A stretch of DNA of 64,000 nucleotides, from positions 507,435 through 571,434 of the forward strand of contig NZ_LMOI01000018.1 in NCBI RefSeq assembly GCF_001423525.1, written 5' to 3'. The DNA comes from Arthrobacter sp. Leaf137. Lineage in GTDB: Bacteria; Actinomycetota; Actinomycetes; Actinomycetales; Micrococcaceae. Below the pieces are notes generated by a model. That model searched no databases. It saw nothing but the letters and a program-made list of their open reading frames with translations, and was not told the DNA's origin. Position numbers and translations under genes: made by a program. Within the stretch, counting starts at the first letter, position 1, and each line of letters begins with the position of its first letter. Of the stretch, positions 1-64,000 are shown piece by piece.

Positions 1-118
1 CCGTCGCCTTTTTTCGCCAAGTGTTGAAAAAAAATTCCAAGGACCCTAACCTGTTGTCACTGTGTTCCACGACACAGTCCCGGGGGAACGTCCGAGTGAC
101 CACTCGTCAGGAGCAGCC

Positions 119-1084
119 ATGCCAGCACCCGTCCGGGCCACGGTCCCCGCAAGCCAGGCCCTCACCGCCAGCATTGCCTCATCGTTCGACCACTGGAAGC
201 ATCTGGTGGCCGAGTCCTTCGTGCCGCTGGCGGCGGAGACGGCAGACGTTGAGGGTTTCCGCGGACAGCTGCGTTCCAGGGTCCTGGACCGGATGTCCAT
301 CGTGGAGGTCACGGCCACATCCCACGAAGTCCACCGCACGCCGGCGCTCATTGCCCGGGCCCACGAGCGGTACTTCAAACTGAACCTGCAGCTCGAAGGC
401 ACCGGCCTGCTGATCCAGGACAACCGGGAGGCGGTCCTCCGCCCCGGCGACCTCGCCATCTACGACACCAACCGGCCCTACACCCTGGCCTTCGAGGACA
501 CCACACGGATCCTGGTGGTGATGTTCCCGTGCGACGCCCTCGCCCTGCCCACGGATTACGTGGGGCAGCTGGCGGCAGTGCGGATGGCCGGCGATGGCGG
601 CCTCAGCGGCATCGTGGGGCAGTTCATCCGGCAGCTGTCAGGGAACCTGGACGTCCTCAACGGGCCCAGCGGATCGAGGCTGGCGGCGAACGCCCTGGAC
701 CTGGTGTCCACCATGCTGCACGCCGAGATGGACATCTCCCCGGACCGGATGAAGCCGCAGGCACTGCTGGCGGTGGCGGTGCGGGAGTACATTGACGCGA
801 ACCTGTCGGACCCACTGCTCTCGCCGGCCAGCATCGCCGCGGCGCATTTCATTTCCACCCGGCACCTGCACAACGTCTTCCACGAGTCCGGCACCACGGT
901 GGCCAGCTGGATCCGGACGCAGCGGCTCGAAGGCGCCCGCCGCGACCTCCGGGACCCGCTGCACGCCGGGCTGCCGGTCGGCGCAGTGGCCGCCCGGTGG
1001 GGTTTCCTGGATGCGGCACACTTCAGCCGCACGTTCCGGGATGCGTTTGGCGTGCCGCCGTCGGACTGGCGCCGCGGAACGTAA
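119..1084 (+). CDS. AraC-family transcriptional regulator
   Basis: A 321-residue DNA-binding regulator. The N-terminal two thirds look like the AraC_binding_2 sensor fold (a cupin-like stretch with LRPGDLAIYDTNRPY). The last about 100 residues form the double helix-turn-helix of the AraC family, ending with the usual AARWGFLDAAHFSRTFRDAF block. I chose ATG 119 because AGGAG lies a few bases upstream; a GTG at 62 in the same frame lacks a clear ribosome site. The gene runs convergently into gdhA with only 3 bases between the stop codons. Its target is probably to the left of the window; nothing visible here is an obvious effector pathway. Family assignment is secure; the specific function is unknown. 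Confidence 0.9.
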   Translation: MPAPVRATVPASQALTASIASSFDHWKHLVAESFVPLAAETADVEGFRGQLRSRVLDRMSIVEVTATSHEVHRTPALIARAHERYFKLNLQLEGTGLLIQDNREAVLRPGDLAIYDTNRPYTLAFEDTTRILVVMFPCDALALPTDYVGQLAAVRMAGDGGLSGIVGQFIRQLSGNLDVLNGPSGSRLAANALDLVSTMLHAEMDISPDRMKPQALLAVAVREYIDANLSDPLLSPASIAAAHFISTRHLHNVFHESGTTVASWIRTQRLEGARRDLRDPLHAGLPVGAVAARWGFLDAAHFSRTFRDAFGVPPSDWRRGT

Positions 1085-1087
1085 CGG

Positions 1088-2548
<1,461 letters not shown>

Positions 2549-2629
2549 CTAATCTCCGTATTGTGACAACGAAATTCCATTCAGCGATATCTAATGCCGG
2601 TCGTCACCGCGGCTCACAGGCGGCCTGAC

Positions 2630-3268
2630 ATGGCGTACCTGTGCCTCCTGCTCTCCGGCGCCGTCCTGCTGGTCAACGGCCTGGCCACCCTGAACCGGCT
2701 GCCGTGGCGGGATGCCGCCATTCTGAACCTGGTGGTGGGGTCCCTCCAGCTGCTGTTCGGCCTCATGTCCCTGGCGGGTGGCGCGGCGCCGCTGCTGACG
2801 GTGGCCGGCATGTTCCTGTTCGGACTGACCTACGTCTACGTGGGGCTGGACGCCCTGCTGCACCTGGGATCGAAGGGGCTGGGCTGGTTCTGCGGCATGG
2901 TGGCCGGACTGGGGCTGCTCCTGGCCGCGGCCTGGCTCGGCACCGATCCCCTGCTCGCGGTCCTGTGGCTGGCCTGGGCCGGGCTATGGGGCTCCCTGTT
3001 CGGTTCCCTGGCACTGGGCCGGAGGCGGATGGACCCGTTTATCGGGTGGTCCCTGGTGCTGGCCGGCCCCGTTACCGCCACCGGTCCGGCTTTCCTGGGG
3101 CTGGCCGGCACCTGGCCGTCCGGCTCGGAGGCTGCATGGGTGGCAGCTGTCGCCGTGGCAGGGCTGTTCTGCGCCGCGCAGCTGCTGGCCCGGCGCGAGA
3201 CGCTAGCTGCGCACCGGGCCAATCCGCTGCCGCCGGGTCCTGCGGCCGGCCGGGCAACACTCAGCTGA
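2630..3268 (+). CDS. AmiS/UreI-family membrane channel
   Basis: A 212-residue integral membrane protein with about six hydrophobic helices. The opening (LLSGAVLLVNGLATL) and the following INLVVG-like segment match the AmiS/UreI family, whose members move urea or short-chain amides across the membrane. ATG 2630 puts the first helix at the very N-terminus as is normal for the family; an ATG at 2594 would add 12 polar residues without a clear ribosome site. No urease, amidase or formamidase gene is next to it, which is odd because this family is usually linked to one. Proximity to gdhA (ammonium assimilation) suggests a nitrogen role by inference. Confidence 0.82.
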   Translation: MAYLCLLLSGAVLLVNGLATLNRLPWRDAAILNLVVGSLQLLFGLMSLAGGAAPLLTVAGMFLFGLTYVYVGLDALLHLGSKGLGWFCGMVAGLGLLLAAAWLGTDPLLAVLWLAWAGLWGSLFGSLALGRRRMDPFIGWSLVLAGPVTATGPAFLGLAGTWPSGSEAAWVAAVAVAGLFCAAQLLARRETLAAHRANPLPPGPAAGRATLS

Positions 3269-4751
3269 GCCGCGGGTCCGGCTCTGCCGTTCCGCGCCCG
3301 GCACCGTCAAGGTGGCGCTGCACCCTGGCTTCCACCAGCACCCCCGCCACGAAGACCACGGGGACGGCCGCCAGCAGGGCCGCGGCTGTCTCCCCACTGC
3401 CGCCGATCAGGGCGGTGAAGTTGCTGACCACCAGGTAGAGGACCCACGCGAGCAGGACGGAGGCGAGCGCAGGGGCGATCAGTGTCTGCCACAGCCCGGC
3501 TCCGGCGGATTCGCGGCGGAAGAAGCCGACGACGGCCACGGAGCACAGCATGTACAGCACCAGCAGCGCCGCCACGGCCAGCCCGCTGAACCAGGAGAAC
3601 AGGGTGAGGACGGGGTCCAGGGCGAGTGCCGCGAAGGGCATCACCAGGACGACGGCGGCGGCAGTCTGGATGCAGGCGGCGACAGCGGGTGCACGGTGCC
3701 GGTTGGTCCGGGCCACCCGGGCGGGCATGGAACCGCGGAGCGCCAACGAGTGCAGGTAGCGGTTGATGCCGTTGTGGAAGGCGATGATCCCGGCCAGCAG
3801 CGACGTCACCAGCAGGATGCCCGTGACAGTCCCCGCCCAGGGACCGAAGAGTTCCACCATCGGGCCGAGCACGAAGGAGGTGGCATCTCCGGATTCCAGG
3901 GCTGCCCCGGCGGCGTCCATCACCCTGGACGGCCCGTAGTAGCTGACCAGCATCCAGGAGATGAAGGAAAAGAACACCGAGATGACGCCCACGGAAAGGT
4001 AGGTGGCCCGTGCCACTGTGCGGTGCGGGTCCTTGGCTTCGGCCGAGTAGATGGCGGTGGATTCGAACCCGAACATGGACGCCACGGCAAACATGATGGC
4101 CACCCCGGGGGCGCCGGCGCCGATGGCCTGGGGCGAGAAGGAAGCCGCAACGCTGATGCCCTCCGGGCCGCCGCCGCTGAAGAGTACGGTGAAGCCGAAC
4201 AGCAGCAGCACGGCAACTTCCAGGCCCACCAGCAGGGCCAGGATGCGGGCGCCGAGTTCGATATTCAGGGACCCGAGCACCTGGACGCCGGCCATGGTGG
4301 CCAGTGCCAGCAGCCACCAGGGAACGTCAAGGCCCGCGGAGGCGAGGAGCCCCGAGAAGGCCGCACCGTACAGCCCGTACATGGCCGCCTGGATGGTGTT
4401 GTAGGCCAGCAGGGCCAGCCAGGCCGCACCCGCACCGGTTCTCCGGCCGAACGCGGCCGTCACATAGGCATAGAAGGCGCCGTTGGCCTGGATCCTGCGG
4501 CTCATGGCTACGAAGCCCACCGCGAAGATGACAATCACGACGCCGACAATCAGGTAGGCGCCCGGGGCGCCGGCGCCGTTGCCGAGGGCTGCCGCGAGCG
4601 GTGAGGCGCCCACGATGCCGGTCAGCGGCGCCTGGGCGGACAGGACAAAGAAGAGAATGCCCATCACTCCGACGCTTCCGGCGCGGAGGGCGGTGGAATG
4701 CTCCCTGGCCGGAGCGTCAGTGGTCCGGGGTTCGGAATTCGAAATACTCAT
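3261..4751 (-). CDS. APC-superfamily amino acid permease
   Basis: A 496-residue, about 12-helix secondary transporter of the amino acid-polyamine-organocation superfamily. The first helix carries the typical GVMGILFFVLSAQAPLTGIVG segment (residues about 34-54), followed by repeated glycine-rich helices. Substrate cannot be read from sequence. I set the start at ATG 4751 (MSISNSEP), which has AGAAGG seven bases upstream; a much longer open frame reaches 5087 but overlaps the oppositely oriented GH13 gene and looks non-coding. Its stop overlaps the 3' end of the AmiS-like gene by 8 bases. Divergent from the GH13 gene. Confidence 0.88.
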   Translation of the reverse strand: MSISNSEPRTTDAPAREHSTALRAGSVGVMGILFFVLSAQAPLTGIVGASPLAAALGNGAGAPGAYLIVGVVIVIFAVGFVAMSRRIQANGAFYAYVTAAFGRRTGAGAAWLALLAYNTIQAAMYGLYGAAFSGLLASAGLDVPWWLLALATMAGVQVLGSLNIELGARILALLVGLEVAVLLLFGFTVLFSGGGPEGISVAASFSPQAIGAGAPGVAIMFAVASMFGFESTAIYSAEAKDPHRTVARATYLSVGVISVFFSFISWMLVSYYGPSRVMDAAGAALESGDATSFVLGPMVELFGPWAGTVTGILLVTSLLAGIIAFHNGINRYLHSLALRGSMPARVARTNRHRAPAVAACIQTAAAVVLVMPFAALALDPVLTLFSWFSGLAVAALLVLYMLCSVAVVGFFRRESAGAGLWQTLIAPALASVLLAWVLYLVVSNFTALIGGSGETAAALLAAVPVVFVAGVLVEARVQRHLDGAGRGTAEPDPRLS

Positions 4752-5004
4752 AAGGGTCCTTCTCACGGTCATGAGCGGGGAAGTTGTTGAGGAATCCAGC
4801 TTCGCAGCGGGGATCAGGCGGCCGTTTGTCCGCCAGCGACCGGTTCTTGTCCGTGAGCGCAGCGGTGCGTATGACAGTCCTTTACTGCCGCACCGCCGCG
4901 GTTCCGCGAATAGCCCTTGCCCGCCGGGGTACGGTGAATTCGTGCGCAAGGTGTCCCGGGGCTTCGCCTCCGGGCCATGGAAGTAACCTTCGGAAAGAGG
5001 AACC
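4752..5004. promoter_or_regulatory. Divergent intergenic region, APC permease / GH13 enzyme
   Basis: About 250 bases between two divergent genes, so both promoters should be here. A ribosome site (GGAAAGAGGAACC) is visible before the ATG at 5005 and another (GAGAAGG) before the permease. I could not identify a convincing -35/-10 pair or operator. Confidence 0.4.
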
Positions 5005-7299
5005 ATGAGCGAACCGACCACCAGCGAGGGGATTTTTGAAGCAGATGCCCTCGACGTCGAAGAAGGCCAGGAGACGGCCGCTGCCACCGAGCAGGCAGCC
5101 GACGCGGAGATCAGTTACGACGAACAGTTCTACCCGGCGCGCCCGAAGGCCCTGAGGCCCATCGCCCGGCGCCGCCAGTACCTTGCCACCAGGCCGTCCT
5201 TTGAGTTCGACGGACGCAACGCCGCCTATGTCGAATGGCTGCGGAACCAGGCGATGCTCGGGGATGCCAACACGCTCGCCCGGCAGCTCTCGGGCCAGGC
5301 CAGCATGTGGCAGAACTCCTACGCGCACCCCAACCCGCGGGCCGCCGTCGAACGCGCCCCCGTGTGGTTCACCGCCTATCCCCTGTCCTTCATCACCCAG
5401 CCCGGCCAGTCCTTCCTGTCGGCCCTGGGCGACGAGGGAATGTGGGAGGCGTTCCGGAACATCGGCATCCGCGCCATCCACACCGGCCCGGTCAAGCTGG
5501 CCGGCGGCATCAGCGGATGGATGCAGACCCCCAGCGTGGACGGCCACTTCGACCGGATCAGCATGGGCATCGATCCGGTGTTCGGCGACGAGGATGAATT
5601 CCGGCGGATGTGCGAGGTGGCCGCGGAACACGGCGGCACCATCATCGACGACATCGTCCCGGGCCACACCGGCAAGGGCGCCGATTTCCGCCTCGCCGAA
5701 ATGAACTTCCGGGACTACCCCGGCATCTACCACATGGTGGACATCCCCGAGGAGGACTGGCACCTGCTGCCGGACGTCCCCGAGGGCAAGGACTCGGTGA
5801 ACCTCAGCCCGGACGCGGAACAGGCCCTGCAGAAGGCCGGCTACATCATCGGCCGCCTGCAGCGGGTGATCTTCTACGAACCCGGCGTGAAGGAAACCAA
5901 CTGGAGTGCCACCCGGGCCATCGTGGACACCACCGGCAAGACCCGCCGCTGGGTCTACCTCCACTACTTCAAGGCCGGCCAGCCGTCCATCAACTGGCTG
6001 GATCCCACCTTCGCCGGCATGCGCCTGGTGGTGGGCGATGCCCTGCATTCGCTGGTGGACCTCGGCACCGGAGCCCTCCGGCTCGATGCCAACGGGTTCC
6101 TGGGCGTGGAGAAGAGCGCCGAGGAGGAGCCGGGCTGGTCCGAGGGGCACCCGCTGTCCGAGGCTGCCAACCAGCTCATCGGCTCCATGATCCGCAAGGT
6201 GGGCGGGTTCTCCTTCCAGGAACTGAACCTGACCATCGACGACATCAAGGCCACCTCCGAATCCGGCCCGGACCTTTCCTACGACTTCATCACCCGTCCC
6301 GCGTACCACTTCGCGCTGGTCACCGGGGATACGGAGTTCCTGCGGCTGACGCTGCGGCTGTCCAAGGAGATCGGGGTGGACCAGGCCTCCCTGGTCCATG
6401 CCCTGCAGAACCACGACGAGCTCACCTACGAACTCATGCACTTCGCCGCGGGCCACCGGGACGACGTCTTCGAGCTCGGCGGCCAGGAAATGACCGGGGC
6501 CCAGATCGCCGAGCACGTCCAGCAGACCATGCGGGAGCGGCTCACCGGCGAAAACGCCCCCTACAACTCCGTGTTCACCATGAACGGGATCGCCTGCACC
6601 ACTGTCAGCTTCATCATGGCCACGCTGGGGATCCAGGATCCGGATGCGCTGACGCCGGAGCAGGAGGCGCAGGTCCTGGACGCCCACATCCTGCTGTCCA
6701 TGTACAACGCGCTGCAGCCGGGCGTCTTCGCACTGTCCGGCTGGGATTTGACCGGGATTTCGGTGCTGGACCGCGGCACCGTTGGGGAGCTGATCGCGCA
6801 GGGCGACACCCGCTGGATCAACCGCGGCGCGCACGACATCATGGGCACCAGCCCGGACGCCACGGCCTCATCCTCCGGAATGCCCCGCGCCCGCAGCCTC
6901 TACGGGCCGCTCCCGGAACAGCTCGACAACGAAAACTCCTTTGCCCGCAGGCTCCAGCGGATCCTGGCGGTGCGGGAGGAGCACGGCATCGCCACCGGAA
7001 CGCTCCTGGACGTGCCGGACGTTTCGCACCGCGGGCTGCTGGTCCTGGTGAACGGGCTGGCCGGCGGTGCCGTCGAAATCACCGTGCTCAACTTCTCCGG
7101 CCAGGACATCTCCGGCAGCGTCCGGTCCACCCACCTTCCGCCGGGTGCCAGCGTGCGCGACCTCTTCAGCGGCGAAACCGTGGGCCAGGTGGATGACCTG
7201 CACAGCTTCTTCATCGACCTGCCGGCGTATCAGGGCACCGCGCTGCTGCTCGAGGTTGAAGAAGCGGACGACGACGGGTCCCCGGCAACGGAGGCCTGA
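5005..7299 (+). CDS. GH13-family trehalose synthase-like alpha-glucanotransferase
   Basis: A 764-residue glycoside hydrolase family 13 protein. The catalytic triad is visible: nucleophile Asp361 in RLDANG, acid/base Glu406 in FSFQELNL, and Asp471 in LQNHDEL. Region I is [13 protein letters not shown]. The C-terminal about 100 residues form a beta-rich maltogenic-amylase-type domain. The spacing and the [19 protein letters not shown] segment recall actinobacterial enzymes annotated as maltose alpha-D-glucosyltransferase/trehalose synthase, which interconvert maltose and trehalose; this specificity is inferred. The first about 45 residues are acidic and low in complexity, likely a disordered extension. 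Start ATG 5005 has a good ribosome site. The 3' end overlaps the MFS gene on the other strand by 70 bases. Confidence 0.82.
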
Positions 7300-8591
7300 T
7301 CCCCGGGGCGGGGCTGCTTTGGCAAGTGGAGCACGCCCCGCCGTGGCGGGAGCACCTGGGCGAGGAAGAGGACCAGGACCCCGGCGAGCGGCACCACCAA
7401 AAGGCCGGTGCGAACGCTGGTGGCGTCGGCAATGAGCCCCACGACGGGCGGTGAGCAGAGGAATCCCAGGCGCATCAGCCAGCTGACCAGCGTCAGTCCG
7501 GTGCCGTGCCGCAGCCCGGGCAGCTCATCTGCGGTATGCATGGCAGCCGGGACCAGGGTGGCCACACCCAGGCCTGCGGCGGCGAACCCGGCAATGGTTC
7601 CGGGGACTGTGGGCCAGGCCAGGGCACAGCCCATTCCTGCCAGGACGATCACGCCGCCGCAGCGGGCCACGGCACGCTGGCCGAAACGGTCCACCAGCCG
7701 GTCGCCCACCAGCCGGCCGACGAATTGTGCGCCGGTCAGCGAAACATAACCCAGCGCCGCGAGCGAGGCGGCAGCCCCGAGGGAACCGGACAGGTACACA
7801 GCGGCCCACGTGCTGCCCGCGTCCTCCACCAGGCTGCCCGAAACGGCAATCAGCACCAATGCCGCCAGGATTGCCCAGATCTTTAGCGGTGGCCGTCCCG
7901 TGGTTTTCGCCGTCCCTGTGGCCTGGGCTTCTTGCGCTGCGGCCGCGGGATCATGGCCCGGCAGGAGCAGCCTCGAGGCAGCAAGTGCCACCGCGGCGAA
8001 GACCAGGCAGGACAGGCCGAGGTGGAGCCCCCGGGACAACCCGGCCAGGATGGCACCCGCGCCCATGAGTCCGCCCAGGACGGCGCCGATGCTCCACACC
8101 GCGTGGAACGAGTTCAGGATGGACCGGCCGTACAGCCGCTGCACCCTGAGCCCGTGCGAATTCTGGGCCACGTCCGTGATGGCATCCGCCGCCCCCGCGG
8201 CAAAGAGCGCGCCGGCCAGTAACGCCCAGGAGGGTGCCACACCGGCCGCCAGCACACCGGCGCCGGTCAGCACCGTGCCGAGTACCGCCACGGCTGCGCT
8301 TCCGAAGCGCCGGATCAGCGCGGCGGCGCCCAGGCCCGCCACCAGGGCGCCCAGCGGAAAGGCGGCCACCGCCATGCCGAACTGCGCATTGGAGAGGTGC
8401 AGTTCATCCATGATGGCCGGGTAGCGCGGCAGGAGGTTGGCGAACAGGGCGCCGTTGGTCAGGAACAGCAGTGCTACGCCGATGCGTGCCCGGCGGAGCC
8501 GTGCTTCCGGGAGTGCTGTGCTGCCGGGACGGGCATCTTTCCCGGAGGAAGCAGGGCCTTCGGAAGGAGGTGGGCTTTCGGAGGAAGCCAT
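7230..8591 (-). CDS. Major facilitator superfamily transporter
   Basis: A 453-residue MFS permease with about 12 membrane helices after a 35-residue Ser/Pro-rich cytoplasmic head. The N-terminal half contains [19 protein letters not shown] and [16 protein letters not shown], which recall the sugar or drug efflux MFS branch. A charged, serine-rich tail ([11 protein letters not shown]) lies in the region overlapping the GH13 gene. It follows the TetR gene by 42 bases on the same strand, so the regulator probably controls it; an efflux role is the simplest reading. Substrate unknown. Confidence 0.85.
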
Positions 8592-8633
8592 GGGGCGGCC
8601 TTTCTGGGGGCGTTACGTCAGTGGTTTTACGCG

Positions 8634-9197
8634 TCAGTGGCGCGGCGCGGCGGGCGTGGTGATGCGGGCTACCGCCTCGGCCGTAGCAGTGCGGTGGTGT
8701 TCCTCGATGTCCAGCGCGGCGTGGAGGGACAAGCCTTCAATCAGGGCGTCCAGCATCCGGCACGTGGCGGGGTCGAAGTGCCGGACCAGCGCGTCGCGGC
8801 TCTGCTTCATCCAGGCGTGGGTGATCTCGCGATAGAGCGGTTCGCGGGCCGCCAGGGTGTACAGCTCCTGGGTGAGGACCAGTTCGCGGGCTGAGCCGGT
8901 GAGGTCCTCGTGGATCAGGTCAACCACGGCGGCACGGGCCTCCTCGAAGGTGGTCGCCCGCGCCATCCGGGCTTCGAAGCGGACGGCGATGGTGGCGGCG
9001 AAGCGGGTGAAGGCTTCGCGCAGCACTTCTTCCATGCCGGTGAAGTGGTAGGTCATGGAGCCAAGCGGCACATCTGCCCGGGCAGCGATCTTGCGGTGGG
9101 AGGCCCCGGCCACTCCGGCTTCGGCGATGACGTCCAGGGCTGCGGCGATGATGCGGTCACGCCGTTCCGGGTCGAAACGGCGCTGGGTCACTGCCAC
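8634..9197 (-). CDS. TetR-family transcriptional regulator
   Basis: A 187-residue repressor. Residues 10-57 form the TetR helix-turn-helix (RRDRIIAAALDVIAEAGVAG, then HRKIAARADVPLGSMTYHF). The remainder is a helical ligand-binding domain without recognisable specificity. It sits between an acetyltransferase gene (10-base gap upstream) and an MFS gene (42-base gap downstream), all on the minus strand. This is consistent with a small operon in which the regulator controls the transporter. Confidence 0.9.
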   Translation of the reverse strand: MAVTQRRFDPERRDRIIAAALDVIAEAGVAGASHRKIAARADVPLGSMTYHFTGMEEVLREAFTRFAATIAVRFEARMARATTFEEARAAVVDLIHEDLTGSARELVLTQELYTLAAREPLYREITHAWMKQSRDALVRHFDPATCRMLDALIEGLSLHAALDIEEHHRTATAEAVARITTPAAPRH

Positions 9198-9207
9198 CGG
9201 AATACCC

Positions 9208-9789
9208 TCACGGCAGGTCCCTGACTACCCGGGCCGGGTTCCCCACGGCCACCACGTTGGCGGGGATGTCCTTGGTGACCACGGCGCCTGCACCGATCAC
9301 GGTGTTCTCCCCGATGGTCACGCCGGGCAGGACGATGGCGCCGCCGCCCAGCCAGACGTTGTCTCCGATGCTGATGGGCTTGGCCGCTTCGAGCTTGTCC
9401 CGGCGCGGCTGGGCTTCGAGCGGGTGGGTGGGGGTCAGCAGCTGCACGTTGGGGCCGATCTGGCAGTCGCGTCCGATGGTGATCGCGGCGACGTCCAGGG
9501 CCGTCAGGTTGGAGTTGACGAAGGTGCCTTCACCCACGGTGATGTAGCTGCCATAGTCCACGGTGATCGGCGGCCGGACATCCACGTTGTCCCCCACGGA
9601 ACCCAGCAGTTCCGCCAGCACGGGCCGCGCGGATTCCGGGTCCTCGATGTAGGCCGCCGCGTACCGGGCCTGCAGCTTCAGGGCACGGTGAAATGCCTTG
9701 GCGTTGTCCGGGTCATCGGCGATGTAAAGGTCCCCGGCCAGCATCCGCTCGCGGTTGGTGCGCGGATCATCCGCGAAATAATCGGCCAT
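9208..9789 (-). CDS. Maltose/galactoside O-acetyltransferase-like (left-handed beta-helix)
   Basis: A 193-residue member of the NodL/LacA/Maa acetyltransferase group, which moves acetyl from acetyl-CoA to sugar hydroxyls. The N-terminal Maa-type segment (NRERMLAGDLYIADD) is followed by hexapeptide repeats such as ITIGRDCQIGPNV and PISIGDNVWLGGGAIVLPGVTIGENTVIGAG. The catalytic His lies in LLTPTHPL. ATG 9789 is the usual start for this family; 16 codons upstream are open but lack a ribosome site. First gene of an apparent acetyltransferase-TetR-MFS operon; a terminator for the preceding operon lies just upstream. Confidence 0.9.
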   Translation of the reverse strand: MADYFADDPRTNRERMLAGDLYIADDPDNAKAFHRALKLQARYAAAYIEDPESARPVLAELLGSVGDNVDVRPPITVDYGSYITVGEGTFVNSNLTALDVAAITIGRDCQIGPNVQLLTPTHPLEAQPRRDKLEAAKPISIGDNVWLGGGAIVLPGVTIGENTVIGAGAVVTKDIPANVVAVGNPARVVRDLP

Positions 9790-9858
9790 GCGTACGATCG
9801 TACACAACGGCTTGGCGTACGGACAAGCACCACGCATGGACTTGTGGCACAGGAAAGA

Positions 9859-9891
9859 CCCCGCCGCAGCACCGGAGGCGCTGCGGCGGGG
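9859..9891 (-). terminator. Rho-independent terminator after the aldehyde dehydrogenase operon
   Basis: A perfect 12-bp inverted repeat (CCCCGCCGCAGC / GCTGCGGCGGGG) with a 9-base loop lies 14 bases past the stop of the minus-strand aldehyde dehydrogenase gene. On the minus strand it is followed by a short T-containing run (TCTTTCC). It would end the operon that begins at 15256. Confidence 0.8.
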
Positions 9892-9904
9892 CCTTTGGAA
9901 CTGT

Positions 9905-11395
9905 TTAGCAGCGGTTGTACATCACGTGCTTGGTCCGGGAGAAGTCGTCCAGGGCGTAGCTGGAGAGGTCGCGTCCGTAGCCGGAGCCCTTGAAGCCGCC
10001 CCAGGGCATCTCGGTGGCGATGACCAGGTGGGAGTTGACCCAGACCGTGCCGAAGTCCAGCTTCCGCGGGACGGTCAGCGACCGGGCGGAGTCCCTGGTC
10101 CACACCGAGGCTGCCAGGCCGTAGATGGTTTCGTTCGCCCGGGTCACCGCTTCCTCGTCAGTACTGAAGGTTTCCACGCTCACCACGGGACCGAAGATCT
10201 CATTGCTGGTAATCGGGGCCCCGGCCGGCACTTTGGTGACAACGGTGGGCTCGATGAAGTAACCGGGCCCGTCGATCGCGTTGCCGCCCACGGCGATGGT
10301 CAGGCCGTCCCGGCGGACGTCGTCGAGTGCTGCCAGGACACGCTCGTAGTGCGCCTTGGAGATCATGGAGCCGATTTCGGCCTCACCGGCGCCGGGGGCG
10401 CCGATGGTGATGTCGCTGATCTCCCGGACCAGCAGCTCGGTAAACTTCTCTGCTACGGATTCGTGGACCAGGACGCGGCAGGCCGCGCCGCATTCCTGCC
10501 CGCCGTTCCAGAATCCGGCGCTCCGGACGCCTTTGGCTGCGGCCTCAAGGTCGGCGTCATCAAACACCACGAACGGAGCCTTGCCGCCCAGCTCAAGGTG
10601 GACGCGCTTGACCGAGGCGGCCGCGCTGGCGGCGACCTTCTGGCCGCTGCCCACGCTGCCGGTAATGGCCACCAGGTCCACGCCGGGGTGCTCGGAGAGG
10701 CGGTTGCCCACCACGCGGCCGGGGCCCGTGACGATGTTGATAACGCCTGCCGGAACCTCGGCCGCGATGAGTTCGGCCAGCTTGAGGGTGGTCAGCGGCG
10801 TCTGCTCGGAGGGTTTGAGCACCAGGGTGTTCCCGGCGCCCAGGACCGGGGCGATCTTCCAGGCGGCCATCAACAGCGGGTAGTTCCACGGCGTGATGAC
10901 ACCGACGACGCCGACCGGCTCGCGGTGGATCACCGAGGTGTGATTCTCGGCGTAGTCGTCCGCGCCGAGGGTGCTGTAGGCGCGGGCGGCGCCGGCGGAG
11001 AACCGGAAGGTGTCAATGGCGCTGGAAATGTCGTCCTCGGCCACCGCCGCCGGCTTGCCGGTGTTCGCCGCTTCAAGGGTTTCGAAGGTTTCGCGGTTGG
11101 CTTCGATGACGTCCGCGATCTTCAGCAGGACGGCGGACCGGTCCCGCGGCGTGGTGGCGGCCCAGGCTGCTTTGGCGGCGACGGCGGCCGCAACGGCGGC
11201 GTCGACGTCCTCCACCGTGCCGGCGGGCACCTGCATGAGGATGCCCTCGGTAGCCGGGTTGACGACGTCGGCCGTCTCGCTGGAGGTGGAGGGGACGAAC
11301 TTTCCGCCGATGAACTGGCCGACGGGAGGGAGGGCGGGTACCGGCGGGGTCTCCGCCCGGAGGACCGTGAAGAGTGTCTTTTCTGCGGTGGTCAT
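9905..11395 (-). CDS. Aldehyde dehydrogenase, gamma-aminobutyraldehyde dehydrogenase-like
   Basis: A 496-residue NAD(P)-dependent aldehyde dehydrogenase. Catalytic Cys302 (GGQECGAACRV) and general base Glu268 (VHLELGGK) are visible, as is the cofactor-binding ITPWNYPLLMAAWKIAPVLGAGNT. The ECGAACR active-site context and overall sequence resemble the PatD/YdcW 4-aminobutyraldehyde dehydrogenases, so an omega-amino aldehyde is a reasonable guess. It is the last gene of a four-gene operon and its start overlaps the AGCS symporter stop by 4 bases. Enzyme class is secure; substrate is inferred. Confidence 0.88.
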   Translation of the reverse strand: MTTAEKTLFTVLRAETPPVPALPPVGQFIGGKFVPSTSSETADVVNPATEGILMQVPAGTVEDVDAAVAAAVAAKAAWAATTPRDRSAVLLKIADVIEANRETFETLEAANTGKPAAVAEDDISSAIDTFRFSAGAARAYSTLGADDYAENHTSVIHREPVGVVGVITPWNYPLLMAAWKIAPVLGAGNTLVLKPSEQTPLTTLKLAELIAAEVPAGVINIVTGPGRVVGNRLSEHPGVDLVAITGSVGSGQKVAASAAASVKRVHLELGGKAPFVVFDDADLEAAAKGVRSAGFWNGGQECGAACRVLVHESVAEKFTELLVREISDITIGAPGAGEAEIGSMISKAHYERVLAALDDVRRDGLTIAVGGNAIDGPGYFIEPTVVTKVPAGAPITSNEIFGPVVSVETFSTDEEAVTRANETIYGLAASVWTRDSARSLTVPRKLDFGTVWVNSHLVIATEMPWGGFKGSGYGRDLSSYALDDFSRTKHVMYNRC

Positions 11396-12915
11396 GGCGT
11401 GCCTGATGTCCTTTCGCTGGAATGCTGCTGGGGGTCGTGCTGGTGGTGTTCGACCGGAACCGGCTTTTCCCAGAAGTCGGCGCCGTCGATGCCCAGGGCT
11501 TTGGGGTCGAAGGTGGGGTCAAGGCCGAGTTTGCGCTGGCGTTCGTAGTCCTTGTAGATCTTGCGGACCAGCGGGAACAGGAAGGCCAGGCAGATGAGGT
11601 TGACCCAGGCGATCAGGCCAAGGCCGATGTCGCCGGCCGCCCAGACGATCTGGGCGTTGATGATCGAGCCCAGGAACACGATGGCCATGGTGCCCACCTT
11701 GAGGATGTTCTTCCAGAGGTGGCCGGGCCTGCCGTCCAGCAGGTAGAGGAGGTTGGAGTTCGCCACGTAGAAGTAGGCCAGCAGGCAGGTGAAGCCGAAG
11801 AGCAGGACGGCGACGGCGACGAACCCTGCGCCCCATCCCGGCACGAGGGTGTCAATGGCTTCCTGGACCCAGTTGGCGCCTACCGGGACGCCGGGCAGGT
11901 TGTTGACCAGGTAGCCGCCGGATCCGTCGGCCACGTTGTATTTGCCGGAGACCACCATCATGAGCCCGGTGGCCATGCAGATCAGCAGCACGTCGATGTA
12001 GATGCTGAAGGTCTGCACCAGGCCCTGCTTGCCCGGGTGGGACGTGCGGGCTGCAGCTGCGGCGAAGGTGGCCTCGCCGAGCCCGTTGGAAGAGGCGAAG
12101 ACCGCGCGGCGGACGCCCCAGGCCACTGCGGCGCCGGCGATGCCGCCCAGGACGGGGTGGATGCCGACGGCGGACTGGAAGATCAGTGCGACGGCGGCGG
12201 GAACGCTGCCGATGTTAATGGCGATGACAGCCAGGGCCAGCACCAGGTAACCGACGGCGAGCAGCGGCACCAGCGCCTGGGTGACCTTCACAAGGCGGGA
12301 GGTTCCGCCGAAGATGACGAGTGCGATGAGGACGGTCACCAGGATGGCGGGGATCCAGCTGTCCAGGCCGAATGCGAGCTTGGCGGTTGCGGCAATGGTA
12401 TTGACCTGCAAGCCGGGGAAGACGAAGCCGTAGCCGATGACGCCGAGCACGGCCACGAGGGCTCCTACCTTGGGAAGCTTCAGGCCGTACTTGATGTAGT
12501 ACGGCATGCCGCCGATGTCCTCGTTGGCGTTGCGCCGGTCCTCGTCCTGGACCTGGCGCTTGAACGTTTGGGACAGGGCTGCCTCGGCGTATCCGACCGT
12601 GCAGCCCACCAGGCCGGTGATGGCCATCCACACCAGGGCGCCGGGTCCACCGGCACCCACCGCGGTCGCCACGCCTGCGATGCTGCCGACGCCGACCCGG
12701 CTGGCCAGTGCCAGCACCAGGGCCTGGAAGGAGGACAGGCCGCCTTCGCCGCCTTCGCTGTCCTTGAGCTGCCTCAGCATGTCCGGGATGCGGCGGAACT
12801 GGATGCCTTTGGTGGCGATGGAGTAGGCGACGCCCAGGCCCAGGACCACGTAGGCCATGGGCGCCCAGATGGCGTCGGAGACGGTGGACAGGAAGGCGCC
12901 GAAATCGGTATCCAT
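11392..12915 (-). CDS. AGCS-family sodium:amino acid symporter
   Basis: A 507-residue membrane protein of the alanine or glycine:cation symporter family. Visible family features include the N-terminal segment before LASRVGVGSIAGVATAVGAGGPGALVWM and about ten hydrophobic helices. It would import a small neutral amino acid or analogue with Na+. It lies 3 bases after the DapA-family gene and overlaps the aldehyde dehydrogenase gene by 4 bases, so it is translationally linked to both and probably imports the substrate of this pathway. Confidence 0.9.
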   Translation of the reverse strand: MDTDFGAFLSTVSDAIWAPMAYVVLGLGVAYSIATKGIQFRRIPDMLRQLKDSEGGEGGLSSFQALVLALASRVGVGSIAGVATAVGAGGPGALVWMAITGLVGCTVGYAEAALSQTFKRQVQDEDRRNANEDIGGMPYYIKYGLKLPKVGALVAVLGVIGYGFVFPGLQVNTIAATAKLAFGLDSWIPAILVTVLIALVIFGGTSRLVKVTQALVPLLAVGYLVLALAVIAINIGSVPAAVALIFQSAVGIHPVLGGIAGAAVAWGVRRAVFASSNGLGEATFAAAAARTSHPGKQGLVQTFSIYIDVLLICMATGLMMVVSGKYNVADGSGGYLVNNLPGVPVGANWVQEAIDTLVPGWGAGFVAVAVLLFGFTCLLAYFYVANSNLLYLLDGRPGHLWKNILKVGTMAIVFLGSIINAQIVWAAGDIGLGLIAWVNLICLAFLFPLVRKIYKDYERQRKLGLDPTFDPKALGIDGADFWEKPVPVEHHQHDPQQHSSERTSGTP

Positions 12916-12918
12916 GGC

Positions 12919-13812
12919 CTAGCCGACGGTCTGGTACAGGGCGGACAGGGCCTGCTTGACCCGGTTAAGGTCGTCGCTGTCGAGGTCCGCGGTGGGGCGG
13001 CGGGGTGATCCGGCAGGGAGGCCCTGGAGGGCCAGGCCGGCCTTGACGGCGGGAATGAACGGCACGGACAGGAGCGCATCAATCACGGGGTAGACCTTCT
13101 TCCACTGGCCCAGTGCACCCTGCAGGTCACCCTCGGCGATGCGACGGCTGACGTCGACGATCTCCCCCGGGACAACGTTGGCGGTGCCTGCCATGACGCC
13201 TGCTGCGCCTTCAATCAGGGCGCTGTAGAGGTAGACGTCCCAGCCGATGAAGGTGCCGATGACGTCGGAGTGGTGGTGGATCAGCTGGAGAGCCTGTTCC
13301 CAGTTGGCGCTGGAGTCCTTGATGTAGCGGATGTTCTCCACGTCTTCGGCCAGGGCCCGGACGGTGGCCGGGTCCAGGTTCACGCCCGTGACGGCCGGGA
13401 TGTTGTAGAGCATCACCGGGATGGTGACGGAACGGGCCACGTCCTTGATGTAGGTGACGGTCTCCTCGAGGGTCAGCGGCTCGTAGTACGGCGTGACCAG
13501 CATGAGCACGTCGGCACCGAGTTTCTCGGCTGCCTGCGAAAGGCGGATGGCCTCGGCAGTGGAGGTGGCCCCGGTGTTCGCGATGACCGGCACGCGGCCG
13601 TTGGCCTGCTGGATGACGGTTTCGATGAGCAGCAGCCGCTCCTCCGAGGAGAGCGCACCCACCTCGCCGGTGGATCCTGCGGCCACCACACCGTCAACGC
13701 CGGCGTCGATGGAGCGGTCAACGATCAGGCGCAGGGTCTCGACATCGAGGGATTCGTCCTGCGTGAAGGGGGTGGTCAGGGCGGTGAGGACACCGCGGAG
13801 TTGGTTGGACAT
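12919..13812 (-). CDS. DapA/N-acetylneuraminate lyase-family protein
   Basis: A 297-residue class I aldolase-fold enzyme. The Schiff-base lysine is Lys165 (YIKDSS), with Tyr136 (MLYNIP) and the substrate-carboxylate motif GSTGE (46-50) in place of the GTTGE common in DHDPS. The setting (flavin oxidase, amino acid symporter, aldehyde dehydrogenase, GntR regulator) argues against a lysine biosynthetic role. Family members in such contexts act as deaminases or dehydratases, for example on pyrroline-4-hydroxy-2-carboxylate or keto-deoxy-glucarate, giving a semialdehyde for the neighbouring dehydrogenase. That last step is inference. Confidence 0.85.
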   Translation of the reverse strand: MSNQLRGVLTALTTPFTQDESLDVETLRLIVDRSIDAGVDGVVAAGSTGEVGALSSEERLLLIETVIQQANGRVPVIANTGATSTAEAIRLSQAAEKLGADVLMLVTPYYEPLTLEETVTYIKDVARSVTIPVMLYNIPAVTGVNLDPATVRALAEDVENIRYIKDSSANWEQALQLIHHHSDVIGTFIGWDVYLYSALIEGAAGVMAGTANVVPGEIVDVSRRIAEGDLQGALGQWKKVYPVIDALLSVPFIPAVKAGLALQGLPAGSPRRPTADLDSDDLNRVKQALSALYQTVG

Positions 13813-13870
13813 GAAGTTCTTCCTTACTGAAGTACGGGGGGCAGGGACGGAGGTTGGGTAGGGCCGGGGG

Positions 13871-15256
13871 TCAGGCCACGATGGACAGGCCGGAGAGTGG
13901 CGGCGCCTGGCGGTGCGTTGCCAGCACGCTTGCGGCTTCCTGGGCTGCGGAGAAGCCAGTGGTGATGGAGCTCTCGGTGTAGAGGGTTCCCAGGTAGTCG
14001 CCTGCCAGGAAGACGCGGTCGGTTCCGCGCATCAGGGTGGACTGGATTTTCGCCCGGCCCGGGAAGCAGTACGGTGAGGCGTTCTTCCACCGGTCCACCT
14101 TGGCTTCGACGACGCTGTCGGCGAAGCCGTGGCCCAGCACTTGGTCCAGGTCGGTCAGGTGGGTGTTGATGACTTCCTCCTCGGGCTTGTCCAGCAGGGC
14201 TGTGCCGAGGCTGGCGGGCGAGAAGGTCATGAAACTGCCGCCGGGCTTGCGGACGGATTCGGTCCCGCGCACGATGCTCGCCTGGTTCAAGGCGATCGCG
14301 AACGAGCGTTTGGGGGCGGCGATCGCGTAGATGTCATCCCACGGCTTTGCGGTGGTTTCGTTGGTCAGGAAGGCCGTGCTGACATGCGGACCGTATTTGA
14401 TCTGGCCCAGCGCACCACGGAGGTCCTCCGGCAGGTCCACGCCGATCCTGTGCGAGACCTCGGCAGTGGTGGCCAGGACCACGGTGCGGGCCTCCACTTC
14501 GCGGTCGACGCCGTCCTGGCGGTACCGGACCAGCACGGAGTCCTTCTTGTGAACTACTTCGTGCACCGCCGCGCCGAGCTCGATGCGGTCACCCAGTGCC
14601 GCGGCGATGGATTCAGTCAGGGTGGACGGGCCACCCACGATGCCCTGGCTGAGGCCCTGGCCGAAACCGAGGACCAGGCTGAAGTAGCCGATGCCGGCGC
14701 CCGCGGAGATCTGGTCCATGTCACCGGCAGAGCGGGTCACGGTGGTCTTGAACAGGGCAGCCGCATCCTCGGACAGGTTGCCCACGAAGTCCTGGAAGGA
14801 GGAGCTGTTCTCGAAATCGTAGATCCGCTGCTGCCTCATGGCCCCGGATTCACCAGCGCGCTTGCGGACCACTCCGGTGTACTTGGCCACTCCGCTGACC
14901 ACCTTAAGGCCTGCACGCATGGTGTCCACGCGGGCGGCCAGGGACATCGGGATCCGGAAGGGGTAGGTGGCGATGTGACCCTTCTTGATGAACTTGCCGT
15001 TCATGGACAACCCCTGCAGGGAGCCTGGGATCTGGACAGCCATGACGCCGACTTCGTTGAGGAGCGCATCGGTGGAGGACCCGGCGCCGGCGAAGACGTG
15101 CCCGCCCCAGTTCAGCCAGTAGTCTCCGCGGCGCTCGGAACGGATGCGTCCGCCCACCCGGGCGCCGGATTCGAGGACAACAGTGTCCCAGTGCCTCAGC
15201 CGCCAGGCCGCCGAGAGCCCGGCGAGTCCGCCTCCAACGATTACTGCGTCTTTCAT
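13871..15256 (-). CDS. FAD-dependent amine oxidase / protoporphyrinogen oxidase-like protein
   Basis: A 461-residue flavoprotein. The N-terminus has the dinucleotide-binding motif VIVGGGLAGLSAAWRL and the GARVGGRIRS signature of the monoamine oxidase/PPOX family. The C-terminal FAD contact is RVFLAGDYLGTLYTESSITTGFSAA. The start is ATG 15256, at the conserved beta-strand [10 protein letters not shown]; the frame stays open for about 940 bases upstream across the divergent GntR gene but that part is not coding. It heads a four-gene minus-strand operon and is divergent from a GntR regulator. Oxidation of an amine or amino acid is likely; the exact substrate is unknown. Confidence 0.82.
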   Translation of the reverse strand: MKDAVIVGGGLAGLSAAWRLRHWDTVVLESGARVGGRIRSERRGDYWLNWGGHVFAGAGSSTDALLNEVGVMAVQIPGSLQGLSMNGKFIKKGHIATYPFRIPMSLAARVDTMRAGLKVVSGVAKYTGVVRKRAGESGAMRQQRIYDFENSSSFQDFVGNLSEDAAALFKTTVTRSAGDMDQISAGAGIGYFSLVLGFGQGLSQGIVGGPSTLTESIAAALGDRIELGAAVHEVVHKKDSVLVRYRQDGVDREVEARTVVLATTAEVSHRIGVDLPEDLRGALGQIKYGPHVSTAFLTNETTAKPWDDIYAIAAPKRSFAIALNQASIVRGTESVRKPGGSFMTFSPASLGTALLDKPEEEVINTHLTDLDQVLGHGFADSVVEAKVDRWKNASPYCFPGRAKIQSTLMRGTDRVFLAGDYLGTLYTESSITTGFSAAQEAASVLATHRQAPPLSGLSIVA

Positions 15257-15381
15257 CTGACCGTTCCTTGCTGTTGTTTGTGCCGGGTTCGCCGCCGTCG
15301 GTGGCGGCGTCCCGCAGGTGTGGGCCGGCTGGGTCCGTGGTTCCGGAACGCTCGAGCCATGTGACTCAAACCACCATAAGA

Positions 15382-15398
15382 TGTGATCACAGATCACA
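15382..15398. promoter_or_regulatory. Perfect inverted repeat, candidate GntR operator
   Basis: TGTGATC-ACA-GATCACA is a perfect 7-bp inverted repeat in the 231-base divergent region between the flavin oxidase and the GntR gene. Its place midway between two divergent starts and its FadR-like form make it the likely binding site of the neighbouring regulator. It also loosely resembles a CRP site but with the wrong spacer (7 instead of 6). Confidence 0.65.
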
Positions 15399-15487
15399 CA
15401 AGACCTTCGACGAAGATTTCCTTGGGCTTCGGAGGCTCGCTGATTGAGCCGTCGGGGCAGATCTCCACGCGGCCGTATATTGGACGG

Positions 15488-16168
15488 GTGGTCATATCCA
15501 AGCGCGTCGAGCCCACCCTGCTGACGGATCAGGTCTTTGCGATGATCCACGCCTCGATCCTCAGCGGCGACCTCCCGGCCGGCTCCAGGCTCAAGGTGCG
15601 GGACCTTGCCGAGCAGGTGGGCACCAGCGTGATGCCCGTGCGCGAGGCGATCCGGCGGCTGGAGGAGATCGGCCTTGCGGAGCGGGAACCCCACAAGGGT
15701 GCAGTGGTCAAGAGCCTGACCTTCGAGGAGCTCATCCACGTTTACGGCGTCCGCAGGCTCCTCGAAACCGAGGCGGCCCGGCTGGGCAGTGAAAACATCA
15801 CGCCCGAGGACTGCAGAAGGATGCAGTCCGAGTACGAACTGATGCGCAAGGCCATCGACGAGCAGCGGGTGATCGCGCTGCTGGACCACGATGAGGCGAT
15901 GCTGGCCATCCTGTACCAGGCCAGCGGCAATCCCGTGCTGCTCCAGATGATCAGGACGCTGTGGCAGCAGTGCCGGGCGTACAAGATTGTCGGCGCGCAG
16001 GGCTCCCTGGACTCCGGCACGGACGATTCGCTGTGGCGGTACCAGCAGGACCTGGTGACGGCGGCACGAAACGGGGATGCGGCGGCTGCGGCAGCGGTGA
16101 ACGAGGCATCCCTGGTGGACGCCACCGAACGCATCAGGGCCCGGCTGGCCGAACAGGCGACGCCGTAG
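15488..16168 (+). CDS. GntR-family (FCD/FadR-type) regulator of the flavin oxidase operon
   Basis: A 226-residue regulator with an N-terminal winged helix (LKVRDLAEQVGTSVMPVREAIRRLEEIGL) and a C-terminal all-helical FCD ligand domain. I chose GTG 15488 since it gives the normal short lead (VVISKRVEPTLL) before the helix; the ribosome site is weak, so the start is uncertain. It is divergent from the four-gene operon at 9905-15256, which it probably controls through the palindrome at 15382-15398. It converges on purU, separated by a terminator. Confidence 0.9.
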   Translation: MVISKRVEPTLLTDQVFAMIHASILSGDLPAGSRLKVRDLAEQVGTSVMPVREAIRRLEEIGLAEREPHKGAVVKSLTFEELIHVYGVRRLLETEAARLGSENITPEDCRRMQSEYELMRKAIDEQRVIALLDHDEAMLAILYQASGNPVLLQMIRTLWQQCRAYKIVGAQGSLDSGTDDSLWRYQQDLVTAARNGDAAAAAAVNEASLVDATERIRARLAEQATP

Positions 16169-16176
16169 GGAACGGC

Positions 16177-16216
16177 AAAAAACGCGGCCGGCCACCCGTC
16201 AGGGCAACCAGCCGCG
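16177..16216 (-). terminator. Rho-independent terminator of the glyA-sox-sdaA-purU operon
   Basis: A GC-rich stem (GCGGCTGG / CCGGCCGC in the minus-strand transcript, one G:U pair) is followed by six T on the minus strand. It lies about 84 bases beyond the purU stop and just after the convergent GntR stop. It is the clearest intrinsic terminator in the window. Confidence 0.85.
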
Positions 16217-16299
16217 CTTCAGCTGTAAAGATGTCCGCTCAGGCTCCGACCGGGACGCCTATGAGGCGGTTCCAGTCCCGGCAGCGGCGCAGGCCCGTG

Positions 16300-17196
16300 C
16301 TAGCGGAGCACCACGGTGCGGTTGCCCTGCAGGATGACCCGGCCTTCGCAGTGCCACTTCACTGCGTTGGAGAGGGCCTTGCATTCGGTGTCGCGGCCCG
16401 CGGCCACCAGGTCCTCGGGGCCGTAGGTGTGGTCCACGTCCACCACCTGCTGGGAGATGATGGGCCCCTCGTCCAGCTCTGCGTTGACGTAGTGCGCGGT
16501 GGCGCCAACGGTCTTGACGCCGCGTGCGTACGCCTGGTGGTAGGGCTTGGCGCCCTTGAAGCTGGGCAGGAACGAGTGGTGGATGTTGATGGCCCGGCCG
16601 TCCAGTTGCCGGGTCAGGTCGTCGCTGAGCACCTGCATGTAGCGGGCCAGCACCACCAGTTCGACGTCGAGCCCGTCCACCAGTTCCATCAGCTCGGCTT
16701 CCGCTGCGGGCTTGGTGGCGGCAGTGACCGGGATGTGGTGGAACGGGATGCCGTGCCACTCCACCAGGGCCTGGTGGTCCCGGTGGTTGGACACAACAGC
16801 CACCACGTCCACGGGCAGTTCGCCGATGCGGGCACGGAACAGCAGGTCGTTGAGGCAGTGCCCGAACTTGGACACCATGATCAGCACCTTGCGCTTGGAG
16901 CCCTGGCGTTCCAGCTGCCAGCGCATGCCGAATTTCTCCGCCACGGGGGCGAAGGAGTTCCGCAAAACGTCCAGTGTGGAATCGTCGCCTTCGGAGGCGA
17001 AGTGCACGCGCATGAAGAAGTGCCCTTCAGAGCGTTCACCGAACTGCTTGTTGTCGATGATGTCGCAGCCGTGATCCAGCAGGAAGCCGGACACGGCGTG
17101 GACAATGCCGGGCCCTTCCGGGCAGTCAAGGGTCAGGACGTGTTCCACGGTGGTGGGCGCCTTGGGCGCGGGCACGTGGGTTTCAGTGGCAGTCAT
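16300..17196 (-). CDS. purU: Formyltetrahydrofolate deformylase
   Basis: Hydrolyses 10-formyl-THF to formate and THF. The 298-residue protein has an N-terminal ACT domain (about 18-100) and a C-terminal formyltransferase-fold domain with the catalytic set Asn204 and His206 (INIHHSFLP) and Asp242 (ELDEGPII). Last gene of the sarcosine operon, 3 bases after sdaA. In this context it regenerates free THF when sarcosine oxidation loads the folate pool with one-carbon units. Confidence 0.96.
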   Translation of the reverse strand: MTATETHVPAPKAPTTVEHVLTLDCPEGPGIVHAVSGFLLDHGCDIIDNKQFGERSEGHFFMRVHFASEGDDSTLDVLRNSFAPVAEKFGMRWQLERQGSKRKVLIMVSKFGHCLNDLLFRARIGELPVDVVAVVSNHRDHQALVEWHGIPFHHIPVTAATKPAAEAELMELVDGLDVELVVLARYMQVLSDDLTRQLDGRAINIHHSFLPSFKGAKPYHQAYARGVKTVGATAHYVNAELDEGPIISQQVVDVDHTYGPEDLVAAGRDTECKALSNAVKWHCEGRVILQGNRTVVLR

Positions 17197-17199
17197 GGT

Positions 17200-18627
17200 T
17201 CAGCACTCGATCACATTCACGGCGAGTCCTCCTCGGGAGGTTTCCTTGTACTTGGTTTTCATGTCGGCTCCGGTATCGCGCATGGTCTTGATCGCCTTGT
17301 CCAGCGAGACCTTATGGCTGCCGTCCCCATGCAGGGCCAGCCGGGCCGCGTTGATCGCCTTGACGCTGGCGATCGCGTTCCGTTCGATGCAGGGGATCTG
17401 CACCAGCCCGCCCACGGGGTCGCAGGTCAGGCCGAGGTTGTGTTCGATCCCCACCTCGGCGGCGTTCTCCACCTGCGCGGGCGTTCCGCCGAGCACCTCG
17501 CAGAGACCGGCGGCGGCCATGGAGCAGGCCGACCCGACCTCACCTTGGCAGCCCACTTCAGCGCCGGAGATGGAGGCGTTCGTCTTGAACAGGATTCCGA
17601 CGGCGGCCGCCGCCAGCAGGAAGCGGACCACACCGTCGTCGTCGGCTCCCGGAACAAACTTCACGTAGTAGTGCAGCACGGCAGGCACGATGCCCGCTGC
17701 CCCGTTGGTGGGGGCGGTGACAATGCGCCCGCCGGCGGCGTTCTCCTCGTTCACGGCCAGCGCGAACAGGTTCACCCATTCCATCGCCAGCAAGGGATCG
17801 GCCGGCGCCTGGACGGGCGACGGCGAGGCTGCCGCTGCCTTGGCGGACGCTTCGGCCGAGGCGGCGGAGGCAGTCAGCGTGCAGAAGAGCGACGGCGCCC
17901 GCCGGGTGACCTTCAGTCCGCCGGGGAGGATGCCTTCGGCGTTGCAGCCGTTCTCCACGCATTCCTTCATGACGTCCCAGAGCCCCAGCAGCTGCTCCCG
18001 GAGCTCGGCTTCGCTGCGCCAGGTCAGTTCGTTGGCGAGCATGACGTCGGAGATGGACATGCTTTCGCGGCTGCAGATCTCGAGGAGTTCGTCAGCCGTT
18101 GAGAACGGGTACGGCAGCACGGTGTCATCCGCCACCACCTTGTCCGCGCCCTCGGCGTCGCCGTCCACCACGAAGCCGCCGCCGATCGAGTAGTAGCTCC
18201 GTTCGCTCAGCACGGCACCGCTGTGGTCCAGCGCCCGGAACGTCATGCCGTTCGGGTGTGCCGGGAGGGACTTGCGCCGGTGGAGGACCACGTCCTCTTC
18301 CCAGTTGAAGTCCACCCGGTGGGTCCCTGCGATCTGGAGTTCGGCGTTGAGTGCTGCGGAAGCCACCTGGTCGTCGGCGGTAAAGGTGTTGACGGTCTCC
18401 GGTTCCAGGCCCTGCAAACCCAGGACCACTGCCTTGTCCGAGCCGTGGCCGCGGCCGGTGGCGCCCAGGGAGCCGAACAGTTCGGACTGGACCCGGGTGG
18501 TGGAGGCCAAGTGGCCGTCGCCCTTCAGCCCGTCAGCGAAGAGCTTTGCCGCCCGCATCGGGCCCACCGTGTGTGACGACGAGGGCCCGATGCCGACAGA
18601 AAAGAGGTCAAGGACGCTCAGCGCCAT
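17200..18627 (-). CDS. sdaA: L-serine ammonia-lyase, single-chain [4Fe-4S] type
   Basis: Deaminates L-serine to pyruvate and ammonium. The 475-residue length matches fused alpha/beta serine dehydratases. The N-terminus has [24 protein letters not shown], and the iron-sulfur cysteines lie in [18 protein letters not shown] and [16 protein letters not shown]. Its ATG shares one base with the soxG stop (TGATG), and purU follows 3 bases downstream, so it is tightly embedded in the sarcosine operon. It uses the serine formed by GlyA. Confidence 0.96.
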
Positions 18628-19277
18628 CAGGGGACCTCTGGCGAGGCGTACTCCCGCATGCCGTCCAGGAGCCAGCGGCCCAGGAACTCGGCGAACGAGG
18701 CCCGCGGGAAGACCCTGAAGGACTCCTCACCGGTCTTCCACAGGAGGGCGGGGATGTTCCCGATTTCCGTGGAGTACGCGGTGCCGGGCTTGAAGACGCG
18801 GGGGTGCAGGTCCAGCGAGCAGCCCTTTTCGAGGACGGAGCGTGCCTGCGGGCCGGTCAGTTCGAAGGTGGTGCGGTTGGCCGAGAGGTCAACCACCTGG
18901 CCGGAATCGCCGCCCAGGGCGTCCCGGAGCGCCTGGATGAGGCCGCCGCCCAGGGACTCGTGGGCTTCGGTGGGCGCAACCACCAGGAACTCGGCCGGGC
19001 CCAGCCACAGGACGGAGGTGTCACCGCTGCCGGCCACCGCGCCGGAACCGGCGGGCAGGCCGCCGGTCACCGCGGCGATGCGCTGTGCAGCGTCGGAGCC
19101 TGCGGCTGCCCGGATCCCCACCATGGTAAGGAAGGGGAGCTCGGAGATCTCGACGGTTCCGGCGAGCGAGCCTGCCGCGAACGCGTCCCGGAGCACTTCG
19201 GCCGGGCTGGTGCGGACCGCGAGGTCTTTATCCACCGGAGTCTTTGCGGGGGTGGGGGAAGCTGCTGTCTCAGCCAT
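18627..19277 (-). CDS. soxG: Sarcosine oxidase gamma subunit
   Basis: The small subunit of heterotetrameric sarcosine oxidase, related to a GcvT-like fold. The predicted protein is 216 residues from ATG 19277 ([10 protein letters not shown]); an Ala/Thr-rich head precedes the conserved segment from about residue 30. The segment [17 protein letters not shown]-like (around residue 95) is typical of SoxG. The start overlaps the soxA stop by 8 bases and the stop overlaps sdaA by one base. The upstream in-frame extension to 19355 lies inside soxA and is unlikely to be used. Confidence 0.93.
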
Positions 19278-22227
19278 CTTTGCGGGTCCCTTCGGAGTCA
19301 AAAAGCACTGTCTCTGCAACAACCACGTCCACCAGCTGGTCGCCGGCGGCGGCAATCAGCGTCTCGCCGATGCGGTTGCGTCCGTTCTTGATCAGGGCCA
19401 GGCCGAACGAACGGCCCAGCGCTGCGCTGTGGTAGCTGGAGGTGACGAACCCTTCCATCGGCACGGGGCCGTAGGCGGGGTTGGTGGAGCGTCCCTTTTC
19501 CACCAGCTGGGTGCCTTCGGGCAGCCGCAGCGTGCGGTCCACGGGGAGGACGCTGACCAGGTGCTTGCGGTCTTCACGCTGGGCGTCCACCCGTGAGTAG
19601 GAGCGCTTGCCGATGAACTCCTTGGCTTTGGATACGATCCACTCCATGCCGGCATCCTGCGGGGTGACGGTGCCGTCGGTGTCCTGACCGACGATTGGGT
19701 AGCCCTTCTCGGCGCGCAGCACGTGCATGGTTTCGGTGCCGTACGGGGTGATGTTGAATTCGGCGCCGGCAGCGGCCACGGACTCCCAGGTGTTCAGGCC
19801 GTACCAGGCCGGGATGTTGATCTCGTAGGCGAGTTCGCCGGAGAACGAGATCCGGCAGACCCGGGCCCGGACGCCGGAGGCGAGGGTGGTTTCGCGGAAG
19901 GTCATGAACGGGAAGTTCTCGGCCTCGAGTCCGCCGTTGGCGGCCAGTTCCGGAGCCACCTTGGCGATCACTTCGCGGGATTTGGGCCCCACGACGGCAA
20001 TCGTGTTCCACTGCTCCGTCACCGAGGTGCACTGGACGTCCAGCTCGGGCCATTCGGTCTGCAGCCATTCCTCCAGGTGGTCCAGCACCTTCGCGGCGCC
20101 GCCGGTGGTGGTGGTCATGAAGTAGGTGTCTTCATCCAGCCGGAGGGTCACACCGTCGTCGAAGATCATGCCGTCAGCGAGGCACATGACGCCGTAGCGT
20201 GCCGAGCCCGGGGCGAGCTTCTTGAAGGCGTTGGTGTAGACGCGGTTCAGGAACTCGCCGGCGTCCTTGCCGCGGATTTCGATCTTGCCCAGGGTGGTGG
20301 CATCCATGAACCCCACGGAGTCGCGGACGGCGGCGCATTCGCGCAGCACTGCGGCGTCCATGTCCTCCCCGCCCTGCGGGTAGTACCAGGGCCGCTTCCA
20401 CTGCCCGACATCCTCAAACAATGCACCCTTGGCAACGTGCCACGGCTGGATCGAGGTGATGCGGGCGGGGTCGAAGAGCTCACCGCGCTGGCGTCCGGCC
20501 AGGGCCGCGAAGGCCACCGGCGTGAACGGTGCCCGGTAGGTGGTGGTGCCGATGTCGCCGATGCCGCGGGAAGCCTCGCCGGCCGTGCGCAGTGCCGCCG
20601 CGATCACGCCGATGGCGTTCACGCCGGAGGTCTTGCCCTGGTCGTTGGCGGTGCTGATGGAGGTGTACCGCTTGATGTGCTCCACGGAACGCATGCCGGC
20701 ACCGGTGGAGCGGAGCACGTCCGCCACGGACTGGTCGCGTTGGAAGTCCACGAAGTGGTGGTGCCAGTCGTCCGGGGTCCCGCTCTCCCCCGGTACCAGC
20801 CAGAGCTGGCGGGTGGGGGCGGAAGCCTTCGGCTCGGAAAGGAGAATGGGATCGACGGCAGCGTCGGCATTTTCAGGCTCGAAGCCCGCGGCGATGGCCG
20901 CCTTCGCACCGGCGGAGATGCCCTCGGCGAGGCAGTCGGCGGTGTCGAAGGAGCCGCGGCCGGCGCCGATGGTCTGCTGGTTGGGAACCTCGGTACTGGG
21001 CACGAAGGCTGCCAGCTCGTCGTCCCAGCGCAGCTTGCCCTGCCGCTGCGAGTGCAGGTGCACCAGCGGGCTCCAGCCGCCGGACACAGCCAGCAGGTCT
21101 GCGGCGATCTGCTCGACGCCGGAGGTGAGCTCGCCGTCGTCGTTGATGCTGCGGACGGTGACGCCGTCCAGCCGTCCGGCGGAATCAGCGGAGGTGTTGG
21201 CCACCGCGCTGCCGATCAGCACCCGGATTCCGGATTCCACGGCGGCGGTTGCCGCGGGTGTGAGCTTGGGGCGGGCGTCCACGACGGCTGCGACCTTGAC
21301 GCCTGCGGCGGCGAGGTCAGCGGCGGTGGCGTAGGCGCTGTCGTTGGTAGTGCCGATGACCACGCGGCTGCCGGCGGCCACTGCGTAGCGGTTCAGGTAG
21401 GTTCGCACTGCCGAGGCGAGCATGACGCCCGGGCGGTCGTTGTTCTCGAACACCAGGGGGCGCTCGTGGGCGCCGGGTGCCAAGACCACCTGGTTGGCAC
21501 GGATGTGCCAAATCCGCTGGCGGGAGACTCCGGGCGCAGCCGGGCTGGTGAGGTGGTCGGTGCGGTTCTGGACGGCGATGACGTAGTTGGCGTCGTAGGC
21601 GCCGAACGCGGTGGTGCGGTTCAGGACCGTGGATTCCGCACCGGAGACCAGTTCAGCCTCGACGTCAGCCACCCATTCCAGGACGGGCTTGCCCTCGATG
21701 GTTTCGGCCAGGCCCTCGGCCGTGGAGCCGGAGAGCAGGGAACCGCCGAGTTCGGGCTGGTCGTCGAGGAGCATGACCCGGGCACCGGTGCGGGCCGCTT
21801 CGCGGGCCGCGGCGAGCCCGGCGGGGCCGCCGCCGACCACCAGGACGTCCGTGTGGACGTACTTCTTGTCGTATTCGGCGCGGTCGTCGGCCGGATCCAG
21901 TTTGCCCAGGCCGTTGAGCTGGAGGGCCTGGAGCCCGTCCACCAGGGAGACCGTGGTGGCGGGCAGCATGGATTCTGCCACGTGGCCGGGGAAGCGGGCT
22001 TCCACCCGGACCAGGGCGTTGGCTTCTTCAACACCGGCGGACATGATGCCGCGGTGGCGGTCCTCGTAGAGAGAGTTTCCGGCGGCGATGCGGCCGTTGG
22101 CGAGCAGTGCGGAGGCCAGGGTGTCGCCGGGGTGGCCGGTAAACTCCTCGCCATCCACGGTGAAGCGCCAGGAGATGGTGCGGTCGATGCGGCCGCCGGT
22201 GGCCAGGCGGGCGTTCTGGGAGGTCAC
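19270..22227 (-). CDS. soxA: Sarcosine oxidase alpha subunit
   Basis: The large subunit of heterotetrameric sarcosine oxidase, 985 residues. An N-terminal segment resembling a 2Fe-2S fold ([26 protein letters not shown]) precedes a dinucleotide-binding domain ([21 protein letters not shown], about residue 130). The C-terminal about 380 residues are a GcvT-like, THF-binding aminomethyltransferase domain (from about [10 protein letters not shown]). This subunit passes the methyl-derived carbon to THF as 5,10-methylene-THF. It overlaps soxD by 4 bases and soxG by 8 bases. Confidence 0.97.
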
Positions 22228-22634
22228 TTGGTGGCTCCTTCCGGGGCTGCAGTGGTGGCGGAGGAAATGCTGGTGCCTGAGATGTCGGGTGCGGCGGTCC
22301 CGGTGGTGGTGCTGTCCGCGGCAAGGCTGGCGGTCCCGGACTCGGCGCCGGTGGTGCCGGCCCGGTCAGGCCGCGGCGCTCCCATCGGGTAGATCGCCTG
22401 GATGTCGTAGCTCACGGTGTCTCGGAGCATGTTGAACCACTGGCGGCAGCCGGTGCTGTGGACCCAGCGTTCGGCGAAGGTGCCCTTGGTGTTGCTGCGG
22501 TAGAAGAGGTAGCGGGACCACTCCGTGTCACTGAGCTCGTTGGGGTTCTCGGGGTACGGGACGTGGGCCTGTCCCCCGTAGTGGAATTCGGTTTCGTCCC
22601 GCGGGCCGCAGTTGGGGCATGGGATCAGCAGCAT
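22224..22634 (-). CDS. soxD: Sarcosine oxidase delta subunit (with extended tail)
   Basis: Zinc-binding small subunit. The four zinc ligands known for SoxD are present at the same numbers: Cys6, Cys9, His59 and Cys63. ATG 22634 has an AAAAGGA ribosome site. The protein is 136 residues against about 100 in most relatives; the extra about 40 residues are a Thr/Ser/Ala/Gly-rich, probably disordered C-terminus after YPMGAPRP. It lies 29 bases after soxB and overlaps soxA by 4 bases. Confidence 0.95.
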
Positions 22635-22663
22635 GTGCGTTAGTCCTTTTCTGGTGGCGGCGG

Positions 22664-23884
22664 CTAGTGGGCCACGGCGGCGGCGCCGTGTTCGTCGATG
22701 AGCGCGCCGGTTTCGAAGCGTTCCAGGGAGAACGGCGCATTCAGCTTGTGCGGGGCGCCGGTGGCGATGGTGTGTGCGAAGGTCATGCCTGCCGCGGGGG
22801 TGCCCTTGAAGCCGCCGGTTCCCCAGCCGCAGTTCACGAACATGTTCTCCACCGGGGTGGTGCCTACAATCGGCGAGGCGTCCAGGGTGGTGTCCACGAT
22901 GCCGCCCCATGTCCGGAGCACGTGGGCCCGGGCAAAGATGGGGAAGAGCTCGACGGCGGCCGCCATCTGCTGCTCGATCACGTGGAAGGAGCCGCGCTGG
23001 CCGTAGCCGTTGTAGGAGTCCACGCCGGCGCCCATGACCAGTTCGCCCTTGTGCGCCTGCGAAACATAGACGTGGACGTGGTTGGACATGACCACCGTGG
23101 GGTGGACCGGCTCGTGCAGTTCGGACACCAGTGCCTGCAGCGGGTGGGACTGGATGGGAAGCTCGAAGCCTGCCATCTCGGCCAGGACCGAGCTGTGGCC
23201 GGCGGCGCAAAGGCCAACCTTTTCGGTGTTGATGGTGCCGCGGCTGGTCTTGACGCCCACCACGCGGTCACCGTCCTTGAGGAAGCCGGTGACTTCGCAG
23301 TTCTGGATGATGTCCACGCCCAGCTCGTCGCACTTGCGGGCGAAGGCCCAGGCAACATGGTCGTGCTTGGCGATGCCGGCACGGGGCTGGTAGGTGGCCC
23401 CCATGACCGGGTAGCGGATGTTGTCGCTGATGTTCAGGATGGGGCAGAGTTCCTTGACCTGCTGCGGGTCCAGCCATTCAGCGTCAACGCCGTTGAGCTT
23501 GTTGGCTCCCACGCGGCGCATGCTTTCGCGGACGTCGCCCAGGGTGTGGGCCAGGTTCATCACGCCGCGCTGGCTGAACAGGAAGTCGTACTCGAGTTCC
23601 TCGGGCAGGATCTCCCAGAGCTTGAGGGCGTGCTCGTAGATTGCGGCGCTCTCGTCCCAGAGGTAGTTGGAACGGATGATGGTGGTGTTGCGGGCCATGT
23701 TGCCACCAGCCAGCCAGCCCTTTTCCAGGACCGCGATGTTGGTCATTCCGTGGTTCTTGGCCAGGAAGTATGCGGTGGCCAGGCCGTGCCCGCCGCCGCC
23801 GACGATCACGGCGTCGTAGGAGGACTTGGGTTCCGGGTTCCGCCAGAGGAATTCCGGGTGTTCGGGGAGGTGGGGGGCGCTCAC
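22664..23884 (-). CDS. soxB: Sarcosine oxidase beta subunit
   Basis: The catalytic flavin subunit, 406 residues, that demethylates sarcosine to glycine. The FAD motif is [20 protein letters not shown] (about residues 24-43). The segment KHDHVAW (His174 and His176) corresponds to the area where corynebacterial SoxB carries covalent FMN; the exact residue is inferred. The stop region is separated from soxD by 29 bases and the start overlaps the glyA stop by 4 bases. Confidence 0.96.
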
Positions 23885-25227
23885 TGGGCTGCTCCAATCA
23901 GGTCTGCTTCTGCACCGGCCAGGCTGGCGCTGCTGTTCTCGGAAAGATGCGGGTAAAGGGGGAACTGCTCAGCAAGCGCCGTAACGCGTGCGCGGAGTTC
24001 AACGGCGGTGTCCCCCGGCAGGGTGCCCGTGGACGCGGAGGCAATAAGCGCCGTCGCGATGATGTCCGCAACCTCGGTGAATTCGGCTGCGCCGAAGCCG
24101 CGGGCAGCCAGGGCGGGGGTGCCGATGCGGAGGCCTGAGGAGACCATCGGGGGGCGGGGGTCGAACGGGACGGCGTTCCGGTTGACCGTGATGCCGATGT
24201 GGTGGAGGGCGTCTTCGCCCTGCTGGCCGTCAAGTTCGGAGTGCCGGAGGTCAACGAGGACCAGGTGCACATCGGTGCCGCCGTTGACCACGGAGATTCC
24301 GGCTTCCTGGACGTCCGGCTGCAGGAGGCGTTCGGCCAGCAGCTGCGCACCCTGCAGGACGCGCTCCTGGCGTTCCTTGAATTCCGGGGTTGCGGCGAGC
24401 TTGAAAGCCACGGCCTTGGCGGCGACCACATGCTCCAGCGGTCCGCCCTGCTGGCCGGGGAACACGGCGGAATTGATCTTCTTGGCGTACTCCTCCTTGG
24501 CGAGGATGACGCCGCCGCGGGGGCCGCCGAGGGTCTTGTGCGTGGTGGTGGTGACCACGTCCGCGTAGGGGACGGGGTTCGGGTGCAGGCCGGCGGCTAC
24601 GAGGCCGGCGAAGTGTGCCATGTCCACCATCAGGTAGGCGCCCACAAGGTCGGCGATCCGGCGGAACTCGGCGAAGTCGAGCTGGCGGGAGTAGGCGGAC
24701 CAGCCGGCAACGATCAGCTTGGGCTTGTGCTCCAGGGCCAGCGCTTCCACCTCGGCCATGTCCACCCGGAGGTCGTCCTCACGGACGTGGTACGGCACCA
24801 CGTTGTAGAGCTTGCCGGAGAAGTTGATTTTCATGCCGTGGGTGAGGTGTCCGCCGTGGGCGAGGGACAGGCCCAGGATGGTGTCGCCCGGGTTGAGCAG
24901 GGCGAACATGGCGGCGGCGTTGGCCTGCGCGCCGGAGTGCGGCTGCACGTTGGCGAATTCGGCACCGAACAGTGCTTTGACCCGGTCGATGGCCAGCTGT
25001 TCGATCACATCAACGTGCTCGCAGCCGCCGTAGTAGCGCTTGCCGGGGTAGCCCTCGGCGTACTTGTTGGTGAGGACCGAGCCCTGCGCCTCCATCACTG
25101 CCGAGGGAGCGAAGTTCTCCGAGGCGATCATTTCCAGGGTGGACTGCTGGCGGTACAGTTCCTGCGCAACGGCGGCGGCGACGTCGGCGTCCACCGTGGC
25201 GAGCGAGGCATTGAGTGCGTCCTGCAT
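23881..25227 (-). CDS. glyA: Serine hydroxymethyltransferase
   Basis: PLP enzyme interconverting glycine plus 5,10-methylene-THF and serine plus THF. The 448-residue protein has the PLP lysine at 231 ([14 protein letters not shown]). The family segments [33 protein letters not shown] and HGGHLTHG also lie at the expected positions. It is the first gene of the sarcosine operon, with AGAAGGAG before the ATG. Being tied to soxBDAG, it is probably a catabolic copy that condenses both sarcosine products into serine, with a housekeeping glyA elsewhere (inference). Confidence 0.96.
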
Positions 25228-25252
25228 GTTTCTCCTTCTAAACCTGAAGTCC

Positions 25253-25285
25253 TGATCCGTAACTGATCTGTAACTGATATATTAG
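25253..25285. promoter_or_regulatory. Direct repeats and near-palindrome in the glyA leader
   Basis: Two adjacent 11-base direct repeats (TGATCCGTAAC at 25253, TGATCTGTAAC at 25264) run into an imperfect palindrome CTGATATATTAG at 25274-25285. They lie between the predicted start of transcription and the glyA ribosome site, a position where a bound GntR repressor would block the operon. No T-box or glycine riboswitch fold was seen. Confidence 0.55.
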
Positions 25286-25295
25286 AACTGACGTA

Positions 25296-25325
25296 ATAGT
25301 ATGTTCCAGATCACGTAGCAGTCAA
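25296..25325 (-). promoter_or_regulatory. Predicted housekeeping sigma promoter of the glyA-sox operon
   Basis: On the minus strand TTGACT and TACTAT are separated by 18 bases, a good match to a vegetative promoter. It lies about 70 bases upstream of the glyA ATG and next to the divergent GntR gene. Confidence 0.65.
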
Positions 25326-25350
25326 TAGTCACCATGGAAGAGAGCTCAAC

Positions 25351-26019
25351 ATGGGCGTAATGCTGGAGAACTCCATCGCCGGCGATGAAGACCTCTCACT
25401 CGCCGAGCGGGCGTACCGGCATCTGCGGGACCGCCTGATCATGCTGGAAATCCGCCCCGGCGAAGCCATTAACGACGGCAAGCTCGCGGCCGAGCTCGGC
25501 ATCGGACGCACGCCCGTGCGGGAAGCCCTCAAACGCCTGGAAAGCGACCACCTGGTGGTGTCCTACCCCCGCCGGGGAACGTTCGCCACTATCGTCGACA
25601 TCACCGAACTCGCGGATGTCTCCGAGCTGCGTGAATCGCTGGAGCCCCTGGCAGCCAAGCGGGCAGCCAAGCTGGCCACGCCGGCACTGCGGGCGGAGAT
25701 CCGGGAAACCGCCGCCGCAATTGCCGGCATGGACGGCGACGATGACCCCTACGACCTGATGCGCTACGACATCAAGGTCCACCGGCTGATCTACCGGGCC
25801 GCGGCGAACGCGCACCTGGAAGACGTCCTGATCCGCTACGACAACCTGGCCACCCGCATCTGGTGCATGGTGCTGGAGAAGGTCCCGTCGGTGTCATCAC
25901 ACATTGCCGAGCACGTTGAACTGCTCGAAGCAGTGGCCGACGGCGATTCCGAGCGCGCGGGCAAGCTCGCCCTGGAGCACGTCACCAGCTTCGAGCAGGC
26001 CATCCGCAGCGTGCTGTAG
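25351..26019 (+). CDS. GntR-family (FCD/FadR-type) regulator of the sarcosine operon
   Basis: A 222-residue regulator: winged helix at about residues 15-80 (AERAYRHLRDRLIMLEIRPGEAI, then AAELGIGRTPVREALKRLESDHLV) and a C-terminal FCD domain with histidines typical of metal or acid ligand binding. ATG 25351 has a GGAAGAGAG ribosome site. It is divergent from glyA and very likely controls the glyA-soxBDAG-sdaA-purU operon; direct repeats in the shared leader are candidate sites. Confidence 0.92.
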   Translation: MGVMLENSIAGDEDLSLAERAYRHLRDRLIMLEIRPGEAINDGKLAAELGIGRTPVREALKRLESDHLVVSYPRRGTFATIVDITELADVSELRESLEPLAAKRAAKLATPALRAEIRETAAAIAGMDGDDDPYDLMRYDIKVHRLIYRAAANAHLEDVLIRYDNLATRIWCMVLEKVPSVSSHIAEHVELLEAVADGDSERAGKLALEHVTSFEQAIRSVL

Positions 26020-26064
26020 GCAGGGATGCAGGGCCCCTTCCCAGCACTCCGGGCGCCCGGGGCG

Positions 26065-26439
26065 CTACGGGTCGAGGCGCTTGCGCAGGAGGCAGAACTC
26101 ATTGCCCTCGGGGTCCTGCAGGACGTGCCAGTTTTCGTCGCCGGTTTGCCCCACGTCGGCCGGGCGGGCGCCCAGGGCCAGCAGGCGTTCCAGCTCGGCA
26201 GCCTGGTCCCGGTCCACCGGATTGACGTCGATGTGCAACGGCAGCCTGCCGGTGCGCGGGTTGCTGCTGGGGCTCAGGATGATGGTGGGCTGCGGTCCGC
26301 CGAACCCGGCCGGAGGCCCGATCTCGATGTAGCCGTCCTCCCGGTCTAGCTCCACGTAGCCGAGGACCTCACTCCAGAACCGCGCCAGCAGCTCGGGGTC
26401 GTTGCAGTTCAGGACCAGTTCACTGATGCGGCATGACAT
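26065..26439 (-). CDS. VOC-family (glyoxalase/bleomycin resistance-like) protein
   Basis: A 124-residue single-module vicinal oxygen chelate protein. It opens with the usual betaalphabeta strand ISELVLNCNDPELLARFWSEVLGY and ends with ENWHVLQDPEGNEFCLL, where the Glu is a normal metal ligand position. Function cannot be told from sequence; members include glyoxalases, dioxygenases and antibiotic-binding proteins. It stands alone between the GntR and ROK genes. Confidence 0.85.
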   Translation of the reverse strand: MSCRISELVLNCNDPELLARFWSEVLGYVELDREDGYIEIGPPAGFGGPQPTIILSPSSNPRTGRLPLHIDVNPVDRDQAAELERLLALGARPADVGQTGDENWHVLQDPEGNEFCLLRKRLDP

Positions 26440-26521
26440 GGTGGCAAGTGTACGGGCAGGCGGCCCGATCCGGCCGATTTCCCGCAGCGGCAGTGCCCCG
26501 GGGCAGGGCAGGGCAGATGGG

Positions 26522-27730
26522 TCAGGGGCGGGTTGCCCGCGGCAGGAACGCCGTGGGATCGCGCCTGAACTGCGTCAGGGCCGATTCAATGGCTCCGTGG
26601 ACCACAGCTTCCGCTCCGAAGGTGCTGGCAACGAGGTCCGGAAGTGGCAGGCCGGAGTTTGCCGGCAGCAGCGTGCGTGCGTGCTCCAGGACCGGCTCAA
26701 TGGCGCGCGAGATCCCACCCGCTATGACCACCCGTTCGATATCCAGGAGGCTGGAGAGCACCACGGCGATCCGTGCCAGCCGGGTACCGAGCCGGGCGAT
26801 GATGTCCCGTGCCAGCGCGTCCCCCTCGCGGGCCGCCTGGAAGACATCCTCCGCGTTGATGTCCTCTTCGGGGATCCGGCGCAGCGACGTGTCTCCTTCA
26901 TAGGAACGGACCAGCGTGCGTGCCCACTTCCGGGCCAGCGCCCCGAACCCGTCCGAGGTTCCTTCCTCCGGCTCGAGCTTGCTGTCGGAAAGGATGTCCA
27001 GGAACCGCATCTCGCCGGCGCCGCCCCTGCGCCCGCGCAGCAGGCGCCCATCGACGATCAGGCCGGCACCGAACCGCTCCCCCGACAACAGGGTTGCCAC
27101 GTTGGCTGACGGCTCCTGCGCGTGCTCGGCAATGGCTGCGAGGTTGGCGTCGTTTTCGATGGTGACTGCGCCCTCAAGGTGTTGGTCGAACCCGGAATTC
27201 ATCAGCTGCCAGAATTCCCCCGCCCCGGGAGACCTGCCGTCCGCGTCCACCGGCGCGGGCACTCCCACCACGGTCAGCAGCACGTCGCCGGAGTCGCAGC
27301 CCACATCGGCCAGCGCCTGGTGGATCAGCTCTTGCGCGCCGGCAACTCGGCCGGCACGCCCCAGCGCGTGTGAGTCGATGCTTTGGCGCCGCTTGGCGAG
27401 CTCACGGCCGCGCAGGTCCGCGACGATCGTGGTGAGGTGGCCTTCGCCGGCGTCGAGTCCCACCACAACCCCCGCTGCCTCGCGCAGCTGGTAGCGGCGC
27501 GCAGGCCGGCCCTTGGGCGCGCGGCCGGCCTCACCGCCGTCGGTCACTTCCTCCAGCCAGCCGGCGTCCACCAGGCCGTCGCAGACGCCCAGAACCGTGG
27601 CGCGCGTCAGCCCGGTGGCACCCATGGCTTCCCCTGCTGTGAACACCTGCTCCTGGAGGGCGAAGCGCAGCAACGCCCCGGAGTTGATCTGCCGTAACAG
27701 TTGGGTCGAGCTCGCCGTAGTTCCGTCCAC
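26522..27730 (-). CDS. ROK-family transcriptional repressor of the alpha-glucoside locus
   Basis: A 402-residue NagC/XylR-type regulator: N-terminal winged helix (LLRFALQEQVFTAGEAMGATGLTRATVLG) and C-terminal ROK domain from about residue 85. The ATP motif is degenerate (GLDAGEG instead of DxGGT) and the CxCGxxGC zinc motif is missing, both consistent with a regulator rather than a sugar kinase. GTG 27730 is the predicted start but has no well-spaced ribosome site. Divergent from the sugar-binding protein gene, so it probably represses the transport genes until a sugar binds. Confidence 0.9.
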   Translation of the reverse strand: MDGTTASSTQLLRQINSGALLRFALQEQVFTAGEAMGATGLTRATVLGVCDGLVDAGWLEEVTDGGEAGRAPKGRPARRYQLREAAGVVVGLDAGEGHLTTIVADLRGRELAKRRQSIDSHALGRAGRVAGAQELIHQALADVGCDSGDVLLTVVGVPAPVDADGRSPGAGEFWQLMNSGFDQHLEGAVTIENDANLAAIAEHAQEPSANVATLLSGERFGAGLIVDGRLLRGRRGGAGEMRFLDILSDSKLEPEEGTSDGFGALARKWARTLVRSYEGDTSLRRIPEEDINAEDVFQAAREGDALARDIIARLGTRLARIAVVLSSLLDIERVVIAGGISRAIEPVLEHARTLLPANSGLPLPDLVASTFGAEAVVHGAIESALTQFRRDPTAFLPRATRP

Positions 27731-27768
27731 CCCTTGACGATATCCCCTGCGTCCCCCATCCTCGTATA

Positions 27769-27787
27769 GGACCTAAATATAAGATCC
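27769..27787. promoter_or_regulatory. AT-rich imperfect palindrome, candidate ROK operator
   Basis: GGACCTAAATATAAGATCC is an imperfect palindrome (12 of 19 positions symmetric) in the 90-base divergent gap. It is strongly AT-rich against the surrounding GC-rich DNA. Position and form suit an operator for the adjacent ROK repressor. Confidence 0.5.
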
Positions 27788-27820
27788 AAATAAATTCCGA
27801 TTGACCCCTCTGAGGAGCCG

Positions 27821-29098
27821 ATGTTGCCACCTTTGCCGTCCGCCGGGACATGTGTCTCCCGGCGTACCTTCCTTGCCGCCGCCGGAGGCTCTCTGGCCGC
27901 TTTCGGCCTCGCGGCCTGCAGCCCGGCCGGAACCCAGCCCACCATCACGTTCCACCAGTCGAAACCGGAAGCGGTCCCCTACTTCCGCGACCTCACAGCG
28001 AAATTCACGGCGTCACAGAGCCGCTTCCGCGTCCTGCATGACATGGCAACGAACCTCTCTGCCAGCTTCGTCCGCAGCAGCCCGCCGGATCTTGGCTGCC
28101 TCAACTACAACCTGGAGATGGCGCGGTTCATGGAGCGCGGAGCCCTCTCGGACCTGGCTGACCTTCCGGAAGCGGCATCCATCCGCGACGACGTCCTCGA
28201 CCTCACCAACTGGTACCCCACCTACCCGGGCCGCACCAGCGTCATCCCCTATTCGGTCATGGCGGCGTCGGTCATCTACAACCGGCGCATCTTCGAGGCG
28301 AACGGCCTCTCGGTCCCCACTACCTGGGACGAACTCCTTGACGTCTGCGAACGGCTCAAAGCCGCGGGGATCACTCCGATCTACGGCACCTTCCGGGATC
28401 CCTGGACCATCGCCCAGGGCCTGTTCGACTACACCGTGGGCGGGATGGTCGATGTGCGCGGCTTCTACCAGTCCATGCACGAGGCGGGCGAGAAGGTTGG
28501 ACCGGATTCCGAGGTCTCATTCCAGAAGACGCTGCTGGAACCTGTCCGCCGCATGGTCCAGCTCAAGAAATACGTCAACGCCGATGCCGCCAGCCGCGGC
28601 TACGGGGACGGCAACACCGCCATGGCGCAGGGGCAGGCAGCCATGTACTTCCAGGGGCCGTGGGCCTTTGGCGAAATCGAAAAGGCCGGCACCGATGTGG
28701 ACCTTGGCACCTTCCCCCTGCCTGTGACCGACAACCCCGCCGACCTCAAGGTACGCGTCAACATCGACCTTTCACTCTGGGTCCCCGAGGTCTCGAACGG
28801 ACAGCAGGGGGCACGCGCCTTCATCCAGTACCTGATGCAGCCAGAGATCCAGGACACCTACAACGCCAAATTCCTGGGCTTCGGAACGGTCAAGGATGCC
28901 CCGCCGGTCACCGACCCGAGGATCGTGGAAATGCAGAAGTACTACGACGAGGGCCGCTTCTACATGGGTGCGTCACAGTTCATCCCCAACACGATTCCCG
29001 CCGCCAACTACATCCAGTCGATCATCGGCGGCGCCGATGCCGAGGCCACCCTGCGCCGGATGGACGCCGACTGGGCGCGCCTGGCATTCCGCGCGTAA
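27821..29098 (+). CDS. ABC transporter sugar-binding lipoprotein
   Basis: A 425-residue extracellular solute-binding protein (family 1, MalE-like). The N-terminus has a twin-arginine (Arg14-Arg15, SRRTFLAA) and a lipobox LAAC with Cys33, so it is probably a Tat-exported lipoprotein anchored to the membrane. It carries the family's periplasmic-binding fold, including YFQGPWAFGEIEKAG near residue 280. First gene of the alpha-glucoside import operon; GAGGAG precedes the ATG. The two permease genes follow at once. An oligosaccharide alpha-glucoside is the inferred ligand. Confidence 0.93.
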   Translation: MLPPLPSAGTCVSRRTFLAAAGGSLAAFGLAACSPAGTQPTITFHQSKPEAVPYFRDLTAKFTASQSRFRVLHDMATNLSASFVRSSPPDLGCLNYNLEMARFMERGALSDLADLPEAASIRDDVLDLTNWYPTYPGRTSVIPYSVMAASVIYNRRIFEANGLSVPTTWDELLDVCERLKAAGITPIYGTFRDPWTIAQGLFDYTVGGMVDVRGFYQSMHEAGEKVGPDSEVSFQKTLLEPVRRMVQLKKYVNADAASRGYGDGNTAMAQGQAAMYFQGPWAFGEIEKAGTDVDLGTFPLPVTDNPADLKVRVNIDLSLWVPEVSNGQQGARAFIQYLMQPEIQDTYNAKFLGFGTVKDAPPVTDPRIVEMQKYYDEGRFYMGASQFIPNTIPAANYIQSIIGGADAEATLRRMDADWARLAFRA

Positions 29099-29135
29099 CC
29101 ACCCAACAGACCAAGGCACGAAACGAGGACCATCC

Positions 29136-30077
29136 ATGTCATCAATGACGAGACCTTCCACCGGGGCGGTGGTGACATCGCCCCCAGCAGCGGCAAACCC
29201 GCCACGGACGCGTAAACGCCGGGTTGACCCGCTCTACTACTTCTTCCTGTTCCCGTCCCTGGCGATCTTCACGCTCGCCGTCACGCTGCCTGCCGTGCTG
29301 GGCTTCGTCTACAGCTTCACCAACTCCGTGGGGTTCGGCGACTTTGAATTCATCGGCATCCGGAACTTCATCGCCGTGTTCCGGGATGACGGAATCCTCG
29401 GATCCTACGGATTCACGCTCGCTTTCTCGCTCGTGACGGTCATCCTGGTGAACGTTGTGGCCTTCTTCCTGGCCCTGGGGCTCACGTCCCGCATCCGCTT
29501 CCGCGCCGCGCTGCGTACCGTGTTCGTGATCCCGATGGTGATATCCGGCATCGTCATCGCCTTCGTGTTCCAGTACCTCTTTTCGAATTCGCTGCCGCTG
29601 GCGGGCCAGGGCCTGGGCATCGAGCCGCTCGCCACGAGCATCCTGGCCAACCCCGACCTTGCCTGGCTGGCGATCGTCCTGGTCACGGCATGGCAGTCGA
29701 TTCCGAGCGCCATGCTGATCTACATCGCAGGGCTCCTCACCGTTTCCCCGGAGGTCTACGAGGCAAGCTCCATCGACGGAGCAACCCCCTGGCACAACCT
29801 CCGGCACATCACCCTGCCGCTGGTGGCCGGGTACGCCGTGATCAACACGGTCCTCGGCTTCAAGAACTACCTCAACACCTACGACATCATCGTGGGCCTG
29901 ACCGACGGCGGCCCCGGAGTCTCCACGCGCAGCGTCGCCATGGCGATCTTCCGCGGCTTCGAAGGCGGCGATTACGCCTACCAGATGGCCAACGCCGTGA
30001 TCTTCTTCCTCATCAGCGTCACCATCGCAGTCATCCAGCTCCGCTTCACCCGTGGCAAAGGAGGGATCGCAGCATGA
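29136..30077 (+). CDS. ABC sugar transporter permease (MalF-type)
   Basis: A 313-residue inner membrane protein with six predicted helices. The cytoplasmic EAA loop reads YEASSIDGATPWHNLRHITLPL (residues about 208-229), the contact for the ATPase. I took ATG 29136, with a GAGGA ribosome site; the open frame upstream lies inside the binding-protein gene. Its stop overlaps the next permease start (ATGA). Confidence 0.95.
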   Translation: MSSMTRPSTGAVVTSPPAAANPPRTRKRRVDPLYYFFLFPSLAIFTLAVTLPAVLGFVYSFTNSVGFGDFEFIGIRNFIAVFRDDGILGSYGFTLAFSLVTVILVNVVAFFLALGLTSRIRFRAALRTVFVIPMVISGIVIAFVFQYLFSNSLPLAGQGLGIEPLATSILANPDLAWLAIVLVTAWQSIPSAMLIYIAGLLTVSPEVYEASSIDGATPWHNLRHITLPLVAGYAVINTVLGFKNYLNTYDIIVGLTDGGPGVSTRSVAMAIFRGFEGGDYAYQMANAVIFFLISVTIAVIQLRFTRGKGGIAA

Positions 30078-30961
30078 GCACCGCGACCCGCACCATCCCA
30101 GCAAAACCTTCGGCCACCGGGAAACGGCGGTTCGGCGGCGGCCAGGAGCGTACCAACTGGCCGGCAACCGCCATCCTGATTGTCTGCACCCTCGGCGTGC
30201 TCGTCCCGCTGTACGTCACCGTCAGCATGGCGTTCAAGACCACGGGCCAGGCCGTCGACGGCAACGCGTTTTCGCTGCCCAGCCCCCTGACCTTTGACAG
30301 CTTCGTCCAAGCCTGGACCCTGACGAACTTCTCCCGCGGCTTTGCGATCTCCGTCTTCGTGTCGGTCATCGCGGTGGTGGGGGAGATCGTGGTGTCGGCC
30401 CTGGCAGCCTACGCAATCGTCCGGAACTGGGACCGCAAACTCTTCCGCTGGTCATTCTTCTACCTGCTCGCGGCAATGTTCATCCCGTTCCCCGTGGTGG
30501 CACTCCCGCAGATCCAGCTCACGGGCCTGGTGGGACTCGACAACCCCCTCGGCGTCGCCATCCTGCACATCGTTTTTGCCCTGGCCTTCAACACCATGCT
30601 GTTCACGGCCTTCCTGCGCTCCATCCCGCTCGAGCTGGAGGAAAGCATGCGCATGGATGGCGCGGGGACGTGGCAGGTGTTCTGGCGGCTCATCTTCCCG
30701 CTGCTCGGGCCCATGAGCGCCACGGTGGGCATCTTCGCCTTCATCGCCTCCTGGAACGACTTCATGATGCCCTCACTCATCATTTCCGACCCCGAAATGC
30801 AGACCATTCCGGTACTGCAGAAGATCTTCCAGACGCAGTTCAGCAACAGCTACAACGTGGCGTTCGCCTCGTACCTGATGGCCATGGCGCCCGCCATCGT
30901 GGTCTACCTGTTTACCCAGCGCTGGGTCATGTCCGGCCTCACCCAGGGCGCCGTCAAGTAA
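30074..30961 (+). CDS. ABC sugar transporter permease (MalG-type)
   Basis: A 295-residue permease with six helices and an EAA loop ELEESMRMDGAGTWQVFWRLIFPL. It pairs with the upstream MalF-type protein, overlapping it by 4 bases. No ATPase gene is in this locus, so the pair probably borrows a shared MsmK/MalK-type ATPase encoded elsewhere, as is common for this transporter class in actinobacteria. Confidence 0.95.
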   Translation: MSTATRTIPAKPSATGKRRFGGGQERTNWPATAILIVCTLGVLVPLYVTVSMAFKTTGQAVDGNAFSLPSPLTFDSFVQAWTLTNFSRGFAISVFVSVIAVVGEIVVSALAAYAIVRNWDRKLFRWSFFYLLAAMFIPFPVVALPQIQLTGLVGLDNPLGVAILHIVFALAFNTMLFTAFLRSIPLELEESMRMDGAGTWQVFWRLIFPLLGPMSATVGIFAFIASWNDFMMPSLIISDPEMQTIPVLQKIFQTQFSNSYNVAFASYLMAMAPAIVVYLFTQRWVMSGLTQGAVK

Positions 30962-31010
30962 CTTCTCCGCCCGGACCCACCCACAGAACACCAGACGTAA
31001 AGGAACCTTC

Positions 31011-32729
31011 GTGACCACCACCGCCATCACGGCACCCCGCACCGCCGCCACCTTCCAGGACGATCCCAACTGGTGGCGCCAGGCCTCCGTCTACCAGATC
31101 TATCCCCGCAGCTTCTCCGACTCCAACGGCGACGGCATCGGCGACCTCAACGGCATCACCGCCAAGGTCCCGTACCTGACGGAACTGGGCGTCGACGCGG
31201 TTTGGCTGAGCCCCTTCTACCCCTCCGCCCTTGCCGACGGCGGCTACGACGTGGACGACTACCGCAACGTGGACCCCAAGCTGGGCACCCTTGAGGATTT
31301 CGACGCCATGGCCGGCGCCCTGCACGCGGCAGGGATCAAGCTGATCGTTGACATCGTGCCCAACCACTCCTCCGACCGCCACGAGTGGTTCCGGGAAGCC
31401 CTGGCCGCACCCAAGGGGTCCGCGGCCCGCAGCCGCTACATCTTCCGCGACGGGCTGGGCGAGAATGGTGAACTGCCGCCGTCGGACTGGGACTCGGTCT
31501 TCGGCGGCCCGGTGTGGGAGCGCATCACCGAACCGGACGGGACACCGGGTCAGTGGTACATGCACATCTTCGCCAAGGAACAGCCCGACTTCAACTGGGA
31601 CAACCCGGAGGTCCGCGCGGACTTCCTGGAGACCCTCCGCTTCTGGTCCGACCGGGGCGTGGACGGCTTCCGCATCGACGTCGCCCACGCACTTACCAAG
31701 AACCTCGAGGGGACCCTGCCCTCCAAGGCTGACCTCGACGCCCGGGGCGAGGCGCTGTTCCTTGCCGGCGAGCACCCGTACTGGGACCGCAACGAAGTCC
31801 ACGGGATCTACGCCGAGTGGCGCACGCTCTTCAACGAGTACAACCCGCCGCGCACCGCCGTCGCCGAGGCCTGGGTGCACGCGGACCGCCGTGCCAGGTA
31901 CGCCAGCCCGGATGGACTGGGCCAGGCCTTCAACTTCGACCTCCTGCAGGCAGACTTCGACGCGGGACAGTTCCGCAGGACCGTCACCAAGAACCTCGCC
32001 GAGGCCGAAGCATCCGGCGCCTCGTCCACGTGGGTTTTCTCCAACCACGACGTCGTCCGGCACGCCACCCGCTACGGACTTCCAGTGTCCGAATCTTCGG
32101 CGGAGGGGGAGATCATGGCCGGCCAGGCCGGCAAGCGCTGGCTGCTTGAGGGCGGCCGGCAGGAAGATGTGGACATCGAGCTTGGACTGCGCCGCGCCCG
32201 CGCCGCGTCGCTGCTGATGTTTGCCCTCCCGGGCTCCGCCTACCTGTACCAGGGCGAGGAGCTGGGCCTGCAGGAAGTCGGCAGCGAAATCCCCGACGCA
32301 GAGCGCCAGGACCCGGCCTTCTTCCGCAACAAGGGCGTCGAAATCGGCCGCGACGGCTGCCGCGTCCCGCTGCCCTGGAGCGCAGGCGGCAGTTCCTTCG
32401 GGTTCGGTCCGGGCGGCTCCCACCTGCCACAGCCCGAATGGTTCGCGGGCACCTCGGTGGAAGCCCAGGAAAACCGGGAAGACTCCACCCTGTCCCTCTA
32501 CCGCCGGGCGCTGTCCCTGCGGTGGGAACTGCAGTCAGCCGAGACCCTGGAATGGCTGGAAACCGGACGGGATGACGTGCTGGCCTTCCGGCGGCCCAAC
32601 GGCTGGACCTCGGTAACGAACTTCGGCACCGCGCCGTTCGCGCTGCCCGCCGGCCGCCTGCTGGTGGCCAGCTCGCCCGCGGAAAACGGTGAACTGCCCG
32701 GAGCGGCCACCGCCTGGCTGCAGGCCTAG
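31011..32729 (+). CDS. GH13 alpha-glucosidase (oligo-alpha-glucosidase type)
   Basis: A 572-residue intracellular glycosidase of family 13. The catalytic residues are Asp223 (GFRIDVAHA), Glu286 (AVAEAWV) and Asp347 (FSNHDVVRH). The N-terminal segment WWRQASVYQIYPRSFSDSNGDGIGDLNGI is typical of alpha-glucosidases and oligo-1,6-glucosidases. No signal peptide is seen. GTG 31011 has an AAAGGAA ribosome site. It would release glucose from imported alpha-glucosides; the neighbouring kinase then phosphorylates the glucose. Exact linkage preference is not visible. Confidence 0.94.
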   Translation: MTTTAITAPRTAATFQDDPNWWRQASVYQIYPRSFSDSNGDGIGDLNGITAKVPYLTELGVDAVWLSPFYPSALADGGYDVDDYRNVDPKLGTLEDFDAMAGALHAAGIKLIVDIVPNHSSDRHEWFREALAAPKGSAARSRYIFRDGLGENGELPPSDWDSVFGGPVWERITEPDGTPGQWYMHIFAKEQPDFNWDNPEVRADFLETLRFWSDRGVDGFRIDVAHALTKNLEGTLPSKADLDARGEALFLAGEHPYWDRNEVHGIYAEWRTLFNEYNPPRTAVAEAWVHADRRARYASPDGLGQAFNFDLLQADFDAGQFRRTVTKNLAEAEASGASSTWVFSNHDVVRHATRYGLPVSESSAEGEIMAGQAGKRWLLEGGRQEDVDIELGLRRARAASLLMFALPGSAYLYQGEELGLQEVGSEIPDAERQDPAFFRNKGVEIGRDGCRVPLPWSAGGSSFGFGPGGSHLPQPEWFAGTSVEAQENREDSTLSLYRRALSLRWELQSAETLEWLETGRDDVLAFRRPNGWTSVTNFGTAPFALPAGRLLVASSPAENGELPGAATAWLQA

Positions 32730-32730
32730 C

Positions 32731-33507
32731 GTGGGGTTCGGGCTGGGGATCGACGTCGGCGGGACCTGGATTAAAGGGGCTGCCGTCAACCTTGACAGCG
32801 GCATCCCTGCCGGCGCCGTGCGCCGGCTCCGCACACCGGCGGGCGGCACTGTGGAAGCCGTCGCGGACACCCTGGACCGGCTGCTCGGCGAGCTCGAAAC
32901 TCAGGCACCACTATCTCCGGACCGGCCCATCGGCGTCGCCATCCCTTCGATTGTCCGGAACGGGGTGGCGGCGTCCGCGGCAAACATGGACCGCAGCTGG
33001 ATCGGGCTTGATGTGCGGTCCTTCCTCGAGGCCCGGCTGGGACGTGCCATGTGCGTGGTCAACGATGCTGACGCTGCGGGCCTGGCGGAAGTCCGTTACG
33101 GGGCGGGGCAGGACGTCTCCGGCACGGTGCTGGTCCTGACCCTGGGAACCGGCATCGGATCGGCACTCATCGTCGACGGCAGGCTGGTGCCCAACCTCGA
33201 GCTGGGACACCTGGAAGTGGGCGGCCGCAAGGCGGAATCCCGGGCGTCCGCCCTTGCCCGCGAGAACGAGGGTCTTGGCTGGCCGGAGTACGCCGTGAGG
33301 CTGCAGCAATACCTGCAGCACGTGGAGTTCCTCTTCTCACCGGACCTCATCATCCTGGGCGGCGGCATTTCGGCGTGCAGCAGCGAGTTCCTCCCCCGGC
33401 TGTCCCTGCGCAGCCCGGTGGTCCCCGCCGGTTTGGAAAACTCCGCAGGGGTGGTGGGCGCCGCCCTGTACGCCGCGGCAGGGCGGGATGCGCTGCTCCC
33501 CGCCTGA
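32731..33507 (+). CDS. ppgK: Polyphosphate glucokinase
   Basis: A 258-residue ROK-family kinase. The N-terminal phosphate motif is GIDVGGTWIKGA. The segments NMDRSWIGLDV, VNDADAAGLAEVRYGAG, TLGTGIGSALIVDG and ELGHLEVGGRKAE closely follow actinobacterial PpgK, which phosphorylates glucose with inorganic polyphosphate (or ATP). GTG 32731 starts right after the alpha-glucosidase stop (1 base apart), so the two are translationally coupled and functionally linked. The ribosome site is weak, as is usual for coupled genes. Confidence 0.92.
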   Translation: MGFGLGIDVGGTWIKGAAVNLDSGIPAGAVRRLRTPAGGTVEAVADTLDRLLGELETQAPLSPDRPIGVAIPSIVRNGVAASAANMDRSWIGLDVRSFLEARLGRAMCVVNDADAAGLAEVRYGAGQDVSGTVLVLTLGTGIGSALIVDGRLVPNLELGHLEVGGRKAESRASALARENEGLGWPEYAVRLQQYLQHVEFLFSPDLIILGGGISACSSEFLPRLSLRSPVVPAGLENSAGVVGAALYAAAGRDALLPA

Positions 33508-33529
33508 TCCCGAACCGGTATACGTCGCA

Positions 33530-33635
33530 GGGCCGCTGAATTTCCCCTGGCTTGGCCCGCGGCGCAGGGCGGACGACGGCGCGTTGCCGGGACGCGCCGT
33601 CGTCCGCCCTGAAAGGTGGGGAAAGTCAGCGGCCC
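33530..33635. repeat. Nested long inverted repeat between ppgK and the amylosucrase gene
   Basis: Outer arms 33530-33547 and 33618-33635 (18 bases, one mismatch) enclose perfect 17-base inner arms 33567-33583 and 33593-33609 with a 9-base loop. Together they could fold into one long interrupted hairpin. It begins 22 bases past the ppgK stop, so it could end that operon, but there is no T-run on either side. Confidence 0.85.
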
Positions 33636-33738
33636 GCACCTGCCGCGCCACACCCCAAAGTGTGACGTGGCATACTTCGGTACAAAAGCCGGCTGCTTCA
33701 TTCAGGGCACGCCCGGCGTCAGCGGAAAGGGCCGTGAC

Positions 33739-35652
33739 ATGCAGGAATCCGTCAGCGTGGAGGACAGCCCGCGGCAGCAGGTTCTGGCAGCACTGGCCAG
33801 CGAACAGGCTGCCGGTCTCGCGGCGGACCCTGACTTCCACCGGCGGCTGGACCGGTACCTCCGGCTGCTGACCGGCCTGTTCCGCCCGCTGTACGGCACC
33901 CGGGCGGACTGGCAGGACCAGCTGGCAGCCCTGGTGGTCCAGGCCGCCCGGTCCTGGCAGGAGCGCGCCCCGGAACTCAAAGCCCTGGACGCTGAGCGGG
34001 AGGCAAACCCGCACTGGTTCCAGTCCAACGGCATGCTGGGCGGCGTCTGCTACGTGGACCGCTACGCGGAGAGCCTGGAAGGGGTTCGCAGCAGCATCCC
34101 CTATTTCAAGGAACTCGGCCTCACCTACCTGCACCTGATGCCGCTGTTCCTGGCACCCGAGCCGCATTCGGACGGCGGCTATGCGGTGTCCAGCTACCGG
34201 CAGGTCAACCCCAAACTGGGCACCATGGAACAGCTGCGTTCACTCGCGGCCGAGCTGCGCAGCAACGGGATCAGCCTGGTGGTGGACTTCATTTTCAACC
34301 ACACCTCGGACGAACACTTGTGGGCCAGGAAAGCCGCCTCGGGAGACCTGGAGTACAGCGACTACTACTGGATCTTCCCGGACCGGACCATGCCCGACGC
34401 CTTCGAGCAGGACGTCCGGGAGATCTTCCCCGAGAACCACCCGGGTTCCTTCATCCGCATGGAGGACGGCCGCTGGGTGTGGGCCACGTTCCACACGTAC
34501 CAGTGGGATTTGAACTACTCGAACCCCGACGTGTTCCGGGCCATGGCGGGCGAGATGCTGTTCCTGGCCAACCAGGGCGTGGACATCCTGCGCATGGATG
34601 CCGTGGCGTTCATCTGGAAGCAGCTGGGCACCACCTGCGAGAACCTTCCCGAGGCCCACACCCTGCTCCGGGCCTTCAACGCGGTGTGCCGGCTCGCGGC
34701 GCCGTCGCTACTGTTCAAGTCGGAGGCAATCGTGCACCCGGACGAGGTGGCGCTCTACATCGACCCCGCCGAATGCCAGCTCTCCTACAACCCGCTGCAG
34801 ATGGCGCTCATCTGGGAATCCCTGGCCACCCGGGATGTGTCCCTATTGGCGCAGGCGCTCGAACGCCGGCACAAGATCCCGGACGGCACCGCCTGGGTGA
34901 ACTACGTCCGCAGCCACGACGACATCGGGTGGACCTTCGCCGACGAGGACGCCGCCGAACTGGGCATCAACGGCTTCGACCACCGCCGCTTCCTGAACTC
35001 GTTCTACGTCAACCGGTTCCCCGGCAGTTTCGCCCGCGGCGTGCCGTTCCAGGACAACCCCCGCACCGGGGACTGCAGGATTTCAGGGACGACGGCGTCG
35101 CTGTGCGGCCTGGAGGACAGTCCGGCGGAAGCGGTGGAACGGATCCTCCTGGCCCACTCGGTCCCGTTCAGCACCGGCGGCATCCCGCTGCTCTACCTGG
35201 GCGACGAGGTAGGGCAGGTCAACGACTATGGCTACGCCGGCGAACCCGGCCACGGGGAGGACAGCCGCTGGGTGCACCGCCCGCACTATCCGTCGGCGCA
35301 GTACAAACTTCGCAACGACCCTTCCACGCCCGCGGGTGCTGTCTACGCGGGGCTGCGCCGGATGACGGAAGTCCGGGCCGGCACCCCCGAACTGGCGGGC
35401 ACGCAGCTGATCGACTTCGCCACGCACAACCGCTCGGTGCTGGCGTACCAGCGGCCCGGCGCTTCTCCGGAAAGCACCCGGGTGCTGGCCCTGGCCAACT
35501 TCAGCGACTCCGCCCAGGACCTGCCGGCAGAAACGTTCGGCGGGTTCGCCCCGGCCGCCGTCGACCTTCTCTCCGAAGCTGCGGTGCAGCTGGACGGGGG
35601 CGTCACGCTCCTCCCCCGGCAGTACCTCTGGCTGCGCGTCACGCCCGTCTAG
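33739..35652 (+). CDS. Amylosucrase
   Basis: A 637-residue GH13 enzyme. The catalytic residues Asp287 (LRMDAVAF), Glu329 (FKSEAIV) and Asp394 (VRSHDDIGW) are each one residue off the Neisseria polysaccharea amylosucrase numbers (286, 328, 393), and the length matches too. The helical N-terminal domain (about 1-90) is also present. Amylosucrase builds alpha-1,4-glucan from sucrose and releases fructose, or moves glucosyl units to acceptors. ATG 33739 has a GGAAAGG ribosome site. The gene is separated from ppgK by a large hairpin and may have its own promoter. Confidence 0.93.
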   Translation: MQESVSVEDSPRQQVLAALASEQAAGLAADPDFHRRLDRYLRLLTGLFRPLYGTRADWQDQLAALVVQAARSWQERAPELKALDAEREANPHWFQSNGMLGGVCYVDRYAESLEGVRSSIPYFKELGLTYLHLMPLFLAPEPHSDGGYAVSSYRQVNPKLGTMEQLRSLAAELRSNGISLVVDFIFNHTSDEHLWARKAASGDLEYSDYYWIFPDRTMPDAFEQDVREIFPENHPGSFIRMEDGRWVWATFHTYQWDLNYSNPDVFRAMAGEMLFLANQGVDILRMDAVAFIWKQLGTTCENLPEAHTLLRAFNAVCRLAAPSLLFKSEAIVHPDEVALYIDPAECQLSYNPLQMALIWESLATRDVSLLAQALERRHKIPDGTAWVNYVRSHDDIGWTFADEDAAELGINGFDHRRFLNSFYVNRFPGSFARGVPFQDNPRTGDCRISGTTASLCGLEDSPAEAVERILLAHSVPFSTGGIPLLYLGDEVGQVNDYGYAGEPGHGEDSRWVHRPHYPSAQYKLRNDPSTPAGAVYAGLRRMTEVRAGTPELAGTQLIDFATHNRSVLAYQRPGASPESTRVLALANFSDSAQDLPAETFGGFAPAAVDLLSEAAVQLDGGVTLLPRQYLWLRVTPV

Positions 35653-35663
35653 ACCCGCGCTTC

Positions 35664-35729
35664 CCCAACCAGGTAGCAGCAGGTGTCGGTTTGGGGGCCC
35701 AAGACAGCATTTGCTGCTACTCAGTTGGG
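35664..35729. repeat. 66-bp palindromic element, copy A
   Basis: An imperfect palindrome with outer ends CCCAAC...GTTGGG, inner GTAGCAGCA / TGCTGCTAC and a central GGGGGCCC. It starts 12 bases past the amylosucrase stop and ends 32 bases before prephenate dehydratase. A second copy in opposite orientation lies at 44947-45012. This looks like a REP-type dispersed element; it may also act as a terminator. Confidence 0.85.
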
Positions 35730-35761
35730 CGGGCGGGGCGGCGCGTGAAACCATACGGACC

Positions 35762-36619
35762 ATGGCCCAAAAGATTGCGTACCAGGGTGAGCCCGGCGCC
35801 AACTCCAATATCGCGTGCAAGCAGATGTTCCCCCACATGGACAGCGTCCCCTGCGCCAGCTTCGAGGACGCCTTTGAACTGGTCTCCAGCGGCGAGGCGG
35901 ACCTGGCCATGATCCCCATCGAGAACTCCATCGCCGGCCGGGTGGCGGACATCCACATCCTGCTGCCGCAGTCCAACCTGCAGATAGTGGGCGAATTCTT
36001 CCTGCCCATCCACTTCGACCTGCTGGGTATCCCGGGCAGCACCATCGAGGGTGCCACCGAGGTCCACAGCCACATCCACGCCCTGGGCCAGTGCCGGAAG
36101 CTCATCCGCGAGCACGGCCTCAAACCCGTCATCGCGGGCGACACCGCCGGGTCCGCCCGCGAGGTGGCGGAGTGGAACGATCCCCGCAAGCTTTCCCTCG
36201 CTCCCCCGCTGGCCGCCCAGATCTACGGCCTCGACGTTCTCGCCTCCAGGGTGGAGGACGATCCCTCCAACACCACCCGCTTCGTGGTCCTGGCCCGGGA
36301 AACCGCGCTGCCGGCCAGGGATGAACTTCCCGGACCGGCAGTCACCAGCTTCGTGTTCCGCGTCCGCAACGTGCCCAGTGCCCTGTACAAGGCGCTGGGC
36401 GGGTTCGCCACGAACGGCGTGAACATGACGCGGCTGGAGAGCTACATGGTGGGCGACGAGTTCGCGGCCACCATGTTCATGGCCGACGTCGAAGCGCACC
36501 CGGAGGACACTCCCCTTCGGCTGGCGCTCGAGGAACTGGAGTTCTTCACCACCGAGGTGCGGATCCTCGGGGTGTACGCCGCGGCGGACCACCGGGCGGC
36601 CCGCACCCCGGCGGCCTGA
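35762..36619 (+). CDS. pheA: Prephenate dehydratase
   Basis: Converts prephenate to phenylpyruvate in phenylalanine synthesis. The 285-residue protein has the prephenate dehydratase domain (IAYQGEPGANS at the start, MIPIENSIAGRVADIH, and DDPSNTTRFVVL with the TRF motif). A C-terminal ACT domain for phenylalanine feedback follows (TSFVFRVRNVPSALYKALGGFATNGVNMTRLES). ATG 35762 is chosen from the conserved N-terminus; the ribosome site is weak. No other aromatic biosynthesis gene is adjacent. Confidence 0.95.
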   Translation: MAQKIAYQGEPGANSNIACKQMFPHMDSVPCASFEDAFELVSSGEADLAMIPIENSIAGRVADIHILLPQSNLQIVGEFFLPIHFDLLGIPGSTIEGATEVHSHIHALGQCRKLIREHGLKPVIAGDTAGSAREVAEWNDPRKLSLAPPLAAQIYGLDVLASRVEDDPSNTTRFVVLARETALPARDELPGPAVTSFVFRVRNVPSALYKALGGFATNGVNMTRLESYMVGDEFAATMFMADVEAHPEDTPLRLALEELEFFTTEVRILGVYAAADHRAARTPAA

Positions 36620-36647
36620 AGCCAGGGACTGGCCCGGGCCCCCGGTT

Positions 36648-38882
36648 CTATTCCGCGCGCTGGCCGTCCCCCGGTTCCACCACCGCCATGCTGCCTGTGG
36701 CCACCGGAGGGGTGAGCACGGACGCAAAGTCGTGCTGGGTGGAGTAGGTGAGGAAGCCCAGGTGCGCCTCGTAGCGGTCCAGGACGTCGTCGATCACCTG
36801 CTGGTGGGACAAGCCCATGAGGTCGTAGCCTTCGGATCCTGTCTGTGCGAACACCTCCACCCGGTAGTAGATGTCCGTCTGCCGGGACATGCGCCCACCA
36901 AACATGGGCACCGGCGCTTCCACCGCCTGCACCTGGTAGTGGAAGTCGCGGTGCTCCGGGATGCTGACCACCAGTGCGTGGCTGGAAATGCCGGCGTCCG
37001 GGTTCGGCACCACATCCAGGGTGGCGTGGTACCCCTGCCTGGTGAACTCCTTGACCACATCCGCGAGCGCCGGCTGCACAGTGCCCTCCATGAAGAGTGC
37101 CACCTGTTTTTTGGACGGGTATGCGCGCATGTTGGCCAGCCGCTGCCGCCAGGTGCGGTCCGGCACCTGCCCTCCGTGGGCCGCCGTCGACTGCCGCCGC
37201 AGGACCTGCCCTTCGCGCTCGGCGCGCTCCATCCGCAGGGCCTTGGAGAATGACGCCATCACAAGCCACGCGATGATTGTCACCGGCAGGGCGAAAATGA
37301 GGGTGGCGTATTCCATGGTGGTCACGCCGCCGGCCACCAGCATGGCGATGGTGAGCAACGCCGTCAGGACCGCCCAGAAGATGCGCAGCCATTTGGCGCC
37401 GTCCTGCGAGGGATCGGGGATCGATGAGGAGAAGTTGGACATCACCATAGCGCCGGAGTTGGCGCTGGTGAGGTAGAACAGCATGCCGGACAGCGTGCCC
37501 AGCCCGATCAGGAAGCTCGCGCCCGGGAACATGTTCAGCAGGGCGTACCAGCCCTCCTCCGGGCTGGCCATGGCGAGCTGCGCGAATTCCGCGTTCCCGC
37601 CCAGGACCTCGTGCATGGCGCTGTTGCCGAAAATGCTCACAATCAGGAAGTCGCACAGCACCGGGGCGGTGATGGCGGCAATGACGAATTCCCGCAGGGT
37701 CCTGCCCCGCGAAATCCGGGCCAGGAACAGGCCGACGAACGGACCCCACGCAAGCCAGAAGGCCCAAAAGAAAAGGGTCCAGCCGGCCATCCATTCCGAG
37801 CCGCCGTCCTGGTAGGCGAACGTCTGCAGGGTGCGGTCCGGCAGCGTGAACAGGAACCGGCCGATGTTTTCGACCATGGCATTGAGCAGGAAGGACGTCT
37901 GCCCGGTCACCAGGATGTAGAGCAGCATTGCCGCTGCGCTCCAGATGTTCAGCTCGGAGATCCAGCGGATGCCTTTGTCCACGCCGGAGGTGCACGCGGC
38001 CACGGTGAGGATGACAGCCACAACCACCAGGGCGATCTGCAGCGCCAGGCCCTCCTGCAGGCCGAACAGTATGGCGAAGCCGACGTTGAGCAGCACCACG
38101 CCAATGCCCATGGACGTGGCCACACCGAAGACGGTCCCTACCAGGGTGACGATGTCGATGGTGTCTCCGACGCCGCCGCGGACGCGCTTCCCGAGCAACG
38201 GATACAGTGCTGCGCGGATGGACAGCGGCATGCCCCAGCGGTAGGCGAAGTACCCCATGGCCATGCCGAGGAGCGAGTACATGGCCCAGCCGGCAATTCC
38301 GTAGTGGAACATGGTCCACACCACGGCGTCCTGGGCCGCGGCCGCCGTCTGCCCTTCACCGGCGGGTGGTTTCATGTACTGGGTGATGGGGCCGGTCACG
38401 GAGTAGAACAGCATGTCGATGCCCACCCCGGCTGCGAACAGCATGGCCACCCAGGTGAAGAGTTTGTACTGCGGCCTGGAGTGGTCCGGGCCAAGGCGGA
38501 CTGAGCCTTCCTTGGACAGCGCCACCCACAGGACGAATCCGATCACGACCGTGACAGTGAGGACGTAGAACCAGCCCACGTTCGTGGCGATCCAGGCCAC
38601 CACTGTCTTCATGGTGGCCTGCGCGCTGGCCGGCACCAGCATGGCCCAGACAGAAAACGCCAGGATGATGGCTGACGCGATGACGAACACCCGCCAGTTC
38701 ACCTTTGGTTTGGATTCCTCGGCGAGCTCGGCCTTGGCCTTGCTCAGTTCCTGGCTGGAAACGGGCGGGCGGTTCTCCCCATCAGGAATGGGCCGCCGCC
38801 GTTCGGTGCCGCCAAGCTGGCTGCGCGGGATCATCGCTTTCGGTTGCTGGTCCCCCGGGCTGTTTTCCAATTCTTCGGCCAA
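36648..38882 (-). CDS. BCCT-family (betaine/choline/carnitine) transporter
   Basis: A 744-residue sodium- or proton-coupled transporter with about 12 helices after a 65-residue hydrophilic head. Family segments include FTWVAMLFAAGVGIDMLFYSVTGPI, FHYGIAGWAMYSLLGMAMGYFAYRWG and FWAFWLAWGPFVGLFLARISRGR. The C-terminal about 200 residues are a soluble extension, as in BetT-type members, possibly osmosensing. The start is taken as TTG 38882 because a strong GGAGGA lies 5 bases upstream and no ATG in this region fits better. Choline or glycine betaine uptake is likely; betaine breakdown yields sarcosine, but the sox operon is 11 kb away. Confidence 0.88.
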   Translation of the reverse strand: MAEELENSPGDQQPKAMIPRSQLGGTERRRPIPDGENRPPVSSQELSKAKAELAEESKPKVNWRVFVIASAIILAFSVWAMLVPASAQATMKTVVAWIATNVGWFYVLTVTVVIGFVLWVALSKEGSVRLGPDHSRPQYKLFTWVAMLFAAGVGIDMLFYSVTGPITQYMKPPAGEGQTAAAAQDAVVWTMFHYGIAGWAMYSLLGMAMGYFAYRWGMPLSIRAALYPLLGKRVRGGVGDTIDIVTLVGTVFGVATSMGIGVVLLNVGFAILFGLQEGLALQIALVVVAVILTVAACTSGVDKGIRWISELNIWSAAAMLLYILVTGQTSFLLNAMVENIGRFLFTLPDRTLQTFAYQDGGSEWMAGWTLFFWAFWLAWGPFVGLFLARISRGRTLREFVIAAITAPVLCDFLIVSIFGNSAMHEVLGGNAEFAQLAMASPEEGWYALLNMFPGASFLIGLGTLSGMLFYLTSANSGAMVMSNFSSSIPDPSQDGAKWLRIFWAVLTALLTIAMLVAGGVTTMEYATLIFALPVTIIAWLVMASFSKALRMERAEREGQVLRRQSTAAHGGQVPDRTWRQRLANMRAYPSKKQVALFMEGTVQPALADVVKEFTRQGYHATLDVVPNPDAGISSHALVVSIPEHRDFHYQVQAVEAPVPMFGGRMSRQTDIYYRVEVFAQTGSEGYDLMGLSHQQVIDDVLDRYEAHLGFLTYSTQHDFASVLTPPVATGSMAVVEPGDGQRAE

Positions 38883-39035
38883 TGAAGTCCTCCTCCGATC
38901 GGCAGCGGGCCGGCCGGGCACCCGTGGCGGGTGGCCGCAGAAGACCCCGGTCCGGAAAAGGAGGGAGGGCCGTGCACAGAGGAGCACTCGCCGAGCGGGC
39001 TGCATGCCAATGGTAGTACACGACCCCCCACCTCT

Positions 39036-39049
39036 GGCAACCGGTTGCC
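39036..39049. promoter_or_regulatory. Perfect 14-bp palindrome upstream of the BCCT gene
   Basis: GGCAACCGGTTGCC lies 5 bases past the stop of the flavin hydroxylase and about 150 bases upstream of the BCCT start, both on the minus strand. The core CAACCGGTTG recalls LacI-family operators. It could be an operator for the transporter or part of a weak terminator. Confidence 0.4.
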
Positions 39050-39054
39050 TTGCC

Positions 39055-40953
39055 TTAGACCTCTGCGCGCTGGCCCGCCGCCAGGAGGGGAGCGAAGAAC
39101 TCGGCGAGCTCATCCACCGCACCGAGCGGCAGGACATTCGCGACGTACTGGTCCGGGCGGACCACCACCACAGCGCCGCTGCGGTCGATGCCGCGAAGCT
39201 CGAAGATGTCCGCAGCAGGATCGGTGGCGTAGACCTTCTCATAGTCGGTGAGCCTGAACGGGCCCACCTGCGGCTTGAAGACCGCGGGCACGGCACCGAT
39301 GTCGACGGCGGTGTGCGGCTGCTGGTAGATGACTTTCAGGTCGAACCACGCATCCGGGTCGGCGTCCGGCGGTGTTGCGGCCAGCGGTGATTGCGGCGAG
39401 GCCGCGAACCACGCTGCGAGCTTGTCCGCGGCTGAGCCGGTACCGGGCAGGGCGGCGTCGGCGAAAACGTAGATCCGCCAGCGGCCGTCAGCGGTGGCGT
39501 GGTGCCCCAGGTGCAGGGGGTTGGTGTCGCCCACCCGGACCACGGGGGCGGACTTGAAGCGCTTGCCCACGGGGAATCCGCCGGCCAGCTCCTGGTGATC
39601 GGCGGAGCCCGTCACCACGGACGGCGTGTACTGGGTCATGAACCCGGCCGGGAACTCGGCCGTGCGGACATAGAAGTCTTCAAGGTCTGACGGATTGTCG
39701 AACTCCTCCGGCTTCTTGGCCATCATGGTGGACCATTCCTTGTCGAAGTCAATGAGGTTCCTGGCCACCACCTGGCGTTCTTCGGAGTAAGTGCTGAGCA
39801 GGCTTTCCGGGCTGCGGCCTTCAAGGACGTGGCCGAGCTTCCAGGCGATGTTGAAGCCGTCCTGCATGGAGACGTTCATGCCCTGGCCCGCTTTGGCGCT
39901 GTGCGTGTGGCAGGCGTCGCCGGTGATGAACACCCTCGGGGTGCGGGTGCCGCGCTCCTCCGGCAGGACGTCGTCGAACCTGTCCGTGAGCCGGTGGCCC
40001 ACCTCGTACACGCTGTGCCAGGCAACATTCCGCACATCCAGCGTGTAGGGGTGGAGGATTGCGTTGGCCTTGGCGATGATCTGCTCGATGCTGGTGCTGC
40101 GGACCTCGTGATGCGTGGCGGGGTCCACTTCCCCCAGGTCCACGTACATGCGGAACAGGTGGCCGCCTTCGCGCGGGATCAGCAGGATGCTGCCCTCGGC
40201 GGCCTGGATGGCACATTTTGTGCGGATGTCCGGGAAGTCCGTCACGGCGAGCACGTCCATGACACCCCAGGCGTGGTTGGCCTGGTCCCCGGCCATGGTG
40301 CAGCCGATCGCCTGGCGCACTTTGCTGCGGGCGCCGTCGGCCCCCACCACGTACTTGGCGCGGACCACCCGGTCCTTGCCCTCGTCCGGGCCGGCGGTGT
40401 GCCGGAGCGTGACGGCAACCGGGTAGTCGCCGCCACGGGCCACCTCAAGTCCCACGAAGTCGTAGCCGTAGTCGGGCTTCATGCGGGTGGGCGCGTTGGC
40501 CATGTACTCGGCGAAGTAGTCCAGGACGCGGGCCTGGTTCACGATCAGGTGCGGGAATTCGCTGATGCCCATTTCGTCGTCGACGGCGCGGGCGGCGCGG
40601 GCAATGTTCGCATGGTTGGCCGGGTCCGGCTTCCAGAACGCCATCTCGGTAATCCGGTAGGCCTCGGCGATGATCCGTTCCGCGAAGCCGAAGGCCTGGA
40701 ATGTTTCGACACTGCGGGCCTGGATACCGTCTGCCTGGCCGATGGCAAGCCTGCCGGGGCGGCGCTCCACGATACGGGTAGTGATGTTGGGGAACCGGGA
40801 CAGCTGCGCCGCGGCCAGCATCCCGGCGGGACCGGTGCCGACGATCAGCACGTCCACCTCGCCCGGAAGGTCCTCGGGCCGGTTGAGGCCGACCCCGGCT
40901 GGGGGCTGGACACGTGGGTCGCCGGATACATAGCCGTGGTGGTGGAACTGCAC
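39055..40953 (-). CDS. MobA-type FAD aromatic hydroxylase (3-hydroxybenzoate 4-hydroxylase family)
   Basis: A 632-residue single-component flavoprotein hydroxylase. FAD and NAD(P)H motifs are VDVLIVGTGPAGMLAAAQL (34-52), VVGADGARSKVRQAIG and VFITGDACHTHSAKAGQGMN. Asp75 (QADGIQAR) and His135 (SEFPHLI) fall at the Comamonas MobA active-site numbers, and Lys246 and Tyr270 lie one residue from its Lys247 and Tyr271. The C-terminal thioredoxin-like domain is also present. It is divergent from a homoprotocatechuate operon, so the native substrate could be 3-hydroxyphenylacetate (giving homoprotocatechuate) rather than 3-hydroxybenzoate. That is inference. Confidence 0.9.
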   Translation of the reverse strand: MQFHHHGYVSGDPRVQPPAGVGLNRPEDLPGEVDVLIVGTGPAGMLAAAQLSRFPNITTRIVERRPGRLAIGQADGIQARSVETFQAFGFAERIIAEAYRITEMAFWKPDPANHANIARAARAVDDEMGISEFPHLIVNQARVLDYFAEYMANAPTRMKPDYGYDFVGLEVARGGDYPVAVTLRHTAGPDEGKDRVVRAKYVVGADGARSKVRQAIGCTMAGDQANHAWGVMDVLAVTDFPDIRTKCAIQAAEGSILLIPREGGHLFRMYVDLGEVDPATHHEVRSTSIEQIIAKANAILHPYTLDVRNVAWHSVYEVGHRLTDRFDDVLPEERGTRTPRVFITGDACHTHSAKAGQGMNVSMQDGFNIAWKLGHVLEGRSPESLLSTYSEERQVVARNLIDFDKEWSTMMAKKPEEFDNPSDLEDFYVRTAEFPAGFMTQYTPSVVTGSADHQELAGGFPVGKRFKSAPVVRVGDTNPLHLGHHATADGRWRIYVFADAALPGTGSAADKLAAWFAASPQSPLAATPPDADPDAWFDLKVIYQQPHTAVDIGAVPAVFKPQVGPFRLTDYEKVYATDPAADIFELRGIDRSGAVVVVRPDQYVANVLPLGAVDELAEFFAPLLAAGQRAEV

Positions 40954-41021
40954 GGGTTACCTCACTTCGTTGTGGGCGGATGACCGCTGCGTCATCTCGT
41001 GGACCAAAGCCTGCGAATGCG

Positions 41022-41054
41022 TTCTATATGAGAACACTACATTCGATAATAGAA
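41022..41054. promoter_or_regulatory. Two spaced TTC-N7-GAA half-palindromes in the aromatic divergent region
   Basis: TTCTATATGAGAA (41022-41034; the wider GTTCT/AGAAC arms are 5 bp) and TTCGATAATAGAA (41042-41054) share the pattern TTC-N7-GAA. Their centres are 20 bases apart, two helical turns. They lie in the 219-base gap between the flavin hydroxylase and the HpaG-like gene and would suit a dimeric regulator controlling both arms. Confidence 0.65.
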
Positions 41055-41172
41055 ACGTAAGAGCTGGCTTCCACTGTACGCCGCCTGTGACGGAGGCTAC
41101 AAGTAGTTCCCGGAACGCTGTGGTGATGCCCGGAAATTCAGGGGTTGACGGCGGGCTGCAGGATGGAGAATA

Positions 41173-42714
41173 GTGATCGTATACGATTTCGTACCTGATG
41201 AGGAGAAGGTCTTGGAGCAGGTCAACGGCGACACCCTGGCAGCAACCCGCAAGGTGATCGCGGTGCACATCAACTACCCCAGCCGGGCCGCCCAGCGGGG
41301 CCGCACCCCGGAGCAGCCGTCGTACTTCCTCAAGCCCACCAGCTCGCTTTCCCTGGGCGGCGGAACAGTGGAGCGCCCGGCCGGTTGCGAACTGCTCGGC
41401 TACGAGGGCGAGATCGCTTTGGTCATCGGGAAGGCCGCCCGCCGCGTCAGCCTTGAGGACGCCTGGAACCACGTCGCCGCCGTCACCGCCAGCAACGACC
41501 TCGGCGTCTACGACCTCCGGTACGCGGACAAGGGCTCCAACCTGCGCTCCAAGGGCGGGGACGGCTTCACTCCCGTGGGCCCGTCACTGATCCCGGCAGA
41601 CGCCGTCGACCCCGCCAAGCTGCGCATCCGCACCTGGCACAACGGCCACCTGGTCCAGGACGACACCACCGAAGACCTGCTCTTCCCGTTCGCCCGCCTC
41701 GTCGCGGACCTGTCCCAGCTGCTCACCCTTGAGGAGGGGGACATCATCCTCACCGGCACCCCGGCCGGCGCCTCCGTGGCCACGCCCGGTGACGTCCTGG
41801 AGGTTGAGGTGGGCACCATTGACGGCGCCCTCACTACGGGACGCCTGGCCACCTCAGTTGAACAAGGCACGACGGCGTTCGCGGACTTTGGTGCCCGGCC
41901 CAAGGCTGACGACCTGCAGCGGGAGGAAGCCTACGGTTCCCGCGAGGCCGCCGGCCTGGCGGGCGTTGGCGAGGCACCCGAGGCGGGGGCCGCCGTCGGG
42001 CCTGCCCTCTCCCCCGAACTGAAAGCCAAGCTCGGGTCCGTGGCAACGGCCACCCTGTCCTCGCAGCTGCGCAAACGCGGGCTGAACAACGTCAGCATCG
42101 ACGGGCTGCAGGCCACCCGCCCGGACCGCAAGGTGGTGGGCCTGGCCCGGACCCTCCGCTACGTCCCCAACCGCGAAGACCTCTTCAAGACCCACGGCGG
42201 CGGCTTCAACGCCCAGAAGAAGGCCATCGACTCCGTCAACGACGGCGAAATCCTGGTCATGGAAGCCCGCGGCGAAAAAGGCACCGGCACCGTAGGCGAC
42301 ATCCTGGCCCTCCGCGCCCAGGTCCGGGGCGCCGCCGCCATCATTACCGACGGCGGCGTCCGCGACTTCACCGCCGTTGCCGGCCTGGAGATGCCCACGT
42401 ACTTCGCCAACCCGCATCCCGCCGTGCTGGGCCGCCGCCACATCCCGTGGGACACGGACATCACCATCGCCTGCGGCGGTGCCACCGTGCAGCCCGGCGA
42501 CATCATCGTGGCTGACTCCGACGGCATCCTGGTGATCCCACCGGCCATCGCCGAAGAACTCGCGGACGACTGCATCCGGCAGGAACGGGAAGAAACGTTC
42601 ATCTTCGAGATGGTCAAGCAGGGCAACAGCGTGGACGGCCTCTATCCGATGAACGCCGAATGGCAGGCCAGGTACGTGGAGTGGGAAGGCAAGGAAGGCA
42701 ACGCCAATGACTGA
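41173..42714 (+). CDS. FAH-domain / RraA-domain fusion, HpaG-like decarboxylase-isomerase
   Basis: A 513-residue two-domain protein. Residues 1 to about 225 are a fumarylacetoacetate-hydrolase fold with metal ligands Glu78, Glu80 and Asp109. Residues about 280-480 are an RraA/HMG-aldolase fold with Arg397-Asp398 in ITDGGVRD. Enteric HpaG, which decarboxylates and isomerises the homoprotocatechuate ring-cleavage acid, is instead two FAH domains in tandem. Here the second is replaced by a domain whose relatives have oxaloacetate decarboxylase activity, so a split of isomerase and decarboxylase steps is plausible. GTG 41173 follows GGATGGAGA. The stop overlaps the GntR gene by 8 bases. Confidence 0.88.
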   Translation: MIVYDFVPDEEKVLEQVNGDTLAATRKVIAVHINYPSRAAQRGRTPEQPSYFLKPTSSLSLGGGTVERPAGCELLGYEGEIALVIGKAARRVSLEDAWNHVAAVTASNDLGVYDLRYADKGSNLRSKGGDGFTPVGPSLIPADAVDPAKLRIRTWHNGHLVQDDTTEDLLFPFARLVADLSQLLTLEEGDIILTGTPAGASVATPGDVLEVEVGTIDGALTTGRLATSVEQGTTAFADFGARPKADDLQREEAYGSREAAGLAGVGEAPEAGAAVGPALSPELKAKLGSVATATLSSQLRKRGLNNVSIDGLQATRPDRKVVGLARTLRYVPNREDLFKTHGGGFNAQKKAIDSVNDGEILVMEARGEKGTGTVGDILALRAQVRGAAAIITDGGVRDFTAVAGLEMPTYFANPHPAVLGRRHIPWDTDITIACGGATVQPGDIIVADSDGILVIPPAIAEELADDCIRQEREETFIFEMVKQGNSVDGLYPMNAEWQARYVEWEGKEGNAND

Positions 42715-43393
42715 GACAGCAGTGACCGGCGTGCCGGAGCTTTCCGACGCCTCCGCCGGCAGCAAGTCCGAGCAGGCCTACCAGGCCGTCAAGGCCCGCA
42801 TCGTGGAGGGCACCTTCACCCCTGGCTACCGGCTGGTCCTGAGCATCATCGCCAAGGACCTCGGCGTCAGCGTGGTCCCTGTCCGTGAAGCCATCCGCCG
42901 GCTCGAGGCCGAGGGGCTGGTGACCTTCGAACGCAACGTCGGCGCCACCGTGGCAGGCATCGACCCCACCGAGTACCTCTACACCATGCAGACCCTCAGC
43001 ATCGTGGAAGGGGCAGCCACCGCGCTGTCCGCACCGTTGATCGACGGGCCGGCCATCGCCCGCGCGCGCGCCATCAACGAGGAGATGCGTGACTGTCTGG
43101 GCCACTTCGACCCCGTCCGGTTCACCAGGCTCAACCAGGATTTCCACTCCGTACTGTTTGAGCACTGTCCCAACCCGCACATCCTGGACCTGGTCCACCG
43201 CGGCTGGAACCGGCTCGCAGCGCTGCGGTCCTCCACCTTCCGCTTCGTCCCCGGCCGCGCCCTGGGCTCCGTCGAGGAACACGAAAACCTGCTGACGCTC
43301 ATCGAAAACGGAGCAGACGCCGACACGATCGAAAAAGCAGCACGCCAGCACCGCACCGCCACGTTGGACGCTTACCTCGCCCAAACCCGTTAG
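42707..43393 (+). CDS. GntR-family (FCD-type) regulator of the homoprotocatechuate operon
   Basis: A 228-residue regulator with a winged helix (YQAVKARIVEGTFTPGYRLVLSIIAKDLGVSVVPVREAIRRLEAEGLV) and an FCD ligand domain. It lies inside the operon, overlapping the HpaG-like gene by 8 bases and 30 bases before hpaE, so it is likely co-expressed with and self-regulating the pathway. The TTC-N7-GAA sites at 41022-41054 are candidate targets, although that pattern is also seen with other regulator families. Confidence 0.92.
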   Translation: MTETAVTGVPELSDASAGSKSEQAYQAVKARIVEGTFTPGYRLVLSIIAKDLGVSVVPVREAIRRLEAEGLVTFERNVGATVAGIDPTEYLYTMQTLSIVEGAATALSAPLIDGPAIARARAINEEMRDCLGHFDPVRFTRLNQDFHSVLFEHCPNPHILDLVHRGWNRLAALRSSTFRFVPGRALGSVEEHENLLTLIENGADADTIEKAARQHRTATLDAYLAQTR

Positions 43394-43423
43394 CAAGCTC
43401 AGCACCAGTAAAGGACTTCAACG

Positions 43424-44935
43424 ATGACGACCTCAACAGAAACTGCCAAGCACTACATTCCCGAGGACCTGCCCACCCACATCCAGCACTACATCAACGG
43501 CCAGTTCGTTGACTCCGTTGGCGGCAAGACCTTCGACGTCCTGGACCCGGTGTCCAACACGAACTACGCCACCGCCGCGGCCGGCCAGAAGGAAGACATC
43601 GACCTCGCCGTCGCCGCCGCGCGCGAAGCGTTCGTGAATGGCCCCTGGCCCAGGATGAAGCCGCGCGAACGCGCCAGGATCCTGAACCGGATCGCTGACG
43701 CCGTGGAGACGCAGGAGGGGCGCCTCGCCGAACTCGAAACCTTCGACACCGGCCTGCCCATCACCCAGGCCAAAGGCCAGGCACTGCGCGCGGCCGAGAA
43801 TTTCCGCTTCTTTGCGGACCTGATCGTGGCCCAGTTCGACGACGCCATGAAGGTCCCCGGCTCGCAGATCAACTACGTGAACCGCAAGCCGATCGGCGTC
43901 GCCGGCCTGATCACCCCGTGGAACACCCCCTTCATGCTCGAGTCCTGGAAGCTCGCCCCTGCCCTGGCTACCGGCAACACCGTGGTCCTCAAGCCAGCCG
44001 AGTTCACGCCGTTGTCCGCATCCCTTTGGGCCACCATCTTCAAGGACGCCGGCCTCCCGGACGGTGTGTTCAACCTGGTCAACGGCCTGGGCGAGGAAGC
44101 GGGCGACGCCCTGGTCAAGCACCCGGACGTTCCGCTGATTTCCTTCACCGGCGAGACCACCACCGGCCAGACCATCTTCCGCAACGCCGCCACCAACCTC
44201 AAGGGCCTGTCCATGGAACTCGGCGGCAAGTCCCCGTGCGTCGTGTTCGCCGACGCGGACCTGGACGCCGCCATCGACTCGGCCCTGTTCGGCGTCTTCT
44301 CCCTCAACGGCGAGCGCTGCACCGCCGGCTCCCGCATCCTCGTGGAACGCGCCATCTACGACGACTTCTGTGAGAAGTACGCCGCCCGGGCCAGGAACAT
44401 CGTGGTGGGCGACCCCCACGACCCCAAGACCCAGGTGGGCGCCCTGGTCCACCCCGAGCACTACGAGAAAGTCGCTTCCTACGTGGAGATCGGCAAGTCC
44501 GAAGGCCGGCTCCTGGCCGGCGGCGGCCGCCCGGACCACCTCCCTGACGGCAACTACATCGCACCCACGGTGTTTGCCGACGTCGCCCCCGACGCGCGGA
44601 TCTTCCAGGAGGAAATCTTCGGACCCGTTGTGGCCATCACCCCGTTCGAGAATGACAACGAAGCCCTCGCCCTCGCGAACAACACCAAGTACGGCCTGGC
44701 GGCCTATATCTGGACCCAAAACCTGACCCGGGCCCACAATTTCTCCCAGAACGTCGAAGCCGGCATGGTGTGGCTGAATAGCCACAACGTCCGGGACCTC
44801 CGCACCCCGTTCGGCGGCGTCAAGGCCTCGGGCCTGGGGCACGAGGGCGGCTACCGCTCCATCGACTTCTACACCGACCAGCAGGCCGTGCACATCACCC
44901 TCGGCAGCGTCCACACCCCCAAATTCGGCGCCTAA
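43424..44935 (+). CDS. hpaE: 5-carboxymethyl-2-hydroxymuconate semialdehyde dehydrogenase
   Basis: Oxidises the ring-cleavage product of homoprotocatechuate to 5-carboxymethyl-2-hydroxymuconate with NAD+. The 503-residue ALDH has catalytic Cys299 (NGERCTAGSR) and Glu265 (SMELGGKSP) and the TPWNTPFMLESWKLAPALATGNT cofactor segment typical of HpaE. The operon position between HpaG-like and HpaD supports the specificity. ATG 43424 follows AAAGGA. Confidence 0.94.
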   Translation: MTTSTETAKHYIPEDLPTHIQHYINGQFVDSVGGKTFDVLDPVSNTNYATAAAGQKEDIDLAVAAAREAFVNGPWPRMKPRERARILNRIADAVETQEGRLAELETFDTGLPITQAKGQALRAAENFRFFADLIVAQFDDAMKVPGSQINYVNRKPIGVAGLITPWNTPFMLESWKLAPALATGNTVVLKPAEFTPLSASLWATIFKDAGLPDGVFNLVNGLGEEAGDALVKHPDVPLISFTGETTTGQTIFRNAATNLKGLSMELGGKSPCVVFADADLDAAIDSALFGVFSLNGERCTAGSRILVERAIYDDFCEKYAARARNIVVGDPHDPKTQVGALVHPEHYEKVASYVEIGKSEGRLLAGGGRPDHLPDGNYIAPTVFADVAPDARIFQEEIFGPVVAITPFENDNEALALANNTKYGLAAYIWTQNLTRAHNFSQNVEAGMVWLNSHNVRDLRTPFGGVKASGLGHEGGYRSIDFYTDQQAVHITLGSVHTPKFGA

Positions 44936-44946
44936 GCACCACCCCG

Positions 44947-45012
44947 CCCAACTGACTCGCAGTTGTTGTCGTTATGGGCCCCCAAAACGACATCTGCTGC
45001 TACCCAGTTGGG
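44947..45012. repeat. 66-bp palindromic element, copy B (inverted relative to copy A)
   Basis: Same length and ends as the element at 35664-35729 but in reverse orientation: CCCAAC...GTTGGG with central GGGCCCCC and an inner TGCTGCTAC. Its GTAGCAGCA half is nearly identical to that of copy A. It starts 11 bases past the hpaE stop and ends 33 bases before hpaD, so it lies inside the operon and is unlikely to be a full terminator. Confidence 0.85.
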
Positions 45013-45045
45013 AAAGAACCCACCTTTCAAAGAAGAGAGAATCCC

Positions 45046-46140
45046 ATGACCAACTTCGTCCCCACTCCCACCGTCCCGGCCCCGGACATCGTCCGCTGCG
45101 CCTACATGGAAATCGTGGTCACCGACCTCGCCAGGTCCCGCGCGTTCTACGTGGACGTCCTGGGCCTGCACGTCACCGAGGAAGATGGGAACAACATCTA
45201 CCTGCGCTCCCTGGAGGAGTTCATCCACCACAACCTGGTCCTCCGCCAAGGCCCCATCGCCGCCGTCGCAGCATTCGCCTACCGGGTGAAGTCGCCCGCC
45301 GAAGTGGACGCCGCCGAAGCCTACTACCGCGAACTCGGCTGCCGCGTGGAGCGCCGCAAGGACGGCTTTACCAAGGGCATCGGCGACTCCGTCCGCGTTG
45401 AGGACCCGCTGGGCTTCCCCTATGAGTTCTTCTACGAGACCGAGCACGTGGAACGCCTCACCCAGCGCTACGACCTCTACTCCGCCGGCGAGCTGGTCCG
45501 CCTGGACCACTTCAACCAGGTCACCCCGGACGTTCCCAAGGGCCGCAAGTACCTCGAGGACCTCGGCTTCCGCGTCTCGGAAGACATCAAGGATTCGGAC
45601 GGCGTCACGTACGCCGCGTGGATGCACCGCAAGCAGACGGTCCACGACACGGCCCTCACCGGCGGCAACGGCCCGCGCATGCACCACGTCGCCTTTGCCA
45701 CGCACGAGAAGCACAACATCATCCAGATCTGCGACAAGATGGGCGCCCTGCGCATCAGCGACAGGATTGAACGCGGTCCCGGACGGCACGGCGTCTCCAA
45801 CGCCTTCTACCTCTACATCCTGGACCCGGACGGCCACCGCATCGAGATCTACACCCAGGACTACTACACCGGCGACCCCGACAACCCCACCATCACCTGG
45901 GACGTCCACGACAACCAGCGCCGCGACTGGTGGGGCAACCCCGTGGTCCCCTCCTGGTACACCGAAGCTTCCCTGGTCCTGGACCTCGACGGCAACCCGC
46001 AGCCCGTCATCGAACGTGAGGAAAAATCCGAGATGGCGGTCACCGTGGGCGCCGACGGCTTCTCCTACACCCGCAAAGCGGACGGTGACGCCGGGCCTGC
46101 CGGGGAAGCGCAGGGTTTCAAGCTGGGAGCGCAGGTCTGA
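45046..46140 (+). CDS. hpaD: 3,4-dihydroxyphenylacetate (homoprotocatechuate) 2,3-dioxygenase
   Basis: Extradiol ring cleavage of homoprotocatechuate. The 364-residue two-module VOC protein has metal ligands His155, His214 and Glu267 and second-sphere His200 and Tyr257. These are the same residue numbers as in the Mn(II) enzyme MndD of Arthrobacter globiformis and the Fe(II) enzyme of Brevibacterium fuscum. Which metal is used cannot be read from sequence. ATG 45046 has an AAGAAGAGAGA ribosome site; an upstream GTG-type extension crosses the palindromic repeat. Confidence 0.97.
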   Translation: MTNFVPTPTVPAPDIVRCAYMEIVVTDLARSRAFYVDVLGLHVTEEDGNNIYLRSLEEFIHHNLVLRQGPIAAVAAFAYRVKSPAEVDAAEAYYRELGCRVERRKDGFTKGIGDSVRVEDPLGFPYEFFYETEHVERLTQRYDLYSAGELVRLDHFNQVTPDVPKGRKYLEDLGFRVSEDIKDSDGVTYAAWMHRKQTVHDTALTGGNGPRMHHVAFATHEKHNIIQICDKMGALRISDRIERGPGRHGVSNAFYLYILDPDGHRIEIYTQDYYTGDPDNPTITWDVHDNQRRDWWGNPVVPSWYTEASLVLDLDGNPQPVIEREEKSEMAVTVGADGFSYTRKADGDAGPAGEAQGFKLGAQV

Positions 46141-46143
46141 CCG

Positions 46144-46929
46144 ATGCTGGAGCCGAAGACGATCGAAGCCATCGCGGATGAGCTGCTGGAAGCCGCCCGG
46201 ACCCGCACCCCCGTCCCCCGCCTGACGGCCCGCTACCCGGACATGACGGTGGAGGACTCCTACGCCGTCCAGCAGTTGTGGCGGCGCCGCAACGAGGAAG
46301 CCGGCCGGACCCTGGTGGGTCGGAAGATCGGCCTCACGTCCAAGGCCATGCAGGACGCCACCGGCATCACCGAACCGGACTACGGCGCCATCTTCGATGA
46401 CATGGTGCTGGAAACCGGCTGCTCCGTCCAGTGGGACCGGTACACCCACCCGCGCGTGGAGGTGGAGCTGGCCTTCGTGCTGAAGGACGGGCTCAAGGGC
46501 CCCGGCTGCACCATTTTCGATGTCCTGAAGGCCACTGACTACGTGGTGCCGGCCCTCGAGATCCTGGACTCCAGGATCGAAATGGAGGGCCGGACCATCG
46601 TGGACACCATCTCGGACAACGCCGCCATGGGCGCCATGGTAATCGGCGGCCGCCCCGTGAAGCCCGACGCCGTAGACCTCCGCTGGGTCTCCGCCATCCT
46701 CTACAAGAACCAGACCGTGGAGGAAACCGGCGTGGCCGCCGGTGTCCTGGACCACCCCGCCAACGGCGTCCACTGGCTCGTCAACAAGATCGCTTCCCAC
46801 GGCGACTCCCTGAAGGCCGGCGACATCATCCTGGCCGGTTCCTTCACCCGCCCTCTCTGGGCCTACAAGGGCGACACCGTCCACGCCGACTACGGACCCC
46901 TGGGGAGTGTGACGTGCCGCTTCGAATAG
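46144..46929 (+). CDS. hpaH: 2-oxohept-4-ene-1,7-dioate hydratase
   Basis: Hydrates the dienoate from the HpaG step to 4-hydroxy-2-oxoheptanedioate. The 261-residue protein has the hydratase/decarboxylase family blocks [30 protein letters not shown] and [16 protein letters not shown], with the metal-binding acidic residues in the latter. It starts 3 bases after hpaD and overlaps hpaI by 16 bases. Confidence 0.94.
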
Positions 46930-47729
46930 ACCACACCTTCCGCGATGCCCTGGCCGCACAACAACGCGACGCAGGCCGCCCGCTCGTCGGGATGTGGGTG
47001 TGCTCCGGCAGCCCGCTGATCGCCGAGCTCTGCGCCGGATCCGGCCTGGACTGGCTCCTGGTGGACGCCGAGCACAGCCCCAACGGGCTCGAATCCATCC
47101 TCGCCCAGCTCCAGGCCATCCACGGCTACCCGGTTCAGACGCTGGTCCGGCCACCGGTCAACGACACCGTGGTGATCAAGCAGTACCTGGACCTCGGCGT
47201 GCAGAACCTGCTGATCCCCATGGTCAACTCGGTCGCCGAGGCCGAAGCCGCGGTGGCCGCCACCCGCTACCCGCCGCAGGGCGTCCGCGGCGTCGGCTCG
47301 GCGCTGGCCCGGGCCGCACGGTGGAACCGGGTCCCGGACTACCTCGCCCGGGCCAACGGCACCATCAGCGTTACCGTCCAGATCGAATCCACCGCCGCAG
47401 TCGAAGCAGTCGAGGACATCCTGAAGGTGGACGGTGTCGAAGCGGTCTTCATCGGCCCCTCCGACCTCGCGGCCTCCATGGGCCTGCTGGGACAGCAGGA
47501 ACACCCCGAGGTGCGTGCCGCCGTCGAGCACTGCCTCGCCGCGGCAAAGGCTGCCGGGAAGCCTGCGGGTGTCAACGCCTTCAACCCGGACACCGCACAG
47601 CACTACCTCGACAACGGAGCAGACTTCATCCTGGTGGGCGCCGACGTCGCCCTCCTCGCCCGGGGCTCCGAAGCCCTCGCCGCGAAGTTCATCCAAAAGC
47701 CCGACGGCGAAACCCAGGCCAGCTACTGA
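46914..47729 (+). CDS. hpaI: 4-hydroxy-2-oxoheptanedioate aldolase
   Basis: Class II aldolase giving pyruvate and succinic semialdehyde, the last step of the pathway. The 271-residue protein has WLLVDAEHSPNG (catalytic His), TLVRPPVND (substrate Arg), and the metal ligands in QIESTAAVEAV and FIGPSDLAASMG. GTG 46914 has GGGGAG upstream and lies inside the end of hpaH. It is the last gene of the operon; no dehydrogenase for succinic semialdehyde follows. Confidence 0.95.
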   Translation: MPLRIDHTFRDALAAQQRDAGRPLVGMWVCSGSPLIAELCAGSGLDWLLVDAEHSPNGLESILAQLQAIHGYPVQTLVRPPVNDTVVIKQYLDLGVQNLLIPMVNSVAEAEAAVAATRYPPQGVRGVGSALARAARWNRVPDYLARANGTISVTVQIESTAAVEAVEDILKVDGVEAVFIGPSDLAASMGLLGQQEHPEVRAAVEHCLAAAKAAGKPAGVNAFNPDTAQHYLDNGADFILVGADVALLARGSEALAAKFIQKPDGETQASY

Positions 47730-47803
47730 CCAGCTACCGGCCAGCGCGGCAGGGCAGAGTGCCCGGCGCAGGTCAGCCGACGCGCGTGTAGCTTATGAGC
47801 TGT

Positions 47804-50512
47804 TCACAATGACTTTTTTGTTGATGACGCGGCAGCATCGGCCACGGCGGGGTCTGCCGGCAGGACAGTGACCGTGCCGGCGTCCCCGTCCACCAGGACC
47901 TGCTGCCCGGTGGTGAGCCGTTGAGTGGCCACGCCGGTGCCGAGGACGGCCGGGATGCCGTATTCGCGGGCAACGATGGAGCTGTGGCTCAGCGGGCCGC
48001 CCACATCGGTTACCACCGCCGAGGCCATGGCGAACAGCGATGTCCAGGCGGGCGTGGTAATCCGTGCCACCAGGACATCCCCCGGCCGCATTTGGCCGAA
48101 ATCCCGGGGCCCGGACAGCACGCGGGCGGGTGCGCTGACCCGGCCCGAGCTCGCACCGACGCCCCTGATGACGTCCCCGCTCTGGTGCTGCGACCCGGCC
48201 GGCATCCATGAGCCGAAGGACCGCTCCATCCACCGGCTCTCCGGGAGCATCTGCGGGGCATTGGCTTTCGCCTGGCCCCGCCACAGCATCCGCCGTTCCT
48301 CGACGGCGTCGGCGCGGACAGGGCGGGCAGTTCCGGTGATGGCCACGGCTGCAGTACCGGCCGCCTGCGTGCCGGGTGCAGCGAGCCCGAACTCGACGGC
48401 GCTCTGCAGCTCCTGGAACCGCAGCCAGAACACGTCCTCCGGGACAGTGATCACGGAGGCGGCCACCAGCCGGTGCCCGAGTTCGAGCAGTGTCCGCCGC
48501 AGCAGCGGCCAGGCGAGTCCGACGTCGGCGAGGGCGTCCTCCCGGATCGGAGCCGTGGCCTGGGCCCACCGCAGCAGACGGAAGAACACGGCGCGCCGGC
48601 GGGGTCCCAGCCGGGCCGCGGCATCATGGGTCAGTTCTTCCCGGCGCCCGGTCAGGAGCCGTTGGCGCTCATGCGGATCGGTGCCCTGGCCGCGCAGGTA
48701 GAACTTCACCGTCTCCAGCAGGGTGGCGGGGTCGTCGGCCGGGACCGGGGTGGCGAAGTCCAGGTTGTAGACGGCGTGGCCGTAGAGATCCAGATGCTCC
48801 TGGAAGGCGAACCGCCACTCCTGCCACAGGACGTCGTCCACCCCGGCCGGCGGCGAACCGGTGCGATGGCACCCGGCGAGTTCCGCCGTCGGCCGTTCCA
48901 GCAATACCGATGTGAGCCCGGGGTCGCTGCGTGCCCAGCCGGCAAGGTCGTAGAGCGACTTCTCGGCGCGGATGGGCTCGCTGTCGAAACCGAGGAGCAG
49001 CGCCTGCGCCGGCGGATCTCCGTCCCGCCGGACCAGCTTGTCGTAGAACGCCCGGAACGAGAGCTCACTGGTGGCTGCGAGCGGAATGATGGACTGCACG
49101 GCGGTGTAGTAGACGGTCCCGGCGTCCAGCAGCGACTGCGCACCGGCCAGCAGTTCCTCGCCGGACAGCTCCAGCAGCGGCTTCGCGGCCCAGTCCTTAA
49201 CCACCCGCTGGTACTTGGGGTGCGAGTATTCGCGCCAGCCGGCCACGCCCATATGCGCCTCGCCGCGGAACAGGGCGCGGAAGGCTGCCGGCGATTTGGC
49301 CATCATCCGCCACATGCCGGAGTTGCGGTAGTAGTAATAGGCGTAGCCGTTGACGGTGGGCAGCCGGACGTCGCCCTCGCGGACGGCTCCCTTGCCCACC
49401 GCCCCGGCCAGAAGGGCCTGCAGCGACCTCGCCACGGAGCCGTCAATGAGGTCGGCGAACAGCGGCGTCAGCGGGTCCGGCAACTGCTCCACGATGCTGG
49501 CCCGGAAGTACATGCCCTTCGGGTAGGGCAGGGGCCAGGTGTCCGGGACGTCGGCCGCCGGCTCCGGCAGGGCGGTGATGGGACGGGACTGCAGGATGAA
49601 GAAGCTGCCGCCGGCACGCGCCCATTCGATGTCCTGCGGCATCCCGAAGTGGTCCGCAATCCGCCTGCCAAAAGCGGCCAGTTCGGCAGCGGCGGGGTCG
49701 TCCAGGACGGGCGCACGACGGCGGGCTGCCGCCACCGGCTGCTCCCGGGTCCCGCCCTCCGCGTATACGGTCATGACGGATTTGTCGGCCGTCTGGCGCG
49801 AGAGCACCTTCCCCGTGGCCGCCTCCACCACCACGTCATCGGTGCTGACGGTCCCGCTGACCACCGATTCGCCGAGCCCCCAGGCGGCACTGATCACTGC
49901 CTGGTCGCGCCGGCCGTTCGCGGGGTTGGCAGTGAACATCACGCCGGCCGCCTCGGCTTCCACCATCTGCTGGACCACGACGGCGAGCCGCACCTGGCCG
50001 GGCAGGACGCCTTCGCGGGCCCGGTACGCCATGGCGCGCGCCGTCCAGAGCGAGGCCCAGCAGTCGATGACCGCCTTCGTGAGGGCCTCGAATCCACGGA
50101 TATTCAGGTAGGTATCCTGCTGCCCGGCGAAGCTGGCCGAGGCCAGGTCCTCCGCGGTGGCTGATGAGCGGACCGCCACCGGGACGTCCGCTCCGCCGAG
50201 GAGCCCATAGGCGCCGGCAAGTTCGTCCCGCATCCCCCCAGGCAGGGTGCCGCCCGTGAACAGGGCACGGATCCTGTCGGAGGCAGCCGCATAGTCGCCG
50301 GGCGCAGCGTTCGGGGGCACCGCGGCCAGGCGCTGGATCCCGTCCCCCAAGCCGTTGGCGTTGACGAATTCGGCGTAGGCATCGGTGCCCAGCACGAATC
50401 CCGGCGGAACCGGCAGCCCGGCGCGGATGAGCCCGGACAGGCCAAGAGCCTTGCCGCCGGCAGCAGCCAGATCGCCGTTTCCCACATCGCTGAGACCGTT
50501 GATATATGGCAT
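47804..50512 (-). CDS. PEP synthase / rifampicin phosphotransferase-like protein
   Basis: A 902-residue dikinase-type protein. The N-terminal ATP-grasp domain (about 1-320) shows GGKALGLSGLIRAGLPVPPGFVLGTDAY, VAVRSSATAEDLASASFAGQQDTYLNI and SRPITALP. A middle helical domain follows, then a C-terminal swivelling phosphohistidine domain with His843 in GGPLSHSSIVAREYG. The three-part layout and length fit rifampicin phosphotransferase, which inactivates the drug with ATP; PEP synthase lacks this middle domain but shares the ends. No rifamycin-associated element was found upstream, so drug resistance is only one option. Confidence 0.8.
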   Translation of the reverse strand: MPYINGLSDVGNGDLAAAGGKALGLSGLIRAGLPVPPGFVLGTDAYAEFVNANGLGDGIQRLAAVPPNAAPGDYAAASDRIRALFTGGTLPGGMRDELAGAYGLLGGADVPVAVRSSATAEDLASASFAGQQDTYLNIRGFEALTKAVIDCWASLWTARAMAYRAREGVLPGQVRLAVVVQQMVEAEAAGVMFTANPANGRRDQAVISAAWGLGESVVSGTVSTDDVVVEAATGKVLSRQTADKSVMTVYAEGGTREQPVAAARRRAPVLDDPAAAELAAFGRRIADHFGMPQDIEWARAGGSFFILQSRPITALPEPAADVPDTWPLPYPKGMYFRASIVEQLPDPLTPLFADLIDGSVARSLQALLAGAVGKGAVREGDVRLPTVNGYAYYYYRNSGMWRMMAKSPAAFRALFRGEAHMGVAGWREYSHPKYQRVVKDWAAKPLLELSGEELLAGAQSLLDAGTVYYTAVQSIIPLAATSELSFRAFYDKLVRRDGDPPAQALLLGFDSEPIRAEKSLYDLAGWARSDPGLTSVLLERPTAELAGCHRTGSPPAGVDDVLWQEWRFAFQEHLDLYGHAVYNLDFATPVPADDPATLLETVKFYLRGQGTDPHERQRLLTGRREELTHDAAARLGPRRRAVFFRLLRWAQATAPIREDALADVGLAWPLLRRTLLELGHRLVAASVITVPEDVFWLRFQELQSAVEFGLAAPGTQAAGTAAVAITGTARPVRADAVEERRMLWRGQAKANAPQMLPESRWMERSFGSWMPAGSQHQSGDVIRGVGASSGRVSAPARVLSGPRDFGQMRPGDVLVARITTPAWTSLFAMASAVVTDVGGPLSHSSIVAREYGIPAVLGTGVATQRLTTGQQVLVDGDAGTVTVLPADPAVADAAASSTKKSL

Positions 50513-50718
50513 GACCGCACGTCCTTGCTGCCCGGCGGGGCGGTGCCGTGAACCTGATCCTCAACATCATGGCACCGCGTCGCGGGCCTGGCCACTGTTC
50601 CCTCAAGGTCAACAGTCCTGCGCCACAACACAAGGGGCGCGCCCCGCGCTCAACCACACTGGGAAGTAGCCCGTCCAGCCGCCGGCTGGCGTCCTTGCCT
50701 ACTCGAAGTGGAGTACCC
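50513..50718. promoter_or_regulatory. Divergent intergenic region, dikinase-like gene / aldehyde dehydrogenase
   Basis: About 206 bases between divergent genes, so both promoters should be here. It contains a perfect 12-base palindrome GGGGCGCGCCCC at 50634-50645. I found no clear -35/-10 pair. The palindrome does not look like the rifamycin-associated element. Confidence 0.35.
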
Positions 50719-52128
50719 GTGGAAACCTATGATGCGCTTCTGGCCGCCATCTCACCCGCCCCCGGCACCGGCCGGACCATCCTGGATCCCGCAACCGGCG
50801 CGGCTGTGGGCGAGGCACCGGTGCACAGTGTGGCGGACCTGGAAGTGGCCATCACTGCGGCCGCCGCCGCGCAGCCGGCGTGGGCTGCCCTGGGCCACGA
50901 CGCCCGGTCCGCAATCCTTCTGAAGGCTGCCGACGCCGTCGAACGCTCAGCCGAGGAGCTCGCCCAACTGCTCTCCCGCGAGCAGGGCAAGCCCCTCAAC
51001 GGGCCCAACGCCCGCTTCGAGGTCGGCGCCTGCGCGGCCTGGCTCCGCGCTGCGGCCGGCACTCCCCTGGCCCCCGAAACCTTGGTGGACGACGGCGAAA
51101 CCCGCGCCGAACTCCACTACCGGCCCATCGGCGTCGTGGGCGCGATCGGGCCGTGGAACTGGCCCATGATGATCACCACCTGGCAGATCGCCCCCGCCCT
51201 CCGCATGGGCAACACCGTGGTGGTCAAGCCTTCCGAGTACACGCCGCTTTCGGTCCTGGCCCTGGCCAAGGTGCTCAACGAAGAACTTCCCGAAGGGCTG
51301 CTGACAGTAGTGTCCGGAGGCCGGGACGTGGGCGAAGCTCTGGCGTCGCACGGGGCGGTTGGCAAGGTCATGTTCACCGGGTCCACCGCCACGGGCAAGG
51401 CGATCATCCGCTCGTCGGCGGACACCGTCAAACGCCTCACGCTCGAGCTCGGCGGCAACGACGCCGGCATCGTCCTGCCCGGCACCGATCCCCGGGCGAT
51501 CGCCCAGGACCTCTTCTGGGGCGCCTTCATCAACACCGGCCAGACCTGCGCCGCCCTCAAGCGCCTCTACGTCCACGACTCCATCTACGACGCCGTCTGC
51601 GAGGCACTCACCGACGTCGCGAAGGCCATGCCGATGGGCAACGGCCTGGACGAGAACAACGTCCTCGGCCCGCTGCAGAACAAGGCGCAGTACGACGTCG
51701 TCGCGAACCTCGTGGAGTCGGCCAGGGCTTCGGGAGCGCGCGTCCTCCTCGGCGGGAACCCGGACTCCAGCCAGCCCGGCTATTTCTACCCCACGACGCT
51801 GGTGGCGGACATCGGCAACGGCAACCCACTCGTGGCCGAGGAACAGTTCGGCCCCGCACTGCCGATCATCCGCTACGGCACCATCGACGAAGCTGTGGAG
51901 ATGGCCAACGCCCTCGACGTCGGCCTGGGCGCCTCGGTGTGGTCCTCCGACCCCGCGGCCGCCCGTGCGGTGGCCGCCCGGCTGGAAGCAGGCACCGTTT
52001 GGATCAACCGGCACGGCGCCGTCGATCCGCGGATTCCGTTCGGCGGGGCCAAGCAGTCAGGCTACGGCCTGGAATTCGGCGCCGAAGGCCTTAAGGCCCT
52101 AGGCATCCCGCAGGTCATCAACGGCTGA
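50719..52128 (+). CDS. Aldehyde dehydrogenase
   Basis: A 469-residue NAD(P)-dependent aldehyde dehydrogenase with catalytic Cys277 (NTGQTCAALKRLYV) and Glu243 (LTLELGGND), and cofactor segment GPWNWPMMITTWQIAPALRMGNT. Substrate unknown. GTG 50719 is chosen because GGAG lies 5 bases upstream and the N-terminus then matches the family; an in-frame extension to 50548 is Arg/Pro-rich and looks non-coding. Divergent from the dikinase-like gene. Confidence 0.9.
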   Translation: METYDALLAAISPAPGTGRTILDPATGAAVGEAPVHSVADLEVAITAAAAAQPAWAALGHDARSAILLKAADAVERSAEELAQLLSREQGKPLNGPNARFEVGACAAWLRAAAGTPLAPETLVDDGETRAELHYRPIGVVGAIGPWNWPMMITTWQIAPALRMGNTVVVKPSEYTPLSVLALAKVLNEELPEGLLTVVSGGRDVGEALASHGAVGKVMFTGSTATGKAIIRSSADTVKRLTLELGGNDAGIVLPGTDPRAIAQDLFWGAFINTGQTCAALKRLYVHDSIYDAVCEALTDVAKAMPMGNGLDENNVLGPLQNKAQYDVVANLVESARASGARVLLGGNPDSSQPGYFYPTTLVADIGNGNPLVAEEQFGPALPIIRYGTIDEAVEMANALDVGLGASVWSSDPAAARAVAARLEAGTVWINRHGAVDPRIPFGGAKQSGYGLEFGAEGLKALGIPQVING

Positions 52129-52138
52129 GGACTCCGGC

Positions 52139-52537
52139 TCACCCCATGGCAGGGGCCACCGACGTGCGGCCGGACAGGTGGCGGCGGGCCCAACGTGCGA
52201 GCTTCCTGCCCTTGCCCTGCCACCAGTTGTCCTCGTCCTTGCCGCTGTGGAACCGGAAGATGATGGCGGTGAGCACGAACATGCCCATCACCACATCGAT
52301 CCACGACGACACCACGATGGCCACCAGGACCGTCAGGGCATCGGCGATGACCGCCGGGATGGCCAGGGGCCGGAAGACGGTGCTGGCCACGTAGCGCCGG
52401 TGCGACCGCGGAACGGACGTTGCCCGGACCATGTCGAAGCAGACGCACACCACCACGACTGTTTGCCCGATGGCCAGCAGGGCCTGCCCGGGCACCGAAG
52501 CGCTGAAGGACGCAACTGCTTCCATTCCCGGGCTCAT
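52139..52537 (-). CDS. Small membrane protein of unknown function
   Basis: A 132-residue protein I do not recognise. It shows a hydrophobic N-terminal segment (ALLAIGQTVVVVCVCFDMV) and two more hydrophobic stretches (PAVIADALTVLVAIVVSSW and VVMGMFVLTAIIF). A basic C-terminal tail (GKGRKLARWARRHL) is probably cytoplasmic. Starts at 52537 or at the in-frame ATG 52525. It is tail-to-tail with the aldehyde dehydrogenase gene (10-base gap) and separated from hspR by a strong hairpin. Confidence 0.7.
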   Translation of the reverse strand: MSPGMEAVASFSASVPGQALLAIGQTVVVVCVCFDMVRATSVPRSHRRYVASTVFRPLAIPAVIADALTVLVAIVVSSWIDVVMGMFVLTAIIFRFHSGKDEDNWWQGKGRKLARWARRHLSGRTSVAPAMG

Positions 52538-52585
52538 GACCGGGCCAAGAAAAGAGAACCAAACATGGAATAACCCCCAGAAACG

Positions 52586-52620
52586 AATGGAACCACTGCT
52601 GCAACAGCAGTGGTTCCATT
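52586..52620. terminator. Perfect 16-bp hairpin after the dnaK operon
   Basis: AATGGAACCACTGCTG is exactly complementary to CAGCAGTGGTTCCATT with a 3-base loop (CAA). It lies about 93 bases past the hspR stop and upstream of the small membrane protein. It has no T-run, but its stability suggests termination or RNA end protection for the dnaK operon. Confidence 0.65.
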
Positions 52621-52712
52621 GAAGGTTTCCTTGGACGGGGCTGCACGAGTAGTGGGTACTCTATTTTCGCCAAGCGGCCAGGCGCCGGTTACTCACCGGC
52701 CGGCTGCTGCCG

Positions 52713-53138
52713 CTACTGCCCGATGGCGCGGGGCCGCCACAGCACCACGGCCTGCGACCGGGGACGGGGGCGCTGGCCGCGGGCCAAGCTCACGACGTCG
52801 CCGGCCGCGCCCGCGGCAAAGATGCGGGAGTCGAATGCCTGCGGGCGCCGCCCCAGTTCCTCGGTCAGTTCCAGCACGCGCCGCTGCAGGGCAGACACCT
52901 GGTTTTCGAGTTCCAGGATGCGTTTGATCCCTTCGAGGGAGACGCCTTCCTGGGACAGCCGCTGCACTTCGCGGAGCATGTTGACGTCCCGCTGCGAGTA
53001 CCGCCGGGATTTCCCGGGGGCACGGCTGGGTTTGACGATGCCCAGGCGGTCGTACTGGCGGAGCGTCTGGGGGTGCATGTCAGCCAGCTCAGCCGCCACG
53101 GAAATCACGAAGATGGGCTGGTCAGCGTTGATGTCCAC
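52713..53138 (-). CDS. hspR: Heat-shock repressor HspR (MerR family)
   Basis: A 141-residue repressor of the dnaK operon. The MerR-type helix-turn-helix reads FVISVAAELADMHPQTLRQYDRLGIVKPSRAPGKSRRYSQRDVNMLREVQRL, followed by a coiled segment (VSALQRRVLELTEELG). In actinobacteria HspR binds HAIR sites together with DnaK. Two such sites are seen upstream of dnaK here. GTG 53138 has GGAGGAGG. It is last in dnaK-grpE-dnaJ-hspR, 15 bases after dnaJ. Confidence 0.95.
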   Translation of the reverse strand: MDINADQPIFVISVAAELADMHPQTLRQYDRLGIVKPSRAPGKSRRYSQRDVNMLREVQRLSQEGVSLEGIKRILELENQVSALQRRVLELTEELGRRPQAFDSRIFAAGAAGDVVSLARGQRPRPRSQAVVLWRPRAIGQ

Positions 53139-53153
53139 GGCACACCTCCTCCG

Positions 53154-54134
53154 CTACAGCCGGGCCTTGGCGGCCAGGCCCTCTCGGACGTCAGCGCCGG
53201 CCGTGGCCTCGGCGAAAGCCTTCACGGCGGCCTCGGCCTCCTTGTTCAGGTTCTTGGGAACCGCGACGTCGATGGTCACCAGGAGGTCACCCGTCGCCTT
53301 GGAGGTCTTCACACCTTTGCCCTTCACCCGCAGGGTACGGCCCGACGGCGTGCCGGCCGGAACACGGACCCGAACCTTCTCACCGTCGATGGTGGGCACC
53401 TCGATGTCACCGCCCAGGGCAGCCTCGGGGAAGGTGACCGGGACGTGGATGCGGAGGTTGTCGCCGTCGCGCGTGTAGAACTCGTGCGGCTTAACCGAGA
53501 CGGCAACCACCAGGTCGCCATTGCCGGCCTGGCCGGGCTGGCCCTTGCCGCGCACACGGACCTTCTGGCCGTCCTTGATGCCGGCGGGGACGCGAACATC
53601 GATGACTTCGCCATTGGGTTCGCGCAGGCCGATGGTGGTGCCGCGGATGGCACCGGAGAACGAGATGCTGGTGGATGCGGTGCGGTCCGCGCCCTTCTGG
53701 GGTGTCCGCTGGAACCCGGGCGAGCCGCCGAATCCGCCGCCGAACAGGTCCGCGAACTCGGGCGGGATATTGCCGGCGGACGGGTTGAAGCCGCCCGCGT
53801 GCCGCCCTGTATTGCCGGTGAACAGGCCGCCGAAGAGGTCCTCGAACCCGCCGTTGCCGCCTGCGGCACCGCCGCCGCCGGGAGCGAACCGGGCGCCGCC
53901 GCCCATGGCGCGGATGGCATCGTACTGCTGGCGCTCGTCGGCATCGGAGAGCACCGAGTAGGCCTCGGAGACATCCTTGAACTTCTTTTCGGCAGCAGCA
54001 TCGCCGGAGTTGGTGTCCGGATGGAACTGCCGTGCCAGCTTCCGGTAAGCCTTCTTGATATCGGCATCGGAAGCGTCCTTGGCAACACCAAGGATCTTGT
54101 AAAAGTCCTTGTCCACCCAATCCTGGCTAGCCAA
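53154..54134 (-). CDS. dnaJ: DnaJ-family co-chaperone (zinc-finger-free)
   Basis: A 326-residue Hsp40. The J-domain is at 10-75 with the HPD motif at 38-40. A Gly/Phe-rich stretch follows (about 78-145). The C-terminal beta-domains I and II follow without the four CxxCxGxG repeats, so this is the type II or CbpA-like form. It stimulates DnaK ATPase. AAAGGAAACGCC precedes ATG 54134. An 83-base gap from grpE contains a 22-bp hairpin. Confidence 0.94.
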
Positions 54135-54161
54135 TGGCGTTTCCTTTCAAAAGTTACGGGT

Positions 54162-54209
54162 CGGTGGCTGGGCTTGCCGAAACCTAAGTTTCGACAAGCC
54201 CAACCACCG
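54162..54209. repeat. 22-bp-stem palindrome between grpE and dnaJ
   Basis: Arms 54162-54183 and 54188-54209 pair along all 22 bases with a 4-base loop (CTAA in plus orientation). The only two sequence differences become G:U pairs in the minus-strand transcript. It contains a GTTTCGACAAGCCCAACCACC motif half. Such motifs recur in intergenic DNA of related actinobacteria as far as I recall, so it may be a dispersed REP element as well as an mRNA hairpin. Confidence 0.85.
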
Positions 54210-54217
54210 GGGTAATG

Positions 54218-54892
54218 CTACGCAGGTACTGCGACGATGACCTGTGCTGCGCGGAGCACGCGGTCGCCTGACTTGTAGCCGGAGCGGAGCACCTGGCTGA
54301 CGGTGTCAACCTCGATGTCTTCGCCGGGCTGCTGGATCAGGGCCTCGTGGACCGTGGGGTCGAACTCCACGCCGGTTTCGTCGATGCGGACCAGGCCGTA
54401 GGTCTTCAGCGCGTTCTCCAGCTTGGCGGCGATCGCGGCGAAGGGGCCATCGGTGAGGTCGCCGTGCTGCCGTGCGGCGTCGACGTCGTCCAGGACCGGG
54501 AGCAGGGAGTTCAGGACGCCGATGACGGCCATCTCCCCAGCCACGGCGCGGTCGCGTTCCACGCGCTTGCGGTAGTTGACGTACTCGGCCTGCAGGCGAA
54601 GGAGGTCGTTCTTCAGCTCGGCTGCCTCAGCGTTGGCGGACCCTGCGGGAACACCCTGGGCCACGGATTCCTCCGCGGGCACCTCGACGCCGTTGAGGAT
54701 CTCCTCGGCCTGGGCCAGCGCGTCGCCGTCGGAATCCTGCGCGGAACCGGCCTGCTCGCCTTCAGGGTGCCGGGCCTGCCCGGTCACCGGGTCAACCTTG
54801 CGGTTGTCCCGGATGACCGGTTCCTGGCTGTTGCCCTTACCCTCGTGGTTCGCGGGTGAGCTGTGCTCTTCCTCGTTACCGTGATGGGGCAT
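54218..54892 (-). CDS. grpE: GrpE nucleotide exchange factor
   Basis: Releases ADP from DnaK. The 224-residue protein has a long acidic, disordered N-terminal region (about 1-75). A helical dimerisation segment (LKNDLLRLQAEYVNYRKRVERDR) and the GrpE beta-domain (YGLVRIDETGVEFDPTVHEALI) follow. It starts 3 bases after dnaK on the same strand. Confidence 0.95.
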   Translation of the reverse strand: MPHHGNEEEHSSPANHEGKGNSQEPVIRDNRKVDPVTGQARHPEGEQAGSAQDSDGDALAQAEEILNGVEVPAEESVAQGVPAGSANAEAAELKNDLLRLQAEYVNYRKRVERDRAVAGEMAVIGVLNSLLPVLDDVDAARQHGDLTDGPFAAIAAKLENALKTYGLVRIDETGVEFDPTVHEALIQQPGEDIEVDTVSQVLRSGYKSGDRVLRAAQVIVAVPA

Positions 54893-54895
54893 GGC

Positions 54896-56830
<1,935 letters not shown>

Positions 56831-56832
<2 letters not shown>

Positions 56833-56858
56833 TTTACTCAGGGCACACATGATGTCAA
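56831..56858 (-). promoter_or_regulatory. Predicted dnaK operon promoter
   Basis: On the minus strand TTGACA is followed after 16 bases by TAAAGT. It is flanked on both sides by HAIR elements. The -35 is perfect and the -10 is moderate. Confidence 0.65.
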
Positions 56859-56863
56859 CTGAA

Positions 56864-56884
56864 GTTGAGCGTACTTCACTCAAC
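56864..56884. promoter_or_regulatory. HAIR element (HspR operator), distal
   Basis: GTTGAGC-N7-ACTCAAC is a close match to the HAIR consensus and lies just upstream of the -35 of the dnaK promoter, 52 bases from the proximal site (centre to centre). Confidence 0.85.
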
Positions 56885-57078
56885 TCTTGCCCCATACGGA
56901 TGCAGGCGACGACGACGGCAATCACCCGGCGCCCGGAATGGCGGGGAATTCCGGGCTGCTAAAGCCTGGTTCCGCTGTGGGAGAACGGGCACCAGCCAGC
57001 CTCGGCAGAGTGGCTTCCGGGGGGATCGCTGCCTGCGCATCCACAGCAACGGAATGGCACGCAGGCCGCGGACGGCGC
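56885..57078. other. Intergenic stretch with no recognised feature
   Basis: The remainder of the 311-base gap between dnaK and the ArsR gene. Open frames here are short and lack ribosome sites. I see no terminator with a T-run and no RNA gene. Confidence 0.5.
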
Positions 57079-57399
57079 CTACTGCACCGGCGCGTCGAGG
57101 ACGGCGGGCAGCAAGCCGGGGAAGCGGGCTTCCAGGTCCTCGGACCGGAGGGTCAGGCGGCGGCCCCGGCCGTTGGCCTCGTTGCGGATGATCCCGGCCT
57201 CGCGCAGGACCTTCATGAGGTGCGATTTTGTGGACTTCGGCATGTCCGGAACCCTGAGCGAGCAGTCAGCCATATCGAGGGGGCCGGAGCGGAGCTGGCG
57301 CACGATGTCCAGCCGCTCAGGATCGCTCAATGCGAAGAGCACGCTGGGCAGATCAAGATCCGCGCGGGTGGGGTGGGGGAGGTTCGCCGGCGTAGCCAC
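57079..57399 (-). CDS. ArsR-type winged-helix regulator
   Basis: A 106-residue repressor with a helix-turn-helix at about residues 45-75 (DMPKSTKSHLMKVLREAGIIRNEANGRGRRLTLR) after FALSDPERLDIVRQL. No metal-binding cysteine pair is visible, so it is probably a drug- or stress-sensing form. GTG 57399 directly follows the palindrome at 57400-57419, and no ribosome site fits between, so the transcript may be leaderless. Divergent from the MFS gene it likely controls. Confidence 0.9.
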   Translation of the reverse strand: MATPANLPHPTRADLDLPSVLFALSDPERLDIVRQLRSGPLDMADCSLRVPDMPKSTKSHLMKVLREAGIIRNEANGRGRRLTLRSEDLEARFPGLLPAVLDAPVQ

Positions 57400-57419
57400 G
57401 GTTCGATTTTAGTTGAACC
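57400..57419. promoter_or_regulatory. ArsR-type operator 1, overlapping its own promoter
   Basis: GGTTC...GAACC arms (20 bases) touch the GTG start of the ArsR gene. Within it, TAAAAT on the minus strand lies 6 bases before the GTG, a -10 suited to a leaderless mRNA. Confidence 0.65.
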
Positions 57420-57445
57420 ATCGGGGTTGGTGCCAGTAAGCTGTT

Positions 57446-57465
57446 GATTCGATATTTTTCGAACC
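57446..57465. promoter_or_regulatory. ArsR-type operator 2
   Basis: A second 20-base copy (GATTC...GAACC in plus orientation) lies 46 bases from the first and 28 bases before the MFS start. The two share GGTTCGA-type arms, as expected for one regulator controlling both genes. Confidence 0.6.
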
Positions 57466-57493
57466 AACCCCAAAACCCAGAAGGTGGCACGTT

Positions 57494-58789
57494 GTGACGC
57501 ACTCCCCCGCAGCCCGGCCCCGTGAAGCACGCCGTCGGCTGGGCTTTGTCCTCGTCGCTGCTGCCACGGCGGCAATGATGGCCGGCGCCAGCGCCCCATC
57601 CCCCTTCTACCCCACCCTGCAGGAGCAGTTGCATCTGCTGCCGGTGGCCACCACGGGAATCTTTGCTGTCTATGCCGTTGCGCTGCTGGCGGCACTGCTG
57701 GTGTTCGGATCCCTTTCGGACCACCTGGGACGCAGGCCGGTCATCAGCGGCGCTTTCATCCTGCTCGCCGGCAGCGTCACGGCGTTCCTCCTTGCGGACT
57801 CGCTGGCAATGCTCCTGGTGGCACGCGTCCTGCAGGGCATCGCCAGCGGCCTCCTGCTGACCACGCTTTCCGCGGCCATTGCGGACCTCGAAGCTGAGGA
57901 CGACCCCGGCTCGAGTGCGGCCTGGAACACGGTCGCCCCGCTGGGTGGCCTGGCGCTGGGAGCTCTTGCGTCCGGGCTGCTGCTGGATCTGATGGCAGAG
58001 CCGCGCACTCTGGTGTTCGTCTCGCTGTCGGTCCTCTACATCGCTTTTGCCGCGCTGGTGTGGGCCGCACCGGAAACCTCGCCCCGTGCGCCGGGCCTGG
58101 CAGCATCGCTCAAGCCGCACCTGACCCTTCCGCCGGCAGCCCGCAGCGGATTCGTCAGCGGTGCGCCGGCCGTGTTTGCCGGCTGGGCGACGGGCGGACT
58201 GTACCTCTCGCTCGGCGCTGCAATAGTCCACACAACGTTCGGCATCCGGGAGCACCTCTGGCAGGGCATGGTGATCACCATCCTGGCAGGCGTCGGCGCC
58301 GCAGCGGCCGCGGTCCTGCACCGGTTCGGCGCCCGCACCATCAACATTTTCGGAACCACAGCCCTGGCGCTGGGGACCGCCCTTTCACTCCTGGCCATCG
58401 GGCTGGGCTCATTCGGCCTGTTCCTGGCCGCTGTGGTGGTGGCCGGCGCCGGATTCGGCACCGCCTTCATGGGCGTCATCCGGTCCATCAGCCCCCTGGT
58501 TGAGGACCACGAACGCGCCGGCACCTTCGCGTCGCTCTTCGTGGTGGCCTACACGGCCTTCGGTGTCCCGGCGGTGCTGGCCGGACTGCTGGCACCTGTC
58601 CTCTCACTGCCGGTCACCACCTACGCCTACGGTGGCCTGGTAACGGTGCTGGCAACCGTGGCAGCGATCAGCCGGGCCCGCAGCAAGGACGCCGGACAGG
58701 CCGGCGAAGCGGCGGACGGCACCGCCGGAGAGGCCCCGGACACGGCAGAGCGCATCGGGGCCGGAGCGGTTTCGGACGCCGGGCACTAG
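57494..58789 (+). CDS. Major facilitator superfamily transporter
   Basis: A 431-residue, 12-helix MFS permease. The loop between helices 2 and 3 has GSLSDHLGRRPVI, the family signature. A long hydrophilic tail (about 35 residues) ends in EERIGAGA-like sequence. GTG 57494 has an AAGGTGG ribosome site. Divergent from the ArsR regulator with two operators between them, so an inducible efflux role is likely. Substrate unknown. Confidence 0.9.
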   Translation: MTHSPAARPREARRRLGFVLVAAATAAMMAGASAPSPFYPTLQEQLHLLPVATTGIFAVYAVALLAALLVFGSLSDHLGRRPVISGAFILLAGSVTAFLLADSLAMLLVARVLQGIASGLLLTTLSAAIADLEAEDDPGSSAAWNTVAPLGGLALGALASGLLLDLMAEPRTLVFVSLSVLYIAFAALVWAAPETSPRAPGLAASLKPHLTLPPAARSGFVSGAPAVFAGWATGGLYLSLGAAIVHTTFGIREHLWQGMVITILAGVGAAAAAVLHRFGARTINIFGTTALALGTALSLLAIGLGSFGLFLAAVVVAGAGFGTAFMGVIRSISPLVEDHERAGTFASLFVVAYTAFGVPAVLAGLLAPVLSLPVTTYAYGGLVTVLATVAAISRARSKDAGQAGEAADGTAGEAPDTAERIGAGAVSDAGH

Positions 58790-58806
58790 GCCCTCGGGTA
58801 CAACGG

Positions 58807-58835
58807 CGGCGGCCAGCCGGCTCGGCTGGCCGCCG
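58807..58835. terminator. Perfect 13-bp hairpin between the MFS gene and the acidic repeat protein
   Basis: CGGCGGCCAGCCG and its exact complement flank a 3-base loop. The two flanking genes converge here, so it probably ends both transcripts, although no T-run follows. Confidence 0.65.
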
Positions 58836-58862
58836 TCATGGCCGGATCAGCCCTCGGGCCGC

Positions 58863-59153
58863 CTACCGGTCGGACTCCGGACGCCCGTGCAGCGGCCCGC
58901 GCTCGTCCTCCGTGGCCTGGACCTGCCCGTCGGCCAGCCCCTCGCGGACAGCCTCTTCCCCGCGTTCACTTCCGCTGGTGCCGGCGTCGCCGTAGTCGCC
59001 GTCGGGATACTGGCCGTCCTCAAGGTTTTCGGAGGGAACTTCGACCGCGCCGGCCTCACCGTAGTCGCCGTCCATGTACTGCCCGCCCTCGCCTTCCATG
59101 CCGGGGGCAGATCCGCCCTTGCGGGGTTCCTCATCAGCGCGGTTTTCACTCAT
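58863..59153 (-). CDS. Small acidic repeat protein of unknown function
   Basis: A 96-residue hydrophilic protein with a good ribosome site (GAAGGAGAG) before the ATG. It holds two near-identical units, GGQYMDGDYGEAG (about 23-35) and DGQYPDGDYGDAG (about 46-58), 23 residues apart. It is rich in Glu, Asp and Gly with no membrane segment or cysteine, so it is probably disordered. I recall similar short proteins in related genomes but no known function. It is convergent with the MFS gene. Confidence 0.7.
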   Translation of the reverse strand: MSENRADEEPRKGGSAPGMEGEGGQYMDGDYGEAGAVEVPSENLEDGQYPDGDYGDAGTSGSERGEEAVREGLADGQVQATEDERGPLHGRPESDR

Positions 59154-59284
59154 GCGTCATCTCTCCTTCGAGTTCCGCGTCCAAGCGGGCGCAGTGGCAG
59201 TTTATCGAGCCACGCAGCCCACCAACAGGTGCGGAAAGGGCTTTTTGACACCCCGATCAGGCCGCGCTGCCAGCCCGGATACGG

Positions 59285-59319
59285 CTGCTGCCGCCACCAT
59301 GGAGCGGTGGCGGCAGCAG
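59285..59319. terminator. Perfect 14-bp hairpin after the MMPL gene
   Basis: CTGCTGCCGCCACC and its exact complement flank a 7-base loop, 36 bases past the MMPL stop on the minus strand. No T-run. Probably ends the MMPL transcript. Confidence 0.65.
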
Positions 59320-59355
59320 GGCCTGGCAGATAGATGACCGGCAGGGCGCCGGCCG

Positions 59356-61557
59356 TCAGCGGCTGGAGACCTCCTCGAGGGGTTCGACGCCGGGCTCCCG
59401 CGGCTTGTCCTCAGCAGAGGCGCCGGCCCGGGCGAGCTTGCCGGGCCACCAGATCTTCGGGCCGAGGTCGTACGCCAGGGCTGGCACCAGCAGCGAGCGC
59501 ACCAGCACGGTATCCAGCAGCACACCGAAGGCCACGATGAAGGCCAGCTGCACCAGGAACATGATGGGGATGACGCCCAGGGCAGCGAAGGTTGCCGCCA
59601 GGACCACGCCGGCGGAGGTGATGACGCCGCCGGTGACGCCGAGGCCGCGGAGGATGCCGGGCCGTGTTCCGTGCTTGATGGATTCTTCCCGGACCCGGCT
59701 CATCAGGAAGATGTTGTAGTCCACGCCCAGGGCCACCAGGAAGACGAACCCGAACAGCGGGACGGTGGCATCTGCGCCCGGGAAGCCCAGGAGGTTGTTG
59801 AACACCAGCGCGGAGACACCCATGGCGGCGGCGTAGGACAGCACCACGGAGAGCACCAGCAGGACCGGCGCCACGATGGAGCGCAGCAGCAGCATCAGGA
59901 TGAAGAGGATGACCACCAGGACCACGGGGATGATGATCACCAGGTCACGCTGGGCGGTGGTGTTGGTGTCCAGCGCAGTGGCCGTCACGCCACCCACCAG
60001 GGCGCCGGAGTCAACAGCCTTCACGTCAGTCCGGAGCGCTTTGACGGCTTCTTCTGCCTCGAGGGAGTCCGCGGCGGAGTTCAGGGTCGCGTTGATGAGG
60101 ACCTTGCCCTCGCGGACGTCCGGCTCGCTGGGCGCGCCGGGGGCTCCGGTGATGGGAACACTTCCCTGGGCCAACAGATAGGCGTCGCCCACGCCGCCGG
60201 CCGCCTTGACCGCGTCCAGGACTTCCTGCGCCTTGGCCTGGTCCGCAACCACGACGGCGGGGCTGCCGCTGCCGGCGTCGAAGTGGCGCGCCAGCGCATC
60301 CTGGCCGTCCACGGCGTTGGAGGCCGTGAGGATCACGTCGGTCTGGGGCACCCCATTGGCCTTCAGCTGCAGGACGCCGGCAGAGGCAACCAGCAGGAGC
60401 AGGACGGAGCCGATCCAGATGGTCCGCGGGCGGCGGGACACCACCGAACCGGTGGCGCGCCACAGCCCCTTCTGGCCCTCGAGCCCGGTCACCAGCTCGG
60501 GCTCGCGCTCCTCGGCGGGCACCAGCTTGGGCCGGAAAGGCCAGAACGCGGCACGGCCCAGCAGAGCCATGAGGGCGGGCAGGAGGGTCAGCGCGGCGAA
60601 CAGCGAGCAGAGAATGCCCGCCGCGGCCACCGGGCCGAGGGCCTTGTTGGAGTTGAGGTCGGAGAACAGCAGGCACAGCAGCGCGATGATTACCGTGGCG
60701 CCGGAGGCCAGGATGGGCTCGAAGGAGGCCTTCCACGCAGTGATCACCGCCTTGGTCCGGTTGGTGGTGTGGGTGAGCGCCTCACGGAAGCGGGCCACGA
60801 ACAGCAGGGCATAGTCCGTTGCCGCGCCGATCACCAGGATGGACAGGATGCCCTGGCTTTGGCCGTTCAGCTGGATCCAGCCCGCTTTTGCCATGCCGAA
60901 CACCAGCAGGATGGCTGCGCAGAGGGCAAAGACGGATGTCAGCAGGACCATGATGGGCAGCAGCAGGGACCGGTAAACGATCAGCAGGATCACGAACACG
61001 GCGGACAGGGCCACCAGCAGGAGGATGCCGTCGATCCCGCCGAACGCCGCCGTCAGGTCCGCTGCCAGGCCCGCAGGACCGGTGACGTAGGTCTGCATGC
61101 CCTGGGGCGCCGCCTCCGCCACGGTGTCCCGCAACTCCTTGACGGCCTCCTTGACCTCCACGGAGCCACCTATGGGGGCGATGAACTGCACGGCCTTGCC
61201 ATCCGCGGACGGAATGGGGCCGATCACCGCGCTGCCCAGTTTCAGTTCCTCCAAGGTTGTCCGGAGCCCCGCAACTTCACCGAGCTGGGCAGGAGTGAAA
61301 GCCTCGGCGTTCTCAATGACGATCACCCCGGGAACCTCGTCCGAGTCACGGAATTTCGCTTGCCAGTCCTGGGCCTCCGTGGCCTCGGCGCTGGCGGGCA
61401 GGAACGACGCCTGGTCGTTGGAGGAGACCTCCTCCAACCGGCCGAAGGTTGGGCCGCCGATGCCGGCAAGGCCAAGCCAGGTCAGCACCAGGATGACGGG
61501 AATGAGCCAGCGGAGCCAGAACGGGACGCGTTCCTTGGCTGCAGTCTGATGTTTCAT
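59356..61557 (-). CDS. MMPL/RND-family membrane transporter
   Basis: A 733-residue protein with 12 predicted helices in two halves, each with a large extracellular loop after the first helix. The repeat blocks ATDYALLFVARFREAL (first half) and GVDYNIFLMSRVREESIKHG (second half) carry the family's proton-relay Asp. ATG 61557 has GGAAGG five bases upstream. Members export lipids or drugs. Divergent from a MarR regulator, with an operator-like palindrome between them, so a substrate-induced efflux role is likely. Confidence 0.92.
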   Translation of the reverse strand: MKHQTAAKERVPFWLRWLIPVILVLTWLGLAGIGGPTFGRLEEVSSNDQASFLPASAEATEAQDWQAKFRDSDEVPGVIVIENAEAFTPAQLGEVAGLRTTLEELKLGSAVIGPIPSADGKAVQFIAPIGGSVEVKEAVKELRDTVAEAAPQGMQTYVTGPAGLAADLTAAFGGIDGILLLVALSAVFVILLIVYRSLLLPIMVLLTSVFALCAAILLVFGMAKAGWIQLNGQSQGILSILVIGAATDYALLFVARFREALTHTTNRTKAVITAWKASFEPILASGATVIIALLCLLFSDLNSNKALGPVAAAGILCSLFAALTLLPALMALLGRAAFWPFRPKLVPAEEREPELVTGLEGQKGLWRATGSVVSRRPRTIWIGSVLLLLVASAGVLQLKANGVPQTDVILTASNAVDGQDALARHFDAGSGSPAVVVADQAKAQEVLDAVKAAGGVGDAYLLAQGSVPITGAPGAPSEPDVREGKVLINATLNSAADSLEAEEAVKALRTDVKAVDSGALVGGVTATALDTNTTAQRDLVIIIPVVLVVILFILMLLLRSIVAPVLLVLSVVLSYAAAMGVSALVFNNLLGFPGADATVPLFGFVFLVALGVDYNIFLMSRVREESIKHGTRPGILRGLGVTGGVITSAGVVLAATFAALGVIPIMFLVQLAFIVAFGVLLDTVLVRSLLVPALAYDLGPKIWWPGKLARAGASAEDKPREPGVEPLEEVSSR

Positions 61558-61620
61558 GATGCCTTCCATGCGGATGGTCCACGCGGGACAAAGGGGAGTA
61601 AGATTGATTCCAGCTTAGAC

Positions 61621-61639
61621 TATCTCCATGATAGAGATA
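61621..61639. promoter_or_regulatory. Palindrome TATCTC-N7-GAGATA, candidate MarR operator
   Basis: A perfect 6-base inverted repeat with an overlapping CTATC-N5-GATAG in the 223-base gap between the MMPL and MarR genes. A TTGACT -35-like element on the minus strand lies just outside it (61646-61651). This arrangement fits repression of the MMPL promoter by MarR. Confidence 0.6.
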
Positions 61640-61780
61640 AGTGCCAGTCAAGCTTTTTAGCTGCGCGGCCCGGTGCGGGCCCTCCCAGGCCAATGCCACG
61701 CAATACCAAGGCAGCTGAAGTAGTATCCGTCAGGGCCAGTGCGCGCAGACCGACGGCCCCGCGAACTCCAGGAGGTGACG

Positions 61781-62311
61781 ATGACCGGCAGCAACCCGGA
61801 CAACACCGGCCCGGCCGCGCCTGAAACACCTCGTGCCGGCGGACCCCACCCCCTGGTCCGGCTGCTGCAGGACTTCACGCTGGAGGCCAACCGCTACGTG
61901 GACGCCGCGGGCGGCCGCAAGGACATGCACCGGACGGACCTGAACGCCTTAGCCGTCATCATGCGCCATACCGCTAAGGGCAACACGGTCACGCCCGGGC
62001 TCCTCCGCAAGGAACTGAACCTGAGCTCACCCGCCACCACGGCCCTGATCGACAGGCTGGACAACTCGGGCCACGTGGTCCGCGAGCGCCACAGCTCGGA
62101 CCGCCGCCAGGTCCAGCTGAAGATGACCCCCAAGGCCTTCACCGAGGGCGGTGCCATCTTTGCGCCACTTTCACGCCACATGGGAAAGGCCATGGCGGAG
62201 TTCACCGACGCGGAGCTGGATACCGTTTCGCGTTTCATGGCCGCCATGGTGGACGCCACCATTGCCGCCCGCGAGGAGTCCCCCGAACCCTCCGGCCACA
62301 GCGCCACCTAG
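61781..62311 (+). CDS. MarR-family transcriptional regulator
   Basis: A 176-residue regulator with the winged helix TDLNALAVIMRHTAKGNTVTPGLLRKELNLSSPATTALIDRLDNSGHVVRERHSSDRRQVQLKMT (about 50-115). ATG 61781 has a near-perfect AGGAGGTGA. It is divergent from the MMPL transporter and probably represses it. Confidence 0.93.
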   Translation: MTGSNPDNTGPAAPETPRAGGPHPLVRLLQDFTLEANRYVDAAGGRKDMHRTDLNALAVIMRHTAKGNTVTPGLLRKELNLSSPATTALIDRLDNSGHVVRERHSSDRRQVQLKMTPKAFTEGGAIFAPLSRHMGKAMAEFTDAELDTVSRFMAAMVDATIAAREESPEPSGHSAT

Positions 62312-62377
62312 CAGACACTCCCGTTTTGCCGGCCCCAACGCCAGTCCCTGCCGCCGGGTTGGGAGTAGCGTTTGTCC

Positions 62378-63196
62378 ATGAGCGACCAGCAGCCTGAAGA
62401 CGACGTCTACACGCACGGCCACCACGAGTCAGTGGTCCGCGCCCATGCCGCCAGGACCGCCGAGAATTCAGCGGCGTTCGTCCTGCCGCACCTCACCCGG
62501 GGAACGGACGTGCTCGACGTCGGATGCGGGCCGGGCAGCATTACGTGCGATTTTGCCGCAGTGGTCAGTCCGGGCAGGGTCACCGGCCTGGACCGCTCAC
62601 CGGACATCATTGCCCAGGCGCAGGCGCTCGCCGTCGAACGTGAAGTGCCCAACGTGGAATTCGCGGCCGGCAACATCTACGACCTCGACTTCGCTGACGG
62701 GACGTTCGACGTGGTCCACGCCCACCAGGTGCTGCAGCACCTGACCGACCCCGTCGAGGCGCTGCGGGAAATGCGCCGGGTGGCCAAGCCGGGCGGCATT
62801 GTTGCAGTGCGGGACGCCGACTTCCACGGCATGAGCTGGTACCCCGCCATCCCGGAGCTGGACGAATGGATGGACCTCTACCAGCTCATTGCGCGGCGAA
62901 ACGGGGCCGAGCCCGACGCCGGGCGGCGCCTGGTCAGCTGGGCCCAGTCCGCGGGCTTTCACGACGTCGCCCCCACCAGCAGCAACTGGCTCTACGCCAC
63001 GGGCCAGCAGCGCCGGTGGCAGGCCCGCGTCTGGGGTGAACGGGTGCTGCATTCGGCGTTCGCGGAGCAGGCCCTGGAGTACGGTTTCGCCAACCCGGCG
63101 GACCTGGCGCGGATCTCGGCCGGCTGGCACCGCTGGGGCTCCACGGACGACGGCTGGTTCTTGATTCCGAACGGGGAGGTCATCGCCCGGGCCTAG
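62378..63196 (+). CDS. Class I SAM-dependent methyltransferase
   Basis: A 272-residue Rossmann-fold methyltransferase. Motif I is VLDVGCGPGSIT (about 45-56), motif II DRSPDIIAQAQ and the post-motif segment FDVVHAHQVLQHLTDP. It is closest in look to UbiE/Coq5-type methyltransferases, but the substrate is not known. ATG 62378 is chosen; an in-frame TTG six bases upstream has a better-spaced GGGAG and cannot be excluded. Confidence 0.88.
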   Translation: MSDQQPEDDVYTHGHHESVVRAHAARTAENSAAFVLPHLTRGTDVLDVGCGPGSITCDFAAVVSPGRVTGLDRSPDIIAQAQALAVEREVPNVEFAAGNIYDLDFADGTFDVVHAHQVLQHLTDPVEALREMRRVAKPGGIVAVRDADFHGMSWYPAIPELDEWMDLYQLIARRNGAEPDAGRRLVSWAQSAGFHDVAPTSSNWLYATGQQRRWQARVWGERVLHSAFAEQALEYGFANPADLARISAGWHRWGSTDDGWFLIPNGEVIARA

Positions 63197-63318
63197 GTTG
63201 GGCCGGTTTTCCACATGGCCCCAAGGTTCCCTGCCGCGCATGCGTTCCCAGGCGTAGCCTCGGGGTCATGACCTATTACGGAGACCACGAGTATTGGGTT
63301 GAGCCTTATGCCGTGGAG

Positions 63319-63342
63319 GTTGACCAACTAGACTTGGTCAAC
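63319..63342. promoter_or_regulatory. Perfect 9-bp inverted repeat at the antitoxin start
   Basis: GTTGACCAA-N6-TTGGTCAAC ends exactly at the base before ATG 63343. The enclosed TAGACT (63329-63334) lies 8 bases before the ATG, fitting a -10 box of a leaderless mRNA, so antitoxin binding would block transcription. Confidence 0.65.
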
Positions 63343-63570
63343 ATGGGACAGTACAACGTCCAGGAAGCCAAAACCCGGCTTTCCGAACTGCTGAACCTCG
63401 TGGAACGCGGCGAGGACGTGGTCATCGCGAAAGCCGGACGCCCCGTTGCGCGGTTGGTGAAGATCGAGCCTCCCACCAGGCGGGATCTTGGGTTCCTGGG
63501 CCCGCTCCACATCCCGGACGGGTTTTATGAGCCGTGGACAGAGGAGGAAATGGGAGTTGCCGAAGAATGA
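63343..63570 (+). CDS. Phd/YefM-type antitoxin
   Basis: A 75-residue antitoxin: N-terminal DNA-binding domain (YNVQEAKTRLSELLNLVERGEDVVIAKAGRPVARLV) and an acidic C-terminal tail that would wrap the toxin. ATG 63343 gives the typical family start and length; an in-frame ATG at 63268 would add 25 residues that do not look like the family and lacks a good ribosome site. Its stop overlaps the toxin start (ATGA). Confidence 0.85.
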   Translation: MGQYNVQEAKTRLSELLNLVERGEDVVIAKAGRPVARLVKIEPPTRRDLGFLGPLHIPDGFYEPWTEEEMGVAEE

Positions 63571-63956
63571 GGCTGCTCCTGGATACGCACGTCTTCCTGT
63601 GGGCAATCGCCGAGCCGCGGCGGCTCTCCACCAAAGCCCGGAACGCCATCACCAAACTGGATAACCAGGTCTTCGTTTCGCCGGTGACCGCCTATGAGCT
63701 CTCCTACAAGCACAGGCTCGGAAAGCTTCCCGCCGGGTCTGCGATCGTCGCGAGCTTTGGCCGCCAACTCGCCCACCTCTATGCGTCCGAGCTTCCGGTC
63801 AGCGCATCCCACGGGCTTGCTGCCGGACAACTCGACTGGGACCACAAGGATCCCTTTGACCGCCTGCTGGCAGCGCAGGCCATGGTGGAGGGTTTTACCT
63901 TGGTCACGGCGGACGGGAGTTTGCAGGCCTTCGAACCGGTGGCCACATTGTGGTGA
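63567..63956 (+). CDS. PIN-domain toxin (VapC-type)
   Basis: A 129-residue ribonuclease-fold toxin. Acidic active-site residues are visible in LLLDTHVFLWA (first Asp), VTAYELSYK (Glu), KDPFDRLLAAQA (Asp) and TLVTADG (Asp). It is translationally coupled to the antitoxin. VapC enzymes cleave specific tRNA or rRNA; the target cannot be told here. A possible weak terminator hairpin follows at 63957-63976. Confidence 0.9.
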   Translation: MRLLLDTHVFLWAIAEPRRLSTKARNAITKLDNQVFVSPVTAYELSYKHRLGKLPAGSAIVASFGRQLAHLYASELPVSASHGLAAGQLDWDHKDPFDRLLAAQAMVEGFTLVTADGSLQAFEPVATLW

Positions 63957-64000
63957 CGGGCCAGCCGACCGGCCCGCGTAAGATTGGTTAGTGCAATTTT

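Follow-up and report, generated by a model that had tools for sequence, protein, structure and literature searches.

Why does a 66-bp palindromic sequence recur at two gene junctions in the window (i.e., the whole 64,000-nucleotide stretch of Arthrobacter sp. Leaf137 DNA that was analyzed), and is the pair a local accident or part of something larger? Both copies were re-found exactly where the original prediction had placed them (Table 1; gene positions are those of a purpose-written gene caller), and their proposed inverted relationship holds, with agreement at 52 of 66 positions once one copy is reverse-complemented. Each is a near-palindrome, identical to its own reverse complement at 46 of 66 positions (copy 1) or 50 of 66 positions (copy 2); copy 1, the less perfect of the two, misses our strict palindrome cut-off (21 of 28 arm pairs). 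The inverted match is thus real, but the "opposite orientation" read into it means little for a near-palindrome: the family model introduced below matches both strands of copy 1 (77.6 bits on the plus strand, 60.3 bits on the minus strand) and of copy 2 (79.8 bits on the minus strand, 67.6 bits on the plus strand), and both copies are flanked by plus-strand genes. The inner arm GTAGCAGCA/TGCTGCTAC, said to be shared, is present on both sides of copy 1, but the left arm of copy 2 reads CTCGCAGTT. Both copies begin 11 nt past the upstream stop codon, with 32 and 33 nt remaining before the next gene, in line with the predicted 11–12 and ∼32 nt, but this exact spacing is not a family-wide property. 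When folded with ∼10–13 flanking bases per side, they have predicted structures with z = −5.71 (copy 1) and z = −3.62 (copy 2) relative to shuffles. Copy 2 is located within a run of four plus-strand genes, with FAA hydrolase and HpcH/HpaI family genes coming next after the PF00903 gene; judging the pathway from these domains, the surroundings look like a homoprotocatechuate-type catabolic operon.

Table 1. The two palindromic elements in the window and the genes on either side of them
Feature	Position	Strand	Description
Copy 1, 66-bp palindromic element	35664..35729	.	between alpha-amylase family gene and prephenate dehydratase
Copy 2, 66-bp palindromic element	44947..45012	.	between aldehyde dehydrogenase and glyoxalase/dioxygenase family genes
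Gene 5' of copy 1	33616..35652	+	alpha-amylase catalytic domain PF00128
Gene 3' of copy 1	35762..36619	+	prephenate dehydratase PF00800
Gene 5' of copy 2	43424..44935	+	aldehyde dehydrogenase PF00171
Gene 3' of copy 2	45046..46140	+	glyoxalase/dioxygenase superfamily PF00903

The two copies belong to a large family, hereafter family A. A BLAST search with copy 1 gave 22 matches in its own genome (both strands counted, E ≤ 10), and a covariance model built from 15 own-genome copies gave at least 65 (both strands), with at least 28 places scoring ≥48 bits; six weak matches (17–35 bits) are among those listed, and decayed copies are therefore few. The model matches all 25 same-genus genomes (own included, E ≤ 0.1), the best match in four of them being no better than 1e-11, and it gives weak matches in 2 of 14 genomes from other genera of the order. 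Across the host family, matches at E ≤ 1e-5 occur in 33 of 149 genomes, representing 13 of 32 genera. It should be noted that copy numbers per genome are lower bounds, since the best 150, 133, or 35 candidates were scored, depending on the survey. A scan of genomes of 84,980 species for the core pattern returned at least 100 stretches, picked by exact core pattern and hence favoring good copies; 99 of the 100 listed are labeled Arthrobacter, Pseudarthrobacter, Paenarthrobacter, Sinomonas, or Micrococcaceae metagenome-assembled genome, and the remaining one (L153), labeled Synergistales, matches in the core only within a sequence of 51% GC and is taken as a chance match or a mislabeling. Four plasmid records carry a match, all from Arthrobacter or Paenarthrobacter; a phage origin was rejected, there being no match in 50,697 phage records. 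The follow-up proposed with the original prediction, a search of the own and related genomes, thus turned up further copies in both, and its description of a dispersed repeat consistently placed at gene junctions holds at genome, genus, and family level. Chance or local duplication is ruled out by the at least 28 own-genome places together with the genus-wide matches.

No element at the 15 own-genome loci matches Rfam at gathering score; a ZMP/ZTP riboswitch (RF01750, 42.1 bits) lies at L003:518-603, near another own-genome copy. In Arthrobacter horti YJM1, a 60-bp version of the element is seen at L112:2117-2176, L112:3472-3531, L111:7824-7883, and L156:1458-1517. The single-contig genome G012 has at least 83 family A places, and 70% of the 83 listed fall in what we provisionally take as the origin-proximal half (Kolmogorov-Smirnov p = 4e-4); its first genes are read from sequence as dnaA, dnaN, gnd, recF, gyrB, and gyrA, and its sampled base-composition skew shows no clear origin and terminus.

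Family A copies are built from one strongly conserved half-site present as an inverted duplicate. The half-site consensus from 160 distinct copies is CCCAACT-RR-[G/C]T[A/C]GCAG-[C/T][A/T]-GATGTCGTT-[T/A]-TG-RG-S, with 19 of 33 positions conserved at ≥90%, and the inner arms rank among the most conserved parts. After correction for background, the top six covarying position pairs in the same 160 copies each join palindrome partners (taking copies as independent and ignoring shared ancestry, here as in the placement tests below). Covariation is strong at positions 10, 15, 17, 19, 20, and 23 and weak at positions 8, 9, and 28, where mismatches are frequent. A change on both sides can be seen directly at the amylase/pheA junction, where genomes G004, G006, G007, and G009 have GCGCYAA-type arms and the window copy has GCAGCAG-type arms. 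Such covariation could also have other sources, namely mutational correction of quasi-palindromes, or subfamilies that differ in binding specificity. A separate palindrome at L181:7000-7065 has family A-like ends (CCCAACTGACTCGCA) around a different core, which suggests that ends and cores have been exchanged between palindromes.

The placement of the family relative to genes is equally distinctive. The copy scan gave 166 copies at ≥40/66 (162 without duplicates); 145 score ≥50, five of these lie at locus edges, and the other 140 were classed by junction. Among these 140 copies, 85 (41 + 44) are tandem, 54 are convergent, and a single one is divergent; none of the 166 copies was classed as inside a gene. 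For comparison, the own-genome junctions with a gap of ≥66 bp (864 kb) comprise 240 tandem, 61 convergent, and 114 divergent cases, giving a divergent deficit of p = 1.6e-18 and a convergent excess (54 of 140 copies versus 61 of 415 junctions) of p = 4e-12, both p-values overstating the significance because some copies are orthologs of one another. The nearest stop codon (139 copies) is within the element in 40 cases, 0–15 nt away in 74, 16–30 nt away in 17, and beyond that in 8. A stop codon within the element is mostly the TRR of CCC AAC TRR (34 of 43 listed gene ends), and 23 of these 34 genes have Asn as their last residue, 17 of them ending in Pro-Asn. The idea that TRR (positions 7–9) is selected as a stop codon was dropped, as the two R positions look independent by counts. 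An element lies over the end of putative dnaN at L100, L164, L187, and L315:1947-3072 (the last in G012), supplying the last two codons and the stop codon; the putative DnaN terminus reads ...MPVRLPN in the three named loci and in G012.

Comparison of orthologous loci shows that sequence identity is concentrated in the element itself. Across 110 orthologous pairs, identity is 0.863 within the element and 0.50 and 0.457 in the 20 nt adjoining it on either side (flank values computed without gaps and therefore biased low), with the drop in identity coinciding with the 66-bp borders. Mean identity is 0.861 between orthologs (117 pairs), 0.819 between copies within a genome (626 pairs), and 0.820 between copies in different genomes (7124 pairs). 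Because within-genome and between-genome identity are equal, a common sequence is held across all compared genomes; to the extent that mean identities rather than a tree can tell, genome-specific subfamilies are on average absent. Genome-specific bursts or conversion among the copies of one genome were rejected on the same ground, and the pattern of mean identities points to selection by a conserved partner instead. Occupation of individual sites varies between related species: among same-genus relatives with both flanks, 4 of 9 have the pheA site of copy 1 filled and 6 of 24 the dioxygenase site of copy 2, in conflicting patterns, with G001 and G017 filled at the dioxygenase site only and G004, G006, and G007 at the pheA site only. 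The copy at the dioxygenase site in G008 is strongly diverged. Empty sites in relatives are too diverged to reveal an insertion footprint.

Our preferred reading, to which we give a little less than an even chance, is that family A is a REP-like family of 66-bp palindromic sites across the Arthrobacter group, retained at gene ends by selection. A conserved trans-acting factor would recognize the palindrome as DNA, either as a dimer site or as an extruded hairpin; alternatively, the palindrome may be needed equally on both strands. By analogy with what is thought for REP/BIME elements, the sites may mark or insulate the ends of transcription units and intercistronic gaps, a boundary role that would be only partial at copy 2, because this copy lies inside an apparent operon. 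Copies would be gained and lost over time, and those at 3' ends would be kept because selection would remove any that land in promoters or coding regions.

The palindrome could instead act at the RNA level, as a long hairpin over or behind the stop codon of the transcript that protects or processes mRNA 3' ends or, as proposed by analogy with E. coli REPs, slows translation termination. Consistent with this, the predicted hairpins are strong, and 67 of 85 tandem copies overlap the stop codon or lie ≤15 nt from it, compared with 25 of 78 other palindromes in the same genomes (p = 6e-10 on the distances). Moreover, in 31 of 85 tandem copies the next start codon follows the element at <30 nt; these copies are therefore probably transcribed through, with little room for a promoter, although family A and other palindromes are not clearly different in this spacing (p = 0.06). 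There is also precedent in E. coli, where, according to the accessible part of PMC12306157, REPs ≤15 nt from stop codons can stall ribosomes. A role in RNA only should, however, leave its mark on the sense strand, where G-U would be tolerated more than A-C. The 85 tandem copies have 76 G-U and 89 A-C mismatches on that strand (i.e., no G-U excess), whereas four of five control sets, made up of other tandem hairpins of the same genomes, give G-U shares of 0.61, 0.61, 0.63, and 0.68; the fifth set, of longest-arm hairpins, has a share of 0.54 and does not differ from family A (p = 0.26). In addition, a plain hairpin would have no need for the sequence conservation seen here. An RNA-only role is thus disfavored because the G-U excess of four of the five control sets is absent, bearing in mind that this evidence is mixed across the sets, and the mismatch data agree better with a DNA site or with a requirement on both strands. 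On balance, we regard action at the RNA level as unlikely, with an appreciable residual chance.

A broader reading, which we entertain only as a doubtful possibility, is that family A represents a single branch within a larger system of ∼55–75 bp palindromes that are interchangeable at junctions, each type having its own DNA-binding factor; their ends (CCCAAC, GAGTTTTTG, GAGTGCTC, GCGCGA) would differ, and their size, symmetry, and stop-proximal position would be common. A search of 864 kb of the own genome for long palindromes gave 39 beyond the 11 family A copies (copy 1, one of the 11, being below threshold), compared with one in a shuffled control; 22 are at convergent and 14 at tandem junctions, three are inside genes, and none is divergent. 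Recurring ends include GAGTTTTTG (4), GAGTGCTC (3), GCGCGA (7 pattern matches, of which 2 fall within genes and some lack a true palindromic structure), and GACGGCGG (18, 4 of them inside genes). Palindromes of the GAGTTTTTG...CAAAAACTC type with differing cores lie at gene ends at L146:7627-7688, L113:1973-2035, L094:2106-2168, and L256:1913-1975, the last of these occupying, in G023, the orthologous dioxygenase junction, which has no family A copy there; at the dioxygenase junction of G018, another palindrome was seen by eye. Those of the GAGTGCTC...GAGCACTC type are found at gene ends at L211:4006-4061 and L213:4005-4062 (both own genome) and at L156:7638-7692, and two weak own-genome matches to the family A model are of this type. 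GCGCGA...TCGCGC palindromes occur at L129:115-176, L163:6761-6825, L152:4292-4354, and L317:7059-7121, with inner arms (e.g., GGCAGCAGATG) similar to those of family A. The window itself has two further long palindromes at gene ends, at 33557-33619, which includes GACGACGGCG, similar to the recurrent GACGGCGG ends, and at 54158-54213, with ends GTGGCTGGGC. If this wider reading were true, the palindrome types together would be a gene-end marking system.

Could family A simply be selfish DNA, a MITE-like or REPIN-like miniature element mobilized in trans and tolerated at gene ends only? The patchy and conflicting occupation of the pheA and dioxygenase sites, the dispersal of single copies, and the presence on four plasmid records would all be in keeping with mobility, and the gene-end placement, which the original prediction read as a possible sign of targeted insertion, could also reflect selection against insertions elsewhere. 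Against this, the RAYT-type transposase that the original prediction had suggested looking for failed to appear: PF01797 (the Y1 transposase domain) was found in none of 25 same-genus genomes and in 1 of 39 genomes overall, in a search that was positive in 5 of 14 known control genomes, and RAYT mobilization was rejected. Nor is there a target duplication in 145 copies, where no count for lengths of 2–6 at four border offsets exceeded the maximum of 200 shuffles; direct repeats of two or three bases near the border, for example, numbered 17 of 145 at one offset (shuffled mean 9.6, maximum 19). A MITE with target duplication was rejected on this basis, and insertion into older hairpin loops was likewise rejected, flank complementarity in the 145 copies not going beyond shuffles. 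No longer element with the same ends was seen in the own genome, where 47 of 51 half-site matches lie within strong palindromes and the other four have 2–3 mismatches, and copies within a genome are no closer to one another than copies in different genomes. Taken together, we find a purely selfish element improbable.

Two more specific functions fare worse. An intrinsic transcription terminator would be in keeping with the over-representation at convergent junctions and with a weak terminator-like site in the left arm of copy 2 (44949-44965, a 6-pair stem with a T-rich tail), but a U-tract is rare (2 of 85 tandem copies have ≥5 T among the 8 nt that follow), and on this count a terminator with U-tract was rejected; furthermore, the full element of copy 1 is not flagged, with a short site on the other strand only, copy 2 sits within a run of catabolic genes, and termination would not need a conserved sequence, leaving this a very improbable account of the family. 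Integron attC sites have the ends RYYYAAC...GTTRRRY. Despite the similar CCCAAC...GTTGGG ends, the hairpin shape, and the location behind stop codons, we see practically no chance that family A consists of attC recombination sites, and rejected them on integrase, outer-base, and inner-arm evidence: the integron integrase model TIGR02249 is above cut-off in 0 of 39 genomes, the copies are dispersed, conservation of the inner arms is among the highest in the element, and the outer purine and pyrimidine are unconserved (A/G before the element in 85 of 145 copies, C/T after it in 70 of 145). Matches to TIGR02249 below cut-off, present in 39 of 39 genomes, are probably generic tyrosine recombinases, because the control genomes also have them (14 of 14).

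We return to the reading of family A as a selected, REP-like site family and ask how it compares with known systems. Within the open-license PMC papers that formed the scope of our literature search, no description of family A was found. The REP/BIME elements of E. coli are bound by the host proteins gyrase, IHF, and Pol I. Mycobacterial MIRUs, interspersed repeats of actinobacteria, can extend over the stop codon of the gene before them; they are direct repeats, not palindromes, and, as far as this general description goes, share stop overlap with family A and differ from it in the type of repeat. Like MITEs, family A is short, multicopy inverted-repeat DNA with a patchy distribution among relatives; unlike them, it has no interior between the inverted repeats and no target duplication, and no parent element with its ends was seen in the own genome.

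Tagged REPs are, in the accessible part of PMC3733652, catalogued mainly in Proteobacteria, with one large class tied to RAYT transposases, and both GTAG- and CGTC-tagged REPs are defined there; neither Arthrobacter nor Actinobacteria is mentioned in that text, and the count table in the accessible part of PMC12306157 contains one Arthrobacter genome. As described in the latter source, the GTAG REP/BIME elements of Enterobacteria and Pseudomonas resemble family A in being short multicopy palindromes that are extragenic, mostly behind genes, and often near stop codons. Family A is similarly extragenic and found at 3' ends, with 1 of 140 copies at a divergent junction and none of 166 classed inside a gene. 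It differs in its length of 66 bp, tagged REPs being 20–40 bp (PMC3733652, accessible part), in having GTAG within the paired stem only and not as an unpaired end tag, and in the lack of a RAYT domain (0 of 25 same-genus genomes with a match). REPs usually number >100 per genome (PMC2817692, accessible part), compared with at least 28 family A copies in the own genome and at least 83 in G012. With the CGTC-tagged REPs, family A shares the apparent lack of a dedicated transposase, but these have an unpaired CGTC tag at one end instead of symmetric CCCAAC/GTTGGG ends, and the hosts given in the accessible part of PMC3733652 are Proteobacteria, Chlorobi, Bacteroidetes, Spirochaetes, and Thermotogae, with Actinobacteria not among them. 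Family A resembles REP/BIME most, yet it departs from tagged REPs in tag, length, and RAYT.

A genus-wide actinobacterial family that is free of RAYT, apparently constrained in sequence at its loci, and covarying in its arms offers a means of distinguishing a site useful to the host from mobile DNA that is just tolerated. Its members can contain the stop codon of a host gene, and they provide a testable motif behind core genes, such as putative dnaN in four genomes.
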